DNA of 64,000 nucleotides. Source: Candidatus Saccharimonadota bacterium (GTDB lineage Bacteria > Patescibacteriota > Saccharimonadia > Saccharimonadales > Saccharimonadaceae). A program made the translations under genes and the position numbers. Numbering within the stretch: the stretch's first letter is position 1; each line of letters starts with the position of its first letter. Shown here one piece after another: positions 1-64,000 of the stretch. The notes under the pieces were generated by a model, which was given only the letters and a program-made list of their open reading frames with translations, searched no databases and was not told where the DNA came from. The stretch is taken from NCBI GenBank assembly GCA_017511205.1, contig JAFWLE010000009.1, positions 1 through 64,000 on the forward strand. The letters are read 5' to 3'.

Positions 1-390
1 ATTATCGTGCAGTCGATTTTGATGGGCGCGACGATTGACTATGCGATTCTATTTACGTCGTATTATGTTGAAAACCGCAGTTACTTCAAAATGAATATAC
101 GCGATGCGCTGATTAGTACTTATAATCGTTCCATTAATGCCATTCTCACTTCGGCATCGATTCTAATTATCGTGACGGCGATTGTCGGCAACTTGGCGAC
201 CGCAATCGCGGCAGCAGTCTGCCAAGCGATTTCGTTAGGCACCTTCTGCGCGACTTTAATTATTCTGATTTTACTACCTGCCCTATTGGCGACCTTGGAT
301 AGGTTTGTAGTTAAGAAGCCAAGCGAGAAAATTGCTGACGCCGAGAAAGGCATCAAAAAACTGCTTCGGGGTTTTAAATCATTGTTATAG
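1..390 (+). CDS. MMPL/RND-type transporter, C-terminal end (partial)
   Basis: The reading frame is open from the left edge, so only the last 129 residues are visible. They contain the GATIDYAILFTSYYVE segment, which resembles the conserved fourth-block helix of MMPL/RND transporters (family consensus near G-x-GIDYxLF), then two further hydrophobic helices and a basic, Lys-rich cytoplasmic tail ending at a TAG/TAA-type stop at 390. MMPL proteins export lipids or hydrophobic molecules using the proton gradient; the substrate here cannot be read from this fragment. The apparent GTG at 7 is internal, not the start. The next plus-strand signal is a hairpin with a T-run near 547-586 that could terminate this transcript. 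Confidence 0.8.
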   Translation: MIVQSILMGATIDYAILFTSYYVENRSYFKMNIRDALISTYNRSINAILTSASILIIVTAIVGNLATAIAAAVCQAISLGTFCATLIILILLPALLATLDRFVVKKPSEKIADAEKGIKKLLRGFKSLL

Positions 391-455
391 CCTAATCAAT
401 GAAAGAATCGCAGGCGCTCAGAGTTATCGATCACGTGCAGGAAGAATACGGCACG

Positions 456-482
456 GGATCCGGGAGGGACTCGAACCCTCGC
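456..482 (-). repeat. Partial copy 1 of the tRNA-Lys 3' end
   Basis: A stretch matching the T-arm and acceptor 3' half of the tRNA-Lys at 599-675, including the GGTTCGAGTCCCTCCCGGAT core on the minus strand. No tRNA 5' half lies next to it and CCA is not kept. The sequence beyond it (491-501) is complementary to it, giving an AACCCTC/GAGGGTT hairpin. It is therefore a fragment and not a functional tRNA. Confidence 0.75.
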
Positions 483-506
483 AACGAAGTCTGAGGGTTC
501 CCAAAC

Positions 507-526
507 AAAAAAGCTCCACCTGGAGC
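507..526 (-). terminator. Rho-independent terminator downstream of tRNA-Lys
   Basis: On the minus strand a GCTCC-AGGT-GGAGC hairpin is followed by six T residues. It lies 73 nt past the tRNA-Lys 3' end, so the tRNA transcript would include partial copy 2 (534-561) before ending here. Confidence 0.7.
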
Positions 527-533
527 AAATTCG

Positions 534-561
534 TGGTGATCCGGGAGGGACTCGAACCGTC
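534..561 (-). repeat. Partial copy 2 of the tRNA-Lys 3' end (CCA kept)
   Basis: This repeats the last 26 or so nucleotides of tRNA-Lys including the encoded CCA (TGG at 534-536 on the plus strand), with one substitution in the T-stem. Read on the plus strand, the fragment pairs with the sequence just after it (GACTCG with CGAGTC at 566-571) and a T-run follows at 580-586, so it may double as a plus-strand terminator. Confidence 0.75.
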
Positions 562-598
562 AGGCCCGAGTCTCGCTCCTTTTTTATGCAACAAAAAA

Positions 599-675
599 TG
601 GTGATCCGGGAGGGACTCGAACCCTCGACACCAAGCTTAAGAGGCTCGTGCTCTAACCAGCTGAGCTACCGGACC
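599..675 (-). tRNA. tRNA-Lys (anticodon CTT)
   Basis: The reverse complement folds as a standard 77-nt cloverleaf. The acceptor stem GGTCCGG pairs with CCGGATC (one G-T pair), the anticodon stem is CGAGC/GCTTG with loop CTCTTAA (anticodon CTT, reading AAG), the T-loop is TTCGAGT, and CCA is encoded at 599-601. It is an intact gene, unlike the two partial copies downstream. Confidence 0.95.
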
Positions 676-747
676 AGTCAACAGTTCACTTCAAGTGAAC
701 CATCCCTTATTATACCACAAAGCCCACCCTTTTACAACACCGCTCTC

Positions 748-2535
748 TTATCTCACGCCAGTATTTGGTGCTTTCGGAATCACCGCAGTAACCAAATGAC
801 TTTTATAATCATCAACCATACCATTATTATTAATCATTTCACTACTACTAGTTCCGCCTCGTCCAGCTAACGCTGGTAAAGTCTTAGTCACCGTTTCTCC
901 CCGCCTATCTGCCGACAACGGCACAAGCGAAATCGTAGTTTCAGCATCACGCCTCAAATCTGCAATAGTAAGTTCAGTACTATCTACAATCCCAATCATA
1001 CCGTCATTCAGAAAAACTGCAGTCTTTTCCCCACTCATTTCAAAATTTATCTTCACCGCTGTCTCGGAAACTTCCGTTATCTCAACATTTTTAATATTCG
1101 GCAAATGATTATCGTATAATTCATCCTCAAATTCCTCCTCTACCTGCGGCAAACTATCATAACGATCCATAATTGAATCCGTTAACAAACTAAGGTCCTC
1201 CGCTACTGATACTGCTGCACCACCCGTTGCTTCTGCTAACAACTGATATAATTGTGGTTCAGTCGTAATAATATAAAAATTCACTGGATCAATTTGCTTA
1301 CTCAGCTTTTGCACGTCATAAAAAGTCGTGCCATCTAAATCCGGCGAATGATACCCCGCGTCCGTCAAAATCACCAACGATTTTGTCGATCCTAACTTCC
1401 AATTAAGATTACGCATCACCTGAACCGAAGCCGAAAGTAACGATTCTGGATCATCACCTCCACCATCCACTTTAATAGCGTTCAAACCAGCTTGAAAACT
1501 CGCCAAGTCACACGTTTCAAAATTACACCTTTCAACTGGTAAATATTCATCGACCAAATCACGATAATCATATAGCGCCACCCTACCACCATTTTCCAAA
1601 GTCTTCCTAGCTAGATTCAAGGCCTCAGCCTTGTATTCACCAATCAAACCATCCATCGACCCAGTCGAATCAATCAAAATCGCCGTGTCGTGTGGTGAAG
1701 TATACTGATTTTTAAAACCAAATTCCGCTCCAATTTTACTAAAAATCAATTTCGAAGCATCCTCATAAAGCCCATCCTCAGCATAAGACGTATGGCTTGA
1801 TACACTAAAATGCGAACTACATAAAACATCAAATTTATTACACCAAGTTCCAATTTTTCCAGCATATCCTTCAGATACGTACGGCTCTCTCGCCCCTAAA
1901 ATTCCCTTATACGCACGACAATCTGGCACATAAACTCGGTACTCCGACAAATTTTTACCGCTACAAGCTGCCGGTACGAATCCTGCACCCTCCGGCAAAT
2001 AAATCTTTGGATCCCCGAACGTCGCAACGTAAACAATTTTATCTGGATCAATTTGCCCTAATCCATCTAGAAGCACTATCGCTCCTTGAGAATAACCGCC
2101 TAGCACATACTTTGTTTCTTTACATTTATCATCGTTTACCACTCTCAGCAATTCTGCCGTTCCCTCATGCACGCTCTCACCAAATTCGTATGCCTCACCA
2201 CCACTTAAAAACGCCCCAACTAAAACATCCAAATGTCCTTCACGAATATCAATACTTACCGCCGAATAATCCAAATCATCAATCTCGTATTTTAAACCCG
2301 AAGTCTTCAATTTACTATCCATCGCCTCCTTAAACGCTAAATAATGACCACTCGTATAGCGCGCTCCACCTGAGCCTCGTGCAAATAGCACTCTTAAATC
2401 CGGACATTCTAATGCCTCAGTCTCTCCGCTCGGAAAAAACAACATCGTTACAATCATCAAAACCATCATCATTAAATAACGCCACTTAACACGCCGATTT
2501 TCCGATTGTTTTTTATACCTATATTTTCTCGCCAT
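748..2535 (-). CDS. Secreted cutinase-like / von Willebrand factor A protein
   Basis: A 595-residue protein with a basic N-terminus and hydrophobic segment at about 18-35 (signal or membrane anchor). Residues 44-265 resemble the cutinase alpha/beta-hydrolase family: CPDLRVLFARGSG start, GYSQGA nucleophile elbow with Ser149, possible Asp236 and His248 partners, and several cysteines. Residues 280-450 form a VWA domain with a DSTGS metal-site motif at 289-293. A Glu-rich linker and Ig-like region follow, ending in PNTG close to the terminus. The start is placed at 2535 because AAGGAG lies 7 nt upstream; an ATG at 2571 has no such site. It probably acts outside the cell on esters or host/envelope material while binding a partner through VWA; substrate unknown. 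Divergent from nothing: it heads a minus-strand run. Confidence 0.75.
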   Translation of the reverse strand: MARKYRYKKQSENRRVKWRYLMMMVLMIVTMLFFPSGETEALECPDLRVLFARGSGGARYTSGHYLAFKEAMDSKLKTSGLKYEIDDLDYSAVSIDIREGHLDVLVGAFLSGGEAYEFGESVHEGTAELLRVVNDDKCKETKYVLGGYSQGAIVLLDGLGQIDPDKIVYVATFGDPKIYLPEGAGFVPAACSGKNLSEYRVYVPDCRAYKGILGAREPYVSEGYAGKIGTWCNKFDVLCSSHFSVSSHTSYAEDGLYEDASKLIFSKIGAEFGFKNQYTSPHDTAILIDSTGSMDGLIGEYKAEALNLARKTLENGGRVALYDYRDLVDEYLPVERCNFETCDLASFQAGLNAIKVDGGGDDPESLLSASVQVMRNLNWKLGSTKSLVILTDAGYHSPDLDGTTFYDVQKLSKQIDPVNFYIITTEPQLYQLLAEATGGAAVSVAEDLSLLTDSIMDRYDSLPQVEEEFEDELYDNHLPNIKNVEITEVSETAVKINFEMSGEKTAVFLNDGMIGIVDSTELTIADLRRDAETTISLVPLSADRRGETVTKTLPALAGRGGTSSSEMINNNGMVDDYKSHLVTAVIPKAPNTGVR

Positions 2536-2609
2536 AAATAACTCCTTTTTAAATCGTGGCATTATAGGCATAGTCCATCACAAAAAGCAACCCCCTACTT
2601 ATCTCACTA

Positions 2610-3260
2610 CTAATATTTATACTTTAAGCCCAAAGATTCATAAAAATCCATCGCTGTTGGCAAGTCCAAATTTTTCAAAGTTAGATTTACTACCTCATCT
2701 AGCATCACTAACACAAAAATCGTTATTGCTAACGTCAAGAATTTGCGCTTACTTAAATTTAGAGCCAAATAAACCAAACTTGGAATAATCATATACATTA
2801 AGAAAAGCGCCGACACGCCAAAAAACAGCACACTTCGGAGGCACACAAAACCACCAATGTTGCCAAAGTTCCAAATCTCTATATTGTAATCCCAATAGCG
2901 CGTTCCGTTACCAACTGTATAAACCAACCATCCCGCAACAAATTCCAAAATCCCAGTTACTAAAGTCGCAACTATAAAAACTAACCACGGATTTCGCCTC
3001 AACTTAAATGTTGTTGCTACAACTAGAACTGCTCCGATCGCATAAATATTAATCCAAGGCAACAAATTCCCGCCTTGCATATAAAATTCTTTCATCCCAC
3101 CATCAAAAAAGTATAGAATAAATTCATATACCCAACCAAAGAATCCTGCAAACACCACTAGAAGAAATAGAATTCCAACCTTTTGATAACGCTTTAATTG
3201 AATTCCCTTTTCCAAGTATTCCCGAAATAATTTAGACCACTGATTTTTCTTTTTTCCCAC
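2610..3260 (-). CDS. Putative ABC-transporter type IV (CmpB-like) membrane protein
   Basis: A 216-residue integral membrane protein with about five to six hydrophobic helices. The FFGWVYEFI segment near residue 40, the GGNLLPW motif and the following IYAIGAVL helix match the PF06541 (ABC_trans_CmpB) pattern. Members are of unknown function and often stand alone, as here. The start is GTG at 3260, chosen because AGGAGG lies 6 nt upstream. It sits 22 nt downstream of the DUF362 gene, probably in the same transcript. Confidence 0.7.
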   Translation of the reverse strand: MGKKKNQWSKLFREYLEKGIQLKRYQKVGILFLLVVFAGFFGWVYEFILYFFDGGMKEFYMQGGNLLPWINIYAIGAVLVVATTFKLRRNPWLVFIVATLVTGILEFVAGWLVYTVGNGTRYWDYNIEIWNFGNIGGFVCLRSVLFFGVSALFLMYMIIPSLVYLALNLSKRKFLTLAITIFVLVMLDEVVNLTLKNLDLPTAMDFYESLGLKYKY

Positions 3261-3281
3261 CTAAAACCTCCTAAACTAATT

Positions 3282-4163
3282 CTAAACCTCAATTAACTCG
3301 TATTTTCTTTCACCCAGGCCCAAAGACTCCGCATAAGGCAAAATCTCCCGTCCTAATCTAGAATCGATTCTTTCACGCAGTTCATCAGCTCCAGGATCGT
3401 CAGACTGCCAAATCATGTCAATAAACGCCTGGTCATTCGCTACCGGATCGAGCGATGCCACGATTCCAAGATCCTTCATCACCGGATCACCCTGCTCTGC
3501 ATCACAATCACAAGACACCGACAAAGCATTCATCACCGTTATATATACAATCGGTTTCTTCTGTTCACGCAAATAGTCCGCTACCGCCGTCGCCGCTTCT
3601 GCCATCGATTCAATAAAATCAATCTGCTTATGCTTCAAAACCCAACACATTTTCGGGCTTTTCGTTTTGCCGCAAGAATGTATATATGCCTTCCCGTTTC
3701 GCGAAGCAAATCCAATCGATTGATTTTTCAGATTCGCACCAAATCCCCCCATCACATGTCCTTTGCCATGCGCCAAATTGATAAAAGCATCATAATTATC
3801 AAAATGTGAACCAAGCAGATCGTACTTCAAATGCTTACCATTATGCACTGGAATCTTGATTTCTCCCTCCGCATCCATAATGTCCACTTCCGCAAATGAA
3901 GTAAAACCATGTTCCTTCGCCACTTCCATATGATCAGAAACCGTATTCCTCGCACCTGGATAAGCTGTATTACACTCGACTATCGTGCCCTTCAAAGTTT
4001 TCACGAATGGACCAATTAAATCTGCTTTTAAATATCCCTTCGCCCCTCGCTCACCGGTCGACACTTTCACACCAATTTTTCCAGTTAGCTCCACACCAAG
4101 AGCATCATAGACTTTTTGTAAGCCTTCTGGCGTAATCTCTTTTGTAAAAAACACTTTTGCCAT
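3282..4163 (-). CDS. DUF362-domain protein
   Basis: A 293-residue soluble protein matching the DUF362 family, which is found in anaerobes and often associated with iron-sulfur proteins. Visible features are the NTAYPGARNT region, the INLAHGKGHVMGGFGANLKN block with conserved His/Gly, a KTKSPKMC Cys segment and SCDCDAEQGD near residue 220; the cysteines could bind metal. No separate ferredoxin domain is seen. The ATG at 4163 is preferred because it follows the TAA of the TM2 gene by one base; an upstream in-frame ATG would overlap that gene. The biochemical role is unknown. Confidence 0.75.
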   Translation of the reverse strand: MAKVFFTKEITPEGLQKVYDALGVELTGKIGVKVSTGERGAKGYLKADLIGPFVKTLKGTIVECNTAYPGARNTVSDHMEVAKEHGFTSFAEVDIMDAEGEIKIPVHNGKHLKYDLLGSHFDNYDAFINLAHGKGHVMGGFGANLKNQSIGFASRNGKAYIHSCGKTKSPKMCWVLKHKQIDFIESMAEAATAVADYLREQKKPIVYITVMNALSVSCDCDAEQGDPVMKDLGIVASLDPVANDQAFIDMIWQSDDPGADELRERIDSRLGREILPYAESLGLGERKYELIEV

Positions 4164-4164
4164 T

Positions 4165-4611
4165 TTATCTCGTATAATTCCCTTCCTTGTCAAACGTAAT
4201 ATCTTCTACGTTGCCATACGCCGAACCATAAGCTTTGGACAAGGCAATCAGCCAATCCACCAAATACCAAATCCCCAGTGTCAGCCATCCAAACAAAATC
4301 TTGCAAACGCCAATTCCAATTTGCCCGCGCATAAATCTATCTAGGCCAATATTACCTAAAAGAAAAGTCCCTACCCACACAAACACGTGCTTATTGATTT
4401 TCTTATTCCCTTTCGCATCCGTACTGTAAACATCATCAAACGACGAACTACTTTGCGTCACAATAAAATCCTTACCATCCTTATAAACCTTTACTTTATC
4501 ACCTTCCCTCGGATTATCATAATTCACAGATGATAAAGGCACAGTCACAACCTTCCCGTCATCCGTCCCAATTTTTACTTCCTTTTCGTTAATTTTTAGA
4601 ATTTCTGCCAT
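4165..4611 (-). CDS. TM2-domain membrane protein
   Basis: A 148-residue protein. Residues 1-60 form a small beta-rich domain (EVKIGTDDGKVVTVPLSSV) resembling a DUF/SH3-like module. Residues 75-130 form a TM2 domain: KKINKHVFVWVGTFLLG, the GLDRFMRGQ turn, and a second helix with GIWYLVDWLIAL. TM2 proteins are bacterial and eukaryotic two-helix membrane proteins of poorly defined function. AAGGAG lies 4 nt before the ATG. It is tightly linked to the DUF362 gene (1-nt gap). Confidence 0.8.
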   Translation of the reverse strand: MAEILKINEKEVKIGTDDGKVVTVPLSSVNYDNPREGDKVKVYKDGKDFIVTQSSSSFDDVYSTDAKGNKKINKHVFVWVGTFLLGNIGLDRFMRGQIGIGVCKILFGWLTLGIWYLVDWLIALSKAYGSAYGNVEDITFDKEGNYTR

Positions 4612-4629
4612 ACAGCTCCTTCCATATTA

Positions 4630-5103
4630 TTATTTCTTTTTTCCAAAAAGTTTACCTAAGTGTCCTAAGTAACTCGCTTTCTCAGCTGCATCTACTACGT
4701 CACCCACTACCGGAATACTTCTTACTTCGTCTGAAACTTTCTGATGCACCGCCGCCCGCGTCGGCACTACGTTATTAATTGCCTGATCCACCGCACCTTC
4801 AGCTGCTCCCGCCACCGTACCTTTAGCTACGGTTTTCATAGCCTCACTTTTTGAAACCTCCGGCGCACTTACTTTTGCCTGACCCTTTGTTGCTACTTCT
4901 GTGAATAAATCTAAGTATTTTCGATTCAACGGACTCTTTGAAAACTCCGCCTCAAATTCCGTCACGTCCTTGCAAGATTCGCCAAGCTTTTCAATCTCAG
5001 AAAACACCGCCTCAATTTTTTTCTTTTCCTCTTCCCCCACTTCATACGCATCGAAAATCGCTTTTTTCCGCGCCTCAATGCTCTGCTTCACATACTTTTC
5101 CAT
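4630..5103 (-). CDS. Hypothetical protein, helical, own leaderless promoter
   Basis: A 157-residue protein not recognised as any family. Residues 1-70 are charged and helical, residues 85-110 are Ala/Gly-rich (TVAGAAEGAVDQAINN), and the end is basic (GKLFGKKK). No signal peptide or long membrane helix is visible. A perfect TATAAT (minus strand, 5110-5115) lies exactly 6 nt before the ATG, with no room for a Shine-Dalgarno site, so the transcript probably starts at or next to the start codon. It is likely the first gene of the minus-strand run toward DUF362. Confidence 0.55.
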   Translation of the reverse strand: MEKYVKQSIEARKKAIFDAYEVGEEEKKKIEAVFSEIEKLGESCKDVTEFEAEFSKSPLNRKYLDLFTEVATKGQAKVSAPEVSKSEAMKTVAKGTVAGAAEGAVDQAINNVVPTRAAVHQKVSDEVRSIPVVGDVVDAAEKASYLGHLGKLFGKKK

Positions 5104-5138
5104 AACCCCATTATATCATGCAAAAAACCGTAGTCGTA

Positions 5139-5167
5139 TTGACAAAACTAATAACCACTACTATTAT
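5139..5167 (+). promoter_or_regulatory. Consensus sigma-70-type promoter driving a very short RNA
   Basis: TTGACA at 5139-5144 and TATTAT at 5162-5167 are separated by 17 nt. Transcription to the right would start near 5173-5175 and meet a hairpin plus T-run at 5179-5224, giving an RNA of only about 50 nt that is antisense to the ribosome-binding site of the micro-ORF on the other strand. Confidence 0.6.
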
Positions 5168-5207
5168 AAAAATAGGCTGTGCTATGGAGATAGAATCCTA
5201 TTTCCAT
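5148..5207 (-). CDS. Candidate 19-residue micro-ORF
   Basis: On the minus strand AAGGAGG (plus-strand 5214-5220) lies 6 nt before an ATG opening 19 codons: MEIGFYLHSTAYFYNSSGY, then TAG. It starts 15 nt after the stop of the Panacea-partner toxin gene and would be the third cistron of that transcript. The peptide is aromatic-rich, not clearly membrane-spanning. A ribosome site this good in front of so short a frame, opposite a consensus promoter, is the reason for listing it. It could still be chance. Confidence 0.35.
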   Translation of the reverse strand: MEIGFYLHSTAYFYNSSGY

Positions 5208-5224
5208 AACGCACCTCCTTTTTT
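5179..5224 (+). terminator. Strong hairpin with T-run
   Basis: TATGGAGATAG (5183-5193) pairs with CTATTTCCATA (5198-5208) over 11 positions with one G-T; GTGC/GCAC extends the stem across a 2-nt bulge, and TTTTTT follows at 5219-5224. It ends the plus-strand mini-transcript that begins near 5174. Confidence 0.65.
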
Positions 5225-5624
5225 ATATTTTAAAAATTTCCGCTATATCCTTAAATTCACTTCTCACTAAATTCTTCCACTCCTGCGTTTCATTTTTAAA
5301 TGGCAAATCCGTCTTAGCATAAACCAACAGAATCCGTACCATTCTCATTTTGTCATCCACCATCAAAATGCACCGATTCCCCGATCTCTTCGGTGAAATC
5401 TTTAACCCAAAAATCGCAAAATCCAACTTCACCAAACGATAATCACCACTCGCCGAAATCAAATCTGCTCGTTTTGTTTTCAAAACATTCTCAATATGCT
5501 CACAAATAAATATAATATTGTCTAAAGTTTTCGTCCACTCAGATTTATATTTTTTCGCAAAAAACTTAATAAAATGTCTTTCTGCAAATTTCTCAACCAC
5601 TACATTATACTTGTACTGGTCCAT
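5223..5624 (-). CDS. Putative toxin partner of a Panacea antitoxin (RelE/HigB-like)
   Basis: A 133-residue basic protein overlapping the end of the upstream antitoxin gene by 20 nt. The start FAERHFIKFFAKKYKSEW and the later YRLVKLDF ... ILMVDD ... MVRILLVYAKTDLP strands resemble the RelE/HigB-type ribonuclease-toxin layout (helices followed by a beta sheet ending in a hydrophobic strand). The assignment rests on this pattern and on gene order; no specific family is certain. By analogy with PanAT pairs it would inhibit growth, probably through translation, and be held inactive by the neighbour. Confidence 0.55.
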   Translation of the reverse strand: MDQYKYNVVVEKFAERHFIKFFAKKYKSEWTKTLDNIIFICEHIENVLKTKRADLISASGDYRLVKLDFAIFGLKISPKRSGNRCILMVDDKMRMVRILLVYAKTDLPFKNETQEWKNLVRSEFKDIAEIFKI

Positions 5625-6324
5625 AAATTTTCTCCGGCTCTTCCTGGAAAATCAGACCATACGGAATCACTTCTTCATCCATGCAAATTTGCCACGGTAA
5701 TTGTTCATGCGTAAAATTCACTATATCGACCGTCGGTTTTCCCTTCCACGCTTTACCAATTCTTTTTACCATTTTGATCTCATCCTCCGTCAGTTTTCCA
5801 GTTGGCGCCTGTTTCTCTGTTAAAGACAACATGATTGCCTGTCCTTTCGGCTCACGCAAAATCACACCTTCTTCCTCCATCTCATCTAAAGCTCGAAAAT
5901 ACTCATACGCCACTGGCCCCTGCGCCATCTTTCGATATTTCACTCCAGTCATCGGTCGCGAATTCTCGTAAAACCAAATGAAATCCGTCAAATAAACTAA
6001 TTTTGCTAATTTAGTCTTCGTAATTTTACCATCCTCATCGGCTCCATATTTTATCACATTTAAAACAATCTGCTTGAATTTTTCAAACGAATTCCTCGAA
6101 TCCGCAAACGCCACTACTCCATCCACAGAATCTAATAAATCTTCTACGCTCACACGCAAAGCTGCAGCCAACATCTCTGCCTGACTTACTGTCAACTCAC
6201 GTTTCCCGTTCTCAATATTAATATACGTCGGCCTGCTCACGCCAATAGCCCTTGCGACTTGTTCCTGTGTCAACCTCCTTGCTATTCGCACTTTTTCTAT
6301 ATTACTCATATTTTGCCCACGCAT
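5605..6324 (-). CDS. XRE helix-turn-helix + Panacea (DUF4065) antitoxin
   Basis: A 239-residue protein. Residues 6-65 form an XRE HTH (RRLTQEQVARAIGVSRPTY with NIENGKRELTVSQAEMLA). Residues 80-225 match the DUF4065/Panacea domain: KLAKLVYLTDFIWF, the GVKYRKMAQGPVAYEYF core, and TVDIVNFTHEQLPWQ. Panacea proteins are known promiscuous antitoxins encoded next to varied toxins, and the HTH form represses its own operon. The gene overlaps the downstream toxin-like gene by 20 nt. ATGs at 6324 and 6309 are both possible; 6324 has AAAGGG upstream. Confidence 0.8.
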   Translation of the reverse strand: MRGQNMSNIEKVRIARRLTQEQVARAIGVSRPTYINIENGKRELTVSQAEMLAAALRVSVEDLLDSVDGVVAFADSRNSFEKFKQIVLNVIKYGADEDGKITKTKLAKLVYLTDFIWFYENSRPMTGVKYRKMAQGPVAYEYFRALDEMEEEGVILREPKGQAIMLSLTEKQAPTGKLTEDEIKMVKRIGKAWKGKPTVDIVNFTHEQLPWQICMDEEVIPYGLIFQEEPEKIYGPVQV

Positions 6325-6354
6325 AATCTTACCCTTTCGTTTATCTCTACTTTC

Positions 6355-6380
6355 ATTATACCATATATGTCAAAAAGACA
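6355..6380 (-). promoter_or_regulatory. Promoter with embedded palindromic operator for the toxin-antitoxin pair
   Basis: The minus-strand -10 TATAAT is at 6355-6360. Directly upstream, TGTC-AAAAA-GACA (6368-6380) is a perfect 4-bp-arm palindrome placed between -10 and -35, where a bound XRE dimer would block RNA polymerase. This fits autorepression by the HTH antitoxin. Confidence 0.5.
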
Positions 6381-6512
6381 AACATTCCTTATCAAAAATA
6401 TTGACAATTTCTACAATTATAACATAACATAAGCACTTTAAGCAAATCACAACAAATAGATTAAAATTAAAAATAATTATCTATTACAGATACAAAAATA
6501 TCCATGAGCCTA

Positions 6513-6540
6513 TTGACAAAAACCATAATTTCGTTATAAT
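6513..6540 (+). promoter_or_regulatory. Consensus promoter of the DUF3892 gene
   Basis: TTGACA at 6513-6518 and TATAAT at 6535-6540 with 16-nt spacing. The start site would be near 6547, about 154 nt before the ATG at 6701, leaving a long structured leader. Confidence 0.75.
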
Positions 6541-6546
6541 TAAACC

Positions 6547-6700
6547 AGGCTTGGAGGTAGATGAGACGCAATACGTTGAGTTGCATCTCTAAGTTTGTAC
6601 ATTAAGCGTCCCTTTAGCACAATCCATGGTAAGTGTAGCTTACTGTACTTTATTAACCAAGCCGTCGAAGGGGCGGCGGCAGAAAGGAAACAGGTCGCAA
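6547..6700 (+). promoter_or_regulatory. Structured 5' leader, possible switch
   Basis: The leader contains GGCTTGG (6548-6554) complementary to CCAAGCC (6657-6663), which would close a multibranch fold. Its inner hairpins include GAGA/TCTC with GCAA/TTGC near 6562-6592 and GTAAG-TGTAG-CTTAC near 6629-6643. The 3' arm of the closing stem shares its GCC with a second 7-bp hairpin, GCCGTCG-AAGGGG-CGGCGGC (6661-6680), so the two helices exclude each other. The second ends 20 nt before the ATG. No known riboswitch was recognised. Confidence 0.45.
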
Positions 6701-6994
6701 ATGCCAACTTTTTATATTTTCGGCATTACTAAAGACGACGGAGACCTGAGCGATCCAGATGCTGCTATAGATAAATATTATTATTTTAGCAGCACCAACG
6801 GTAATCGCTACTGGGATCATCGTCAAAATGTCGTAAACAAAATTAAAGCTGGCCTTGTTAGGGCTTTCACCTACAAAAATGGCAAGATAGGAGCACTCTG
6901 TGTAATCAGGAAATCTGTTTACGGCACGGAGTATCTAAAAACCATGCCCAACAACGACCCCACAGATAACCTCTCGTCTCTCCCGGAGATGTAA
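6701..6994 (+). CDS. DUF3892-like small protein
   Basis: A 97-residue protein starting MPTFYIFGITKDDGD. The order of features fits DUF3892: an N-terminal strand, a central VVNKIKAGLVRAFTY helix-strand, and the ending YLKTMPNNDPTDNLSSLPE, close to the family's YLRT..D...DNL..LP tail. The function is unknown. The ATG at 6701 is used because AGG lies about 8 nt upstream and the family N-terminus begins here; an ATG at 6626 would lie inside the structured leader. The gene is monocistronic between its own promoter and a symmetric terminator. Confidence 0.7.
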   Translation: MPTFYIFGITKDDGDLSDPDAAIDKYYYFSSTNGNRYWDHRQNVVNKIKAGLVRAFTYKNGKIGALCVIRKSVYGTEYLKTMPNNDPTDNLSSLPEM

Positions 6995-7003
6995 GTTATA
7001 AAT

Positions 7004-7033
7004 AAAAAGAGCAACAATATTGTTGCTCTTTTT
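7004..7033. terminator. Bidirectional terminator
   Basis: A perfect 15-bp palindrome: AAAAAGAGCAACAAT followed by its reverse complement. It serves both the DUF3892 gene and the convergent restriction-modification gene. Confidence 0.9.
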
Positions 7034-7045
7034 ATATTTCTTTTA

Positions 7046-10000
7046 CTAGCCAATTTGCTTCATGATTTTATCGGTTTCTTCCAAGATGGCTATTATTTTT
7101 TCGTAATGTATTATGTCATCAGCATTTAATTCTCTGCCTTTTCGGTCCTTCAACCATTTTTGTGCCGTCTGGTAACCGCCGATAAAGAAATTCCATGCCA
7201 ATTCAGAGACATTATCAAAATACTGTGTTTTATTGATATAAACTTTCTTATTATCATAACTTATCTTCTCTACAATATTATCTCCATCAACTGGAAAAGT
7301 AACTTTTGATTTCGGCACATCGTGCATCAAATGAAGTTCACGAAGCTTGCGCCCTAATGGCATTAACCGTTTAAAATCTTTCTCATTTGGAATCGGCACC
7401 CGTGGAAAATCAATTTTCAAAAACTCTTTATATTTTTTAAGATAACTTGGTGAGTTCAAAATTGCGTAAATGTAATCAAAAATATCGTCAGGAGATTTAT
7501 CGCCGATTTTTTGAGTAATTTTCTTAAATTCATCTAAATTAAAATTAGGAGTCTTGGTGCCGTCAGAATGAAAAACGTATAAAGGAGCAACCGAATCAGC
7601 ACTAGACATACCTGGACGAGAAAAAGTTCTTTCGTTTGAAACATATTCCGATACTCCCGCTGCTGTCCCCCTAGGTTCTATATGCCCTCTCATATAAATC
7701 AATCCGACATTCTTATGTCCTACCAGATTATTCATAGTCTGGCTTCGCGGCCAGGCCGCGAAGCCAGACGAAACTTGAGAATAATACGTCCATCGAATGT
7801 CGAAAAGGCTATGCCAAGCAGTTTGAATTACTCTTTCCTCATCAACACTATCACCTACATCTTCTTTCATCCCTCTATAATAATGATTTCTTCCGTCCTT
7901 TAATTTATATTTCTCTCGATATTCTCCCTCCGATAGCTCAATCAAATCTTCAACTACCTTTATGATATCTTTTCTATCAAAACATATTTGAGAATCTGCT
8001 GCACCACAACGAAATCCGCTAGATTTGTTAACAAACAAATCATTTACACTAACACCATCCATATACTCTTCTATCAAACCTTCGTCTTTTGGCACAAAGA
8101 AATAATTTGGCGCACTATACTTTACCAATTTAAACTTCGGCCCATCACTATTTAGCGCATTAAATTTTACTTTTCTAGAACCGTACAATTCTGAATGATA
8201 GACTTTTCCAAGGACATCATTATGCTTTTTGCTTCTTATTGCAACAATGATAGCTACTCCTTGCTGAATATCAAAAACATTTTGATCTGGTGACCCATCT
8301 GGCGAAACCTCTTTTTTCTTAGAATTACCATGCAAGTCCAAAATATAAATTTTGTCAAAAGTCCTCAATAAATGCTCACGCATTCTACGATGTGTAATTC
8401 CATCTATATAAGAATTATTCGTAATCATTGCGACAATACCTTTACCATTCTTTTCTATCATATTTTCCGAAAAACGAATAAACTTAATATAGTCATCATC
8501 CAAATTAATCTTTCGTTCTCCCAAATTCTTTTTATAATCAACAATTAAATTCTGTATAAATTTTGATCTATTACTACTGCTCACACTATAAGGCGGATTA
8601 CCCATCACCACCATCACCGGCAAATCATTTTTTACTTCTGCCGCCAAATTAGACTCTTCTGCTACAACCTTAGTCAAACCAAGTAGCGCAAATAGCGGTA
8701 AATCGTTTTCTATACCTTCAGTTAAAGTGTTGGTAAGGAATACTCTTAAACGAGATTTTAATGACTTAGCGCCAAGCTCAGAAAGGGTCATACCTAATTT
8801 AAGGTGTGCAATTGTATACGGCGTCATCATCAACTCAAAACCATTAAACCTCGGCAGAATATTATCATTTACGTACGAATTCCAAAGACCTTTTTGGTTC
8901 TCAAATTTCTCACTATAAATATATTTAATTGACTCGTTTAAAAATGTCGCTGTTCCAACCGCCGGATCAAGAATTTGGACCATTGGAATATCCTCAGTTT
9001 TTTCATAGGCCACCTTAGAACGTGTAGTTTTGCCAGTTTGATACGGATCGACTTTATGGGTATATCTTATCTTCTTATTACTCGCAATTCCATCTGCAAT
9101 ACCAAAATCTTCTTTCAACACCTTATCTACCATTCGCACAATATAGCGAACGACTGGCGTAGGCGTATAATAGGCCCCCATTTTTTTACGAAGCTCAGCA
9201 TCGTAATTCGCCAAAAAGTCTTCATAGAAATGAATGATTGGGTCTTTTTCGTCATCACCTTCTTTATCAAGTTTCAAATGTTTATGCACAATCGTTTTAA
9301 TATCAGACACTGCAAAAATCTCACACAATTCATCCACAATATAACTAAGTGATTTATTAAAATTTGCACCAGCAATATGATCAAAGAATTCGCGAAGGAA
9401 AGGATTTGTTACTGGAACTAAATCTCTTGCTTCGGCTCTAGTAAAATTATCGGGAGTATCATCATTATAACGAGCAGTAAATAAACCATAAACCAACGTT
9501 TGTGCATACATGTCGGCAAATTGATTCTCGGTTAAATCCGTAACTAAAAGTTTTTTCATCATCTCATAGATTTTTTCAATTTCCGGATCAGAATGTTTTT
9601 CAAAAATTGATTTGATATTATCACGAATTCTCCGAGCTTTACCGCCCATAATTTCTGCTAATCGTTTACCGCTAGTAATCGATTCTGGCGTCAATTCAAA
9701 AAAAGCCAAAAGCTCATCAGCCAATTTATTATAGTTATTTACATATAGATCCGTTATCGTGTTAGTCTTTTTATCATACTTACCAATTTTTATTTCAAAA
9801 TACTTTACACCATTCCGAAAAAATCTAAAATCTAAATTATTAGTCAAGAAAATGTTTTTATAGCCCCTATATCTCTCCATTTGTTTTGATTTTTCGATTT
9901 CATCAAGGTTTTTATCAATATCTTTCATCTCAGCATAACCAAGAATCAAATCTTTGTTTTTATCTCCAAGAAAAATAAAATCAGGCGCACCATACTTACT

Positions 10001-10153
10001 TTGTTTTGGCTCGTTAACTGACCTTACCTTATCAATATTTGAAAAAAGGTCCTTAAAAGCAGGACGATAAGAATGCTCAGTCGTCTGACCAGTAGCAAGT
10101 TCGCCCTCCACAGAATGTACAAACTTTTCAACATCATTTACTGTAATTGTCAT
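7046..10153 (-). CDS. Type IIG-like restriction-modification enzyme (N6-adenine methylase fused to nuclease)
   Basis: A single 1035-residue polypeptide. Residues 57-77 hold a PD...E-x-K nuclease signature (Pro57-Asp58, Glu75, Lys77). Motif X (GAYYTPTPVVRYIVR, 326-340), motif I for S-adenosylmethionine (LDPAVGTATFL, 395-405) and motif IV NPPYSV (519-524) define an N6-adenine methylase. The C-terminal 350 residues would recognise the target and resemble the ISP-type specificity region. No helicase motifs are present, which separates it from full type ISP enzymes. GGAGGAG lies 5 nt before the ATG. It has no separate partner gene here, so it should act alone on foreign DNA. Confidence 0.85.
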   Translation of the reverse strand: MTITVNDVEKFVHSVEGELATGQTTEHSYRPAFKDLFSNIDKVRSVNEPKQSKYGAPDFIFLGDKNKDLILGYAEMKDIDKNLDEIEKSKQMERYRGYKNIFLTNNLDFRFFRNGVKYFEIKIGKYDKKTNTITDLYVNNYNKLADELLAFFELTPESITSGKRLAEIMGGKARRIRDNIKSIFEKHSDPEIEKIYEMMKKLLVTDLTENQFADMYAQTLVYGLFTARYNDDTPDNFTRAEARDLVPVTNPFLREFFDHIAGANFNKSLSYIVDELCEIFAVSDIKTIVHKHLKLDKEGDDEKDPIIHFYEDFLANYDAELRKKMGAYYTPTPVVRYIVRMVDKVLKEDFGIADGIASNKKIRYTHKVDPYQTGKTTRSKVAYEKTEDIPMVQILDPAVGTATFLNESIKYIYSEKFENQKGLWNSYVNDNILPRFNGFELMMTPYTIAHLKLGMTLSELGAKSLKSRLRVFLTNTLTEGIENDLPLFALLGLTKVVAEESNLAAEVKNDLPVMVVMGNPPYSVSSSNRSKFIQNLIVDYKKNLGERKINLDDDYIKFIRFSENMIEKNGKGIVAMITNNSYIDGITHRRMREHLLRTFDKIYILDLHGNSKKKEVSPDGSPDQNVFDIQQGVAIIVAIRSKKHNDVLGKVYHSELYGSRKVKFNALNSDGPKFKLVKYSAPNYFFVPKDEGLIEEYMDGVSVNDLFVNKSSGFRCGAADSQICFDRKDIIKVVEDLIELSEGEYREKYKLKDGRNHYYRGMKEDVGDSVDEERVIQTAWHSLFDIRWTYYSQVSSGFAAWPRSQTMNNLVGHKNVGLIYMRGHIEPRGTAAGVSEYVSNERTFSRPGMSSADSVAPLYVFHSDGTKTPNFNLDEFKKITQKIGDKSPDDIFDYIYAILNSPSYLKKYKEFLKIDFPRVPIPNEKDFKRLMPLGRKLRELHLMHDVPKSKVTFPVDGDNIVEKISYDNKKVYINKTQYFDNVSELAWNFFIGGYQTAQKWLKDRKGRELNADDIIHYEKIIAILEETDKIMKQIG

Positions 10154-10317
10154 GTCTACTCCTCCAGATTATTATATCACAAGAGACCACGAAAGAATGG
10201 CACCAAAACAAATACTTGATTTTAAAACAATTCAATATTATAATAACCACCAACGAGGACAGGACCTGCATTGGATATATGCGGGACACCCACCGCCCTC
10301 TTTTTATCCCCCAGTTA
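10154..10317. other. Intergenic region upstream of the restriction-modification gene
   Basis: A minus-strand TATAAT near 10170-10175 is a likely -10 for the restriction-modification gene; a good -35 is not seen. No other convincing feature was found. Confidence 0.35.
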
Positions 10318-10785
10318 TTAATAAATCACCCTCTCCGACTTCTTATATTCCTTAAATAGCTCCAAGCATTCTTCTCGCTCTTTTTGTTCTAGTAGACTCC
10401 CATATAATTTATCATCTCGATCCAGCAGTTTATCAATCTTATCGTCCCGAAACCCAATTTCTTCATTGTCCTTCAAACTGCAACCGTAATATACCTTATC
10501 AATATTCGCCCACAAAATCGCCGCTAGGCACATCCCACACGGCTCACCCGTCGTGTAAATCTGACATCCTGACAAATCGTACGTCTGAAGTTTCTGTTCC
10601 GCTTTCCTAATCGCGTCAATTTCGCCGTGGCAAGTCGAATCGTTATTTTTCAGCACCTGATTATGACCCGAAGCCACCACTTCGCCATCTCTCACAATCA
10701 CCGCGCCAAACGGCCCCCCATCACCATTCAAAAACCCCTTTCTAGCCTCACTGACAGCAATTTCCATAAATTCTTTCTTATACAT
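10318..10785 (-). CDS. Cytidine/guanine deaminase-family enzyme
   Basis: A 155-residue zinc hydrolase. His53-Gly-Glu55 (CHGEI) and Pro-Cys83-x-x-Cys86 (EPCGMC) are the zinc and catalytic residues of the CDA superfamily. The GGPFGAVIV start and the C-terminal extension ending in an aromatic residue are most like GuaD-type guanine deaminases (guanine to xanthine). The first motif is HGE where GuaD usually has HAE, so another small-molecule deaminase is possible. The start is ATG 10785, preceded by AAGGAGGAGAG; an alternative at 10809 overlaps this site. Confidence 0.75.
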   Translation of the reverse strand: MYKKEFMEIAVSEARKGFLNGDGGPFGAVIVRDGEVVASGHNQVLKNNDSTCHGEIDAIRKAEQKLQTYDLSGCQIYTTGEPCGMCLAAILWANIDKVYYGCSLKDNEEIGFRDDKIDKLLDRDDKLYGSLLEQKEREECLELFKEYKKSERVIY

Positions 10786-10840
10786 ATCAAAAACTCTCCT
10801 CCTTATCACTTACCAATATTATATCACTTCATCTTTTACC

Positions 10841-11575
10841 TTACACCAAGGTTTCTTTATTATCCGCTTCACTTACCGCTGTTTTTCTCATCTTTTTCAG
10901 CATTTCTTTTTCTTCCGGCTCTACTCGGTACGAATCGCAAACCTTCGAAATCGTTTTATTAAACGTCCACTTCGGTAAACTCGACGCCACCAAATACCCA
11001 GTAGTCGCCGCTGGAAATTTAATAAAACATTCCGCAAGCAGCCACGCTATCGCCATCCGCACATAATACTCTTTGCGACTCGCCAATCTTTCCACTCTGT
11101 CAAATATCACATTCAAATAATCAGAGTCCACGTAGCCAACTTTCAAAAGCACCAACCCCGCTCTTACCGAAAACTCCGCTTTGCTTTCAATCAGCTTATC
11201 AATCTTAGAGTCTAAGAATTCTTCCCGATGCTTTTTAATTAGTTTCGAAACTCCCGAGCAAAAAATATCGCACGTACACCAATTATCAATATAAGAAATC
11301 TGCGAATCAAACTGCTCGAGCATCTCATTATAATTCAGTCGGCAAATCAGCATTCCCCGCGCCAACACTTCTTCAATCGCAATCGGCTCTATTTTGATAA
11401 ACTCCGAGATTTTATCCTTCGGTACTCTTCCAACAATCTCCCGAATCTTCGGAATTCTCACCCCAATGAACGGCCTCTCGCTAAAAATTCCCTTCATCGC
11501 AAATTCGCGATACTCTTCATCCGACTCACCAGCAAGCTCAGTTCTTAAATCCTGGTATTTATTTATTTCATTCAT
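10841..11575 (-). CDS. AlkD-like DNA alkylation repair protein
   Basis: A 244-residue all-helical protein of the HEAT-like DNA alkylation repair family. The FIGVRIPKIREI segment near residue 37 and the IDNWCTCDIFC motif near residue 98 are typical, and paired helices follow (AEFSVRAGLVLLK, EYYVRMAIAWLLAEC). AlkD proteins excise bulky N3/N7 alkylpurines without base flipping. The start overlaps the stop of the metallo-hydrolase gene by 8 nt, so the two are translationally coupled. Confidence 0.8.
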   Translation of the reverse strand: MNEINKYQDLRTELAGESDEEYREFAMKGIFSERPFIGVRIPKIREIVGRVPKDKISEFIKIEPIAIEEVLARGMLICRLNYNEMLEQFDSQISYIDNWCTCDIFCSGVSKLIKKHREEFLDSKIDKLIESKAEFSVRAGLVLLKVGYVDSDYLNVIFDRVERLASRKEYYVRMAIAWLLAECFIKFPAATTGYLVASSLPKWTFNKTISKVCDSYRVEPEEKEMLKKMRKTAVSEADNKETLV

Positions 11576-12134
11576 TTTGCATTACTTTGACTTTATCAGA
11601 AATTCCAGCCTCTTCGCAAAGTTTCAAAAACTCATCCACCATAGCAATTTCCGGATACCCAGAATTATCAGTTCGATAATGCATCGGTATAATACACTTC
11701 GGCTGTGCAGCCTCACAAATTTTCACCGCAGTTGAAGCATCAATCGTATAATACCCACCCACCGGAATCAGTAAATAATCCGCATCCGAAATTGCACTAA
11801 GCTGTGAGCCATTAGGAAAATGCCCTAAATCCCCCAGATGCACCAATTTCTCGCCCGTGTTAGAAGTAACCACAAATATCGTATTTGGGCCTCTAAGCTC
11901 ACCCTGCTTATCATCATGCCAGCACGCCACTTCGTTAATCTCCAAATCACACGGCTCGCCATTAATCTCTACGCACTCCACTCCACTATGGTCTGGATGC
12001 TCATGCGTACAAATCACTTTCGCCGCCGATGTCCGAAGCGGCAAAAGTCCCGGCACCGACCCATCTTTATATGGGTCAATCACCAGCTTATCATCTAGTC
12101 TAAAACACGAATGCCCTAAATACTCAATTTTCAT
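11568..12134 (-). CDS. UlaG-like metallo-beta-lactamase-fold hydrolase
   Basis: A 188-residue protein with the family start MKIEYLGHSCF, the metal motif THEHPDH (His44, His46, Asp48, His49), GDLGH (about residue 108-112) and a late PMHY. This is the small MBL-fold subclass that includes UlaG-type lactonases and uncharacterised hydrolases. The substrate cannot be inferred. ATG 12134 comes 2 nt after the TAA of the zinc-ribbon gene, so that start is preferred over an in-frame ATG upstream. Confidence 0.8.
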   Translation of the reverse strand: MKIEYLGHSCFRLDDKLVIDPYKDGSVPGLLPLRTSAAKVICTHEHPDHSGVECVEINGEPCDLEINEVACWHDDKQGELRGPNTIFVVTSNTGEKLVHLGDLGHFPNGSQLSAISDADYLLIPVGGYYTIDASTAVKICEAAQPKCIIPMHYRTDNSGYPEIAMVDEFLKLCEEAGISDKVKVMQNE

Positions 12135-12136
12135 CG

Positions 12137-12397
12137 TTACGCTGCTTTCTTCCACCTTTTGAGTGTCGGGAACACTTTTTTACAGTATTCTCGCATCTCA
12201 TCATTCGTCATCCCCGCTTGCTCACCAAATTGCGCACATTTCTCAATATATTCTTCCATCGTACACTTATCAATGAATTCGCCTTTATCGTAACACCATT
12301 TACAATAGTCTTCTGAGACGCTCCCGTCTGCATTTGTGCCTAACATGTCTTCCGACGTTAGCGGCATTGCACAACTTTGACAAATTTTTCCTTCCAT
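12137..12397 (-). CDS. Small zinc-ribbon protein
   Basis: An 86-residue protein beginning KICQSCAMPL and continuing to DYCKWCYDKGEF; the CxxC pairs match the putative zinc-ribbon family PF12674. The helical C-terminus carries a Met-rich AGMTNDEMREYC segment. Function unknown. AGGAGG-like sequence precedes the ATG. It heads a tight three-gene unit with the MBL-fold hydrolase and AlkD-like genes. Confidence 0.7.
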   Translation of the reverse strand: MEGKICQSCAMPLTSEDMLGTNADGSVSEDYCKWCYDKGEFIDKCTMEEYIEKCAQFGEQAGMTNDEMREYCKKVFPTLKRWKKAA

Positions 12398-12428
12398 CTT
12401 TCCTCCTTTTTATAATTCTATTATACCG

Positions 12429-12677
12429 CTAACTTTTCTTACTTTTAATATCCTGTAATTCAAACCGGTACTTTTGTCTCTCTTCCGGATATTTTTTGTG
12501 GTCCACCTCACTCAAAAACATCTTAAGTGGCCTCACCCATAGTAAATTCTCACCGTAAAGCGCCCGGTAAACCACCATTTCTTCCTTAGTTTCAGAATCA
12601 AAAGCTAAGTCCTCCACGATGTATAAATCCCCCTTGAAATGTTTATATACACCGTGAACGACAATTTCCCGTTTCAT
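12429..12677 (-). CDS. DUF1653 protein
   Basis: An 82-residue protein fitting DUF1653: [17 protein letters not shown], then [23 protein letters not shown]. Function unknown; members are common small cytosolic proteins. It begins 7 nt after the RNase Y stop without a clear ribosome site, so translation probably depends on the upstream gene. Confidence 0.75.
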
Positions 12678-12684
12678 AGTTAAC

Positions 12685-14202
12685 TTACTTTGCGTATTCT
12701 ACAGCACGAGTTTCCCGAATCACATTCACCTTGATGATACCAGGATACGACATCGTCGCTTCAATCTTATTTGCAATATCGCGTGCTAGTTTCAAAGCTG
12801 AAAGATCATCAATCTGCTTTGGTTCCACAATTACCCGAATCTCACGTCCTGCTGAAATTGCGTAAGCCTTGTCAATTCCTGTAAATGAAGTAGCAATGTT
12901 CTCAAGATCTCGCATTCTTTCTGCAAAGTTCTCTGCTGAGATATTACGCGCCCCTGGCCGTGCTGCACTCATCGCATCACAAATCTTCACGATGATTGCT
13001 TCTGGCGTAGTCGGCTCAATATCGTTGTGATGAGCCGCAATCGCATGCACCACCTCATCGCTCATACCATACTTCTTTGCGAGTTCTGCACCAATATCGG
13101 CATGCTTACCTTCAATTTTGTGCGTCACCGCCTTGCCCATGTCATGGAGTAAGGCTGCGGTTTTAGCGACTCTTTTATCTGCACCAATTTCTTCTGCAAT
13201 CATACCGGCCACATGTGCCATTTCAATTGAATGAAGTAGCACATTCTGCCCATACGAAGTCCTAAACTTAAGCTCACCTAAAAGATGCAAAATCTCGCGT
13301 GGAATTCCTACTACTCCTACTTCACGCGCCGCATCTTCGCCAGCCCGCACCACTTCCTTTTCAATTTCTTTCTCCGCTTTCGCTACTGACTCCTCAATCG
13401 ATGATGGATTAATTCTTCCGTCTTTCATTAGTCTTTCTAGAGCATATCTTGCTACTTGTCGTCGAATTGGGTCAAACGAAGAAAGCACCACCATCCCAGG
13501 CGTATCATCCACTAGAATATCTACACCAGTCGCTCTTTGCAGAGACTGAATATTACGTCCTTCCTTACCAATAATCCGGCCCTTCATATCGTCATCTGGA
13601 AGTTTCAAAGCCGTAATAGTCCGGTCTGCCGTCACCTCAGAAGACATTCTTTCCATCGCGGTGAGTAGCATCGCTTGCGCCGTCTCGTCAATGTCTTGTT
13701 TAATTTCCTTTTGCTCTTTTACAATTAGTCCTGCCAAATCTTCCTTGATGTCGTTCTCTGTCATCTTCATCAACTTGTCACGCGCATCCGCTTTCGATAG
13801 TCCAGCAATCTTTTCCAACTTCTCGTGCTGTTTCGTCCGGATATCCCGCACTTCGTTTTTCAAATCATCTAGCTCTTTTTCTTCCTTATTGAGCTTCTCA
13901 GTCTTCTTTTCTAGCTGATCTAGCTTCGCATCCAAAGTCGTTTCTCGCTCTGCCAAACGATTCTCGGTCTTTTTCCATTCTTTACGACGATCATTTTCTT
14001 CAATTTGATTTTTCTCGGTGATTTCCGCCGCTTCTTTTTTAGCACTTAAAACTATATCCGATGCCTCTCTTTTTGCCTTTCGCACCAAATCGTCAGCTTT
14101 ATCCTTCCCACCCTTTTCGTTTTTCTTATTGTACGCAAAAATTCCGCCTGCACCAGCACATATGCCAGCCACTGCGGCAATTATTGGGATCACAATCTCC
14201 AT
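12685..14202 (-). CDS. rny: Ribonuclease Y
   Basis: A 505-residue membrane-anchored endoribonuclease that starts mRNA decay. An N-terminal helix (2-24) is followed by a long charged coiled coil (30-160), a KH RNA-binding domain with [10 protein letters not shown] at 208-217, and an HD domain with His353-Asp354 (LLHDMGKA) and IAAHHND at 388-394. Length and order agree with the family. Expressed with the DUF1653 gene. The leader carries a hairpin (see 14226-14275). Confidence 0.95.
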
Positions 14203-14225
14203 AAGTTCCCTTTCTAATTGTTTTT

Positions 14226-14275
14226 GCTGATATTTTTCTCTATATCAGCGGGTTAACAAATAACATCAAATTATA
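14226..14275 (-). promoter_or_regulatory. rny promoter and leader hairpin
   Basis: A minus-strand TATAAT at 14270-14275 gives a leader of about 60 nt. GCTGATAT (14226-14233) pairs with ATATCAGC (14242-14249), an 8-bp hairpin shortly before the ribosome site, which could tune RNase Y synthesis. The regulatory role is inference. Confidence 0.45.
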
Positions 14276-14336
14276 ATATTCCACCCTTAATTATACCACA
14301 AAATGGCAAAAAATTCCAAAATCTTAAAAGCCACGT

Positions 14337-15263
14337 TTATCCCCAAAAACCGTGCTTTTTGCTATTCTTAAACTCTTCCAAAAGTTCCTTCTGCTTGCGT
14401 GAAAGATTCTTCGGCGTTTCTACTACCACCGTCACAATATGTGGCCCTCTATCGCCATCACTTCTAAACGGCACCCCATGCCCAGATAGCTTGAATGGCG
14501 TACCAGATTGCGTCCCCGCTGGCACCTTCATATGAATCGGCCCATCTACCGTCAAAACTTCAATTTCACAGCCTAGTGCCGCATCTACCATACTAATATG
14601 TTCTTCTGATAGAATAATCGCACCTTCCCTTGTTAAAGATTTATGCGGTTTCACACGCACTCTCACATACAGATCTCCCGGCTCTGTCCCTTCCGCCGGC
14701 GCTGGACCGCCCTTACCGCGCAGTCTAATACTCATTCCATCATCAATTCCCGCCGGGATCTTAATCTTCATATCTTTTCCGTCCACCGAAACTCTTTTCG
14801 TGGTACCAAAAATCGCTTCTTCAAACGTCAAAGTCACATTCGTCTGATAATCCGCTCCTCTACGCGTCCTTCTGCCGCCCCCGCCAAAACCAAAGATATT
14901 TCCTAGAATGTCATCAAGTGGCGAACCGCCACCAAAATCAAAGTTAAACGTCTGCCCATTGAAGTTAAACGAACCACTCTGACCAAACGGATTTTCACCA
15001 CCACTATAGCCCCCAAACGGATTTCCTGCAGCTCCGCCTACACCTGCATGGCCGAATTGATCATACCGTGCTCGCTTCTGCTTATCAGATAGCACGTCAT
15101 GTGCTTCATTAATCTCCTTAAATTTCGCTTCCGCTTCCTTGTCCCCCGGATTTTTATCCGGATGGTACTTAATCGCGAGCTTCCGATAAGCCTTTTTAAT
15201 CTCATCATCTGACGCATTCTTTGATACGCCAAGAACTTCATAATAATCACGTTTACTAGCCAT
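14337..15263 (-). CDS. dnaJ: DnaJ/CbpA-type co-chaperone without zinc finger
   Basis: A 308-residue J-protein. The J domain occupies residues 5-70 with HPD at 34-36; a Gly/Phe-rich linker follows (75-135), then two beta-domains for client binding and a C-terminal dimerisation segment. The CxxCxGxG zinc repeats of type I DnaJ are absent, so it is type II (CbpA-like). It stimulates DnaK; no dnaK is in the window. The ATG at 15263 is required because the -10 box lies 6 nt upstream and a CIRCE operator covers the region above, so upstream start codons would precede the transcript. Confidence 0.9.
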
Positions 15264-15269
15264 ATATCT

Positions 15270-15307
15270 ATTATATATTACTAGCACTCAAAACGCAAGA
15301 GTGCTAA
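15270..15307 (-). promoter_or_regulatory. CIRCE operator and promoter of dnaJ
   Basis: CTAGCACTC (15281-15289), 9 nt, GAGTGCTAA (15299-15307) form a CIRCE inverted repeat, the HrcA heat-shock repressor site. The minus-strand promoter is TTGCGT at 15293-15298, 17 nt, TATAAT at 15270-15275, so the operator covers the -35/spacer. Start of transcription falls at about the ATG. Confidence 0.9.
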
Positions 15308-15313
15308 TAAAAA

Positions 15314-17134
15314 TTATTTCTTCTGTTCTGGATTCGTCGTGATTAGCTCTTCCTCAGTTTCTGACGCAATAACTTGAATATGCACATGATTTTGCCCTGC
15401 AAAGAACAGCCCCTGCCCTACTGGGAAGTTCGCTAGCCTTTTCTTCTCCTCTTCCGTCAGTTTAAACACATCCGACAAAACGTCCACTGCCGAAGCCGAT
15501 TGTTTTAAAAGTAGCTGCATCGACGAGTTCCCTACAATTGCCCGACCCATCTTTGAACCCATGAAATCTTCCACATCCTGCGTAATCGTCGTAAGCCCTA
15601 GATAGTATTTACGTGCTCTCTTCGCTAGTGAGAACAAGAAATTCGCCGAATCTTCGTACTGCATCAATTGCCACGCCTCATCTACAATTAATAAGCGCTT
15701 CTTCTGCGATGCCCTCACGATATTCCAAATATGCGACAACACTATATACATCGCCACCGGACGAAGTTCTTCCTCTAGATCGCGAATGTTAAATACTACC
15801 ATTTGGTTATTAATATCAATGTTTGATTGTTGAGAGAAAATCCCTGCAAAAGTCCCCGTCGTGTATTTACGCAGTCTCTGCGCGAGTGACGGCCCCGACC
15901 CTTCCATATGAAGTAACGTATCGTACAAATTCATAATCGTGGGTGGTGTCGACTGATGTGTCAATGGGTCAGACGTAATACCAGCACGAGCATAAGTATC
16001 AATCAAAGCCTGATCTAGATCCGCTTCCTCATTAGCAGTCAAAGCTGGTACCACCTGTCCACCCGAAGAAACTTGGTTCCCACCTAACATCGTTCTAAAC
16101 AGCCCGTGTAAGGTCACAAGATTTGCGCGCAATGCATCGTTCGCATCCTCCGCGTCCACCACTTTAGGTAAGTCAAACGGATTAATCCTTACATCCGAAT
16201 TCAAAGACAATCTAATGTACGATCCGCCTACTGCATCACACAGCTTTTGATACTCATTCTCTGGATCAATAATAATGATTTCTGCCCCCACCATCATTGA
16301 ACGTAGCGCCTCTAGTTTTACCGTAAACGACTTACCGGCACCAGACTTCGCAAATACCACCATGTTCGCATTTTCAAGTGAAAATCGATCAAAGATTACC
16401 AAACCATTATTGTGCATATTCACACCATACAGAATCCCTTTATCCTGCGTGAGATCAGCCGAAGTAAACGGAAATGACGTAGAAATTGCGCCCGTATTCA
16501 TATTTCGCCGAATCTGTAATTGATCCGAGCATTGTGGCATCACCGAATTCAGCCCCTGCTCTTGCTGCGAATTTGCCACTTTCGAAAATACCATCATCTG
16601 CCCTAGGATCGTCTCAATCTTCTGCTGTACAAATTTCATCTCGTCCAGCGAATCTGTCCAAAGTGTAATATAAAGCCCAAATCGGAAAAATCTCTCCGCA
16701 CCTAGCTGTAATTGATCACGCAATTCCTCCGCATCATTAATTGCCGCTTCTAGCTCCGGATCACGCACTTTCCCCTTTTCGGCGTTCAAATTCATCGACG
16801 CTTCTAGCTGTGTCACCTTAGTCCGTAAATTTTTCATCACCACTGCCGACTCTACCGGGTAAATATACATCGATACATCTAAGACTTCATCAATATTAAT
16901 AATCGGTGATAGCCAACCTGTAAAAAGCGATCGCGGATAACCATAAACATACAAAGTCCGCCCGTATTTATTTCCTAGTCTGAAATAATCCGAATGAATT
17001 TCGATCGCTGACGGCGAAATTAAATCTCTAAGAGTATTAGTACCCTGTTCAAACGCCTGCTGAATTTCTGCCGCTTCCATCGCTTCTTTTTGCGCTGCCA
17101 GTTCTTCTGGCGTCAATTGCCTCTTTTTAGCCAT
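15314..17134 (-). CDS. virB4: VirB4-family type IV secretion ATPase
   Basis: A 606-residue cytoplasmic ATPase that powers pilus assembly or substrate transfer. The first 230 residues form the VirB4/TraC entry domain, then Walker A KSGAGKS at 263-269 and Walker B LLIVDEAWQLM near 455-465; the conserved late motif TTITQDVEDF follows. The ATG at 17134 is 8 nt inside the upstream gene with GGAGGGAG before it, indicating coupling. It belongs to the PrgI, TraC-like, VirB4 cluster. No relaxase or VirD4-type coupling protein is visible, so secretion or DNA uptake is as likely as conjugation. Confidence 0.85.
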   Translation of the reverse strand: MAKKRQLTPEELAAQKEAMEAAEIQQAFEQGTNTLRDLISPSAIEIHSDYFRLGNKYGRTLYVYGYPRSLFTGWLSPIINIDEVLDVSMYIYPVESAVVMKNLRTKVTQLEASMNLNAEKGKVRDPELEAAINDAEELRDQLQLGAERFFRFGLYITLWTDSLDEMKFVQQKIETILGQMMVFSKVANSQQEQGLNSVMPQCSDQLQIRRNMNTGAISTSFPFTSADLTQDKGILYGVNMHNNGLVIFDRFSLENANMVVFAKSGAGKSFTVKLEALRSMMVGAEIIIIDPENEYQKLCDAVGGSYIRLSLNSDVRINPFDLPKVVDAEDANDALRANLVTLHGLFRTMLGGNQVSSGGQVVPALTANEEADLDQALIDTYARAGITSDPLTHQSTPPTIMNLYDTLLHMEGSGPSLAQRLRKYTTGTFAGIFSQQSNIDINNQMVVFNIRDLEEELRPVAMYIVLSHIWNIVRASQKKRLLIVDEAWQLMQYEDSANFLFSLAKRARKYYLGLTTITQDVEDFMGSKMGRAIVGNSSMQLLLKQSASAVDVLSDVFKLTEEEKKRLANFPVGQGLFFAGQNHVHIQVIASETEEELITTNPEQKK

Positions 17135-18239
17135 TTGCTCCCTCCTCACTAGGCTTATCACCTTTCTTTACATACATCGTTGCCACCTTATTAAAATCAA
17201 CTAATGGCTCCCTCACTGCTGTATCCGGATTATTATAGTTATAATATAGCTCTGCCAGCTCACGCGTATTTAGTCTCACTGAATGAATACCAATTTGAAA
17301 TAGTCCTGACATCACTGAATCCACCCGGTTATTCAGTTCCGACAAAGCCTTATCATAAGTCGCCCGATCAATCTTTGTTACTGTTGGCGGTTTAGCCTTT
17401 GAAAACGTCTTAAAGAAATTTTTGGTCTGCTGTAAAACTTTCTCCGCATCGGCCGAAGTATAATAAGGAATCACGATAAAGAACGACTTATCCATAATGT
17501 TTGCTTCCTGCGACAAAATTTCCACAAAACTAATGTAATTGTCCATCAAAACCCCAAGTAGCATATTATCGTTATTCTTGCGAATTTCTGTCAATCTCTC
17601 TAGATATGGTCCAATATCCACTCGTTGCGAACGCACTAAAATTTGCGTAGTAAACTTCAAGGAATTCAAAAAATTCTGATACGACTGCTCTACGCTATCG
17701 CGCTCTACATCACTCATCAAATCGTAGTTGATCGATTTACATGCTACCACTGCTCGGAAAGACCCGTCCTTCATTATCACCACATTGTCTCTGAGTTCTG
17801 AAATCAGGAGTGTCGATTGCGTCGAAATCGGCGACTCCTTACTGCTAGAATCTGGCGCCGCTTGCTTCGCCGCCATCGCCGCCGAACCAAGACTTGCCGC
17901 ATTCGGATTATTCGGCATCTGACCCATTGGCATCTGACCCATTGGCATTTGACCCTGCATTGGCATCTGCTGCATTGGTACTTGTTGCATTGGCATCTGA
18001 CCCTGCATTGGCATCTGCTGCATTGGTACTTGTTGCATTGGCATCTGGCCAGCCGCTTCTTGACCAGGCATTATCACCTGAGGCTGCGCCATACCCTGAC
18101 CCGGCATCACTACCTGAGGCTGTGTTGCACCACCCTGATCAGGCATCACCATCTGAGGTTGCCCTGCATCTGGCATTGCCATATTTGCATTCTGATTCCC
18201 CGGCATTTGCCCATCCTGATTATTTTGCTGTGGATTCAT
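17127..18239 (-). CDS. TraC-like type IV secretion protein with Gln/Met/Pro-rich N-terminus
   Basis: A 370-residue protein. Residues 1-125 are low-complexity with tandem MPMQQ/VPMQQ/GQMPM units encoded by visible DNA repeats (17930-18060). Residues 135-370 form a folded domain (LLISELRDNVVIMKDGSFRAVV, ...NFLNSLKFTTQILVRSQRVD) resembling the N-terminal part of TraC/VirB4 proteins, without Walker motifs. It may provide the VirB4 amino-terminal contact surface as a separate subunit. The ATG lies 3 nt after the PrgI-like gene's stop. Confidence 0.65.
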   Translation of the reverse strand: MNPQQNNQDGQMPGNQNANMAMPDAGQPQMVMPDQGGATQPQVVMPGQGMAQPQVIMPGQEAAGQMPMQQVPMQQMPMQGQMPMQQVPMQQMPMQGQMPMGQMPMGQMPNNPNAASLGSAAMAAKQAAPDSSSKESPISTQSTLLISELRDNVVIMKDGSFRAVVACKSINYDLMSDVERDSVEQSYQNFLNSLKFTTQILVRSQRVDIGPYLERLTEIRKNNDNMLLGVLMDNYISFVEILSQEANIMDKSFFIVIPYYTSADAEKVLQQTKNFFKTFSKAKPPTVTKIDRATYDKALSELNNRVDSVMSGLFQIGIHSVRLNTRELAELYYNYNNPDTAVREPLVDFNKVATMYVKKGDKPSEEGANG

Positions 18240-18242
18240 AGT

Positions 18243-19283
18243 TTAATGTAGAGAGATAAAAACTTCGCCCTCGTCCCTTTCCTTTATTCGATTAGCTTCT
18301 TTCGCAATTGTCGCAACAGAAAAATCCGCATTATTCGCTAATTCTATTATACTCGGTTTTGCTTTAATTTCCTTAACTTTTTCTGATTTTACTTCATTTT
18401 TCTCATCATGGTTTTCCACAGGCTTCTCTGACTTTTCTACTTTTTCTTCCTTAGGCTTATCTACTTCTTTTTCTTCAGCAGGCTGAGGCTCCAGTTTCGT
18501 CTCATCTGGCTCTAACTTTTCTGGCCTTGCTTCTTCTGGCTTCGCATCCTCTAATTTCACCTCTTCTGGTTTAGCATCCTGCTCCTCCACTTTTTGCTCT
18601 TCACTAGAAACATCACCAGTTGTACTATCTTGCTTATTCTCTTCTAGCAAAACATTATTATCCACCGCCTCATTTTTTGCTGGAGCTGGCTCATTCTCAT
18701 TTTTCCGGATGGCCTCTCGCATTTCCTTCATCACCTCTTCATGTCTAGCGTTTTCATCCTTCGCAATTGTAGACTCCAAATTATCAAAATGCATTGTCTC
18801 AAACATATCAGTCGTTGCATTTGCTTCTGCCACTAGCTGATCGTTCACCCGATTCAAATTATTTTTAATTGCCTGACCTTCTGTATCCACTATATCAGCC
18901 AAAAATGACAATCGGTGCGTCGCTTCCTCACCAGTAATATCCCTCGCCCTAGTTTCGTCTACCACTTTCGGTGCGCCAATTTTAATCGTTGATTCTTTTT
19001 GTCCCGGCACCCAAATTCTCGTCCTCGGTTTCAAATAATACGACACAATCGCCGCTAGGTATGTTTCCATCGGCTGATCCTTCTTTAATGGCAAAGCTAG
19101 CACCATAAAAAACAACGCCGGAAGAATCGGAATAATCGCTAGCAGTGGGAACAATTGAAAAAGCGCTACTGCTAGTGCTATACATCCACCCGCAATCAAG
19201 AGATACACAAACTGCCGAAAACTAAACGGCCCCAGCAATTTATCATCCGCCTCTACATCCTGTGGTACCTTATACTGCGCCAT
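18243..19283 (-). CDS. PrgI/VirB3-like membrane protein with long acidic tail
   Basis: A 346-residue protein. Residues 1-100 match the PrgI family: MAQYKVPQDVEADDKLLGPFSFRQF, two membrane helices (26-70), and a YYLKPRTRIWVPG motif. PrgI/VirB3 proteins pair with VirB4 at the inner membrane. Residues 190-315 are an unusual Lys/Glu/Pro-rich extension with repeated KPEE/LED units, probably disordered and cytoplasmic. A TATAAT box (19290-19295) lies exactly 6 nt before the ATG. It is the first gene of the virB4 operon. Confidence 0.85.
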   Translation of the reverse strand: MAQYKVPQDVEADDKLLGPFSFRQFVYLLIAGGCIALAVALFQLFPLLAIIPILPALFFMVLALPLKKDQPMETYLAAIVSYYLKPRTRIWVPGQKESTIKIGAPKVVDETRARDITGEEATHRLSFLADIVDTEGQAIKNNLNRVNDQLVAEANATTDMFETMHFDNLESTIAKDENARHEEVMKEMREAIRKNENEPAPAKNEAVDNNVLLEENKQDSTTGDVSSEEQKVEEQDAKPEEVKLEDAKPEEARPEKLEPDETKLEPQPAEEKEVDKPKEEKVEKSEKPVENHDEKNEVKSEKVKEIKAKPSIIELANNADFSVATIAKEANRIKERDEGEVFISLH

Positions 19284-19323
19284 GATACCATTATAGCATA
19301 ATCTTAATCAAATAATTATGCAA

Positions 19324-22300
19324 TTATGCATCAGGATAGTTCTTTAAATCGCTTATGAGTTCTATGAATTTATTATACAAATCGTTATTATCCGCATCTA
19401 AGTTATCAACTTTATAATAGTCTTCGTATTGTTTTTCAATCGCAGTATCCTCTCCAAACCACTCTTCCAGCTTTTCCCTCAAATCTTCATAGAATGCCTC
19501 AGTGTCTTCATCCTTAATCTGCTCTCTGAGTATAGCTGCCTCATTCACAAATCTTTCCATGTCATCCTCACTATAAACCCTAGGAGTTGGTTCAGCCGTA
19601 TCGCTATTTTGATCACCGTTAGCTCGTGCCGCCTTGGCTCGTTCTCTTTCATAGAAATTCACTTCCTTATTAAGTTCTTTCTCGTCATCCAGCCCCACCC
19701 ATTTTCTCAGCCAGTCTTTCGCATTGTTTGCTGTACCACTTGAGCGCGTACGATAAATCTGCTTCAACTTACCACTTTGGCCCAAAATCTTTCTGAGATG
19801 TCTACCAGCTAACTCCATCTGCAATGCTTTAATATCAGCAGCTCTCTTCTCCTGAGCCTTGTCTGGATCGCTCTCATCACCATATCTCGTCTGGATTTCT
19901 GCCACCGCAGCGTTGTACTTTTGTTTCCTTTCATCTGATGTCTCATCTTCTGAACTATCATCCAGATAAGCCGCTAATAGCTGATTCATTGTCGGATCAC
20001 GATAATCCGTTCGCATATTCAAAATCTGTCCAGTAGTCTGATCCTTAAAGAATTCCATAGTCCTAGCGCGATAGAACTGTTCAACTTCCGCCTCATGGCC
20101 AGCAAACGCTGGTTCTTCCCACACCGGCACGTATTCATATGCTATATTGCCTTCACTGTCAAGCATCACTTTGCCATTTGCATCCTTCTTTTGTTTCATC
20201 CCATAACCAGTCCAATATTTCACCGCACTATTAATCTGCTCGCTTCCAGACAGCCATTTCATACTAGATGACAAAAATGCCGGCTCAAATGATTTTTGAA
20301 TTGCCTTACGCCGATTCAAATAATTCTTTATTTCATCATCATCGTTGCTTCCATTGATACCATAAGCTTTCTTCAAACTCTCATCGAAGCTATTAAACGT
20401 CGTCCGTTCAATCTCATCAAACGAAGTACCTTCCATCAACTTAATCACATCCTTCTTCGCGTACATTTTCGAACCATCTGGCTCAATATGATAACCCTTG
20501 AGATATTCATCGTAGGTAATAGACAATTCTTTTCTCTCCCCCTCACTAAAGGCTCTCGCTGTCTCCAGATTAATGTATTTACCAAATCTTCGGAGGAATG
20601 GATCACTACCCTTCACTTCAAACATCAAGAAACTAGCCAGGGCTTGCGAAGCGTGTGTGCCAACCTCAATTCCACCACCTCGCGACTTGTCTAGAATGTT
20701 ATCAATCTGCTTTTTGACTATATCAGTATCACCACGTTGATTCAAAACTCTTAGACCGGACACAATCGCATCAATATTTAGCGCAGCCCCAGGTTTCGAC
20801 GTCAAATCCGTCAAACGATTATCTACATCATGTGTTGGCGGTATCAGTTCGAAATACTTTTGCATCTTCGAATCATATATTTGCTTTTGTGCATCATATC
20901 CTCTCGCCGCCGCCGCCGCTGAGAATTGCACATCATTATCATTCCCCTCCATAATCTGATGCAAAGCGTTGTATCTTACCAATTCCTCAACTTGGCCTGC
21001 ATTGTTTGGATCAAAATGCGCATTAATTGCTCTCTCAAACCTCCCATGCCTATCCATCGCATTACCGTATTCAATCATCTCGCTTCTCGCTTTTTCAGCA
21101 AACAAAGCATCCGCTGCATTCACATTAGCATTGTCCAAATTATCTAGTCTCGCCTTTTGCGCTCCAGTCACATTAGCCTTCACCGCCTCTAACTGACCCA
21201 AGCCCTTATTCATATTACTTTTGTGACGTTCCACAATTCCCTCATATCGCATATTCCTAGCCTGCGCCTCGTATTCTTCCTCAGCTTCCTTCGTTGGTAT
21301 ACCATTCTTATACTTCTTCGACGCCGCATAAGCTAGACCCCGGTTCTTTATCGTTGTCGCATAGCCCGCTACCCTTTCATCTTGAGCTATCTTTCTATTT
21401 GACAAAAACTGACTCAACGCCAAACTCGGTGTATAAACCTTATCTTTCGCCAAATTCTTTTGCCGCGTCGCCATCTTCTGCGACTCTGCGAATGCTCGGC
21501 TGGAAGCCAGCGGACCACTTGCCAATTGATTCATCTTAGCATTAATAGCGCCAAGGAACGTTCCACTCATCTTCATCATGCTCCAAGCAAAGAATAGCGG
21601 AAATACCTGCACCGCTGCACCCAGTAGCACACCAAATCCATCACTTGCACTTAGCATAATCGCAAGACCAGCCAAGTTCGATGCTCCAAACAGCAGCGAG
21701 AACATCGGATAAAATATCAACATTTTAAGTAATAAATCTTTCCACTTTTTGAACCACTGCTCAGTATTTGGCAAAATATTTGCAACCATAGCCAGTGGCG
21801 AAATCATAATTAGAAGCACTACCACCGCCTGACGCAAAGCTATCGTTATAAGACCAGACGCCACTGATACAACTGCCCCCAACACCAACGGTATAAACAT
21901 CCAAATTGAACCAGCCTCAAAAGCAATTACTGCTCCACCAATCGCCAATGCCGAACCTCCTGCCATTGTAGCATATATCTGTGAATAAATCGTTTCTCCA
22001 TCACCTGGCAAATCACTTGTAGCTAGTGTCGACTCTTCTACCGCCTTGAAGGTATTCCGAAGACTATCACCCAAAATATTGGATGCATCCACGGCTATCG
22101 AACAAATCAAAAAGCTCAAATTTACTAACACCGCCGCTATAATCAACTTCGGTAAAGCCTTTTTCAGTCCATAATTTGTAATCCCCACACCCGTTATCTG
22201 TGAATAAATTACCACTAAAAGGAAAATGATGAAAATTATGTTCGTTAACCCTCTAAAATACTTCCATATCTCGTAAATCGGTGAGCCATCCTCCGCTGGC

Positions 22301-22761
22301 ACCGGGTTAATCACCAACATCCCCTCTATCATCTTATACAAAAAGTCCGTCGCCGATGACACCTTATCTGTGATCGCACAAATCACCCACTCCATCGAGC
22401 CCAAATTATTCCTACAATCATTCTCCGAAGTCGCTTTTTCACCGTCCTGTTTCTTCTCAGTGGATTCTTCCTCAGTCGACTCCTCAGTCTCCTCTGTTTC
22501 ATCATCTATATCATCTGTTATCTCAGTCTCGTCTGCCGAAGTCTCATCTGTAGTAGTTACATTTGTAGTAGTCTCATCCGTCGAAGTCTCATTTGACCCC
22601 GAGGTCTCCCTCATATCCGGGAAAATCTCTCCTGGATCTGGAATTGCCGAAACTGGTGAAGCATTTAAACCGCTCACCCCAGTTAAAAGACCTATGAGTA
22701 CCAAAAAACCGGCAAAAAATGCCCTTAACCTTCCAAATTTTGAGGATTTTTTACCACTCAT
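19324..22761 (-). CDS. VirB6-like polytopic membrane protein (first paralogue)
   Basis: An 1145-residue protein: signal-like helix at 15-35, Thr/Glu-rich linker (45-115), then VirB6-type helices between about 150 and 430. The SQITGVGITNYGLKKALPKLI block and SFLICSIAVDASNILG recur in the second paralogue at 35584-38934. Residues 430-1145 are charged and soluble. VirB6 proteins form the inner-membrane channel of type IV secretion; the large soluble tail is typical of VirB6-like proteins in CPR lineages but its function is unknown. It ends the virB-like series before the divergent pilin genes. Confidence 0.75.
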   Translation of the reverse strand: MSGKKSSKFGRLRAFFAGFLVLIGLLTGVSGLNASPVSAIPDPGEIFPDMRETSGSNETSTDETTTNVTTTDETSADETEITDDIDDETEETEESTEEESTEKKQDGEKATSENDCRNNLGSMEWVICAITDKVSSATDFLYKMIEGMLVINPVPAEDGSPIYEIWKYFRGLTNIIFIIFLLVVIYSQITGVGITNYGLKKALPKLIIAAVLVNLSFLICSIAVDASNILGDSLRNTFKAVEESTLATSDLPGDGETIYSQIYATMAGGSALAIGGAVIAFEAGSIWMFIPLVLGAVVSVASGLITIALRQAVVVLLIMISPLAMVANILPNTEQWFKKWKDLLLKMLIFYPMFSLLFGASNLAGLAIMLSASDGFGVLLGAAVQVFPLFFAWSMMKMSGTFLGAINAKMNQLASGPLASSRAFAESQKMATRQKNLAKDKVYTPSLALSQFLSNRKIAQDERVAGYATTIKNRGLAYAASKKYKNGIPTKEAEEEYEAQARNMRYEGIVERHKSNMNKGLGQLEAVKANVTGAQKARLDNLDNANVNAADALFAEKARSEMIEYGNAMDRHGRFERAINAHFDPNNAGQVEELVRYNALHQIMEGNDNDVQFSAAAAARGYDAQKQIYDSKMQKYFELIPPTHDVDNRLTDLTSKPGAALNIDAIVSGLRVLNQRGDTDIVKKQIDNILDKSRGGGIEVGTHASQALASFLMFEVKGSDPFLRRFGKYINLETARAFSEGERKELSITYDEYLKGYHIEPDGSKMYAKKDVIKLMEGTSFDEIERTTFNSFDESLKKAYGINGSNDDDEIKNYLNRRKAIQKSFEPAFLSSSMKWLSGSEQINSAVKYWTGYGMKQKKDANGKVMLDSEGNIAYEYVPVWEEPAFAGHEAEVEQFYRARTMEFFKDQTTGQILNMRTDYRDPTMNQLLAAYLDDSSEDETSDERKQKYNAAVAEIQTRYGDESDPDKAQEKRAADIKALQMELAGRHLRKILGQSGKLKQIYRTRSSGTANNAKDWLRKWVGLDDEKELNKEVNFYERERAKAARANGDQNSDTAEPTPRVYSEDDMERFVNEAAILREQIKDEDTEAFYEDLREKLEEWFGEDTAIEKQYEDYYKVDNLDADNNDLYNKFIELISDLKNYPDA

Positions 22762-22908
22762 AACAGATTACGCCTCCCATCTAGGCGCATTTTCGATTAT
22801 AGCACACATAAGCTTTTTTGTCAAGAGGTAGAACACTAAAACTAAACTTATGCTAATTTCCTCATTTTAAAAACTGGACATTTTTTCTATTTATGCTAAG
22901 ATAAAACT

Positions 22909-23673
22909 ATGTTAAGGAAAATTTCCCTCTTTTTACTTACTCTCTGTATTTCGATTTTTGCTCTCATTGCTGTCACCGGAGAGCCAGTTTCTGCCAAAGC
23001 TTCCTTTGAAGGTCGGAGCGGTAGTGATTGTAATGGGTTCCTCGGTTTTACTACTTGGGATTGCGGTGTCAAGATTAGCGATCAAGAAAGCCTCAAAACC
23101 GGCATCTGGACCATTGCAGTCAATATTCTTACCGATATTACCGTCGCCGCCGCTTATTTAGTCATCGGCTACGTCATTTATGGTGGTTACCTCTACATCT
23201 TTTCAGCTGGCGAAGCCTCCAAAGTCGCTACCGGCAAAAAAGCTTTATCTCAAGCCTTTATCGGCCTTGCTATAGTTATGTCCGCCAATCTCATCTTAAG
23301 CACCATTCGGTTCGCCTTGCTCGGCTCTAATGGCACCTTCTCGGCAGAATGCGTCCTCGCCGAAAACTGTATCGATCCTAACTCCATGGTTACCAACTCC
23401 ATTCAATGGGCTATCGGTATCGCCGGGATCATCTCGGCCATCTTTCTCGTTTATGGCGGCATTTCCTATATTAGTTCTAGCGGTGATTCTGCCAAACTCC
23501 AAAAGGCCAAGAGCATGATCGTCTATGCTCTCATTGGCTTAGTCATTGTCGGTCTCGCCGAAGTCATCACTGCCTTCGTCTCTAGCAAAATCCGAGAAGC
23601 CGACGAAAAAGCTAGCTTTATCAATCAAACAACTATCTCAAAGGAGGTTCATGGAATTAAACAAATTAACTAA
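22909..23673 (+). CDS. Fused two-unit VirB2-like pilin protein
   Basis: A 254-residue protein with signal peptide (1-29, ending VSAKA) followed by two copies of a VirB2-like unit. Unit 1 has IGYVIYGGYLYIFSAGEASKVATGKKAL then FIGLAIVMSANLI; unit 2 has LVYGGISYISSSGDSAKLQKAKSM then LIGLVIVGLAEVI. Each unit is the two-helix hairpin of the T4SS pilin family. The tandem arrangement is unusual. A TAAGAT box lies exactly 6 nt before the ATG (22897-22902). The downstream pilin gene starts 23 nt inside this one. Confidence 0.8.
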   Translation: MLRKISLFLLTLCISIFALIAVTGEPVSAKASFEGRSGSDCNGFLGFTTWDCGVKISDQESLKTGIWTIAVNILTDITVAAAYLVIGYVIYGGYLYIFSAGEASKVATGKKALSQAFIGLAIVMSANLILSTIRFALLGSNGTFSAECVLAENCIDPNSMVTNSIQWAIGIAGIISAIFLVYGGISYISSSGDSAKLQKAKSMIVYALIGLVIVGLAEVITAFVSSKIREADEKASFINQTTISKEVHGIKQIN

Positions 23674-24043
23674 AATTATTCCGCTTTTTATCGCCAGCAT
23701 CATAGGGCTTAGCCTAGGTTCTGTTGCCTCAACTTACGCCATTTCTGATGTCTGTAGTACCAACGCTCCAGCAGAAGTCAAAGAAGCTGCCGGCTGCAAT
23801 GGCAACTCCAACGCTTTGCCTGGTGTCATCACTGCCATTCTCAATTCCATCATCGCCGTTTCCGGCTTGGTTGCCGTAGTCTTTATCATTGTCGGTGGTG
23901 TCAACTATATGACCTCAAACGGCGACGCCGCCAAAATTGAAAAAGCCAAAAAAACCATCCTCTATGCTTGTATCGGCTTAGTCGTCTGTGTCCTGGCCTT
24001 CGCCGTCGTCAACTGGGCCATCGAAATCATCAACAAAAATTAA
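23651..24043 (+). CDS. VirB2-like pilin
   Basis: A 130-residue protein with signal peptide (7-31), an extracellular Cys-containing segment, then two helices around VGGVNYMTSNGDAAKIEKAKKT, the pilin-family turn. The start is ATG 23651 with AAAGGAGG upstream, overlapping the fused pilin gene by 23 nt. Probably a pilus subunit made with the fused paralogue. Confidence 0.8.
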   Translation: MELNKLTKIIPLFIASIIGLSLGSVASTYAISDVCSTNAPAEVKEAAGCNGNSNALPGVITAILNSIIAVSGLVAVVFIIVGGVNYMTSNGDAAKIEKAKKTILYACIGLVVCVLAFAVVNWAIEIINKN

Positions 24044-24130
24044 TCAATCACACGTCTAAAACTATTAAAACTCTTGCATTTTTATAAAAAAAGTTATAAA
24101 CTATAATCAAATAACGATAAAGGATAAAAA

Positions 24131-24424
24131 ATGGACAATATATTATTAGCTCTAGCCAAAAGCGAAATCGACCCAGTCGACGACGACCGTGATTTGAAAG
24201 CCAGTATCACTGGTATTCTCAATGGCATTATCGCCGTTCTTGGTCTTGTTTGTGTAGTCGTTATCATCATCGGTGGCGTTAGCTACATGACCTCCTCTGG
24301 TGATTCAACCAAAGTCAAAAAAGCCAAAGACACCATTCTATACGGCCTCATCGGTCTTATCATTTGCGTCCTTGCCTTTGCAGTTGTTAACTTTGTCATC
24401 GCGAATATCATCGGCGATAACTAA
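24131..24424 (+). CDS. VirB2-like pilin without cleavable signal
   Basis: A 97-residue protein with two helices separated by IGGVSYMTSSGDSTKVKKAKDT and a GLIICVLAFAVVNF second helix, very like the previous gene. The N-terminus is short and acidic, with no signal peptide. A TATAAT at 24102-24107 and an AAAGGA ribosome site give it its own conventional leader. A terminator follows at 24466-24499. Confidence 0.8.
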   Translation: MDNILLALAKSEIDPVDDDRDLKASITGILNGIIAVLGLVCVVVIIIGGVSYMTSSGDSTKVKKAKDTILYGLIGLIICVLAFAVVNFVIANIIGDN

Positions 24425-24465
24425 AAGCACATTACCCTGCAATAATTTTGCAGAACACTCGAAAC

Positions 24466-24499
24466 AAAATTAAATCGGAGTCACTCCGATTTAATTTTT
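24466..24499. terminator. Bidirectional terminator between pilins and hsp20
   Basis: AAAATTAAATCGGAG, loop TCA, CTCCGATTTAATTTTT. The symmetric flanks serve the plus-strand pilin gene and the minus-strand hsp20. A smaller CTGCAA/TTGCAG hairpin lies just upstream (24437-24453). Confidence 0.85.
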
Positions 24500-24539
24500 A
24501 TTAATCATGTAATTGGACTTCTCTAGAAGACCAAACCTG

Positions 24540-25058
24540 TTACTGTATTTCAATCTTTTTTGGTTGTTCAGTCTTTTCCTTGTCAAACATAATAGTCAGA
24601 ACACCGTCTTTCAGCTCTGCCTTTACGCTATTTTCATCTTCCTTCACCTGCACCGGGAGAGCAATTGTTCTAGAAAACTCACCCCAATAGCACTCTTGAA
24701 TGTGCCATCTAGTTGTCTGCTCGTCTTCACCACCAGACAAAACCCCCGAGATTGTCAAAATATTATCAGAAATACTAACATCGAGGTCAGACTTAGAAAT
24801 TCCAGCGGTACGAGCCTTAACTACTAATTTGTCGGCGGTCTCATAGACATCTACTGCTAGCTGCCCAGGAAAATCGTCGGCGTTTTCCCACTCATCTTCA
24901 TTCGTTTCACTGACTTCTTCCTGCGGCACCGGTTCCTCGGTTGCTACCGGTTGCTCTTCCGCAGGCTGAGCTGGCGTAGCCGCTTCCTCTTCTCCACCTA
25001 AGAAAGCCGCAGCGAGATCATCCTCCATCAGCAAATCGTCACTGTTTGTACGAGCCAT
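24540..25058 (-). CDS. Small heat-shock protein (Hsp20 family)
   Basis: A 172-residue ATP-independent holdase. The N-terminus (1-70) is acidic and Pro/Glu-rich; residues 75-170 form the alpha-crystallin domain (GQLAVDVYETADKLVVKA, LTISG, SRTIALPVQV, KAELKDGVLTI). The ATG at 25058 follows GGAGG by a few bases. No CIRCE site is seen, unlike dnaJ and groESL. The promoter lies in the 65-bp gap shared with comF. Confidence 0.9.
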   Translation of the reverse strand: MARTNSDDLLMEDDLAAAFLGGEEEAATPAQPAEEQPVATEEPVPQEEVSETNEDEWENADDFPGQLAVDVYETADKLVVKARTAGISKSDLDVSISDNILTISGVLSGGEDEQTTRWHIQECYWGEFSRTIALPVQVKEDENSVKAELKDGVLTIMFDKEKTEQPKKIEIQ

Positions 25059-25123
25059 ATTTCCTCCACTTATATTGTTATGCTTGTATTGTACAACACC
25101 CACATGATAAAATCAAGAGAATT

Positions 25124-25807
25124 ATGCTAAATATTGTAAAAATTACAACAATTCCCAACCCACTAGACCTCATCGCGCCCCACTCTTGTAGGGGTTGTGG
25201 GTGTTTGGGAAACGTTCTTTGCAATCGTTGTAAAAAAAACCTGGTCAAACAGCATATGAATATCTGCCCGAATTGTAAAGCCAAAAATCCTACTGGTAAT
25301 TGCCCGAATTGCCAGGATTTACCGCCTACTTACGTCGTCGACCAACGTTCTGAATTAATCGGTAATCTCATCCATGATTTCAAATACCATTCCGTCCGCG
25401 CTCTCGCTTCCCCGCTAGCCGAGGTTCTCGACCAAACCTTGCCTGCCTTTGATGGCAAAGTCGCTATCGTTCCCCTTCCTACCACCAGCTCTCATATTCG
25501 CGCCCGTGGTTTCGATCACACCCTCCTCCTTGCAAGAAAACTTTCTCGCCTCCGAAACTACCAGACCATCAAACTCCTTTCTCGTGTAAAAAACACCGTC
25601 CAAGTCGGCTCCGACCGAAGCACCAGACTTAGCCAAGCCTCCTCCGCTTACGAAATCAATCCCCGTCTAAAAATCGATGGAGCCACCACCTATCTCTTGC
25701 TTGATGACGTCTGGACCACCGGTGCATCTATCCGTGCCGCCATTCAGAAGCTAAAAGACGCCGGCATCAAAAAAATCGCCGTCGCCATCCTAGCTGTCAG
25801 TGTTTAA
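25124..25807 (+). CDS. comF: ComF-family phosphoribosyltransferase-like protein
   Basis: A 227-residue protein. Two zinc-binding Cys groups (Cys22/25/33/36 and Cys48/51/60/63) precede a phosphoribosyltransferase fold with the PRPP loop LLDDVWTTGAS near residue 198. ComF acts in DNA uptake in naturally competent bacteria, and its placement beside the pilin genes fits a DNA-import role for this system. Start ATG 25124; an upstream in-frame ATG overlaps hsp20. TTGTAT/TAAAAT upstream is a plausible promoter, leaving a leader of a few nucleotides. Confidence 0.85.
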   Translation: MLNIVKITTIPNPLDLIAPHSCRGCGCLGNVLCNRCKKNLVKQHMNICPNCKAKNPTGNCPNCQDLPPTYVVDQRSELIGNLIHDFKYHSVRALASPLAEVLDQTLPAFDGKVAIVPLPTTSSHIRARGFDHTLLLARKLSRLRNYQTIKLLSRVKNTVQVGSDRSTRLSQASSAYEINPRLKIDGATTYLLLDDVWTTGASIRAAIQKLKDAGIKKIAVAILAVSV

Positions 25808-25814
25808 TAAGAAA

Positions 25815-26264
25815 TTACGCCTTAAGGTCAATAAATAGTGCACTATTTTCGCCACTGTTTTCGCTCGGCATCTCTATCTTTTGATTATCAGACGTTGGCA
25901 ATGCTGACAACACAAATGTCACAATCGCATACGAAAACACCGCAATCACCATGCCAATAATTGCATAAAGCACCGTATTTTTCGCGTCGGTTACCTTTTT
26001 CGCATCACCACCCGAAATCACATACTTAATACCACCAATAATCAGCATAATTACCGCAATCACACCAACTATAAACAATACTGCATTCGTAATCTTTCGG
26101 AATGCTCCACTTTCGCCAAACAAATCCGACGGACAACCGTCACACCTAGCTGCTTCTGCTCCTTCACGTAGAGTCAAAGCCGAAGCTTCTGATGGCATAA
26201 CTAGCCCCACCACCAAGAAAATTATTAAGAGTAATGGTAAAACAATTTTCAAAAACTTTTTCAT
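25815..26264 (-). CDS. VirB2-like pilin (fourth paralogue)
   Basis: A 149-residue protein with a signal peptide (2-28), a CDGCPSDLF segment, and the pilin hairpin IIGGIKYVISGGDAKKVTDAKN with a following hydrophobic helix. The tail is acidic. A TATAAT (26271-26276) sits exactly 6 nt before the ATG at 26264. It is convergent with comF and monocistronic. Confidence 0.8.
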   Translation of the reverse strand: MKKFLKIVLPLLLIIFLVVGLVMPSEASALTLREGAEAARCDGCPSDLFGESGAFRKITNAVLFIVGVIAVIMLIIGGIKYVISGGDAKKVTDAKNTVLYAIIGMVIAVFSYAIVTFVLSALPTSDNQKIEMPSENSGENSALFIDLKA

Positions 26265-26319
26265 ATTTCCATTATAACATATCATAAACAAAATTATTAG
26301 TTTTTTGTACCAACAAAAA

Positions 26320-26337
26320 TGGCGGAGGGTGGGAGAT
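26320..26337 (-). repeat. Duplicated 18-bp 3' end of tRNA-Ser
   Basis: An exact copy of the last 18 nt of tRNA-Ser including CCA (compare 26496-26513). Its own reverse complement follows: GAGGGTGG-GAGAT (26325-26337) pairs with ATCTC-A-CCACCCTC (26343-26356), a 13-bp hairpin with one bulged A. It marks the far boundary of a 176-bp cassette next to the tRNA. Confidence 0.8.
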
Positions 26338-26367
26338 ATACAATCTCACCACCCTCAAAACACGCAT

Positions 26368-26494
26368 ATAATGCAAGACTGGAAACTTCGTTTCTAAGGT
26401 CTGCTCAAGACAATAAAAATACTAGAGCAAGCTCTAGATTTTTATCATCTTTCGCATCCCTGGAAAAGCTTCGCTTTTCCCAGTCTTGCATTAT
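26368..26494. repeat. 127-bp multi-hairpin element with 15-bp terminal inverted repeats
   Basis: ATAATGCAAGACTGG (26368-26382) is exactly inverted at 26480-26494. Inside are GAAAC-TTC-GTTTC, the long ATAAAAAT-A-CTAGAGC-AA-GCTCTAG-ATTTTTAT hairpin (26412-26445), and GAAAAGC-TTC-GCTTTTC. No coding frame is visible. The right end lies 1 nt from tRNA-Ser. Confidence 0.75.
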
Positions 26495-26495
26495 C

Positions 26496-26590
26496 TGGCG
26501 GAGGGTGGGAGATTCGAACTCCCGCTCCAGGTCGCCCCAGACTAACGATTTAGCAAACCGTCCCCTTCAACCACTTGGGTAACCCTCCGC
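26496..26590 (-). tRNA. tRNA-Ser (anticodon GCT)
   Basis: A 95-nt class II tRNA: acceptor GCGGAGG pairs with CCTCCGC, anticodon stem ACGGT/ATCGT with loop TTGCTAA (anticodon GCT, codons AGC/AGU), a long variable arm, T-loop TTCGAAT, and encoded CCA at 26496-26498. Confidence 0.95.
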
Positions 26591-26647
26591 AGTGTTTCTA
26601 TTGTACCACACTTTCTTCTTTTTAGAAATGTGTGCTATAATTAGCTC

Positions 26648-27115
26648 ATGGTAAAATCATCTCAGCCAATCACTTGGCAAGCTGAAGAATACATCACTAG
26701 AGAGCACCACACCGGCTGGTACATCGGTCTAGCCGTCGTTACTTTAGCTCTTTCCGCCCTCGCCGTTTGGCAAAAATGGTGGACTTTTCTTGCACTCGTC
26801 ATTCTTAGCTGCGTTGCTATTCTCACTTCCAATCTTCGTCCACCGCGTAAAATCAAGTATCTGTTGGACGATAAAGGTCTCACCGAAGGTTCTAACCTCC
26901 ACAAATTCGAAGATTTCAAGGCTTTTGGTATTCTAAAGGAAGGCAACAATTATTCCGCCGTTCTCATTCCTAAGAAGCGTTTCGGCCTCAGCGTCAAAGT
27001 TTATTTCCCTGAAGGCAGTGGCGAAGCCATTGTTGACGCTCTCGGAGGTCGTCTTCCTATGGAAGAAATCAAGCAAGATTTTCTCGACAAAATCGTAAAT
27101 TTCTTGCGCATTTGA
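26648..27115 (+). CDS. Small two-helix membrane protein typical of CPR bacteria
   Basis: A 155-residue protein: ITWQAEEYITREHHTGWYIGLAVVTLALSALAVW and a second helix (46-63), then a soluble beta domain (IKYLLDDKGLTEGSNLHKFEDFKAFGI). The pattern resembles conserved uncharacterised Patescibacteria membrane proteins (DUF5673-like); family name uncertain. TATAAT at 26636-26641 is exactly 6 nt from the ATG, another leaderless arrangement. Confidence 0.6.
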   Translation: MVKSSQPITWQAEEYITREHHTGWYIGLAVVTLALSALAVWQKWWTFLALVILSCVAILTSNLRPPRKIKYLLDDKGLTEGSNLHKFEDFKAFGILKEGNNYSAVLIPKKRFGLSVKVYFPEGSGEAIVDALGGRLPMEEIKQDFLDKIVNFLRI

Positions 27116-27165
27116 AAAAAGTGTGCTAATATTAACATAAGTATATTAATTAAAAGGTGGGCAAA

Positions 27166-27810
27166 ATGGACCAAAATCAAACTCAATCACAACCTAGTCC
27201 TGTAGCGGACAACGATTTACAAAAAGCAATCGACGATATTACTAATACTACGAATGTAGACCCAGTTTTTTCTGACCCTGTCGCTGCCCCGTCTTCTGTC
27301 CCAGAAGGTGACACCGGCGAACTCGACGAAGCTGTTGGTCCATTCCCAGAACCAAAAGTATCTACCATTGAAAAAACCCCAGAGCCCATCGCTCCACTTG
27401 AGTCTATGAATATCCCAGAATTTAATATGCCTCCTGCGCCATCTGTTCCGGAAGCGGCTCCTGCGCCTGTAGCTCCGGCTCCAGCCCCAGTGGCTCCAGC
27501 TCCTGCTCCTACACCCGAACCAGCCCCCGCTCCAGCTCCTGCTCCTGCACCCGAACCAGCTCCAGAACCAATTCCAGAATCACTCAACACCAGCGAAGTG
27601 AAAAAAGCTGCTCTGCGTGACCTCGTACCACTTCTTGATAGAATTAGTATGGACGAATCCGAAAAATTCAAAATCTATCGTGACATTTTCGACGATCTCA
27701 AAGACTACACTATCTTAGAACCAGCTTACCGCGCCGCTCGTGAAATCAGCGACGAAACCGAACGCGCCGAAGCCCTTCTCTACCTCGTCAAATCTATCGA
27801 CAAAATGTAA
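27166..27810 (+). CDS. Pro/Ala-rich protein with small C-terminal helical domain
   Basis: A 214-residue protein. The first 60 residues are Asp/Thr-rich, residues 100-145 are tandem PAPAPVAPAP/PEPAPAP repeats (27455-27580), and residues 150-214 form a compact charged helical domain (KKAALRDLVPLLDRISMDESEKF...). The repeat would be extended and the C-terminus may bind a partner. No signal peptide. ATG 27166 has AGGTGGG upstream. Confidence 0.55.
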   Translation: MDQNQTQSQPSPVADNDLQKAIDDITNTTNVDPVFSDPVAAPSSVPEGDTGELDEAVGPFPEPKVSTIEKTPEPIAPLESMNIPEFNMPPAPSVPEAAPAPVAPAPAPVAPAPAPTPEPAPAPAPAPAPEPAPEPIPESLNTSEVKKAALRDLVPLLDRISMDESEKFKIYRDIFDDLKDYTILEPAYRAAREISDETERAEALLYLVKSIDKM

Positions 27811-28000
27811 TCCATTTTTACTTAGACATCCCTAAATTATTCACGTTCATGCAATCTTCTTATTGCGCGTCTTCTTTTTACTAATCATACGAAAAGTATA
27901 GCCGTTTTTTAGATTTTCTCTCATAACGACATGGCGACTACTTTTTTAAAACATGTCAAAAGCGCTTCGATAGTTACTTCAAACCAATATGATAAAATCA

Positions 28001-29510
28001 TTATTTCTTATTTTCTTCTGGATTTTCCCCTTTTTCCTTAAGCTTGGCAATAGCAAACCAAGCTAGATAAGAAGTAACCACAGCCGCACCAGCCGCCGCA
28101 GCACTAGCCGCAGCAACTCCAAGCGCATCAGGATTATCCCCATGATACAAATCTTCAGAAGTAACGACGCCTTGAGGAGCCTTATAACCTTCAATCAATT
28201 CAGAAGTAGAGTCAGAATTATCGGAAGATTCCAGTTCCGAAGCGTTCTTAGAAGAATTAGTACTAGACGCAGACTTAGAATTGTCCAAGCTACGCGTAGA
28301 ACTCTGTTCAGACGAAATATCTGTAGAAGTATTGTCATTTCTATTTACAATTTGAGATGGAGGAATCACATAATTGTTTGAATTTGAATTACTATAGCCG
28401 TCCAAATCTATTATGCACCTGACAGGTATGCCGAAGGAACGAGTATAGGAATACCCCGGCTCAAAAGTCATACCCGCAGTAATAACACCAAGTGAAGAAT
28501 TTAAAGAATCGCCAGACGATGACCATAAAGATCCAAAATCACTTTGAAGACCATGATAATCATTGTTCTCATAATAGCCTGAAAAAGGCAATGAAAGATT
28601 ATATTGAATACTATCAATATCATCCATACTCAGAGAAGAAGCTCCATCACCCGAACAAGCTGGGTCATAGGCATCACAAAGATCCCAAAATTCAGCATCT
28701 GACGGCATCCGCCAACCGATAGGACAAATGTCCTCAACAGCATCTCCTTGACTAACACCAGGTGCATAGCAGAAAGAACCAGCCGAAGCTGCACAATAAT
28801 TGTAAAAAATGCCATATTTATGACTGCCACTCCCAGTACCATATGGAAAGACACTATCTTTTAGATCAGTTACTATATTAGCCGACACAAGAGTATCGTT
28901 CCACTCATCAACTGCAATTGGATCAACAGAAAAATGATTCGTGCTGCAACCATTCATCAGACAATCTATAGATGAATAAGAAGCATTAGTAAGACCCGCC
29001 AAATCATAAAGATCGGCTACTTCATTCTCATCTACCTCAGTCGGGTCAAACCGTAAATTGTCTAGCATCCAGACATTCCCATCAGCAAGTCTTGCCACTT
29101 TGTATTGCTGACCATCACGACTATCAATAACATCCATATTCTCACCACTATTTTGGAGCGTATCATCAATATCCGAAACATCATATTGCATAGAAACCGG
29201 GTCAGATTTTTTCACGCATCTAACTGAGTTACCGTCGCTGCGATCGCCGAAGTAGTCGTTGGCTGGATCGACATCACTATCATCCACGTAGAGGTACCTC
29301 ATACTGCTATTATCGAGGCGAGTAGAAGACCAGAAGAGGCCGTAGTCGCCCTGAGCGCCCGCCGAGCCATCGAAGAAGTAGCCCGACAGAGGAGTAGAAA
29401 GAACAGCCATAAAGTCATTATAATCACTGTTGTATGCTGTATAAAGAGCCTGATATTCGCCACTAGAGCCGCCCGTAGGCATTCTCCAGCCAGCTGGACA
29501 GATAATTAGT
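28001..29510 (-). pseudogene. FISUMP-repeat surface protein, C-terminal part after a frameshift
   Basis: From about 29507 downward the frame reads ICPAGWRMPTGG, the signature of a FISUMP (Fibrobacter-type paralogous) domain, with a second copy from residue 150 of the segment (ICPIGWRMPSDAEFW). A Ser/Asn-rich stalk follows, then a C-terminal helix (ASAAAAGAAVVTSYLAWFAIA) with a charged tail, a membrane anchor. It has no plausible start of its own; an ATG at 29566 is out of context. The natural N-terminus is the gene at 29463-30491, which enters this region in another frame. The first FISUMP copy is truncated at its start. Confidence 0.7.
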
Positions 29511-30491
29511 GTCTTTATATATGACTGATGTATTATTAGAACCAGGTGTAGTAGCATTTGTCGCACTTAAAGCTATAGTATAAGAATTAGCCTCCCATAT
29601 AGCATGAAGGGTAATATTAGTATTATCAATGGTTTGGTCTATACCATAGTTAGAGTTAGCTGCATAAGTAATACCACCACAGGTTTGGTTACCAGTAATT
29701 GGATCATTAGTAGTGGCCACGTCACACCAGCCTCTGAAGGTATATCCTGTTCTAGTTGGTGTAGCACTAGAAAGTACTGTATAGCTCTGAGCTGCGGAAG
29801 TATCTCCAGCTATTTCCGCACTTTGGGGATTAGGTGAAGGCATATTATTAACTGTGTCTTCTGCGTTCTCGTCATAAGTAATGCTATAAACTATATTATT
29901 GGATACGGCTCTAATGATATACGTATTGCTATAAGATCCAGCTGGAAGGCTAGAACTTACTCTAGCACCAATAGACAAAGTATAAGTATTATTGGAACTA
30001 TTGGCTACGTGTGTAATATCCAGAAGATCACCAGTTGTAGTTGGTGATGGCAAGAAGTTAGTATTATTAGTAATAGTTTGTGGTGTAGAACCACTATTAT
30101 CTATATACTGACTAGGCTTATAGCCCCATTTATCGTTATAAGCCGTACCAGAAGAATCGGAAAAAGTAGCTTCCGAAACAGCCGAATTAAGAGTATAAAT
30201 CTCATGGTTAGATGAATCAGTTAGACTGGTAGTATTATTATTAGCTGCAATAGAAAGAGTATAGCCTGTGAAGTTATCCGTCCTTACTGTAATAGCAGCA
30301 TCTGATGATTTACCAAATGCTCCATTAGCACCTGGCAGAATATCTACCGAAAGCGTATCGGTACTAACACCAAGAGTGAGAGTAGCTTTTTTGGCTTCGG
30401 CAAAAGCATTAGAAGCATTCAAATCACTAAAACTAACAAAGGCTAAGACTAAGAAAACTCCTAAACTAAAACGAAGTAGCCTCCACTTCAT
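29463..30491 (-). CDS. Secreted surface protein, N-terminal part, frameshifted
   Basis: A 342-residue frame with signal peptide (1-30), an Asn/Ser/Thr-rich beta region, and a Listeria-Bacteroides repeat (SITYDENAEDTVNNMP...TRTGYTFRGW...). The last residues are out-of-frame: from about residue 325 the reading meets SSWLENAYGRL and stops, whereas the shifted frame reads ICPAGWRMP. The joined product would be a long anchored surface protein. The start overlaps the upstream gene's stop by one base (TAATG), suggesting coupling. Confidence 0.65.
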   Translation of the reverse strand: MKWRLLRFSLGVFLVLAFVSFSDLNASNAFAEAKKATLTLGVSTDTLSVDILPGANGAFGKSSDAAITVRTDNFTGYTLSIAANNNTTSLTDSSNHEIYTLNSAVSEATFSDSSGTAYNDKWGYKPSQYIDNSGSTPQTITNNTNFLPSPTTTGDLLDITHVANSSNNTYTLSIGARVSSSLPAGSYSNTYIIRAVSNNIVYSITYDENAEDTVNNMPSPNPQSAEIAGDTSAAQSYTVLSSATPTRTGYTFRGWCDVATTNDPITGNQTCGGITYAANSNYGIDQTIDNTNITLHAIWEANSYTIALSATNATTPGSNNTSVIYKDTNYLSSWLENAYGRL

Positions 30492-31408
30492 TATTCGCCT
30501 TCTCTATTCTCCTCATTTATTACATTACCGCCTTGGTTCCCAGTTTCTCCCGAATTTATATCATCCGAAACCTCCACCTCAACCGTTTCTTCTTTCTTTT
30601 CTGTTCCTGTCTCATAAGTATAGGCTTTGTGCACTTCAAGCTTCGCCTTTCTCAACTGCTCATCGGTAAGAGTGGAGAGCTCAAAAGCATGGAAAAGTTG
30701 AGTTTGCTCCGGCTCAATACCTTCTGCATAAAGTGAGGCTACATCAAGAGGATTCCCCTCTTCGTCCTTTGCCACAATTTCAATCGCAATAGATAGCTTT
30801 TCTTTGGAAATATTCTTTACTTTTACAGGAATTGCACTATTCGTGCCATACTCATCTTCAATCTGTTCCAACTCACCAATCTCAATCTCAATCATATCAT
30901 CCATTATTTTCTTCGTTGTCGCATTTTCCTCATCCGTAGTATCATAATTCGACGGCAGTAAAGCTACATTCTCTTCTCCAGTACCTGGTTCTTCGTGACT
31001 CCTAGTCATTACTACTAAGATTCCAACTACCACTGCCACGACCGCCACAAAAAGCAATCCCACACCAATTAGTTTTTTAGTATCTATCTTCTTAAGCGAA
31101 ACTTTTTTCTTCTTTTTTGCAGATGTGATAGTATTTCCCGAAGTGCTACCAACACTTGATTTAGTAACCGCTTCACTTACTTTCGAACGCGATTCATTTG
31201 TATTTTTCTCTGTAACCACATGCGATACCGCTTGCCTCTCATTTGAGGCTACCCGGTCTGTAGCAGAAGTCGATGCCGAACTCGCCGTCCGACCCGCAGT
31301 TACACTTGACGGCTGGCTCGTCGCCTGGCGCAATTCCGCCACATGTTCAGCACTCCGAGTTTTCAACCCATCAATACCCACAGAACTCTTTTTTTTATAA
31401 CCATCCAT
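30491..31408 (-). CDS. Single-pass membrane protein with extracellular beta domain
   Basis: A 305-residue protein: Ser/Ala-rich cytoplasmic segment (1-100), a basic KKKKK stretch, one membrane helix (112-132), and an external domain (EIEIGELEQIEDEYGTNSAIPVKVKNISKEK) of the FxLYD/DUF-type kind seen in envelope proteins. The C-terminus is acidic. It is first in a two-gene unit with the frameshifted surface protein; the promoter is at 31437-31466 and AAGGAG lies 10 nt from the ATG. Confidence 0.6.
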   Translation of the reverse strand: MDGYKKKSSVGIDGLKTRSAEHVAELRQATSQPSSVTAGRTASSASTSATDRVASNERQAVSHVVTEKNTNESRSKVSEAVTKSSVGSTSGNTITSAKKKKKVSLKKIDTKKLIGVGLLFVAVVAVVVGILVVMTRSHEEPGTGEENVALLPSNYDTTDEENATTKKIMDDMIEIEIGELEQIEDEYGTNSAIPVKVKNISKEKLSIAIEIVAKDEEGNPLDVASLYAEGIEPEQTQLFHAFELSTLTDEQLRKAKLEVHKAYTYETGTEKKEETVEVEVSDDINSGETGNQGGNVINEENREGE

Positions 31409-31436
31409 AACACAACCTCTCCTTATATACCCCCCA

Positions 31437-31466
31437 ATTATATACCATCCTGTTTATGCTTGTCAA
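31437..31466 (-). promoter_or_regulatory. Consensus promoter
   Basis: On the minus strand TTGACA (31461-31466) and TATAAT (31437-31442) are 18 nt apart. It drives the membrane-protein gene at 31408 with a conventional 5' leader containing AAGGAG. Confidence 0.8.
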
Positions 31467-31549
31467 TTGTCTTTTTACCATCCATCAATTAATTCACCAA
31501 AACTAACTTATAATTCTATCAATAATCAAAAATGACTTGAAATTCACTC

Positions 31550-31665
31550 AAAATTATTTCGAAGAAATAATTTTGCCATAATCAAAAAATGACTTGGAAT
31601 TCACTTCCAAGTCATTTTTCATACTAATTTTCTTCATTGGGGCTTCTTTTTGAAAAAGAAGTCCC
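31550..31665 (-). terminator. Stacked hairpins and terminator downstream of groEL
   Basis: Three hairpins follow the groEL stop: a 13-position stem at 31639-31665, a terminator AAAAATGACTTGGAA/TTCCAAGTCATTTTT (31585-31619, T-run on both strands), and AAAATTATTTC/GAAATAATTTT (31550-31574). A partial second copy of the terminator's left half lies at 31522-31548. Confidence 0.75.
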
Positions 31666-31672
31666 AATTTCT

Positions 31673-33292
31673 TTAGTACATCCCTCCCATATCCGGCGCT
31701 GCCGCCAGTGGCTTTTCTTCTGGGATCTCTGTAATTAAAGCTCCCATCGTAATCGCCGTCGCCGCAATTGACACCGCATTCTTCACGGCTTCCTTAGTTA
31801 CTTTAGCTGGATCAATCACACCAGCTTTTTTCAAATCTACTAAGCCTTTTTCTGGTGCCATCACATTCACACCCATTCCTGGCTTAGCTTTTTCTACTTC
31901 CGCCAGTAACGCCTGTGCATTTAATCCTGCATTTTCTGTAATATGTACAAACGGTGTCACCAGAGCCTTTTTCACAATCTTTTCACCATCAGTCTCAGGC
32001 TTAATTCCACTTACGATATTCACTAGCGTAATCCCACCGCCAGTCACAATACCTTCTGCTAGAGCTGCTTTCGTAGCCGCCACTGCATCATCTACTCGGA
32101 ATTTCTTCTCATCAATCTCAGTTTCCGTCGCTCCGCCTACCTTAATCACCGCCACCTTACCAGAAAGTGCCGCTGCCCGTTTCTCAAATTCTTCTCTCTC
32201 ATAATCCGTCTTAGCTAACTCTGCCTGTTTATGAATCAGACCAATTCTCTCCGCAATCGCTTTCGCCGAACCTGCGCCCTTAATAATAGTCGTCTCGTCC
32301 TTCGTCGCAATCACTTTCGCCGCCGAACCAAGTACTTCTAGGCCAACTTCTTCAAGCTTCAAACCTTTGTCTTCCGAAACCACCGTCGCGTCAGTCAGAA
32401 TCGCGATGTCCTCCATAATTTCTTTACGTCTTTCACCAAATGATGGCGCCTTCAGAACTAATGAATTAAACGCACCCTTCAGTTTATTCAGCACCAGAAG
32501 CGACAAAGCCTCCCCCGAAACTTCTTCCGCAATTACCACTAAATCTTTCTTACCAGCCTCAGCCATTTTTTCGAGCAAAGGTAACACATCCGAAGCCGCC
32601 GAAATCTTTTTATCCGTTATCAAAACTAACGGCTTTTCAAACACTGCTTCTTGCCTATTTACATCCGTCACAAAGAATGGTGAAGAATATCCCTTATCAT
32701 AAGAAAATCCTTCCACAATTTCCTCTTCCATCTCCAGCCCTTGACCAGCCTCTACTGTCACTACTCCATCTTTACCAATTTTCGAAATCACTTCCGCAAT
32801 CAGCTTGCCAATCTCCGCATCACCTGCCGAAATTGTCGCGACCTCCGCTACCTTATCTGAATTTCCTTCAATCTTTTCTGCCGATTTCTCAATGCCTTTC
32901 ACTACTTCAGCACCAGCTTTTTCGATGCCTTTTCTTAGTTCCATCGGATTCACACCCGCTACAATCAACTTATTTGCTTCGTTAAGAATATTATAAGTTA
33001 GAACCGTCACCGTAGTAGTACCGTCACCAGCCACCTTGTTCAGCTTCTGCGCTGCAGTCTTAATTAGCTTTGCTCCCACTGCCTCGCCTAAAGTCTCCTC
33101 TTTATTAGGTAGCTCCACTGCCTCTGCTACCGTCACACCATCGTGCGTGATTACCGGCGCTCCATAATCTTTCTCAATCACTACGTTTTTACCCTTCGGC
33201 CCAAACGTCACTTTCACCGCATCATATAATTGTTTTGCACCAGATAGCACCTTTTCTCGTGCCTCTGTTTCATAAAATATCTTTTTTGCCAT
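31673..33292 (-). CDS. groEL: Chaperonin GroEL (Hsp60)
   Basis: A 539-residue chaperonin. The start AKKIFYETEAREKVLSGAKQ, the VTFGPKGKNVVIEKDYG block, GDGTTTVTVL (ATP site with catalytic Asp), and the C-terminal MGGMY tail are all present. It forms the folding cage with GroES, the next gene upstream. The GGM-rich tail is shorter than in some species. The two genes form one CIRCE-regulated operon. Confidence 0.97.
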   Translation of the reverse strand: MAKKIFYETEAREKVLSGAKQLYDAVKVTFGPKGKNVVIEKDYGAPVITHDGVTVAEAVELPNKEETLGEAVGAKLIKTAAQKLNKVAGDGTTTVTVLTYNILNEANKLIVAGVNPMELRKGIEKAGAEVVKGIEKSAEKIEGNSDKVAEVATISAGDAEIGKLIAEVISKIGKDGVVTVEAGQGLEMEEEIVEGFSYDKGYSSPFFVTDVNRQEAVFEKPLVLITDKKISAASDVLPLLEKMAEAGKKDLVVIAEEVSGEALSLLVLNKLKGAFNSLVLKAPSFGERRKEIMEDIAILTDATVVSEDKGLKLEEVGLEVLGSAAKVIATKDETTIIKGAGSAKAIAERIGLIHKQAELAKTDYEREEFEKRAAALSGKVAVIKVGGATETEIDEKKFRVDDAVAATKAALAEGIVTGGGITLVNIVSGIKPETDGEKIVKKALVTPFVHITENAGLNAQALLAEVEKAKPGMGVNVMAPEKGLVDLKKAGVIDPAKVTKEAVKNAVSIAATAITMGALITEIPEEKPLAAAPDMGGMY

Positions 33293-33339
33293 TTTCTCTC
33301 CTTTTTAAAGTTTTCCACAACTTTTCCACAAGTTTATCT

Positions 33340-33594
33340 CTATAAAGTTGCCAAAATGTCTTCTTCTTTCAAGATAATATAATCAGTTCCTTCCACCTTC
33401 ACATCTGTAGTCGAATACTCCTTATAAACAATCTTATCGCCCTTTTTCACTGCTTTTACCTCTGGTCCCACCGACTCTACCAAAGCATAAGCTGGCTTTT
33501 CCTTAGCTTCGCCAAGCAATATTCCAGACTTAGTTTTTTCTAGTGGCTTTTCCACCTTCGCCACTACTCTATCCTTTAATGGTTTTAATGTCAT
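33340..33594 (-). CDS. groES: Co-chaperonin GroES (Hsp10)
   Basis: An 84-residue lid protein for GroEL: LKPLKDRVVAKVEK start, mobile loop region KTKSGILLGEAKEKP, and the YKEYSTTDVKVEGTDYIILKEEDILA end. ATG 33594 is chosen because AAAAGGAG precedes it; an upstream in-frame GTG would lie at the -10 box. It is 47 nt ahead of groEL. Confidence 0.97.
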   Translation of the reverse strand: MTLKPLKDRVVAKVEKPLEKTKSGILLGEAKEKPAYALVESVGPEVKAVKKGDKIVYKEYSTTDVKVEGTDYIILKEEDILATL

Positions 33595-33637
33595 TTTACT
33601 CCTTTTCTGACCGCCGCATCGCGATCCATCTACCCCC

Positions 33638-33679
33638 ATTATAGCACAAAAATTAGCACTTGCAACCCCCGAGTGCTAA
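33638..33679 (-). promoter_or_regulatory. CIRCE operator and groESL promoter
   Basis: TTAGCACTT (33653-33661), 9 nt, GAGTGCTAA (33671-33679) match CIRCE with one change. The minus-strand promoter is TTGCAA at 33660-33665, 16 nt, TATAAT at 33638-33643, so HrcA binding would block it. It is the second CIRCE site here, linking groESL and dnaJ to one regulon. Confidence 0.9.
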
Positions 33680-33682
33680 TTC

Positions 33683-34264
33683 TTATTTTACCTCTATAAT
33701 TACCAGGCTCCCCTGCTTTTTTAATGTCAAATTTCGACCTCGCATCCACTCATCCACCGCCTTTGCTACTCCAGGAAGAGCTTCATTGGTATAATCATGC
33801 ACTATTACCACCCCACCTGGCACCATTTTATCTTCCACTAATTTCAAACTATCTCTAATCGACTCATAAAAATCTCCATCTAAAAAAGCAAACGCAATTT
33901 TTGACGGCAAATCCTCTGAAGTTAGTTCCGAAAACCACGCCTTCTTAATTACTGGCACCTTGAATCCTGCCCTCAGAAAGCGTTCCTTCACTTCTCTTTT
34001 AGTCACCAATAGCTCACCCTTTTGAAAATCTTTTCCTATTTCAGAAAAATCTGAATTCGTTTTTTCGGGCAAACCTTCAAACGAGTCATAAAGCCACAAC
34101 CGATGTGGAGTATTTTTCACCACCTCTGCAAGTAGTAGCGACGTATCCCCTTTATAGCACCCCAGCTCCACAAAATCCCCCTCAAGCTTCAAGGCCTCAC
34201 GCGCTAGCTCAATTATCTTCGAAGTTTCTACCTCAGAAACCTGATCATTTTTCCACGCTGTCAA
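33683..34264 (-). CDS. TylF-family class I SAM-dependent methyltransferase
   Basis: A 193-residue protein with FVELGCYKGDTS (SAM-binding loop), the family motif LYDSFEGLP, AFLDGDFYESIRDSL and VVIVHDY, all typical of TylF/MycF sugar or small-molecule O-methyltransferases. The TTG start (34264) has GGGAG 6 nt upstream and overlaps the acetate-kinase gene by 20 nt. The substrate is unknown; a surface sugar is one option. Confidence 0.8.
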   Translation of the reverse strand: MTAWKNDQVSEVETSKIIELAREALKLEGDFVELGCYKGDTSLLLAEVVKNTPHRLWLYDSFEGLPEKTNSDFSEIGKDFQKGELLVTKREVKERFLRAGFKVPVIKKAWFSELTSEDLPSKIAFAFLDGDFYESIRDSLKLVEDKMVPGGVVIVHDYTNEALPGVAKAVDEWMRGRNLTLKKQGSLVIIEVK

Positions 34265-35447
34265 GCAGTTCTCCCGCTTTCTTAATCATATACGCCGCTT
34301 CGTTAGTCGGAATAATATATACCGGTTTCGATCCATCTTCCGCAATATTTGCGTACCCCTTTGTTTTATCAATTGAAGCATCTTGTTTGATTTCAAATCC
34401 CATAAATTCCAATTTATCTATCACTGCATTCCTCACTGGGATTGATCTTTCTCCAATCGTTGCTGTAAACACAATCGCATCCACTCCTCCCATTTTTGCG
34501 GCAAATTCACCGATTTTTCCAGCTACCCCATCTACAAACAAATCAAACGCTTTCGCAGCTTTCGAATCATCTTCCTCCGCGCCAGCAATAATTTCCCGCA
34601 TATCAGATGAGCCCGCCATTGCAAGTAACCCTGATTTTTTAATCATCACCTTAATTGCTTCTTCTGCGCCAAGCTTCTCACCTAAGAGCGCACCAATCGT
34701 CGGATCAATTGAGCCAGTCCTCGTAGAGGACATCAATCCTTCGAGCGGCGTCTCACCCATCGAAGTATAAGCCGGTTCTCCATCGACAAATGCTGTCACC
34801 GAGCAACCCGATCCTAGATGGCACACAATCATTTTCTTCTCAAGTAGACCCAACTCTTTCACACGCCCTATAATATATCCATATGACGAGCCATGCGCTC
34901 CATACCGCGCCAATTCAAATTCTTTAACCACCTCATCCGGCAAAGCATATTCTACATCTCGCCTCGAAGGTCGCGTCAAAGCTTCCGAATCGCTCATCGT
35001 CAGCACAGGCACACCAGGGAAAGTCGCCATCGCATTCTTCAACCCCCGAATCGCTCCTGGTACATGTAAAGGATAGGTCAGCTTCGCCTTTTCGAGTTCC
35101 CGGAAAGTCTCCTCATCCGCAATATGGTGTTTAGTAAAGTATTTCCCCGCCGCCGGGGTCCTTACTAGTATCCCATCAAGTGGATGTGCTTCATTAATAA
35201 ATCCTTCTTTTTCAAATATACCCTTCGCTTCTTTAAACGCATTTTCTAACGAATCCCATTTTTTATCAACTAGTTCTTCCGAACCATCTGCTCTAGTAAT
35301 TGTACAAATAAACCTCTTCTTACCATCTTCTTCTACCCCCTCAAAATAAAGTGAGCAGACTTCGTCATCGCCCTCATACAGCGAAAACTTCTCGCTCGAA
35401 GAACCCGAATTTAAAACTAAAAAAATCTTTGTATTATTATTTCCCAT
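34245..35447 (-). CDS. Acetate kinase family, divergent
   Basis: A 400-residue acetokinase-fold protein. Residues equivalent to the known active site appear conserved: LNSGSSS (Asn), VRTP (Arg), PLHVP (His), SDSEA (Asp), YGAHGSS (His), STRTGSIDP (Arg), and PTNEAAY (Glu), although motif surroundings differ from typical AckA (for example AHGSSY where FHGTSH is usual). It would make ATP from acetyl phosphate or a related acyl phosphate. No phosphotransacetylase is next to it. AAAGGAG precedes the ATG. Confidence 0.8.
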   Translation of the reverse strand: MGNNNTKIFLVLNSGSSSEKFSLYEGDDEVCSLYFEGVEEDGKKRFICTITRADGSEELVDKKWDSLENAFKEAKGIFEKEGFINEAHPLDGILVRTPAAGKYFTKHHIADEETFRELEKAKLTYPLHVPGAIRGLKNAMATFPGVPVLTMSDSEALTRPSRRDVEYALPDEVVKEFELARYGAHGSSYGYIIGRVKELGLLEKKMIVCHLGSGCSVTAFVDGEPAYTSMGETPLEGLMSSTRTGSIDPTIGALLGEKLGAEEAIKVMIKKSGLLAMAGSSDMREIIAGAEEDDSKAAKAFDLFVDGVAGKIGEFAAKMGGVDAIVFTATIGERSIPVRNAVIDKLEFMGFEIKQDASIDKTKGYANIAEDGSKPVYIIPTNEAAYMIKKAGELLDSVEK

Positions 35448-35583
35448 TTTTCTCCTTTTCTCTATTATATCACAAAAATCAGAGCCTTTCTAAACCTACA
35501 CTCTACATGGCGTCATCGTAGAGAGTTATTCAATAAGTCTCTCATTCCTAATCAATCACAATACACAATTAACTTAATCCAGG

Positions 35584-38500
35584 CTAGGGCTTATCGTTAC
35601 CGTTATATCCACCCACTCTTTTCATGTGGTCAATATCTACTTCAAAACCACCATCGTCCAACCATTTACCATCCGGAGATCGACGAACATGATAAGTATT
35701 ACCAGCTGGATCCGCAAACACACCAGAATCAGTCAACTCCGCTCTCGCATTCACATCATCATATTGTCGTCCACCGGCCTTAAAATTCTGCACCACATTT
35801 ACTTCTTGCGGATTATTCGCTACCCAAGCATTAACTGTTTCTTCATCCGATTGAATAGTTGGAACAGAGGCATCGTGATGCTCAGCCAAAGTCTCAGCAT
35901 CCTCTTTAAATTTTTCCGCATCGTTATATCCATTCGTAAATGTAGCTTTTCCAGAAGCAACCGCGCTTAACATGATCTTCTTTTCCTCAGTAATATTTGG
36001 ATTCATAGCCAACACACGTTGCGCCATACCTTGCGTCAACTTGCCAGAAGCCGCCAAACCAGCTATGCTATCACCAGAAAGCTTTGGAATATCTTCTGGC
36101 TTAATGTCTTCAAGTTCCAAATGATTAGCAGCAGCATATTCACCATAATTCATAGTTATATCATCATGTCCGCGCGTCCTCAAATGATGGCTCAACTCTT
36201 CATCAGTAGATACAAAATCGTTACCATACCCACTATAAATCTTCCCTAGCCAATCTGCCCGCGCATTTTCATCACTATTAATTAAATGATTAGCCTCAAC
36301 ATACCTAATTAACTTAGCTATATCCTTTGGCTTCATATTTGAACCTACCATAGACTTTATTATCGAATCCATTTTACTAAAATCGCCCTCAGCTGCAGCA
36401 TCCAAAAACTGTCTGCCATAATATGCTCCTTCCGTATGTTCGTTAAAACCACTTCCTAAAACGCTAATCGTATTTCCATTCTGATCACTTAGGGCATTCG
36501 TCTCTGATATTCCAGACGCAGCCAAAGCTGAAGTCAACTTCGAACCAGCCTCCGTCATCTCATCACGATCCTTGTCTGCCTGGGCCATCCTTAAGGCTAA
36601 TAACCTTTGCTTTGCAGGGTTATTTTGTGCTCTCGCAGCCAGTCTACGACCTCTCTCAGTCAATTGGCCAGTCGTTTCATCATATCCAAGCAAAGCATTA
36701 TTGATTTTGGAACTACCGATTTTCATTTTATTCTTATAGGCACTGGTATCCTTAATTGCATTTGCACCCGTCTGAATGCCGCTACTAACCTTCTGCCCCA
36801 TTGACATAAACGCTCCGCCCACATTGCCAAGCATTGATATCGCACCCTTAAGTAGAGACGGCAATAAGAAAAACGGCAGATATGGCCCAATAATCCCCAC
36901 GACCAACATCCACAAATGTACGCCTTCCATATCTAAAACCATCGCCTTAATTAAATAGCTAACTCCCGCAATCGCACCACAAATCGGATACATCACCAAC
37001 ATAGTAAAGAACAAATCCCACCACTTCTTAGCCCATTTCTGAGTATTCGGCAATATATATAAGACGCAAACTATCGGCGCAACCGCAGTACAAACAATCA
37101 CTAATACCATTCTTGCACCCAACATGATAAAGAACAAAAGCACCGCCAAAAGAATTGGTACTAAAGCCAACAATATAACACCCACCGCCATTGTGCCACC
37201 TGCTGCAATCGCAGTTGCAGAAGTCACCGCAATAGGCGTTGCAGCACCAGCTACCCCACCTATCGCAAAAATACCAGTTATAGCATCTGCTATAAACTCT
37301 TCGACGTTAGCTCCAGCTGGCATCACACTCTGACCAACACTCCTAAACAATGAGTTCAAAGAAACTCCCAGGATGTTCGACAAATCAATTACTATCTGGC
37401 ACGCCAAAAAGCTTAAATTAATCAGAATTGCCATCGCAACCAGTCTCGGCAGCATCTTCTTTATGCCATAATTATTTACACCTACACCAGTCAACTGTGA
37501 GAAAATTATCACGAGGAACACTATTACCAAAGCCACGTTCGCAATATTACGCATTGTTTCCCATACCTGATAAGTGGGGGTATCCACTTCATACAAGTTT
37601 GTGTCTACTGCTAGCCAACTCCCAATCATCGCATCCAGATCCGAAACTGTTGCCTCTGTATTAGACATTACTGGGCATGCTATCCAGGAAAGACCTTTCA
37701 GCCCCGCCTTATTACATAAGTCTTCAATATCTCCATCCTCGCTACCTTCTTCATCTTCTAATGCACCTCCGCCCACAATTTCATCCGCTCTAGACAATTC
37801 TTCATCGCTATAATTGGTCTTAAGCTTCTTCATTTCACTAATCAATGCATCCATGTTGCTAATACTATTCTTCACCAAGAATCCATCTTTCACGCCGTTT
37901 ACTGCCTTACCCGGATTTTTAGCATTACCATAGTAGCAAGTCTTTATCTCACCATTTGTGAACCACTTCAACTGGGCTCCATCTTCAGCAAAATTTTCCG
38001 ATTTGCAAGTGATTTCCGCCCCGTAATGTTTAGACAAATACGCCTGATACAATAATCTCTTTTCAATATCATCAATCTTAATTGAATTAGCCTTCTTATC
38101 ATCACCAGACAAATAGTTGATTGCCGTATTTGCCGCGTCGCTTCTCGACCCATTCAATTCCGCTTTCGAGCTCTTAGTCTGTTTTACTGCAGGTTCAAAT
38201 TGTACCCAATTATCTTTGTTATTTTCACTTTCACATTTACCACTCACACCACATCTCGCCTCAACTGCACTGTCTATCTTCCTCTTCAGAGTACTCCCAT
38301 CCATACATTTATTGCCAGTTTTGCCTTTCACAGCCAAACAAATCTTTTGCTTGTTGCTACTATCAACACTCAGTCTAGCCCCCTCGTCATTCGTTCCACT
38401 TTCTATGTATCCATCACTACCCGAACAAATCGCATTTGTATAAAATGTCTTATTGCTACCATTCTTCTTGAACGGCAAAGTATAGCATTCACTCGAAGCA

Positions 38501-38934
38501 CCGCCCAGCTTATAACCTAATCCCTCCATAAATTTTTGCACGCTCTCCGCATTTCCGGTCGAAGGCTTCTTTTCAAAACTTCCAAATATGTTACCACATC
38601 TCTTTGTCTCAGTCCCCGCATACGCCTGATTATAATATCCACTAGCATTATACCGAGAGAACGAACTATTCTGATACCATAGAATATTCGAAACCTTTTT
38701 CACTGAATCCAGAGACGGAATGCTCCCCAATACTTCATATTTCTGTCCGCTGTGCTCCTTGCTATACGGCTCCGTATAACAATGATAAACCCCTTGATAT
38801 TTTGCCTTATTGTTTATATAGTCATAAACATTCTGCGCCTTGCCAGCAAACACCGTTTCTGAACTGTTCAACGCAAAAACCAAGGATCCCACTAGACCTA
38901 AAGTAATTATCCAAAATCTCTTTGTTCTACCCAT
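35584..38934 (-). CDS. VirB6-like polytopic membrane protein (second paralogue)
   Basis: A 1116-residue protein: a signal-like helix (7-30), a Cys-rich exported domain (to about 420), then VirB6 helices (about 460-740) with SQLTGVGVNNYGIKKMLPRL and NLSFLACQIVIDLSNILG, almost repeating blocks of the protein at 19324-22761, and a soluble C-terminal half. The N-terminal Cys-rich region is not in the first paralogue. The ATG at 38934 overlaps the upstream stop (ATGGGTAG). It probably forms an alternative channel or part of a related secretion apparatus. Confidence 0.75.
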   Translation of the reverse strand: MGRTKRFWIITLGLVGSLVFALNSSETVFAGKAQNVYDYINNKAKYQGVYHCYTEPYSKEHSGQKYEVLGSIPSLDSVKKVSNILWYQNSSFSRYNASGYYNQAYAGTETKRCGNIFGSFEKKPSTGNAESVQKFMEGLGYKLGGASSECYTLPFKKNGSNKTFYTNAICSGSDGYIESGTNDEGARLSVDSSNKQKICLAVKGKTGNKCMDGSTLKRKIDSAVEARCGVSGKCESENNKDNWVQFEPAVKQTKSSKAELNGSRSDAANTAINYLSGDDKKANSIKIDDIEKRLLYQAYLSKHYGAEITCKSENFAEDGAQLKWFTNGEIKTCYYGNAKNPGKAVNGVKDGFLVKNSISNMDALISEMKKLKTNYSDEELSRADEIVGGGALEDEEGSEDGDIEDLCNKAGLKGLSWIACPVMSNTEATVSDLDAMIGSWLAVDTNLYEVDTPTYQVWETMRNIANVALVIVFLVIIFSQLTGVGVNNYGIKKMLPRLVAMAILINLSFLACQIVIDLSNILGVSLNSLFRSVGQSVMPAGANVEEFIADAITGIFAIGGVAGAATPIAVTSATAIAAGGTMAVGVILLALVPILLAVLLFFIMLGARMVLVIVCTAVAPIVCVLYILPNTQKWAKKWWDLFFTMLVMYPICGAIAGVSYLIKAMVLDMEGVHLWMLVVGIIGPYLPFFLLPSLLKGAISMLGNVGGAFMSMGQKVSSGIQTGANAIKDTSAYKNKMKIGSSKINNALLGYDETTGQLTERGRRLAARAQNNPAKQRLLALRMAQADKDRDEMTEAGSKLTSALAASGISETNALSDQNGNTISVLGSGFNEHTEGAYYGRQFLDAAAEGDFSKMDSIIKSMVGSNMKPKDIAKLIRYVEANHLINSDENARADWLGKIYSGYGNDFVSTDEELSHHLRTRGHDDITMNYGEYAAANHLELEDIKPEDIPKLSGDSIAGLAASGKLTQGMAQRVLAMNPNITEEKKIMLSAVASGKATFTNGYNDAEKFKEDAETLAEHHDASVPTIQSDEETVNAWVANNPQEVNVVQNFKAGGRQYDDVNARAELTDSGVFADPAGNTYHVRRSPDGKWLDDGGFEVDIDHMKRVGGYNGNDKP

Positions 38935-39973
38935 TCTTTTCCATCTCCTCTTTTTCATCTTCCGTATATTCCGACGCATCTCCATAAACAATATTTTTTA
39001 GCTCAAAAATACCCGCATTAATATTGCTCTCCGCATCATTTATTAATACTCTCAACTCATTATTAAACCAAGCCATTTCATCCTCAAGTACCTCTCCCTC
39101 CTCATTATTGGAGGAACATTCTGTATTAATCTCGCTACCATTCATACAACCCACCTCGTCATACCAGACAATCATTTCTAATTCTTTTTTCGCATAATTT
39201 GTTAAAGCACTATTAAAATCGCCATTATCTAAATCTTGGTAACCCGCAACCACCTCATCTATATAGCTTTCCACTCCTTCTTTACCACCATCCACATATT
39301 TCATCGCTAACGTTCTAAACCCTAAATCTTCTCCACTATAATACGCCAATATCAAATCAAAATCGCTCTTATAATCGTTTAGATAATCCACAGCTGATGG
39401 ATATCTTTTCATTTCGTTCATATAATAATCATAAAAAGTACTAAAGTATTTCTTCAAAGAACTCATGTAATCTTCACCTGCATCAGTTTCACCCGCTAAA
39501 TATTTTTCAAAAAACGAACTATATTCCCATTCTTCTCCCGTTTCTTCATCCACCACCACTTCTCCAGAAAATTCGTCCGGCAAGTCATCGTTTTTTGCCT
39601 CACCACTCAAAAAATAATTTGCATAAATATTAAATGAGCTCCGAAGATCCGTCGCTCTTCCACCAAAACCACCACCTCTGCTCATCATCGCAAAAACTAC
39701 TATCACTATTACCAAAACGCCTATTATACCGCCAATCACCAACCATTTTTTTGACTTTTTCTCGCCGCTATTTAATACAACATCACTCGAACCAGAAGCA
39801 ATTGGTGTGTTCATCATTCCAGAATTAAATGGGCTATTTCCAACTGGCGCATTTCCCATAGTTCCCGCTACATTATTCGCATTAGAAACCGAACCAGTAC
39901 CAACTGTATTATTACCATTAGCACCAAAATCAACGGTTCCACCAGTCCCAGCACCATTTTGGTTCCCTTCCAT
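38927..39973 (-). CDS. Single-pass membrane protein paired with VirB6-like protein
   Basis: A 348-residue protein: Gly/Asn/Thr-rich low-complexity N-terminus (1-70), basic KKSKK, a membrane helix (78-98), and a long acidic, Tyr-rich external domain containing YLSGE, YYSGED and a CMNGSEINTECSS pair of cysteines. Not recognised as a family. It overlaps the VirB6-like gene by 8 nt, so its role is probably linked. TAAAAT (39980-39985) is exactly 6 nt before the ATG. Confidence 0.55.
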   Translation of the reverse strand: MEGNQNGAGTGGTVDFGANGNNTVGTGSVSNANNVAGTMGNAPVGNSPFNSGMMNTPIASGSSDVVLNSGEKKSKKWLVIGGIIGVLVIVIVVFAMMSRGGGFGGRATDLRSSFNIYANYFLSGEAKNDDLPDEFSGEVVVDEETGEEWEYSSFFEKYLAGETDAGEDYMSSLKKYFSTFYDYYMNEMKRYPSAVDYLNDYKSDFDLILAYYSGEDLGFRTLAMKYVDGGKEGVESYIDEVVAGYQDLDNGDFNSALTNYAKKELEMIVWYDEVGCMNGSEINTECSSNNEEGEVLEDEMAWFNNELRVLINDAESNINAGIFELKNIVYGDASEYTEDEKEEMEKNG

Positions 39974-40015
39974 GTTTCTATTTTACCATAAAAACTTTCC
40001 CCCGCAACTATATTT

Positions 40016-42946
40016 TTATTTCAAATATTTTCTCAAATATTCACCCGTCGGCGTCTTTGCAGATTTCGCCAATTGTTCTGGCGTGCCTTCCGCAATCACT
40101 TTTCCACCCTTCAGCCCACCTTCTGGTCCCATATCAATAATCCAGTCTGCCGATTTGATCACATCTAAATTATGTTCAATCACTACAATTGTATTCCCGC
40201 CATCCACTAATTTATTCAAAATACCAAGTAGTCTCTTTACATCATCTGAATGCAGTCCCGTCGTTGGCTCATCCAAAATGTACAGAGTTTTGCCAGTTGA
40301 TCGCCGTGACAATTCCGTTGCCAGTTTAATTCTTTGTGCTTCACCTCCACTAAATGTCGTTGCCGATTGGCCTAGTTTAATATAGCCAAGCCCCACTTCT
40401 TTAATCGTACGCAGTTTCGATACAATCGCCGGGATATTTGCGAAGAATTCCACCGCTTCATCAATCGTCATATCAAGTACATCTGCAATATCTTTACCTT
40501 TATACTTGATTTCTAGCGCCTCATGATTATAACGTTTACCATGGCATTCTGGACAGGTCACATATACATCTGGCAAAAAATGCATCTCAATTTTATTTAC
40601 CCCGTCACCCTGACAGTGTTCACATCTACCACCTTTCACATTAAACGAAAATCTCCCTGCTTTATACCCACGCACCTGCGCTTCAGGCTGTGCCGCAAAT
40701 AATTCTCGAATCGCTGTAAATACACCAGTATACGTCGCCGGGTTCGATCGTGGCGTCCTGCCAATCGGTGATTGATCAATCACAATCGCTTTATTGATTT
40801 TTTCAATCCCTTCAATTTTATCGTGTGTTCCAGAAACCGTCTGCGCCCGATGTAGTCTCGCTAGAAGTTCATTCGCGAGAATCGTATTTACAAGTGTAGA
40901 TTTTCCAGAACCCGATACTCCAGAAACTACTGTAAAAACTCCTAATGGAAAATGCACATCAATATTTTTTAAGTTATTTTCTCTCGCACCACGAACCACC
41001 AGCTCGTAACCCGCTCGCACTTTACGTCGTTTTTTTGGTACTGGAATAGACATCTCACCCGACAAGTACTTACCGGTAATCGAATCAGGATTTTTCATCA
41101 CTTCTTCTGGCGTGCCACAGGCCACTAAATGTCCGCCATTTAGGCCTGCTCCCGGTCCAATATCAATAATATAATCCGACTTTCGCATCGTGTCTTCATC
41201 ATGCTCTACTACTAGAACTGTATTTTTAAGATCACGCAAATGTTTCAAAGTTGAAATTAGTTTATCATTATCACGTTGATGCAAACCAATCGAAGGCTCG
41301 TCCAGTACATACAAAACTCCCGTCAGCCCCGATCCAATCTGTGTTGCTAGTCTAATCCTTTGCGCTTCCCCACCAGAAAGAGTGTTCGCCGCTCGTCCTA
41401 GTTCCAAATATCCTAGTCCCACATCCTGCATAAATTTTACCCGCTTTTTAATTTCCTTAAGAATCGGGCCTGCAATCATCTCTTCTTCCTTTGTAAAGCC
41501 TAAATCTTGATTTAAAACTTCAAGCGTAGCATCCACATCTAAATTGCACATATCTACGATGTTTAAATCATGCACCGTTACTGCAAGCACTGCTGGTTTT
41601 AACCTCGCGCCATGACATTCCTGACACTCCCTCACGCGCATAAACCTCTCAATATCGTGTTTCACGAAATCCGAAATCTTCGGATCATTATATCGTCTTT
41701 CTAATGTCGGAATCACACCTTCATAGGTGGTTTGATAAACCGTTCCATCCGCAAATCTACCAGAACCAGAAATTTTCATTTCATATTTTTCATTTCCTGT
41801 CCCATAAAGAATTTTCTGTTTCACTTCATCAGACAGCTCACCAATCGGTGTATAAACGTCAAAATTATGCCTCGCTCCAACTGCCATCAATCGCTTCAAC
41901 CACCAAGAATCTTGCCCCACACGATTAAACGGTCGAATCCCACCTTCTGCAATTGTTAAATTATTATTAAATACCAGCCCCGGATCAATTTCCATCTTTG
42001 ACCCTAGCCCCGTACATTCCGGACAAGCCCCTTCTGGTGCATTAAAGCTGAACAGCCTTGGCGTTAATTCCGGAATTAATTCATCTGGATGATCCGGACA
42101 TGCATATCTTTGTGAATAAGTTAAAACTTCTGTTTTCTCTGCTTTAATGTTAGACTCACCTACAGCCACCGAATTATCTTTAATTATCAAAATCTGCATA
42201 ATCCCTTGCCCCATGTCTAGCGCCTGTTCAATCGATCCCGCAATTCTAGATCGCAGCTCTGGGTTCAGTACAAACCTATCCACTACGATTTCAATATCAT
42301 GCCGCTCATTTTTGTTTAGTTCTGGAAATTCATCTAGTGCATATATTATTCCATCCACTCTTACCCGCGAAAATCCCTTTGCTGTATATTGCTCTGGAAT
42401 ATGCAAAAACTCACCTTTTTTCGCTGTCACAATTGGCGCAAGACACATGCACTTACTACCAAGTGGCAATTTCATCACTTCATTAATGATATCTTCCACC
42501 GTTCGCCGGCTTACTTCTTTATGACAAATCGGACAATGTGGTATCCCTACTCGCGCAAATAATAAACGTAAATAGTCATACACTTCTGTCACCGTCGCCA
42601 CCGTCGAACGCGGATTTCTCGATGTCGACTTTTGGTCAATCGAAATCGCCGGGGAAAGCCCCGTAATCGAATCCACCTCCGGCTTGTCCATTACTCCTAG
42701 AAACATTCTTGCATAACTAGATAGAGACTCCACATATCGCCTTTGTCCTTCTGCATAAATCGTATCAAACGCGAGAGACGACTTACCCGAACCAGAAAGC
42801 CCCGTAATAATTACCAGTTTATCCCGTGGAATATCTACATTCAAATCCTTCAGATTATTCTGCCTAGCTCCCCGCACTCTAATTACATTTTCAGTATCAA
42901 AAATCTCCCCCGTGAGCTCTTTTTCTTGTGATCCATCCTTTTCCAT
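40016..42946 (-). CDS. uvrA: UvrA excinuclease subunit
   Basis: A 976-residue ATPase of nucleotide excision repair. The first ABC module has [20 protein letters not shown] and the second [26 protein letters not shown] and [14 protein letters not shown] are signatures; Cys motifs (CPEC, CEHC, CPECHG) bind zinc. UvrA finds bulky lesions and recruits UvrB. The gene is monocistronic, with a minus-strand TATAAT (42957-42962) 10 nt before the ATG. Confidence 0.97.
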
Positions 42947-43002
42947 AAACTGACATATTATACACCAAAAACCCTCTTTTGTCCATATGCTATAATATAA
43001 CC

Positions 43003-43527
43003 ATGGAGGAAAAATCTACCAAATCTACCGAAAAACCCAAACTGAAAGACGTTAAAACTAGTAAACACGCCGCTAGATATATCATCGTCGGCATCGTCGG
43101 CACCCTTTTTAATTTTATTCTTTATTCTATTCTCTCCAATCTTATTTTTAGAAATAACGATCTCCTTTGGCTATCTGCTTTCATTAGCACCGCCATCACT
43201 ACCATAGTCGCTTACATTCTTCACTCCAGAATCACCTGGAAAGAACGCGCTATCTCTAAAACCGCAATCTACAAATTCTTCATTTGGAATATCATATTCA
43301 CCGTAGCCATCAACCCATTATTTACACAACTCTTTAGCTATCTCACCCCTTTATATGATTTTGCTTATAGTATCATCCAAGCCCTTCATATTCCCGTCAG
43401 CTATGAGCTTACTCTAACCACTGGGGCTTTTGCCCTTACCTCGCTTGTCAACATGATTCTCAATTTCATTTTCTACGATAAATTTGTCTTCGGCAAAAAA
43501 GAAGGTAAAAATGACGACAAATCCTAA
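43003..43527 (+). CDS. GtrA-family membrane protein
   Basis: A 174-residue protein with four membrane helices: ARYIIVGIVGTLFNFILYSIL, AFISTAITTIVAYILHSRITWKE, a third and LTSLVNMILNFIFYDKFVF, the GtrA pattern. GtrA-type proteins help move lipid-linked sugars across the membrane for surface glycan modification. Start ATG 43003 is 6 nt after an extended -10 (TGCTATAAT, 42988-42996). The GT2 gene overlaps its end by 17 nt, so the two act together. Confidence 0.85.
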   Translation: MEEKSTKSTEKPKLKDVKTSKHAARYIIVGIVGTLFNFILYSILSNLIFRNNDLLWLSAFISTAITTIVAYILHSRITWKERAISKTAIYKFFIWNIIFTVAINPLFTQLFSYLTPLYDFAYSIIQALHIPVSYELTLTTGAFALTSLVNMILNFIFYDKFVFGKKEGKNDDKS

Positions 43528-44476
43528 AGTTTCCATTATTGTTCCAGTTTATAACTGCGCCAAATATCTAAAATCTTGCGCCACATCTATCCTCAGCCAA
43601 ACATATCAAAATCTCGAAATCATCTTCGTAAACGATGGTTCTACTGACGATTCTCTTGAATTACTGCAATCCTACGCCAAATCCGACTCTCGCATCAAAG
43701 TCATTAGCCAAAAAAACCAAGGCCTTTCTGCTGCCAGAAATATCGGTCTAAAAAACTCCACCGGAGACTATGTCACCTTTATAGATGGCGATGATCAGAT
43801 TGAATCAGAAATGATTTCCAGTATGTTAAGCACTCTCATCGAGACCAAAACCGACGTTGTTGCTTGTTCTTTCAAAGAATTGTATCCTTCTGGAAAACTT
43901 ATCGGATTCAGCCACGGCCAAAAACCACAAATTTTTGATACTAAAGACGCTTTGAAAGCCATGTTGAAGGAGCAGGGTTTCATGCTCTCTGCCACCATGA
44001 AACTATTTCCTTTGAATTACTTTAAAGACATCAAATTCCCCGTTGGTAAACTTCACGAAGATGTCGGTACCACCTATAAACTCATTATGAAAGCTAGTTC
44101 CGTCGCCTATTTACCAGATGAACTTTACATCTACTGCCATCACCAAGACTCCATCATCTTAGGCACCTTTGACGATCGTAAATTCGATCTCATCACTGAG
44201 ACCGACGAGATGTGCGACGCCATAGATAAAGAATACCCTGAACTAGAAAACATCACCAACGAACGCCGCATGCGCGCCCGCTTTTCCATCCTGCGCCAAA
44301 TTCCTACCGACCATCCCCGCCGCCAAGAGATTATATCTTATCTCAAATCCCACCAATCCTTTATCACTAGCAATAAAGAAGCTTCCTTAAAAGATAAAAT
44401 CGCTTTAAAACTCGCCATCCACGCTCCCAGATTATTTAGTCTTTCTTATAGAATTACTAAGCACATTAATGTGTAA
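43511..44476 (+). CDS. Family 2 glycosyltransferase
   Basis: A 321-residue GT-A glycosyltransferase: KVSIIVPVYNCAKYLKSC start, NDGSTDDS, the DGDD metal motif at about residue 95, then a C-terminal helical part. It uses a nucleotide- or lipid-linked sugar to build the surface polymer. AGAAGG precedes ATG 43511. Its last codons and stop are contained in the left arm of the structured repeat starting at 44466. Confidence 0.85.
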   Translation: MTTNPKVSIIVPVYNCAKYLKSCATSILSQTYQNLEIIFVNDGSTDDSLELLQSYAKSDSRIKVISQKNQGLSAARNIGLKNSTGDYVTFIDGDDQIESEMISSMLSTLIETKTDVVACSFKELYPSGKLIGFSHGQKPQIFDTKDALKAMLKEQGFMLSATMKLFPLNYFKDIKFPVGKLHEDVGTTYKLIMKASSVAYLPDELYIYCHHQDSIILGTFDDRKFDLITETDEMCDAIDKEYPELENITNERRMRARFSILRQIPTDHPRRQEIISYLKSHQSFITSNKEASLKDKIALKLAIHAPRLFSLSYRITKHINV

Positions 44477-44601
44477 TTTGCCATATCGAAGGATATAAAG
44501 GCAAAATCTATGATTTTGCCGCCGCAAGGGCGGAGCGACGTGGTATAATCGTCAGATTACCACGTCGCGGAGCTCCTGAGATATGGCAAATCACACATTA
44601 A
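44466..44601. repeat. Structured repeat element, copy 1
   Basis: A 136-nt element. Its outer arms (44466-44486 and 44581-44601) pair over 21 positions with one A-C mismatch. Inside: conserved GAAGGATATAAA, hairpin GGCAAAATC-TAT-GATTTTGCC, hairpin CCGCC-GCAAG-GGCGG, a variable hairpin GACGTGG/CCACGTC with TAATC/GATTA (44537-44566), and conserved GCGGAGCTCCTGA. The left arm includes the last codons of the GT2 gene. Compare copy 2 at 53566-53703. Confidence 0.85.
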
Positions 44602-44659
44602 ACCTCTAGCAATTTTCTAAACACCAACTAAGTGTTATAATATAGAAAACGAAGCTAGG

Positions 44660-45271
44660 ATGTATAATTTTCTGAAACGCATTTTCGATTTAATTCTCAG
44701 CCTCATTGGCTTAGTTTTTTTAATTCCCCTTTATCTCATCATCCGTTTGCTCTATATCTTTACCGGTGATCTTCACCGCGTTATTTTTGTCCAAACTCGT
44801 GTCGGTAAAGATGGCAAACCCTTTCAGCTGCTCAAATTCCGCACTATGAATATCGACGCCGACCAAGAATTGAAAAATATTTTAAAGGAACCAAAATACC
44901 GCAAAGAATGGGACAAATTCCATAAAATCAGCAACGACCCGCGGATTACCAAAGTCGGACGCTTCTTAAGAAAAGCCTCTCTAGACGAATTTCCTCAATT
45001 TATCAACATTTTTCTTGGCTCGCTTTCCGTTATCGGCCCCCGCCCGCTCGTTCCTGGTGAACTCGAAGAGCATCACGGCAACACTAAGCTCTACTGGTCC
45101 GTCAAACCTGGTCTCACCGGATGGTGGGCAGTTAACGGCCGTAGCCTTAAAAACTATGAAGAACGCCTCAAGCTAGAATACTATTACATTAACCACCGCT
45201 CCATCAGCCTAGACGCCAAAATCATTCTCAAAACCTTCACCACCATCCTCAAAAAATCTGGTGCCAAATAG
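44660..45271 (+). CDS. Initiating sugar-phosphate transferase (PF02397)
   Basis: A 203-residue membrane enzyme: N-terminal helix (8-33), then FVQTRVGKDGKPFQLLKFRTM, RITKVGRFLRKASLDEFPQFINI, and IGPRPLVPGE, the polyprenyl-phosphate hexose-1-phosphate transferase core. It loads the first sugar phosphate onto undecaprenyl phosphate. TATAAT at 44636-44641 lies between the structured repeat and the gene. It is convergent (4-nt gap) with the Wzx-like gene. Confidence 0.9.
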   Translation: MYNFLKRIFDLILSLIGLVFLIPLYLIIRLLYIFTGDLHRVIFVQTRVGKDGKPFQLLKFRTMNIDADQELKNILKEPKYRKEWDKFHKISNDPRITKVGRFLRKASLDEFPQFINIFLGSLSVIGPRPLVPGELEEHHGNTKLYWSVKPGLTGWWAVNGRSLKNYEERLKLEYYYINHRSISLDAKIILKTFTTILKKSGAK

Positions 45272-45275
45272 TCTT

Positions 45276-46793
45276 CTAAGCCTCGCTCCGTTTTATTACC
45301 TTCTTCACCGCCCGCTTAATCTCGCCCATTTCTCGACGATAGAAAAACAGTGACACCATTATTATCAATATAATCATAGCTGCCGCATAAACCACGGCGT
45401 GTACCAGCCAATTCCCCACCGACAAATCGTTTAGCGGATAAAGCCACGCGCATAAAGCCACACACCCCAGGCTCATCAAACCAAAAATCAACAATTTTTT
45501 GAAGAATTTTCCCATGGGTCTTCCAATCAAATCCTTCCAAGCGTATACTACATGATACATCGTCCGATATGTCATCGCCGCAAGAGTCCCAATTGCAATC
45601 CCCACAAGTCCCAACGGAAAGACCAGAATCACTGACAGTATAATATTAATTGCCGCTTCGATGATAGCGTGTTTTCTAACCACTTTAAACTTATTTGCCA
45701 CATAAGCCAAGTTTACAAACGGCTCCTTTAAACAAAACATCGCTTCCGCAAGCAGTATCAAAATTCCAAACACCGGTTGATTATAATTCGCGTCGTTTAC
45801 ATTTGATGTATAAAGTAGCACAAATGGCGTAATTAAAAGCCCCCCCACTGTGAATAGAAAGCTTGTTAAAACAAATGTCATATATTCATAAAAATCAAAC
45901 AATCTATTTAGTTCCTTCTCATTTTTTTTCGCATATAAATGTCCCATCGTCGGTGTAATCCCAGATGAAAAAGACTGAATCAGCTGTTTTAAATGTCCTG
46001 TTACAAATACATATACGCTATAGATAGAAACCGTTTTAAGCCCCGCAAACAACGTCAGCACCACCACATCCGTATTATTATGCACAAAAGTCGCGAGGCT
46101 CACTCCCAGCCCATCCCACCGACTTTTTAGAAGTGCCTTATCCGGCTTAACCTCTTTTTTAATATCTAAATGTTTCCCCACCGCCAAATAATAAATCACC
46201 GGCTGCAACAAAAAGACCAAAGCACTAATCAGCTCCATAAAATGCAAATTCGGCCACACATTTTTCATAATTACAAATGCCAAAATATTCAAAACCACCA
46301 CAACTATTTGCGTGAAAGAAACAATGTATACTTTTTTATCTGCCTGTAAAAGTAACCTCAAGGAAATCGAAAAAGCATATCTCACAAAAGTATTAATCGC
46401 TAGTATCAAAGTCATCGTAGCAATATACTCAAACGAAAAACTACTTTTCGTAAAAATCGGATATAAAACTGCAAGAGCCAGAGCATATAAAATAAAAAAT
46501 CCCGCTAGTTTATTATAAAATCTTCTCGTCGTCATCACTACCTGACTAACCTTTTCCATATCTCTCTCAGCTAAAGGTTTATAAAGATTAGCTAGTACTA
46601 CCGCCGAAAGCCCACCTTCAAATAATGCCATATAGTTCAAAAACTGCGTCAGGGATGATATCAGCCCATTCGCTTCTGAGCCAAACGTCGTTAAAATGAT
46701 CCTCGGAATAATAAATCCACTGATGATCGTCGCGATTTGTAAACAAATGCTTGCAAAGACGTTCATCATCGTCACGGATTTATTTTTGCGCAT
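45276..46793 (-). CDS. Wzx-like polysaccharide flippase
   Basis: A 505-residue protein with about 12-14 membrane helices and the MATE/MOP flippase pattern (FASICLQIATIISGFIIPRIIL; YMALFEGGLSAVVLANLY). It moves lipid-linked repeat units across the membrane. It is last in a minus-strand operon and overlaps the Wzy-like gene by 14 nt. The presence of a Wzx-type route next to the ABC exporter downstream implies two polymers or two assembly routes. Confidence 0.8.
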   Translation of the reverse strand: MRKNKSVTMMNVFASICLQIATIISGFIIPRIILTTFGSEANGLISSLTQFLNYMALFEGGLSAVVLANLYKPLAERDMEKVSQVVMTTRRFYNKLAGFFILYALALAVLYPIFTKSSFSFEYIATMTLILAINTFVRYAFSISLRLLLQADKKVYIVSFTQIVVVVLNILAFVIMKNVWPNLHFMELISALVFLLQPVIYYLAVGKHLDIKKEVKPDKALLKSRWDGLGVSLATFVHNNTDVVVLTLFAGLKTVSIYSVYVFVTGHLKQLIQSFSSGITPTMGHLYAKKNEKELNRLFDFYEYMTFVLTSFLFTVGGLLITPFVLLYTSNVNDANYNQPVFGILILLAEAMFCLKEPFVNLAYVANKFKVVRKHAIIEAAINIILSVILVFPLGLVGIAIGTLAAMTYRTMYHVVYAWKDLIGRPMGKFFKKLLIFGLMSLGCVALCAWLYPLNDLSVGNWLVHAVVYAAAMIILIIMVSLFFYRREMGEIKRAVKKVIKRSEA

Positions 46794-47973
46794 ACTTCTG
46801 ACCTCCGCCTAGTTTCGTTAGACCAATCGTCGGATAAAGCATCAGAAAATAATTAAATGTCAGCTCAATCATCCTCGGACTTAACATTGAATAACACGCT
46901 ATTACTATCAAGATAAATTGCAATTCCTCATTTTTATCTTCTACCGCCTTCTTACCTAACAAATATTGCATTGCCAGAAAAATTCCTAAAACTATTATTC
47001 CGTAATTAAGCATCAAACGAACGTAAACGTTATCAACTGCATTAAATTCCGAAGACTCTACTTCACCGTTATAAACTTCCGAAATCCCCACCCACTTAAT
47101 CGGCCGGCCAAATATCGACTCCGGATATTCCCTTTCGGCTTTGCTCATTAGTGACAATCTACCAGAAGACACATCATTGAGCTTACTCATTATCGGCGAT
47201 TCTTTATCATAAGTGTAAACCGCAACTATTGAGACTATCGCCACTATAAAAACTATATATTTTGCTAAGAATGCCAAAATTTTTCCATACTTTAATCGTG
47301 GCCACACCCTTCTCAAACCAAAATAGCTTACCACTAAAACAATGCATATTGGTTCAAACCTAGTATCAGTCAAAAGGAATGAAAGCAGAGCTAGTAGCAA
47401 GAATCCCAAAAACTCATACCATCTTGCTTTCTTCCATCTTAGATAAAACCACCCACAAGCAATGCTAAATAAAAAGATTCCGAGATACGTTGCATATCTA
47501 AATCCTAAGCTATGTCGCATCACGTCATTTTCAGAACGCCCATATATTCGATCTGGAGTTATACCTAGGAGAAATAGCAAAACGAAAAGCCCCACAATCA
47601 CCAGCTCACAAATTAGCACGTATTTTAGCACTCTTCTAAAATCTGTCCCATACGCCGCCACTATCATAATAAAAACCCATAACAAATTCCTATTCTCCGA
47701 AAAAATCGAAGCCACTAGAATCGCCAAAAAAATTGCCACAGTTACCCATAATCTCTTTTTTGAATAACTCTTCAAATCAAATACCAAAATTTTAAAAATC
47801 ATGCTAGCTAGAATCAAATACCTCACCGCCCTTAAAGGCATTATATCCATCGCATCAGAATAAACGAAATAAGACATTAGAATGTTAACCGTTATAAACG
47901 ACACTACCCCCACAATATATAAGTTTTCTCTAAAAAGAGGCGTCCTATCTAAAAACTTCTTCAACTTACGCAT
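46780..47973 (-). CDS. Wzy-like O-antigen/capsule polymerase
   Basis: A 397-residue protein with about 10-12 membrane helices and one large periplasmic-type loop around residue 270-310 (YDKESPIMSKLNDVSSGRLSLMSKAEREY). The helix layout and neighbours (Wzx, TagF-like) identify it as a polymerase candidate; sequence conservation is low in this class. It overlaps both flanking genes. Confidence 0.65.
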   Translation of the reverse strand: MRKLKKFLDRTPLFRENLYIVGVVSFITVNILMSYFVYSDAMDIMPLRAVRYLILASMIFKILVFDLKSYSKKRLWVTVAIFLAILVASIFSENRNLLWVFIMIVAAYGTDFRRVLKYVLICELVIVGLFVLLFLLGITPDRIYGRSENDVMRHSLGFRYATYLGIFLFSIACGWFYLRWKKARWYEFLGFLLLALLSFLLTDTRFEPICIVLVVSYFGLRRVWPRLKYGKILAFLAKYIVFIVAIVSIVAVYTYDKESPIMSKLNDVSSGRLSLMSKAEREYPESIFGRPIKWVGISEVYNGEVESSEFNAVDNVYVRLMLNYGIIVLGIFLAMQYLLGKKAVEDKNEELQFILIVIACYSMLSPRMIELTFNYFLMLYPTIGLTKLGGGQKYAQK

Positions 47974-49168
47974 CTAGTTTCTCCATGATTATTCGTACTA
48001 CTTTTTCAGTCGAATCCTTTGGCTCATTCAACCCAACTTTTTCAAAATATTTTTCTAGATTTTTTTCATACGTTTTTTTGTCAAAATTCTCTATTACTTT
48101 TATTAATTCCCCATTATTTCTCGCGATTGGAAACGGCAAATCTTTTAGTCTCACACAAAAACCTCTTTCTTTTTCGTATTCAGCTTCGTCAAAAGCAAAA
48201 CAAAAAGTCGGATGTCTCAGAACCGCCGAATCAAACATTGCGCTGGAATAATCACTAATAAATACATCCGCCGCTGCAATTAACTCTTGCATGTCACCAT
48301 AAGCATTTCCGTCTAGCACATCCTCATCAAACTTAACTTCTTTGCATTCTATTTCATTTACTGGATGCAATCTCATTGCCATTTTGAATTCTCCCCCCAT
48401 CTTTTTTTCTAATGCATCTATTACACCTTCTACGTTTATATCAAAATCCGTCTCCTTCATCTTTTTTCGCATTGTCGGAGCATATACCACCAATTTAGTC
48501 TTTTCGTCTAATTTATAAAAATCTCGCACTTTTTTACGCGAATCCTTTTCATTATTCATCAAAAAAGCCATTTTCGGTAATCCACTTTTTAGAATTTCAC
48601 CTTCATACTTATTCCCTTTTCTAAAAGCATTTGAGAGCCAATCACTATTCGAAAGCCAAAGATCTACCACCTTTGCTGTATGTTTCAAGCGTGCTAATTC
48701 CACTATCGAAATTTTTTCTTTCGTTTCAAATCCAATCTTTTTAAATCCTAACCCCCCGTGCCAAGTCTCCAAAAAAAATTGATCTCTTTTTCGTTTAAAC
48801 ACCCAACATGGTTGATAATGCGAATCCACCCACACTTTTGCCGTTGCCAGTTCTCTCATCATTTCTCGCGAATGCCGTCTCACCTGTCGCACATATTTCG
48901 GCAAACCTTCCAATTTATTTTTATCATAAATCCAAATTTGTTTAACTTCCGGATGTTCTTCATGAAGTTCCATCGAAATATACTTCGGATTATCTCCATA
49001 TCTTTTCCCACTAAAACATGAAAAAACTACTTTCTTTTCTAATGGAAACTTCCAATAATAATGAAAAACCATCCACCCGTAAACAACTTTTAAAGGTGAC
49101 AAAATCATGGAGACAAAATCTCGCACTTTTTTCATACCTTTCATTATATCTAATTCAACCCTTTCCAT
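47966..49168 (-). CDS. CDP-glycerol/ribitol polyol-phosphate transferase (TagF/TagB-like)
   Basis: A 400-residue membrane-associated transferase. Family features include ETWHGG near residue 150, LVVYAPTMRKK, the MRLHPV segment, and ISDYSSAMFDSAVL close to the C-terminus. It adds polyol phosphate units to a teichoic-acid-type chain. The start was set at ATG 49168; an in-frame ATG at 49135 is also possible. It lies 8 nt after the GDPD-like gene. Confidence 0.8.
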   Translation of the reverse strand: MERVELDIMKGMKKVRDFVSMILSPLKVVYGWMVFHYYWKFPLEKKVVFSCFSGKRYGDNPKYISMELHEEHPEVKQIWIYDKNKLEGLPKYVRQVRRHSREMMRELATAKVWVDSHYQPCWVFKRKRDQFFLETWHGGLGFKKIGFETKEKISIVELARLKHTAKVVDLWLSNSDWLSNAFRKGNKYEGEILKSGLPKMAFLMNNEKDSRKKVRDFYKLDEKTKLVVYAPTMRKKMKETDFDINVEGVIDALEKKMGGEFKMAMRLHPVNEIECKEVKFDEDVLDGNAYGDMQELIAAADVFISDYSSAMFDSAVLRHPTFCFAFDEAEYEKERGFCVRLKDLPFPIARNNGELIKVIENFDKKTYEKNLEKYFEKVGLNEPKDSTEKVVRIIMEKLDA

Positions 49169-49175
49169 CAACCTA

Positions 49176-50060
49176 TTACACTAAGGAATCGGTCCCCACC
49201 ATATCAACTTCCTTTAGAAGCTCCTTGGCCCTTTCCTCATCGTTTTCAGTAAAAACATAGACTATCAATCCATTATTCCTGAAAAACTGGATAATATCTC
49301 TTTCCTTTTCATATGTTTCTTCTAGGGTTGAAACACTCGTCACTCTATTTTTCCGACAATAATCCAAAAATTCCTCCGGCGTATCAATTCTCTCATCTAA
49401 TCTATTCTCTTCAGCTGGCCAGTATAGATTATATAGTTTAAAGTTATACATACTTCTCGCAGTTTTCACCATATCAGTATTATGCCCGCCCACAATCATC
49501 CGATCCAGAATTGATGAATCTTCTGTAATTCCTAATATTTCTTTATAAGCCTTTCTCAGATATAAAGCTTTTTTCTTCCCAAAATCCAGCATCATATAAG
49601 TGTCAGGATTTTCCTTCATAAAATCAACTAGATCCTTAAAATCTAATGGCGTATACCGTTCCTCAATCATCGTCCCCATGAATTGGTCGTAAGTCATTCC
49701 ATTGCTATACGAATCTAAATCCAGACCAATCATTTCCGCATAATCCGTTTCCGACCATCCGTTAGTTAAAACCAATTTATCGTCAGCCGTCAGCCTCACG
49801 TCCACTTCATAAAACTTAGCTCCTAAGTTTTTCGATTTTTCTAGAGCCTCTTTGCTATTCGTATATACATATTCATCAATACCACCTAAAGCATGCATAA
49901 TATAATCATTCTTAGACACTGCACTTTTGTATTCACTTACCACCGCTTCTTGCTTTTCTTTTTCTGCCTTTTCGTCTATTTTAATTTTCACAAAAGAAAT
50001 CACAAGTAGTATTATCAAAAACCCCAGACAAAATTTCAAAATATAATCACTTTTTTTCAT
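49176..50060 (-). CDS. Membrane-anchored GDPD/PI-PLC-like protein with altered active site
   Basis: A 294-residue protein with an N-terminal membrane helix (7-26) and an external TIM-barrel domain. It has HALGG where glycerophosphodiesterases have HRG, then FYEVDVRLTADDKLVLTNGW; the usual second catalytic His-Asp position reads Asn-Gly. Possible metal ligands remain (YEVDV). It may cut or bind a glycerophosphate link in the polymer, or be non-catalytic. Overlaps the epimerase gene by 4 nt (ATGA). Confidence 0.65.
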   Translation of the reverse strand: MKKSDYILKFCLGFLIILLVISFVKIKIDEKAEKEKQEAVVSEYKSAVSKNDYIMHALGGIDEYVYTNSKEALEKSKNLGAKFYEVDVRLTADDKLVLTNGWSETDYAEMIGLDLDSYSNGMTYDQFMGTMIEERYTPLDFKDLVDFMKENPDTYMMLDFGKKKALYLRKAYKEILGITEDSSILDRMIVGGHNTDMVKTARSMYNFKLYNLYWPAEENRLDERIDTPEEFLDYCRKNRVTSVSTLEETYEKERDIIQFFRNNGLIVYVFTENDEERAKELLKEVDMVGTDSLV

Positions 50061-51073
50061 CCTCTAAAAAACTCCACAGTCCTTTTTACCCCATCCTCAA
50101 GTCCTACTGAAGGTTTCCACCCCAAACTCTCAATTTTTTTTGTATCAAGCTTTGTTCTCGCAAATTTTACGTATGCTCCATCATCATTTTCTGGTTGAAC
50201 CACAAGTTTTAAATCATACCATTTTACCAAGTTATCCGCTAGTTCGCGAATCGAAATTTCTTCAGTCTCGTTTGCAATATTAAAAATCTGATTAGCATCC
50301 GCCACGGTCAGAAGTAAAAGCCCTGCTATCGCATCCGCCACATAACAAAACGCCCTTTTCGCTTCACCCTTACTTTTTAACATAATGTCTTCTTTTCTTA
50401 CGGCTCTTCCTAGTAGATCCGCCATCACTCTTCCGTCATTCTGGATTTTCATCATCGGTCCATACGCGTGCGCCAATCTCGCAATTTCAAATTTAATCCC
50501 ATATTGGTGAGCATAAGATATTATTAAATTCTCCGCCATCCGCTTACTTTCAGGATAGCATGACCTCAGTTCCGTTTGGTCTATCACTCCAGCATCCGTT
50601 TCCGCCACTGGACTTTTTTCCACTGCACCATATACTTCCCTTGTTGATATAAAAATTACCTTCGCCCTTTTTTCTTTAGCTAAATCTAGTATGTTTTTTG
50701 TTCCAAACACATTTGCTTCAATTACTCCCACCGGATTTTCTTTAAATGTTTCCGGATCAGCCCTCCCTGCTGCATGCAGTATTATATCAACCGGTTGGGA
50801 TACTTCTATCTTTTCACACACATCCTGCACCAACAAATCTACATCTTCACGCTTCCCAAATTCCTTTTCCAAAACTTCGCCCTTCCTAGCTAATGCAATC
50901 ACTTTTATGCGGTAGTCTTTTTCATCATTTAGATAAAGAAACGCTGCAATATAATAATATGCCAGCATCCCCAGTGCTCCGGTCACTAGAATAGTTTTTT
51001 CCTTCAAACTAGAAAAATCATATTCATTGCAGATTTTTTTTAGGTCTTCTTGAATAATTCTATTCTTATACAT
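50057..51073 (-). CDS. NAD-dependent epimerase/dehydratase (extended SDR)
   Basis: A 338-residue SDR. Cofactor loop TGALGMLAYYY near residue 29, catalytic YPESK (with Tyr-x-x-x-Lys), and RPLAHAYGPM-like segment are visible. It probably makes a nucleotide sugar or polyol precursor; its specificity is unknown. ATG 51073 overlaps the cytidylyltransferase gene by 8 nt, supporting a joint step with that enzyme. Confidence 0.8.
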   Translation of the reverse strand: MYKNRIIQEDLKKICNEYDFSSLKEKTILVTGALGMLAYYYIAAFLYLNDEKDYRIKVIALARKGEVLEKEFGKREDVDLLVQDVCEKIEVSQPVDIILHAAGRADPETFKENPVGVIEANVFGTKNILDLAKEKRAKVIFISTREVYGAVEKSPVAETDAGVIDQTELRSCYPESKRMAENLIISYAHQYGIKFEIARLAHAYGPMMKIQNDGRVMADLLGRAVRKEDIMLKSKGEAKRAFCYVADAIAGLLLLTVADANQIFNIANETEEISIRELADNLVKWYDLKLVVQPENDDGAYVKFARTKLDTKKIESLGWKPSVGLEDGVKRTVEFFRG

Positions 51074-51779
51074 CTTCTTTTCTCTTTTTATAAATCGATT
51101 CTGCAAGCGCCATGTCCTTTGGCGTAGTTATTTTGATATTATCATAATCTGTCATCACTACCGCCAAATCTTGATTATACTTATACATCAGAGTACAAGA
51201 GTCAATCGAATCATGAATTCCCTCCGCTAAAGTCTTTTCGTGTGCCGCTAAAAGATCCTTCAAATAAAAACTCTGCGGAGCCTTAGCTACCAGCGATCTA
51301 TCTCTCACTGGTATCTCTTTTACCTTCCCTTCTCCATCAGTTACCAAAAACGTTTCTGTCGTTTTTACACAAGAAATCGCATTACCATGCTTTTTCACGC
51401 AAGCTATATTATCACTAATCAACTTCTCATCAATAAACGGTCTCACTCCATCATGAACTAATACAATATCTTCGTCGCTCTCAGATAATTCTTTCGCCGC
51501 CAAAAGTCCGTGATAGATCGATTCTTGGCCCGTCTCGCCGCCCACTACTAATTTTTCAACTTTCGAAATATTATATTCAGTTAATAATCTCCTAGTTCTT
51601 TCCAAGTAACCGTCCTTCATCACCAGCACAATTTTTTCAATCTCATCATGGCTTTGAAAATTTCTCAAAGTATGAATCAAAATTGGCACGCCTTCAATTT
51701 CCAAAAATTGCTTCGGCGTCCCATCCTTAGTCTGCATTCTACTACCAATTCCCCCTGCGAAAATCACTGCGATGTTCAA
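51066..51779 (-). CDS. IspD/TarI-type cytidylyltransferase
   Basis: A 237-residue enzyme: AVIFAGGIGSRM, GTPKQFLEI, VHDGVRPFI and the later TTPKDMALAE match the IspD/TarI family that makes CDP-methylerythritol or CDP-ribitol. Neighbours (LicD, epimerase, polyol transferase) favour a CDP-polyol for the surface polymer. The TTG at 51779 is preferred (GGAG 6 nt upstream); a TTG at 51791 lacks a ribosome site. Promoter at 51807-51835. Confidence 0.8.
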   Translation of the reverse strand: MNIAVIFAGGIGSRMQTKDGTPKQFLEIEGVPILIHTLRNFQSHDEIEKIVLVMKDGYLERTRRLLTEYNISKVEKLVVGGETGQESIYHGLLAAKELSESDEDIVLVHDGVRPFIDEKLISDNIACVKKHGNAISCVKTTETFLVTDGEGKVKEIPVRDRSLVAKAPQSFYLKDLLAAHEKTLAEGIHDSIDSCTLMYKYNQDLAVVMTDYDNIKITTPKDMALAESIYKKRKEDV

Positions 51780-51806
51780 TTTCTTCTCCAAAATTATTAT
51801 TGATAT

Positions 51807-51835
51807 ATTATACCATATTCTCCCTAGAATTCCAA
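51807..51835 (-). promoter_or_regulatory. Internal promoter in the surface-polymer operon
   Basis: On the minus strand TTGGAA (51830-51835), 17 nt, TATAAT (51807-51812). The -35 lies inside the end of the licD gene, so the cytidylyltransferase and downstream genes can be transcribed separately. Confidence 0.65.
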
Positions 51836-52723
51836 TTCAAACACCGTATGTGTTTCCCGTTCATTCTTCGCTGGTATTTTTCTATAATCACCATACATCT
51901 GCTTCAAATATTTATCATATTCTTTGGGAATCAAAAATTGCTGACCCCCAAATTCATGTCTAACGCCCTCACAAAAATCTTCTCGTTTATACATCTCCCC
52001 AAAAAAATGTTTCCTCCCCACCGGCACTACCACTAGCTTCGATTTTTCATTTTTGCACATTTTATTCACCTTATCCCAAGTTTTTGCCCAACTTCTTTCC
52101 GTTCTCCACGCAAACAAAAAACCTAAGCTAATCTTTATTTTAAATATTCTTCTAATCTTTTTGTCCTCACCAGCCATTTCTAGAAACACTTTCCTCTTTC
52201 CGTAAAAATTCCGGCAAGAATTAATTAACCCAAAAGTCAAAGAAAGCATCCCCTGCACCCACCTCATTATTATGAAATTATAAGTATTTTCAATAATACA
52301 TAGCTCAATCGCAATGCCAGCATCCTCATTGCCTACGTCGTCTTTTGTTCTATAAATCGTCCCCTTCTTTCTCATTTTTGGTACAATCAAATCATAAGTT
52401 GGATTGGTATCAATACTCTGTAAATCGTATTTCTCACCTAGCTCTTTTTTGAAAACCTTTTTCAATTTTTCATAGTCTTTTCTTGGCATATCAATATCCA
52501 CATCATCGTCCCAAGGTATAAAACCATTATGTCGCACCGCACCCAAACAACTCCCGCCAGTTAAATGGTAATTAATCTGATTCTTCGTACAAACCTTATC
52601 AAAATCGCACACCATTTCTAGCAGAGTCTTTTGCAGTTTCTTCAAATCACTATCACTTAGTTTTTTTAACTTCTCATTTTTATTCTGCAACTGTTTAAAA
52701 ATATCCGTTGTTTTAAGCCCCAT
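51824..52723 (-). CDS. licD: LicD-family phosphotransferase
   Basis: A 299-residue enzyme: YHLTGGSCLGAVRHNGFIPWDDDVDIDM is the LicD core (metal-binding DDDVD). The family transfers phosphocholine or phosphoribitol onto surface sugars. With the CDP-polyol synthase next to it, a CDP-linked donor is likely. ATG 52723 overlaps the TGA of the upstream gene (TGATG), and GGAG precedes it. Confidence 0.85.
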   Translation of the reverse strand: MGLKTTDIFKQLQNKNEKLKKLSDSDLKKLQKTLLEMVCDFDKVCTKNQINYHLTGGSCLGAVRHNGFIPWDDDVDIDMPRKDYEKLKKVFKKELGEKYDLQSIDTNPTYDLIVPKMRKKGTIYRTKDDVGNEDAGIAIELCIIENTYNFIIMRWVQGMLSLTFGLINSCRNFYGKRKVFLEMAGEDKKIRRIFKIKISLGFLFAWRTERSWAKTWDKVNKMCKNEKSKLVVVPVGRKHFFGEMYKREDFCEGVRHEFGGQQFLIPKEYDKYLKQMYGDYRKIPAKNERETHTVFELEF

Positions 52724-53526
52724 CAGAAACTCTCCTCGTATTTTTTCCCGAAAAACTTCGCCTTTAAGAATCCTCCGCCCTTCTTGATCCAATTCACCGG
52801 CTCAATCGAAATCACTGGCACTTCTACATATTCTATATTATTTGTCCGCACAAACACATCTAATAATAATTCCGAAATCCGACCGTAAAACCTAGCGTGA
52901 AATCCTTCGTATTTTAAATCTATCTTTTTGGCACGCTTTTCTAGCTCGAATAGAATATCAAACAACCACTCCGAATACTCATCAAATATTTCTTCCTTCA
53001 TCACCATCATATTGAACATATGCGCCGTCTTTCTTTCATGCAATTTCAAAAACTCATCATAATATTTCGGATATTTTTCTTTTATAATCTCACACGTTAA
53101 ATCCAACGGCTCCTTGTGCATTGTATGCGCATAATGATCATATAGATCCTCTATCAAATAATTGCGTTTTCGCGGCAAAATTACATCTACTCCCTTTAGT
53201 AAGTTCTCTGCTTGTTGTTTAGTCAGCACCTTTTGCAAACGCTTTTCTGGTTTACCAAGTCTACACTTAGCCATCGAGAAATATCTTCTATAATGCACTA
53301 AGCCTTTGTAATCCGCTTTTAAATTTTTCCAAGCCCAGTACATCCCAGTTAATTCTGAATATCCGTCATTTTTCTTAGAAATATTATTTCCGTCATTATC
53401 ACTCTGGAAACTAGTCTTTTTACCATGAAAATCCACCCCCACTTCTAATGGTAAATATAAATCGTCTTTCGGCATCGCGTACTTTTTATGCGTCGCTACC
53501 ACAATTGTGATCTTCGATTCTTCCAC
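52723..53526 (-). CDS. DUF4422 glycosyltransferase-like protein
   Basis: A 267-residue protein of DUF4422, capsule-locus glycosyltransferase-like enzymes: ITIVVATHKKYAMP start, SELTGMYWAWKN, LVHYRRYF, ILPRKRNYLIEDLYDHY. It starts with GTG at 53526, exactly 6 nt after a minus-strand TATAAT (53533-53538), and is the first gene of the eight-gene operon running to 45276. Its N-terminal LPLEVG and YFS motifs fit a GT-A fold; sugar unknown. Confidence 0.8.
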   Translation of the reverse strand: MEESKITIVVATHKKYAMPKDDLYLPLEVGVDFHGKKTSFQSDNDGNNISKKNDGYSELTGMYWAWKNLKADYKGLVHYRRYFSMAKCRLGKPEKRLQKVLTKQQAENLLKGVDVILPRKRNYLIEDLYDHYAHTMHKEPLDLTCEIIKEKYPKYYDEFLKLHERKTAHMFNMMVMKEEIFDEYSEWLFDILFELEKRAKKIDLKYEGFHARFYGRISELLLDVFVRTNNIEYVEVPVISIEPVNWIKKGGGFLKAKFFGKKYEESF

Positions 53527-53565
53527 CCCTTTATTATATAATATAATTCAAAATTAAATACATCC

Positions 53566-53703
53566 TTGCCATACAATTCATTTATATTGAAGGATATTAA
53601 GGCAAAATCTATGATTTTGCCGCCGCAAGGGCGGAGCAATGTAATAAAATTTTTAATTTATCACATTGCGGAGCTCCTGAGATATAAATGAATTGTATGG
53701 CAA
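53566..53703. repeat. Structured repeat element, copy 2
   Basis: A 138-nt element. Outer arms 53566-53587 and 53682-53703 are perfect 22-bp inverted repeats, entirely different from copy 1. The core (53589-53637) matches copy 1 at 48 of 49 positions, the variable hairpin is AATGT/ACATT with ATAAA/TTTAT (also 30 nt), and GCGGAGCTCCTGA is identical. It sits between the divergent -10 boxes at 53533-53538 and 53727-53732. Confidence 0.85.
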
Positions 53704-53738
53704 AACATTATTCAATCTTATTATGTTATAATATATCT

Positions 53739-55532
53739 ATGGAAAAAACGACAAAATCGTCTGTCAAAAAGAAAAAACGCACAGTGGCAAAAACTACCGA
53801 TATTGTCAAAAGTTCTTCCAAAAAATCTTCTTCATCTGCATCACGTAGAGCCAAAACTATTAATGATATCACTAGACCACAAAATTCCAAATCTCGTTCT
53901 AAAACTGAAAAACCAACTAAAAGATCACAAAAATCTGTCACTGAGTCCAATAAGCCAGCCACTCCAGAAAATACTGTTAAAACTCCAAAATCCCACAAAG
54001 TATTTGACTGGTTCACTAGAATTATTGCTTTTACTTCTATCATCGGCTTTGTTTTTCTTCTCGTGAATGTCATCCGTTTTAATATTCTACCTAATAAATT
54101 TCTTGCCATCATTATCACAGCTATGGTTATATTATCAGCGCTCAATCTCTTCCTTGCTTTCTTCAAGAAAAAACCTATCCTCTGTCGCATTATTTCTCTC
54201 CTCCTCTCCGCCATCTATCTCACGTTTTCCGTCTTTGCTTTTCTCAAAATCAACGACACCATCAATTTCTTTTCTAATTTTGGCACCGATAAAAATATCA
54301 ACACCTATAATGTCCTCGTCGCTAACGAATCCAAATTAAACGAAGAATCCGACCTTACTGGCTACCAAATCCAAGCTTATCGTGATCTCATGTTAAATTC
54401 AACTCTAGTAGAAGACGCCATGGAAGATTCTCTTGGTGCTCATCCTGTCTTCACAGATAATATCCTAGAGCTCTTTAGCTACGGTTTAGAAGATGACGAC
54501 CACGTTATCTCTCTAAACGCCGGCACTTATGAAGCCTTTCTTGCCGATAATGAAATATATAGAGACCAGTTCCGCATTATTAAAACTTTTGAAGTAATCA
54601 CCGACGCCGAGAGTAACTCCGGTACCGATGTCACCAAAACTCCTTTCGCAATTTATCTTTCTGGTATCGACACTAGAAGCGGAACTCTTCCTACTCGTAG
54701 CCTCTCCGACGTTAATATTGTCGCTGTAATCAATCCTCTAGAACATAAAGTTTTGCTTGTCTCTATCCCACGTGACTACTATGTCCATTTCCATGGCACC
54801 GGTGAAAAAGACCTCAATGACAAACTCACTCACGCTGGCTCTACTGGCGGCATCGAACTCAGTAAAGCCACCATCGAAGATCTCCTTGATCTCAAAATTG
54901 ACTATTATGCTCGCGTCAATTTCAACTTTGTGCAGAAACTAGTTGACGCCATCGGCGGTATCACTATCAATTCAGATGTCGATTACGATTTTAAATGTTG
55001 GACCAATAAAAAATGTGTCTTCCATCCTGGTGCTAACCCAGTCAAGGGTCGCTGCGCTCTTGCCTTTGCGCGTGAACGTCACGCCTACTCCACTGGTGAT
55101 CGTCATCGTGGTGAAAATCAAGAACAAGTCATCAGCCTTATCTTAGAAAAAATCACTACTTCCTCTACTCTTCTTGCCAATTACTCTGAAATTTTATCAG
55201 CTCTTGATGGCACCTTTGAAACTAGTTTCAACATGGACGATGTTACCAAATTCTTTAAAAACCAACTCGACGACATGCAACCTTGGACCGTAATTACCCA
55301 AAACCTAGACGGCAAAACTGGTAGCGCGCCCACTTATAGTTACCCAGCTCAAAGACTATCTGTGATGTTTCCAGACGAAAAATCTATCGAAATTGCCAAG
55401 AAAAAAATTAATGAAGCTCTAGGTATCGAAATACCTGAAGAAACTGAAACTGAAACCGAATCTGAAGCTGAAACCGAAACCGAAGAAAAATCTGCAACCA
55501 AAGTCAAACCAGCCAAAACTTCTGAAGTGTAA
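53739..55532 (+). CDS. LytR-CpsA-Psr (LCP) family ligase
   Basis: A 597-residue protein: Lys/Ser-rich cytoplasmic N-terminus (1-90), three membrane helices (about 97-185), then an external LCP domain: YLSGIDTRSG, SDVNIVAVINP, LVSIPRDYYV, LNDKLTHAGSTGG, and FARERHAYSTGDRHRGENQ with the conserved Arg residues. A CWTNKKC pair may form a disulfide. A Glu/Thr-rich tail follows. LCP proteins attach teichoic acids or capsules to peptidoglycan. TATAAT (53727-53732) is exactly 6 nt before this ATG, so the in-frame upstream ATG is not used. Confidence 0.9.
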   Translation: MEKTTKSSVKKKKRTVAKTTDIVKSSSKKSSSSASRRAKTINDITRPQNSKSRSKTEKPTKRSQKSVTESNKPATPENTVKTPKSHKVFDWFTRIIAFTSIIGFVFLLVNVIRFNILPNKFLAIIITAMVILSALNLFLAFFKKKPILCRIISLLLSAIYLTFSVFAFLKINDTINFFSNFGTDKNINTYNVLVANESKLNEESDLTGYQIQAYRDLMLNSTLVEDAMEDSLGAHPVFTDNILELFSYGLEDDDHVISLNAGTYEAFLADNEIYRDQFRIIKTFEVITDAESNSGTDVTKTPFAIYLSGIDTRSGTLPTRSLSDVNIVAVINPLEHKVLLVSIPRDYYVHFHGTGEKDLNDKLTHAGSTGGIELSKATIEDLLDLKIDYYARVNFNFVQKLVDAIGGITINSDVDYDFKCWTNKKCVFHPGANPVKGRCALAFARERHAYSTGDRHRGENQEQVISLILEKITTSSTLLANYSEILSALDGTFETSFNMDDVTKFFKNQLDDMQPWTVITQNLDGKTGSAPTYSYPAQRLSVMFPDEKSIEIAKKKINEALGIEIPEETETETESEAETETEEKSATKVKPAKTSEV

Positions 55533-55550
55533 TATTAAACTATAAGTTTA

Positions 55551-56555
55551 TTAGCTTATTTTATTTAAATAACAAATTGTATCTCGCATCGCATCTTCAA
55601 CTGTCAGTTCCGCTTTCCACCCTAATTCTTTTTCGGCTTTTGCTGGATCGGCATACATCTCCGCTAAATCACCCGCTCGTCTTTCAACCACTTTGTAGGG
55701 CAATTTCTTTCCACTTGCCTTTTCAAAAGCCTTTATCATTTCAAATACCGACGTTCCCCTGCCAGTACCTAGATTATAAATTAAAACTCCTGGCTTCATC
55801 TTATCTATTACCGCCACATGCCCTTTAGCAAGATCCACTACATGAATAAAATCCCGAATTCCACTTCCGTCCGGCGTTGGATAATCATCGCCATACACAC
55901 TTAGTTCCGGAATCTCCCCTCGCGAAACCTTCATAATAATCGGCATCAAATTATTTGGAATATCATTTGGATCCTCGCCAATAAGCCCCGAAGGATGGTT
56001 CCCTACTGGGTTAAAGTAACGCAGTATCACCGCTTCAAATTTTGGATCGGATTCTGCCACATCCTTCAAAATCTCCTCAATTATATGTTTAGTCTCACCG
56101 TAAGGGTTAGTAATTCCCATTCCCGTCGGCATCGTCTCATCTAGTTTTGGTACTGGCTGTTCACCGTACACCGTCGCCGAAGAAGAAAAGATTATTTTAT
56201 GTACCCCATGGTTCTTCATACACTTCAAAAGATTGATCGTCCCGCCTACATTATTTTCATAATACTTCAGAGGTTTTTCGACCGACTCACCCACCGCCTT
56301 CAAACCTGCAAAATGTAACACTAGACTATATTGATTCTCCAAGAATAGTTTATCCATCTTCTCATAGTCAAGTAAATCAATTTTGAAAAATCTTGGTCGC
56401 TTCCCAGTTATTTCCTTAATTTTATCTAACACTGATTCCTTCGAGTTAAACAAATTGTCTAAAACGTCAATTTCGTAACCTTTTTTATATAACTCAATAA
56501 TTGTATGTGAACCGATGTAGCCGGTCCCCCCAGTAACTAATATTCTCTCTGTCAT
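55551..56555 (-). CDS. galE: UDP-glucose 4-epimerase
   Basis: A 334-residue SDR: NAD loop GGTGYIGSHT, catalytic YGETK near 150-154, the FNPVGNHPSGLIGEDP segment and IRDFIHVVDLAKGH are GalE hallmarks. It makes UDP-galactose, feeding the galactofuranose branch through Glf (62714-63856). A minus-strand TATAAT (56563-56568) lies 7 nt before the ATG. It shares a 37-bp gap with the divergent ABC genes. Confidence 0.93.
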   Translation of the reverse strand: MTERILVTGGTGYIGSHTIIELYKKGYEIDVLDNLFNSKESVLDKIKEITGKRPRFFKIDLLDYEKMDKLFLENQYSLVLHFAGLKAVGESVEKPLKYYENNVGGTINLLKCMKNHGVHKIIFSSSATVYGEQPVPKLDETMPTGMGITNPYGETKHIIEEILKDVAESDPKFEAVILRYFNPVGNHPSGLIGEDPNDIPNNLMPIIMKVSRGEIPELSVYGDDYPTPDGSGIRDFIHVVDLAKGHVAVIDKMKPGVLIYNLGTGRGTSVFEMIKAFEKASGKKLPYKVVERRAGDLAEMYADPAKAEKELGWKAELTVEDAMRDTICYLNKIS

Positions 56556-56592
56556 ATGACATATTATATCATTTTATGGTAAAATAATAAGT

Positions 56593-57405
56593 ATGAAAAT
56601 ACCACGAGTTTTAAATCGAAAGAACCGGATCCTTTTAGCCGAATTGACCGCAACCGATTTTAAATTGCGCTATCAAGGCTCTGTCCTAGGCTATCTCTGG
56701 GCTCTGCTTCGCCCTCTTATGATGTTTGCTATTCTTTATGTAGTATTTGCTAAACTTCTCCGCTTCGGCGGCGATATTCCACATTACCCAGTCTACCTAC
56801 TCACTGGTATCACGATGTGGAGCTTTTTTACCGAATGTACTTCCCAAGGTATCCAAGCCATGGTAGTCCGAGGTGACCTAATTCGTAAAATATCTTTTCC
56901 GAAATACATCGTAGTTGTATCTGCCACTCTTACCGCCGTTATCAATATGCTCATAAACTTAGTAGTCGTAGTTATCTTCGCCCTTATCAACGGTGTCACG
57001 CCTAGTTGGACCTGGCTCCTAGTGCCTTTTTCTTTACTAGAACTCTATGCCTTATCTCTTGGCATTTCTTTCCTACTTGGCGCTATTAATGTCAAATATC
57101 GCGACATCACTTCCATTTGGGACGTTTGTATTCAAGCCCTCTTCTACGCCGTACCAATTATTTATCCTATTTCCCTAGTCGCAGAAAGCAGCGTCCTTGC
57201 TGCCAAAATCATCCTGCTAAACCCCATCGCTCAAGCCATCCAGGATATCAGGCATAATCTCATCACTACCGAAACTATTACCACCTGGAATTTCATCGAA
57301 AACCCAGCTGTTCGCATTATCCCGATTGCCTTAATTATTATCATCCTTATTCGTGCCGCCTTCTATTTCCGCAAAAAATCTAAGTTCTTCGCGGAGGAAA
57401 TCTAA
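56593..57405 (+). CDS. ABC-2 polysaccharide exporter permease (TagG/Wzm-like)
   Basis: A 270-residue protein with six membrane helices: LTATDFKLRYQGSVLGYLWALLRPLMMF, LLTGITMWSFFTEC, and the late INVKYRDITSIWDV loop are typical of TagG/Wzm permeases. It exports a finished lipid-linked polymer with the ATPase encoded next. TAAAAT (56580-56585) is 7 nt before the ATG. It is the first gene of the operon to 62703. Confidence 0.9.
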   Translation: MKIPRVLNRKNRILLAELTATDFKLRYQGSVLGYLWALLRPLMMFAILYVVFAKLLRFGGDIPHYPVYLLTGITMWSFFTECTSQGIQAMVVRGDLIRKISFPKYIVVVSATLTAVINMLINLVVVVIFALINGVTPSWTWLLVPFSLLELYALSLGISFLLGAINVKYRDITSIWDVCIQALFYAVPIIYPISLVAESSVLAAKIILLNPIAQAIQDIRHNLITTETITTWNFIENPAVRIIPIALIIIILIRAAFYFRKKSKFFAEEI

Positions 57406-58643
57406 TGCGTCAAAAAAACCTTGGTACTAGAAAAGAAATCGATTCAAAAAGCAACATTGCTATTGAAGTTTCAAATCTTTATAAAAGTTTCAAACTTCCC
57501 ACCGAAAAGGCCTCCGGCTTAAAACAAGCTCTCTTCAACTTTTTCCGCGGCGTTAAAGGCTACAAAAAACAAGAAGTTCTAAAGGGCATCAGTTTCAAAG
57601 TTAAAAAAGGTGAATTTGTTGGCATCGTTGGGCGCAACGGTTCTGGTAAATCAACCCTACTCAAAATCTTAGCCGGTACTTATTACCCGGAAAAAGGCGA
57701 AGTTACTATCAATGGCAATCTAATCCCCTTCATCGAACTGGGCGTCGGTTTTAATCCAGAACTCACTGGTCGCGAAAATGTTTATCTCAACGGTGCCCTT
57801 CTTGGTTTCTCGCACAAAGAAATCGACGAAATGTATGATGATATTGTTGAATTCGCTGAGCTCAAAGAATTCATGGACCAAAAACTCAAAAACTTCTCGT
57901 CTGGCATGCAGGTCCGCCTAGCTTTTTCTATCGCTATTAAAGCTCAAGGTGATATTCTAGTCCTCGATGAAGTACTCGCCGTTGGCGATGAAGCTTTCCA
58001 AGACAAATGTAATCAATTCTTTAACAAAATCAAAAAGGATAAGAGCAAAACCGTTATTCTCGTTACTCACGCCATGGAGAACGTCAGACAATATTGTGAT
58101 CATGCCATTCTCATTCGTGATGGCGTAATAGAAATCGACGGTAGCCCTAAAGATGTCGCCAATAGTTACAGTCTAGAAAACTCTGAAAGATACATCGAAG
58201 ATCAAAAAGATAATCAACCAAAAACCAGCGAGTTTATCAAAAACCTTAATGTCAAACTTCTTTCAGCTAAAAAACCCACTCAGAATGATTCTATCAAAAT
58301 AGAAATCACCTATGATGTCACAAAAAATATCAACACTTATCTAGGCCTTTCTTTATGGGATATCAAACGAAACCAAAGTCTCATTAATAGCAATTCAAAA
58401 TCACAAATCTGTAAAGGCAAAGGCCACAAAAAGATCACCTTTGAAACCAGCCCCTCCACAATCAATGATTCAAATATTCGCGTCAATGTTTCTGTCCGTG
58501 AAAAAGATGGTTCCATCCTAGCCTATTACCCAGACAGTAAATCGCCTACCGTTGTCCTCAGACGCACAGACTACGAAAATATGGATCATAAAACCATCGA
58601 TGCAGTTTTATTCCAACGAGGTAAATTCGATGTCAAAGAGTAA
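57405..58643 (+). CDS. ABC exporter ATPase (TagH/Wzt-like) with C-terminal binding domain
   Basis: A 412-residue protein. Walker A GRNGSGKST near residue 81, signature NFSSGMQVRLAFS, Walker B ILVLDEV, and HAMENVRQYC switch. Residues 270-412 form a beta-sandwich resembling the Wzt carbohydrate-binding domain, which recognises the polymer's end before export. The ATG overlaps the permease stop (TAATG). Confidence 0.9.
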   Translation: MRQKNLGTRKEIDSKSNIAIEVSNLYKSFKLPTEKASGLKQALFNFFRGVKGYKKQEVLKGISFKVKKGEFVGIVGRNGSGKSTLLKILAGTYYPEKGEVTINGNLIPFIELGVGFNPELTGRENVYLNGALLGFSHKEIDEMYDDIVEFAELKEFMDQKLKNFSSGMQVRLAFSIAIKAQGDILVLDEVLAVGDEAFQDKCNQFFNKIKKDKSKTVILVTHAMENVRQYCDHAILIRDGVIEIDGSPKDVANSYSLENSERYIEDQKDNQPKTSEFIKNLNVKLLSAKKPTQNDSIKIEITYDVTKNINTYLGLSLWDIKRNQSLINSNSKSQICKGKGHKKITFETSPSTINDSNIRVNVSVREKDGSILAYYPDSKSPTVVLRRTDYENMDHKTIDAVLFQRGKFDVKE

Positions 58644-59883
58644 AAACAATAATAATGTTGCAATTATCTTTGATGACCTCACCGAATTCTTCGTTATGCG
58701 CCCTGCCATCGACGATATGAAAAAAGCAAAGATCAATGTTGATATCATTGTCCCATACGATAGTGGTTACAACGGTTTATCCGAATATACTTTTAAAGAA
58801 ATTGTTAAACTCGGATACCACCCATTAAAAGATGCTCCAAAAGACAAAGAATATAAGGTCCTCCTAACACCATATCCCACCCTCGAAATTATTAAACGTA
58901 CTAAATATATCTATCATTTAAGGTATTCATATGGCCCAATGTCTGCTAAACCTGACCCCGTCTTCCTGCCAGAATGGAAAATCTACTACGATGGCATTTT
59001 TTCTTTTAATTCCTATGAACCACATTTCCTTAGCGCCTATGGCAATAAATACCATTTACTCCCGTATTGGAAGTATAATAATTTCAAAAAAACCACCAAG
59101 TCAAAAACCAAGCCTAATCTTCTCATTTTGTCTACTTTCGGCACCGATATTAGCAATGTTAAACTATTCACAAAATCTGCAATCCAAGAAATTAAAAAAC
59201 ACTACCATATTATAGTTAAAGCCCATCACGCTACCCACTTTAATTCGGACCAAGATGATTCCCTTTCAATCCTTCAAGATATTGCAGATGATTTTTACGA
59301 CTCTAGCACACCTTTAATCGACCTACTAGAAATTGCAGACGTAGTCCTATCAGATAATTCTGGCGCTATTTTTGAGTCAATCTACGCTGGCATTCCTGTT
59401 GCCATTTTTTGTAAGAATCCCAATCAACGAAAACTTGGCAAAATCAACACTTTACAATACGAGCTAATTCAACAGAAAGTTTTACCGTACACTGATCGTG
59501 CCGACCAAGTTTTACCTTTACTTCAATCCATTCAGCCTTACTCGGAAAAACAAAAGAAAATCAAATGGCAACTGTTCCCAAAATTCAAAGACAATTCTCC
59601 TAAGGAATTTACCAAAGTTATCAAGGAATATCTCGCTACCGACCAAGACTCAGATTATTATAAAGCCATTCATGATTTACTGGTAGACGAAGTCGATACC
59701 CTCCAGAATGCTATCAAAACCCACGAAACAAGAGTGCATGAACTAGAAGATACTGTCAATAAACAATCATTAACTATCCAAGAATTAAATAACGCAATCG
59801 ATAATTTAAAACAGTCCACCAGCTGGAAAATCACCAAACCTTTAAGACAGTTAAAGCAAATTGGTAAAAAAGAAAGGAGCTAA
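58630..59883 (+). CDS. CDP-glycerol transferase-like protein with C-terminal coiled coil
   Basis: A 417-residue protein with IIVKAHHATHF and VVLSDNSGAIFESIYAGIPVAIF near residues 250-275, the SDxSxxxxE block of polyol-phosphate transferases; the N-terminal half is divergent. The last 80 residues form a coiled coil (LQNAIKTHETRVHELEDTVN). ATG 58630 overlaps the ATPase gene by 14 nt with GAGG before it. It likely builds or caps the exported chain. Confidence 0.75.
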   Translation: MSKSKNNNNVAIIFDDLTEFFVMRPAIDDMKKAKINVDIIVPYDSGYNGLSEYTFKEIVKLGYHPLKDAPKDKEYKVLLTPYPTLEIIKRTKYIYHLRYSYGPMSAKPDPVFLPEWKIYYDGIFSFNSYEPHFLSAYGNKYHLLPYWKYNNFKKTTKSKTKPNLLILSTFGTDISNVKLFTKSAIQEIKKHYHIIVKAHHATHFNSDQDDSLSILQDIADDFYDSSTPLIDLLEIADVVLSDNSGAIFESIYAGIPVAIFCKNPNQRKLGKINTLQYELIQQKVLPYTDRADQVLPLLQSIQPYSEKQKKIKWQLFPKFKDNSPKEFTKVIKEYLATDQDSDYYKAIHDLLVDEVDTLQNAIKTHETRVHELEDTVNKQSLTIQELNNAIDNLKQSTSWKITKPLRQLKQIGKKERS

Positions 59884-59884
59884 A

Positions 59885-60340
59885 ATGGCTAAAGAAGAAT
59901 CAAAAGAAATAATTGGCTACACCGCAGGAGTATTTGATTTATTCCACATCGGCCATCTCAACCTACTCAAAAACGCCAAGGGGCTTTGCGATAAACTCGT
60001 TGTAGGCGTTACTGTCGATGAACTAGTTACCTATAAAGGTAAACACGCTATCATCCCCTTCGAAGATCGTATCGAAATCATTCGTAACATCAAATACGTC
60101 GATGCTGCCGTTCCTCAATACGATATGGACAAATTATCAGTCTGCAAAAAGCTTGGTGCCTCGATCCTCTTCGTCGGCGATGATTGGTACGGTACTGATA
60201 AATGGCAAGAATACGAAGAAGAATTCAAAAAAGCCGGCATCAAAATCGTTTATTTCCCGTACACCAAAGGAGTTTCCAGTTCCAAAATTAGAGAAACCCT
60301 AAAAATCATGCGCGATAAAGCTCAAAATAAATCCGAGTAA
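59885..60340 (+). CDS. Glycerol-3-phosphate cytidylyltransferase-like (TagD family)
   Basis: A 151-residue nucleotidyltransferase: GVFDLFHIGHLNLLKNA with HxGH, DRIEIIRNIKYVD, FVGDDWYGTDKW, and SSSKIRE. TagD makes CDP-glycerol for teichoic acids, which the TagF/TagB-like proteins use; another CDP-alcohol is possible. ATG 59885 is preceded by AAAGGAG; two in-frame upstream starts overlap the previous gene. Confidence 0.85.
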   Translation: MAKEESKEIIGYTAGVFDLFHIGHLNLLKNAKGLCDKLVVGVTVDELVTYKGKHAIIPFEDRIEIIRNIKYVDAAVPQYDMDKLSVCKKLGASILFVGDDWYGTDKWQEYEEEFKKAGIKIVYFPYTKGVSSSKIRETLKIMRDKAQNKSE

Positions 60341-60350
60341 GGCTAATTCT

Positions 60351-61667
60351 ATGAAGATCTGCGCTACTGGCGACCTCATGTTGCTAGAAAAATTCCCAAA
60401 GTCATACCAATACCAAAAAATCAAAGACGTCATCGATGGTTGTGACGTTAAAATCACCAATTTGGAATCTGTTATCTCAAATTTCGACTGTTTTGCGTCA
60501 ACTTTCTGTGGTGGACAATGGATCAACTCAACTCCAGAAGTATTTGATGATGCCCTCAAATTTGGTTTTAATCTATTCGGCTGTGCCAACAACCATAGCA
60601 TGGACTATTCCTTCGACGGGCTCTTATCAACCTATCAAGAACTATCAAAAAGAAAGCTTTCTTTCGCCGGTATTGGAAAAACCTTAGACGAGAGCTCTAA
60701 CCCTGCCATTTTAAATCTCAAAAACACCAAAATCGCCTTCATTTCCGTCACCAGCACCTTCGTCGATTCAGCTAGAGCCGGTAACTCTAAAGACCCTATT
60801 CCAGCTAGACCTGGTGTTAACCCACTAAGAGTAAAAACTAAATACATCGTGACCCAGAAACACTTTGACGAGCTTCAGGAAATTGCTAAGAATACCTATC
60901 TTAATGGAGAACGGGATAATGCCAGAAAAATTGGCTCCTTACCAAAAGAAGAAAAAAATAGTCTTAATTTTGGTGGACAATTCTTCGTTGTAGGAAAAAA
61001 TGAAGGGAAAAGCACTTGCTGTGATGATCGAGACCTTTATCGTATCCTAAAAGAAATCAAAAAAGCCAAAGAAGAATGCGATTATTGTCTCGTATCAGTT
61101 CATTCCCACCAAATCAAAAAAACCTCTTATACTGAGCCAGATTATTTCCTAGAAGAGTTTGCTCATGCCTGTATTGACGCCGGTGCAAATGCCATCATAG
61201 GCAGTGGCACCCATCAACTCAAACCCATTGAAATCTACCAGGAACGTCCTATCTTTTATTCCTTAGGCAACTTTATCTTCGAAAGCGGCAAAGTCAAGCA
61301 CCTCCCCGCCGACTTTTGGGATAAATATCGCTTCGACCAGAGCCTCAGCATGAAAGATGCTTTAAACATAAAAACCAAAAATGGTACCATCGGCCTCGAA
61401 ACAGACAAAAATAATTATCTATCAGTTTTACCAATCATGGAATTTAAAGATGGTACTCTCACAAAGCTTGACCTTCTTCCCATCAGCCTTTCCTTTGAAG
61501 AAAAAACTCTTAAAGGTTTACCAGTTCCCGCTAATTTGGATGATGCAGAAACCATTTATCATAAGCTACGAGCAATCAGCCAACCATATAACACTCAATT
61601 TTCTATGAATAATAATCAAATAAACGTTAAATTAATAAATGAAAGGTCAAACTATGGAAGTAGATAA
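60351..61667 (+). CDS. CapA/PgsA-family phosphoesterase-like protein
   Basis: A 438-residue protein: MKICATGDLML, NLESVIS, FGCANNHSMDYSFDGLLSTYQ, SVHSHQ, and IIGSGTHQLKPIEIYQERPIFYSLGNFIFES, the CapA (poly-gamma-glutamate synthesis/metallophosphatase fold) series. No signal peptide is seen, so it is probably cytoplasmic here. Its role in the polymer pathway is inferred from position between TagD-like and asparagine-synthase-like genes. Confidence 0.85.
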   Translation: MKICATGDLMLLEKFPKSYQYQKIKDVIDGCDVKITNLESVISNFDCFASTFCGGQWINSTPEVFDDALKFGFNLFGCANNHSMDYSFDGLLSTYQELSKRKLSFAGIGKTLDESSNPAILNLKNTKIAFISVTSTFVDSARAGNSKDPIPARPGVNPLRVKTKYIVTQKHFDELQEIAKNTYLNGERDNARKIGSLPKEEKNSLNFGGQFFVVGKNEGKSTCCDDRDLYRILKEIKKAKEECDYCLVSVHSHQIKKTSYTEPDYFLEEFAHACIDAGANAIIGSGTHQLKPIEIYQERPIFYSLGNFIFESGKVKHLPADFWDKYRFDQSLSMKDALNIKTKNGTIGLETDKNNYLSVLPIMEFKDGTLTKLDLLPISLSFEEKTLKGLPVPANLDDAETIYHKLRAISQPYNTQFSMNNNQINVKLINERSNYGSR

Positions 61668-62703
61668 AAAGTATTGTTCTAGTTCTTTCCTCATGTATCG
61701 TATTGTCGACGATGAATCAAAGTGCTTTTCTTTAAAATACCCACTAAACATGTACCCATTCCCTTCTAACCGTCAACCAATCAAAGACAGTGCAGAACTT
61801 GAAACTTTTCTAAAGACTCATCTTGCAGAAAAAATCAAAGGTAAGAAAGTCGGCCTTGCTCTAAGTGGCGGCATCGACTCCGCCATTCTGCTTAAATATA
61901 TGCCAAAAGATGCAATTGCCTACACTTTTAAATGTATTGTACCCGGCAAAGAAGTCACCGATGAATCCGGAAAGGCCCAAGATTATATTAAACACAGCGG
62001 CTTAAATCTCGAACACAAAATCGTCCCTATTTACTGGGAAGACCACGAAAAGTCCGCTCCACTTCTCATGAAACACAAAGGAGCGCCTATTCATTCCATC
62101 GAAGCCCAAATCTATAAAGCCGCTCTTCAAGCTAAAGCCGACGGCTGCGATATTTTCGTCTTCGGCGAAACAGCAGATTGTATTTATGGTGGGCACAGCA
62201 ATCTCCTGGCTAAAGACTATACTTTTGATGAATTTGTTCAAAGATGGTGTTTCCTTCTACCTTCCAAAGTTCTAAAAGAATCCGAGCTAATCCTCTCCCC
62301 CATCAAAGCCTTTGAGGAAAATGGCCACATCAATGTTCCCAAGTTTCTTACTCTCTTTGAAAGTAAAGCTTCGTATAACTCCTATGTCAACGCCTGTAAA
62401 TTGGCTGGCATTGAATTCTATGCTCCCTACGCTGAAACCATTATGAGTGAACCTCTAGATTTAGAACGTGTTAGAAAAGGCGAAAATAAATACATCATCC
62501 GCGAACTGTTTTCAAAACTTTATCAAGATCTCACGCCACCAGCCAAAGTCCCTATGCCACGTCCTATGAACGAATGGATGGAACACTGGTCAGGCCCCAC
62601 CCGTCCAGAATTTTTGCCTCATTGCACCGATCAAATGACCGGCGACCAAAAGTGGCTCGTTTACGCTCTAGAACAATTCTTAAATATCATAGATGAATCC
62701 TAA
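61654..62703 (+). CDS. Asparagine-synthase-like ATP-pyrophosphatase without glutaminase domain
   Basis: A 349-residue protein. LALSGGIDSAILLKYM is the PP-loop of asparagine synthases and other adenylating amidotransferases; FGETADCIYGGH is a second conserved block. The usual N-terminal glutamine amidotransferase domain (Cys2) is missing, so it must use free ammonia or another nucleophile. It may amidate a sugar acid of the polymer. ATG 61654 overlaps the CapA-like gene by 14 nt; AAAGG precedes it. Confidence 0.75.
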   Translation: MEVDKKYCSSSFLMYRIVDDESKCFSLKYPLNMYPFPSNRQPIKDSAELETFLKTHLAEKIKGKKVGLALSGGIDSAILLKYMPKDAIAYTFKCIVPGKEVTDESGKAQDYIKHSGLNLEHKIVPIYWEDHEKSAPLLMKHKGAPIHSIEAQIYKAALQAKADGCDIFVFGETADCIYGGHSNLLAKDYTFDEFVQRWCFLLPSKVLKESELILSPIKAFEENGHINVPKFLTLFESKASYNSYVNACKLAGIEFYAPYAETIMSEPLDLERVRKGENKYIIRELFSKLYQDLTPPAKVPMPRPMNEWMEHWSGPTRPEFLPHCTDQMTGDQKWLVYALEQFLNIIDES

Positions 62704-62720
62704 AATAGAATATCTATTTT
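62702..62720. terminator. Bidirectional hairpin between convergent genes
   Basis: AAAATAGA, loop ATA, TCTATTTT. It overlaps the last bases of both convergent genes and has A/T flanks suited to termination in either direction. Confidence 0.6.
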
Positions 62721-63856
62721 AATAACTCTGTTACAAGCTTCAAGGCATTATAAATTGCCTTATCCATATCCCAATACTGATAAGCCCCCAACCTTCCACC
62801 TAACACTAAACCTGGATAACACTCTTTACATAATTTAACGTATTTTTGATATAACCCACGTGATTCTTCATTATCTACTGGATAGTAAGCTTCTCCACCT
62901 TTCTCGTAATCATTTGGATACTCTCTAGCTATAATCGATTTCTTTTGTTTAACTACTTCCGGCTGATGCACTTGATAAAACTTATAGTCATGTGTCCTAG
63001 TATATGGCACCTCGGCATCAGCCTCATTTATCACCGCTTCACCTAGTCCTTCCTCAACTTTTTCTTCTTCAAATTTCAAAGATCTCCATGGCAAAACCCC
63101 TAGTTTGTAATCAAGCAGCTCATCAATTTGACCGCAATACACTATTTTTATCCCCTCAGGTAATTCATTTTTTAAGTCCTTAAAATCAACTCCTAATCTA
63201 ATCTCTATATTCTCATGATCCAACATTTTCTCCACCATTTTAGTGTATCCATCCTTTGGTATACCTTGATGCTTCGCCGTCATGAAATATCTATTATCAT
63301 GCGAAAATCTCACTGGAATCCTTTTTAAAATATCCGCCGACAAATTTTTCGCTGACGTATTCCACTGTTTTTCTGTATAGTTCTTCAAAAAAGCTGTATA
63401 AAGTTTTTCGCCCACCAAACTAATTCCCTTTTCCTCAAAGTTTTTCGGCTCACTAATTCCTAATCGCTTAGCGTCTTTTTCGGCTTCCTCTGCCACAAAT
63501 ATTTCCGCCTCTTCTGCCGACATATCCGTGTTATAAAGCATATTAATCGTATCAAGATTAATCGGCATTGGATAAAGCTTCCCGTCATGTCTAGTATCAA
63601 CCGTATGCACATAATCGTTAAAATCTGTAAATTTCGTAATGTATTCCCAAACCTCATCTAATTCTGTATGAAAAATATGTGAGCCATACTTATGCACCTC
63701 AATTCCCGTTTTATCATCCGTATATGAATAAATATTACCAGCCAAGTGCTCTCTTCTATCAATTACTAACACCTTTTTTTCCGCTACAGCTAGCCTCTCC
63801 GCCACTGTTGCGCCAAATATTCCCGCTCCCACTATTAAATAATCATTTTCTTCCAT
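62714..63856 (-). CDS. glf: UDP-galactopyranose mutase
   Basis: A 380-residue flavoenzyme: FAD loop VGAGIFGATVAERLA at 8-22, KVLVIDRREHLAGNIY, EVHKYGSHIFHT, and TEKQWNTS. It converts UDP-galactopyranose to UDP-galactofuranose, using the GalE product. ATG 63856 has AAAGGAC upstream; an in-frame ATG 15 nt earlier overlaps this site. Its start overlaps the next upstream gene's stop by 14 nt. Confidence 0.95.
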   Translation of the reverse strand: MEENDYLIVGAGIFGATVAERLAVAEKKVLVIDRREHLAGNIYSYTDDKTGIEVHKYGSHIFHTELDEVWEYITKFTDFNDYVHTVDTRHDGKLYPMPINLDTINMLYNTDMSAEEAEIFVAEEAEKDAKRLGISEPKNFEEKGISLVGEKLYTAFLKNYTEKQWNTSAKNLSADILKRIPVRFSHDNRYFMTAKHQGIPKDGYTKMVEKMLDHENIEIRLGVDFKDLKNELPEGIKIVYCGQIDELLDYKLGVLPWRSLKFEEEKVEEGLGEAVINEADAEVPYTRTHDYKFYQVHQPEVVKQKKSIIAREYPNDYEKGGEAYYPVDNEESRGLYQKYVKLCKECYPGLVLGGRLGAYQYWDMDKAIYNALKLVTELLK

Positions 63857-64000
63857 TTTTGTCCTTTCCAATTTTATTTATAGTCTTTACTATATCATCC
63901 TTCCACTTTATCAATTCTGATTCCGATGGCCTATATTCTTCAAAATAATCGTTTAAGAACCTCCTTGCTTCCTTCCCAATCTGCGAATAATATTTTTTAT
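63843..64000 (-). CDS. C-terminal end of an unidentified gene (partial)
   Basis: An open frame from the right edge covers 51 residues ending ...KIGKDKNGRK, with TGA at 63845-63843 overlapping glf by 14 nt. The fragment contains RRFLNDYFEEYRPSESELIKW, helical and charged. Family not recognisable from this piece; the overlap implies it is in the same operon as glf, hence probably a surface-polymer gene. Confidence 0.65.
   Translation of the reverse strand, partial: KKYYSQIGKEARRFLNDYFEEYRPSESELIKWKDDIVKTINKIGKDKNGRK

Follow-up and report, generated by a model that had tools for sequence, protein, structure and literature searches.

The two elements in the window

The window, that is, the whole stretch of 64,000 nucleotides that was analysed, carries two copies of a structured palindromic element, here termed F1, both on the plus strand. 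Copy 1 occupies positions 44466-44601 (match to model R1 at 44465-44605, 153.5 bits) and its left outer arm holds, at 44474-44476, the TAA stop codon of the upstream glycosyltransferase open reading frame (43484-44476). Copy 2 is located at 53566-53703 (model match at 53565-53707, 151.6 bits). The genes that follow the two copies encode a bacterial sugar transferase (PF02397) and a LytR-CpsA-Psr protein (PF03816). The sequence-only reading of this locus had stated that both copies precede surface-polymer genes, which is true for these two and incidental, since other copies are found in all gene contexts.

In copy 1, the left outer arm (helix P1, 44466-44487) is followed by the GA of a tandem G.A hinge and the P2 left strand AGGA (44488-44493), both conserved in alignment A3. 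Folding then predicts the P3 hairpin GGCAAAATC-TAT-GATTTTGCC (44500-44520; helix 4 of the A3 analysis), the P4 hairpin CCGC-AAGG-GCGG (44522-44533), and a variable inner hairpin of 30 nt, P5 (44537-44566; helix 6 of the A3 analysis). The conserved tail GCGGAGCTCCTGA (44567-44579), which contains the P2 right strand TCCT and the hinge GA, precedes the right outer arm (44580-44601), complementary to 44466-44487. Copy 2 shows the same organization, with the left outer arm (P1) at 53566-53588, the conserved 49-nt core composed of the hinge GA, P2, P3, and P4 at 53589-53637, the variable P5 hairpin at 53638-53667, the tail GCGGAGCTCCTGA at 53668-53680, and the right outer arm (P1) at 53681-53703.

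Both elements were present where they had been noted and as they had been described. The 49-nt core, running from GAAGGA to GGAGC, is the same at 48 of 49 positions, the tail shows no difference, P5 has an equal length of 30 nt in the two copies, and the outer stems are paired over 22-23 positions with no more than 1-2 mismatches. The arms and inner hairpins, which had been called unrelated, do differ in sequence; they are not wholly unrelated, and appear as diverged homologues once aligned with other copies in A2 and A3. Minimum free energies were -72.2 and -64.9 kcal/mol for copies 1 and 2 (z = -10.3 and -11.9), and none of 200 shuffles folded as stably.

Copy number, distribution, and mobility

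The description of a two-copy element was an undercount, as a model search identified 21 strong copies in the 0.8-Mb host genome. Within the host genus, F1 was present in 38 of 174 genomes, with 1 to at least 18 copies each, and it was found in none of the 24 other genera of the order that were searched. The genomes rich in F1 are G000, which is the host genome, G078, G079, G126, and G157. Exact core patterns of F1 and of a sister family, F2, occurred in none of 2.9 million viral contigs. A contig search with a GC-rich 18-mer returned unrelated genomes.

Most F1 copies are 135-151 bp long, the range being 99-209 bp when deletions and one insertion are counted. All sites in the host genome are intergenic, stop codons occur in all six frames of the element, and the adjoining genes are convergent, divergent, or tandem, all of these arrangements being represented. 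Eight orthologous loci in the related species G127 are without F1, and because they are empty we conclude that F1 moves, in agreement with the earlier suggestion of a mobile hairpin. No target-site duplication was evident at the eight empty sites, G127 being too diverged for a short one to be excluded. Nested elements were found at locus L105 and in ileS of G018. Sites of F1 and F2 are reused across species, so that change in place and re-insertion are hard to separate.

Several candidates for the mobilising machinery were considered and rejected. No gene of the host genome has the Y1_Tnp domain (PF01797, TnpA-REP), and 1 congener among the 36 searched carries it, which does not support mobilisation by a Y1 enzyme of the RAYT or IS605 kind. 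The TnpB domain was absent, and the sole RVT_1 match is part of a diversity-generating retroelement that has a template repeat and variable repeats of its own, so neither a TnpB nor a reverse-transcriptase partner was retained. The search for Y1_Tnp, TnpB, and RVT_1 thus yielded no recombinase or transposase partner for F1.

Orientation relative to replication

F1 is scattered through the genome, its insertions are recent, its occurrence among species is sporadic, and its orientation to replication is fixed. According to contig-level third-codon-position skew, separated from transcription, the same F1 strand lies on the C-rich replication strand in 21/21 host copies, and 19 of the 21 are oriented alike by local raw skew; this strand assignment by GC skew presumes that the G-rich strand is the leading one. 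All 15 copies in three other species (G007, G012, and G023) lie on the same strand relative to replication. Orientation is therefore constant in 36/36 copies, whatever the direction of the neighboring genes, and some copies (L087 and L088) are antisense to both neighbors. The F2 family is oriented as F1 in 17 of 18 copies.

The instability of inverted repeats depends on the strand, and the bias could reflect survival, with insertion occurring in both directions and one of them being deleted at the fork. Such a process would also yield 36/36; it touches orientation only and is compatible with the interpretation proposed below. The predicted stability of the single-stranded DNA is equal on both strands (-45.7 versus -45.4 and -40.3 versus -40.2 kcal/mol, under an energy model that perhaps does not credit tandem G.A pairs), which argues against differential survival, an explanation that we consider somewhat unlikely. 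A strand difference in hairpin stability was rejected as the cause of the orientation on the same energies.

Arm sequences and empty sites

The left arms of different F1 copies are only 53% identical, while pairing between the two arms of a single copy reaches 89%. In the host genome the consensus GTTNNATAATTCAT..ATATC is common to most F1 arms, and the F1 arm is therefore mainly inherited; alongside these many consensus-armed host copies, the arms of the copies in G007 are unrelated. A conventional MITE, in which a transposase reads terminal inverted repeats corresponding to the arms and both helices change through ordinary mutations that are corrected now and then, would fit the size, the copy number, and the terminal repeats with a common consensus. 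The terminal repeats of MITEs are, however, alike between copies, unlike the F1 arms with the identities given above, the arms of F2 have nothing in common, and no partner transposase, full-length element, or target duplication was seen. Taken together, these observations make a MITE an unlikely identity for F1.

F2 bears the same tandem-G.A hinge as F1 and is inserted in frame within conserved genes. Its left arms contain conserved native codons, such as RxFA in trmD of G006 and GW in uvrB of G003 and G005, and the right arms at these sites are inverted copies. A mechanical scan for tandem G.A within long inverted repeats gave eight GA/GA or TC/TC matches, seven of which were F1, compared with two matches of any kind in three shuffled genomes; the scan missed most F2 copies owing to bulges, and the hinge of F2 and F3 was assigned by inspection.

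The sequence-only reading had also proposed that the outer arms are made from the target site. The data support this in part. In F2, every copy has arms of its own, and host codons often lie within them. At one clean empty site, C4:113884, the sequence in G127 reads CATTCCAAA|GCCTCC; the filled site retains AAGATACCAAA on the left and has gained TTTGGTAGTCTT on the right. The outer left arm is thus host sequence, and the outermost 11-12 nt of the right arm are a new inverted copy of it; most of the F1 arm is inherited and drifts in pairs. A single polarity of arm copying was sought and not found, the copied flank being the left one in trmD of G006 and probably the right one in obgE of G012.

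Alternatively, the arms could be old host hairpins, for example terminator stems, split by insertion of the core. The copy at C7:66152, inserted within the native short palindrome ATAATAGTACTATAAT, and the nested elements mentioned above speak for this reading. Other clean empty sites have no such palindrome, the outer-arm score at C4:113884 being 25 in the host genome (G000) versus 9 at the empty site; trmD and uvrB in relatives have no 15-20 bp palindromes at the F2 sites, and few empty long hairpins of the F1 arm type occur in the host genome. Insertion into pre-existing palindromes is accordingly improbable.

Covariation of the helices

Both sides have changed in 39 of the 49 pairs of alignment A3 (315 cells), and the covariation score was 0.490, compared with 0.169 for shuffled and at most 0.101 for slid alignments. 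Over all helices, 24 G.T and 28 A.C cells were counted versus 1580 Watson-Crick cells, and a count of the arms alone gave 23 G.T and 18 A.C. Since G.U intermediates are nearly absent, and G.U does not outnumber A.C on the RNA strand as it should in a selected RNA, the pattern appears to reflect copying at the DNA level and not selection on RNA.

Neither outcome that the earlier reading had named as refuting it occurred, since compensatory changes were seen in additional copies and Rfam gave no match. An Rfam search of the window returned two tRNAs only, neither F1 copy there reached the gathering threshold of a family, and the best sub-threshold matches of copy 1 were microRNA models (18.8 of 180 bits). 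The other proposal of the earlier reading, a new structured RNA, was considered as a regulatory or catalytic RNA forming a multi-way junction with helices kept by selection for RNA shape. It would account for the very strong covariation, the folding z-scores of -10 to -12, the tandem G.A and GNRA-like motifs, which are characteristic of RNA, and the presence of a TATAAT no more than about 60 nt downstream of 13/21 copies; it is highly improbable, given that compensatory changes show no strand preference, that orientation tracks replication and not transcription, that the promoter-like TATAAT is downstream and so places F1 outside the gene's transcript, and that F1 is missing from most congeners and from orthologous loci.

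Proposed interpretation

Our verdict is that F1 is real, that it is not a structured RNA, and that it adds to the mobile palindromic elements a new form with replication-linked orientation, in which arms are rewritten either from their partners or from target sequence. More specifically, it is probably a small mobile DNA hairpin of about 140 bp that is non-autonomous and resides between genes, and whose arms are kept paired by copying one from the other. Single-stranded DNA at replication forks would be the means of its spread and survival. What is conserved is the core, composed of the tandem G.A hinge, P2, P3, P4, and the tail, while the outer arms, and to some extent P5 and P3, would stay paired by fold-back or template-switch synthesis, either at insertion or in later rounds of replication. 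This copying may extend outward into the host flank, such that each copy gains its own palindrome. That arms are copied is inferred from how the helices have changed, and direct support comes from one clean F1 empty site and several F2 coding sites. As selfish DNA tolerated between genes, F1 would need no product, ligand, or host benefit.

More tentatively, and with rather less than an even chance in our estimation, F1, F2, and smaller families could all belong to a single superfamily of single-stranded DNA elements that are coupled to the fork and in which only the hinge and core are conserved. At insertion, the core would prime fold-back synthesis on the host flank, so that every insertion makes a long palindrome of its own out of the target, which template switching would later keep perfect. 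If this were true, the members would be mobile elements without fixed ends.

Base-pair covariation is regarded as the strongest evidence that an RNA is functional. In F1 it is not evidence of that kind, because one arm was probably copied from the other during replication; an element with textbook covariation in 39/49 pairs, apparently arising at the DNA level, would mislead covariation-based RNA discovery.

Comparison with known systems

Template switching is an established source of compensatory changes; with one arm serving as template for the other, it yields perfect stems as well as compensatory changes made in one step (PMC8794818). Hairpin creation and maintenance of this type correspond to what is proposed for F1, although published accounts treat template switching as a mutational process of RNA genes and not as what drives a family of mobile repeats. 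In the IS200/IS605 family (IS608, ISDra2), fork-coupled insertion results in orientation bias (PMC6006769). F1 shares a fork-fixed orientation with these elements and their miniature derivatives; in contrast, it is without TnpA or TnpB, and long covarying arms are not a known feature of theirs. With the REP/REPIN sequences associated with TnpA-REP (RAYT), F1 has in common intergenic hairpin repeats, single-strand DNA biology, and species-specific families. It differs in its 140 bp multi-helix core and in the near absence of the Y1 transposase noted above, and those F1 copies that were inspected by eye showed no GT[AG]G at the feet of their hairpins.

The palindromic elements of Rickettsia (RPE) are long stem-loops of 105-146 bp, present in many copies and several families per reduced genome, both between genes and in frame inside conserved genes (PMC2229807). 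F1 is likened to the Rickettsia and Wolbachia elements (RPE/WPE) by description and not by sequence, sharing the palindromic stem-loop, a length of roughly that range, and the many copies. In-frame gene insertion is matched by F2 and not by the intergenic F1 with its stops in six frames. To our knowledge, fixed replication orientation, copy-unique arms, and a tandem G.A hinge have not been described for RPE. With many empty and filled sites and a fixed fork orientation, the F1 family offers, in an unrelated group with tiny genomes, a test ground for the unsolved question of how RPE-type palindromes in protein-coding sequence spread.

Structure, copy number and distribution of the hairpin family

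The two elements proposed by the sequence-only reading, located at 44466-44601 and 53566-53703 on the plus strand of the window, were present as described: their 49-nt cores agree at 48 positions, and their 13-nt tails are identical. Their outer stems comprise 22-23 positions and their inner hairpin 30 nt. Both elements folded more stably than shuffles by approximately 10-12 standard deviations, as RNA and also as DNA on either strand, and no Rfam family was found for them. The hinge between arm and core, C-GA-(A)GG...CC(T)-GA-G, contains two tandem G.A mismatches, replaced by full pairing in some copies, and is common to this family (F1) and two further palindromic families, F2 and F3.

The description as a two-copy element was right in that both copies are real, but the family proved to be dispersed. 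A core search allowing up to three mismatches identified 11 F1 copies in the genome containing the window (G000). The covariance-model search proposed by the sequence-only reading, run with a model (R1, from alignment A2) built on those 11 copies, revealed further copies in this genome and in congeners: 21 strong copies were found in G000 (109-160 bits), nearly all of the remaining weak matches being reverse-strand hits at these positions. F1 was present in 3 of the 35 congeners searched first and, genus-wide, in 38 of 174 genomes, whose copy numbers range from 1 to at least 18, while none was found in 24 other genera of the order. One copy in G000 (L105, C9:128175-128383) carries an extra hairpin insert of about 70 nt in the loop of helix P3.

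Empty sites and origin of the arms

The closest species found to G000 were G124 and G127, and the flanks of every F1 copy in G000 were aligned to G127, which was read in stretches. Eight orthologous loci (C4:113884, C7:23626, C7:66152, C9:128175, C9:168213, C9:199783, C6:84001, and C11:4800) were free of any element in G127, with flank identities mostly of 71-85% and of about 67% at C6:84001. F1 is therefore mobile, as one of the earlier readings had suggested. At three loci (C12:55134, C9:135282, and C9:169641), G127 bears a different hairpin family at the same place, and at C12:43310 it holds another F1. The polysaccharide region holding the two window copies gave no alignment with G127.

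The proposal that the outer arms are made from the target site was supported in one clean case. At C4:113884, the empty site in G127 reads GAAGCCAAAAGCATTCCAAA|GCCTCCTTTAAAG, and the filled site in G000 consists of GAAGCCAAAAAGATACCAAA followed by one element arm, the core and the other arm, with TTTGGTAGTCTTCTAAT and then GCCTTTAAAG to the right of these. Comparison of the two indicates that the outer left arm is host sequence and that the one on the right has been newly added in inverted form; these arms are complementary at 15 of 16 positions (shuffles as good, 0 of 500; score at the empty site, 9). A similar inverted copy of 8-10 nt, less clean, was observed at C11:4800, and at C7:66152 the element sits in a native short palindrome. 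Most F1 arms share a common consensus, drifting in pairs, and the remaining clean empty sites show little or no outer extension.

Related palindromic elements

G000 also bears about 18 copies of F2, a sister family of F1 in which the origin of the arms is clearer, on contigs C12, C9, C10, C6, C4, C11, and C7 outside the window, plus smaller families. F2 and related elements lie in frame within conserved genes, which we take from their translations to be ileS, der, uvrB, trmD, obgE, valS, uvrD, and others. The F2 arms differ in every copy; judged against congener orthologues, the left arm holds conserved native codons and the right arm is an inverted copy of them, examples being R-x-F-A (trmD, G006) and GW (uvrB, G003 and G005), while in obgE of G012 the native-looking side is the right one. 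One codon position was repeatedly used by different hairpin elements across species, forming insertion hot spots in ileS (G000, G006, G010, G018, and G005, with one element nested inside another in G018) and in trmD (G000, G001, G003, G004, G006, G009, and G018). At the trmD site, the direction of the core relative to the gene, read by hand, varies by species, as does replication direction, implying independent insertions at this site.

F3 is a small third family with the core GAGGAATTAGCGACAGCGTCGACAGCCGAG and copy-specific arms, located in G000 at C4:56415-56490 and C7:6663-6738. In the window, a perfect 15-bp inverted repeat (ATAATGCAAGACTGG/CCAGTCTTGCATTAT) surrounds a 97-nt structured stretch at 26368-26494, directly downstream of a tRNA gene (26499-26588, minus strand), and looks like another palindromic element.

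Orientation and gene context

All F1 copies within any one contig of G000 lie on one strand. When third-codon-position GC skew was split into a replication and a transcription part, the C-rich strand carried the plus strand of F1 in 21 of 21 copies; local raw skew gave the same orientation in 19 of 21. The rule was kept in 15 of 15 F1 copies in G007, G012, and G023, and by 17 of 18 F2 copies. As a general rule, the G-rich strand would be the leading one. The evidence that F1 orientation follows replication is strong; survivorship of favorably oriented copies may account for this orientation. The genes flanking F1 converge at some copies, diverge at others, and elsewhere both run against the element, and because these arrangements vary while orientation follows replication, no defined transcript includes F1. 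A TATAAT motif occurs just downstream (right side, within about 60 nt) of 13 of the 21 copies, compared with 4.5% in random 66-nt windows, the two window copies, where it follows 44601 and 53703 closely, being examples. Insertions of F1 thus frequently fall immediately before a promoter -10 box, and an element in that position is not part of the downstream gene's transcript.

Covariation and the structured-RNA reading

The larger alignment (A3, 35 F1 copies) was made to the model, a procedure that favors the structure; in it, 95% of cells were paired and 39 of 49 pairs showed changes on both sides. Double-change cells numbered 315; shuffling gave 85, and slid controls no more than 72. Such covariation might suggest a structured RNA, as had been considered, but RNA under selection tolerates G.U and not A.C, while copying one DNA arm from the other favors neither. 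In F1, replacement of GC by AU, or of CG by UA, is seen in many copies almost without the G.U form. Over all helices, G.T cells number 24 and A.C cells 28, compared with 1580 Watson-Crick cells (23 and 18, respectively, in the arms alone). Left arms of different copies are 53% alike, and the two arms of one copy are 89% paired. The covariation is strong but lacks the usual signs of RNA selection; with mismatched cells few and similar in number, an orientation that tracks replication, and no Rfam match, the RNA reading was abandoned, and F1 is a variant of mobile palindromic DNA.

Possible mechanism and comparison with known systems

F1 copies are dispersed, sporadic among genomes and recently inserted, their direction is tied to that of replication, and their arms stay paired without being conserved. 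For this mobile DNA, a single-stranded hairpin would form at the replication fork, insertion would use single-stranded DNA there, and one arm would serve as the template for completing or correcting the other through fold-back synthesis or template switching. Arm copying is plausible, and template switching is an established way for perfect stems to arise and persist (PMC8794818). Among candidate partners in G000, no Y1 transposase or TnpB was found, and the single reverse transcriptase is part of a diversity-generating retroelement. This retroelement (L398, C7:13611-17122) encodes a reverse transcriptase of about 376 aa and has an Asn-codon-rich template repeat; the variable repeat that matches it forms the C-terminal part of an open frame of 543 residues.

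Searches of the open-access literature yielded no relevant description of comparable elements in Saccharibacteria or in other bacteria of candidate phyla. The proposed fork coupling of F1 resembles that of the IS200/IS605 and REP systems (PMC6006769), whose enzymes are absent here. Rickettsia palindromic elements are palindromes of 105-146 bp that also occur in frame in genes (PMC2229807), and F2 looks like them. F1 works like these elements, as compared by description rather than by sequence, but does not lie within genes, and for both reasons it was not assigned to them. F1 is a real and unusual feature, representing a new form of mobile palindromic DNA.
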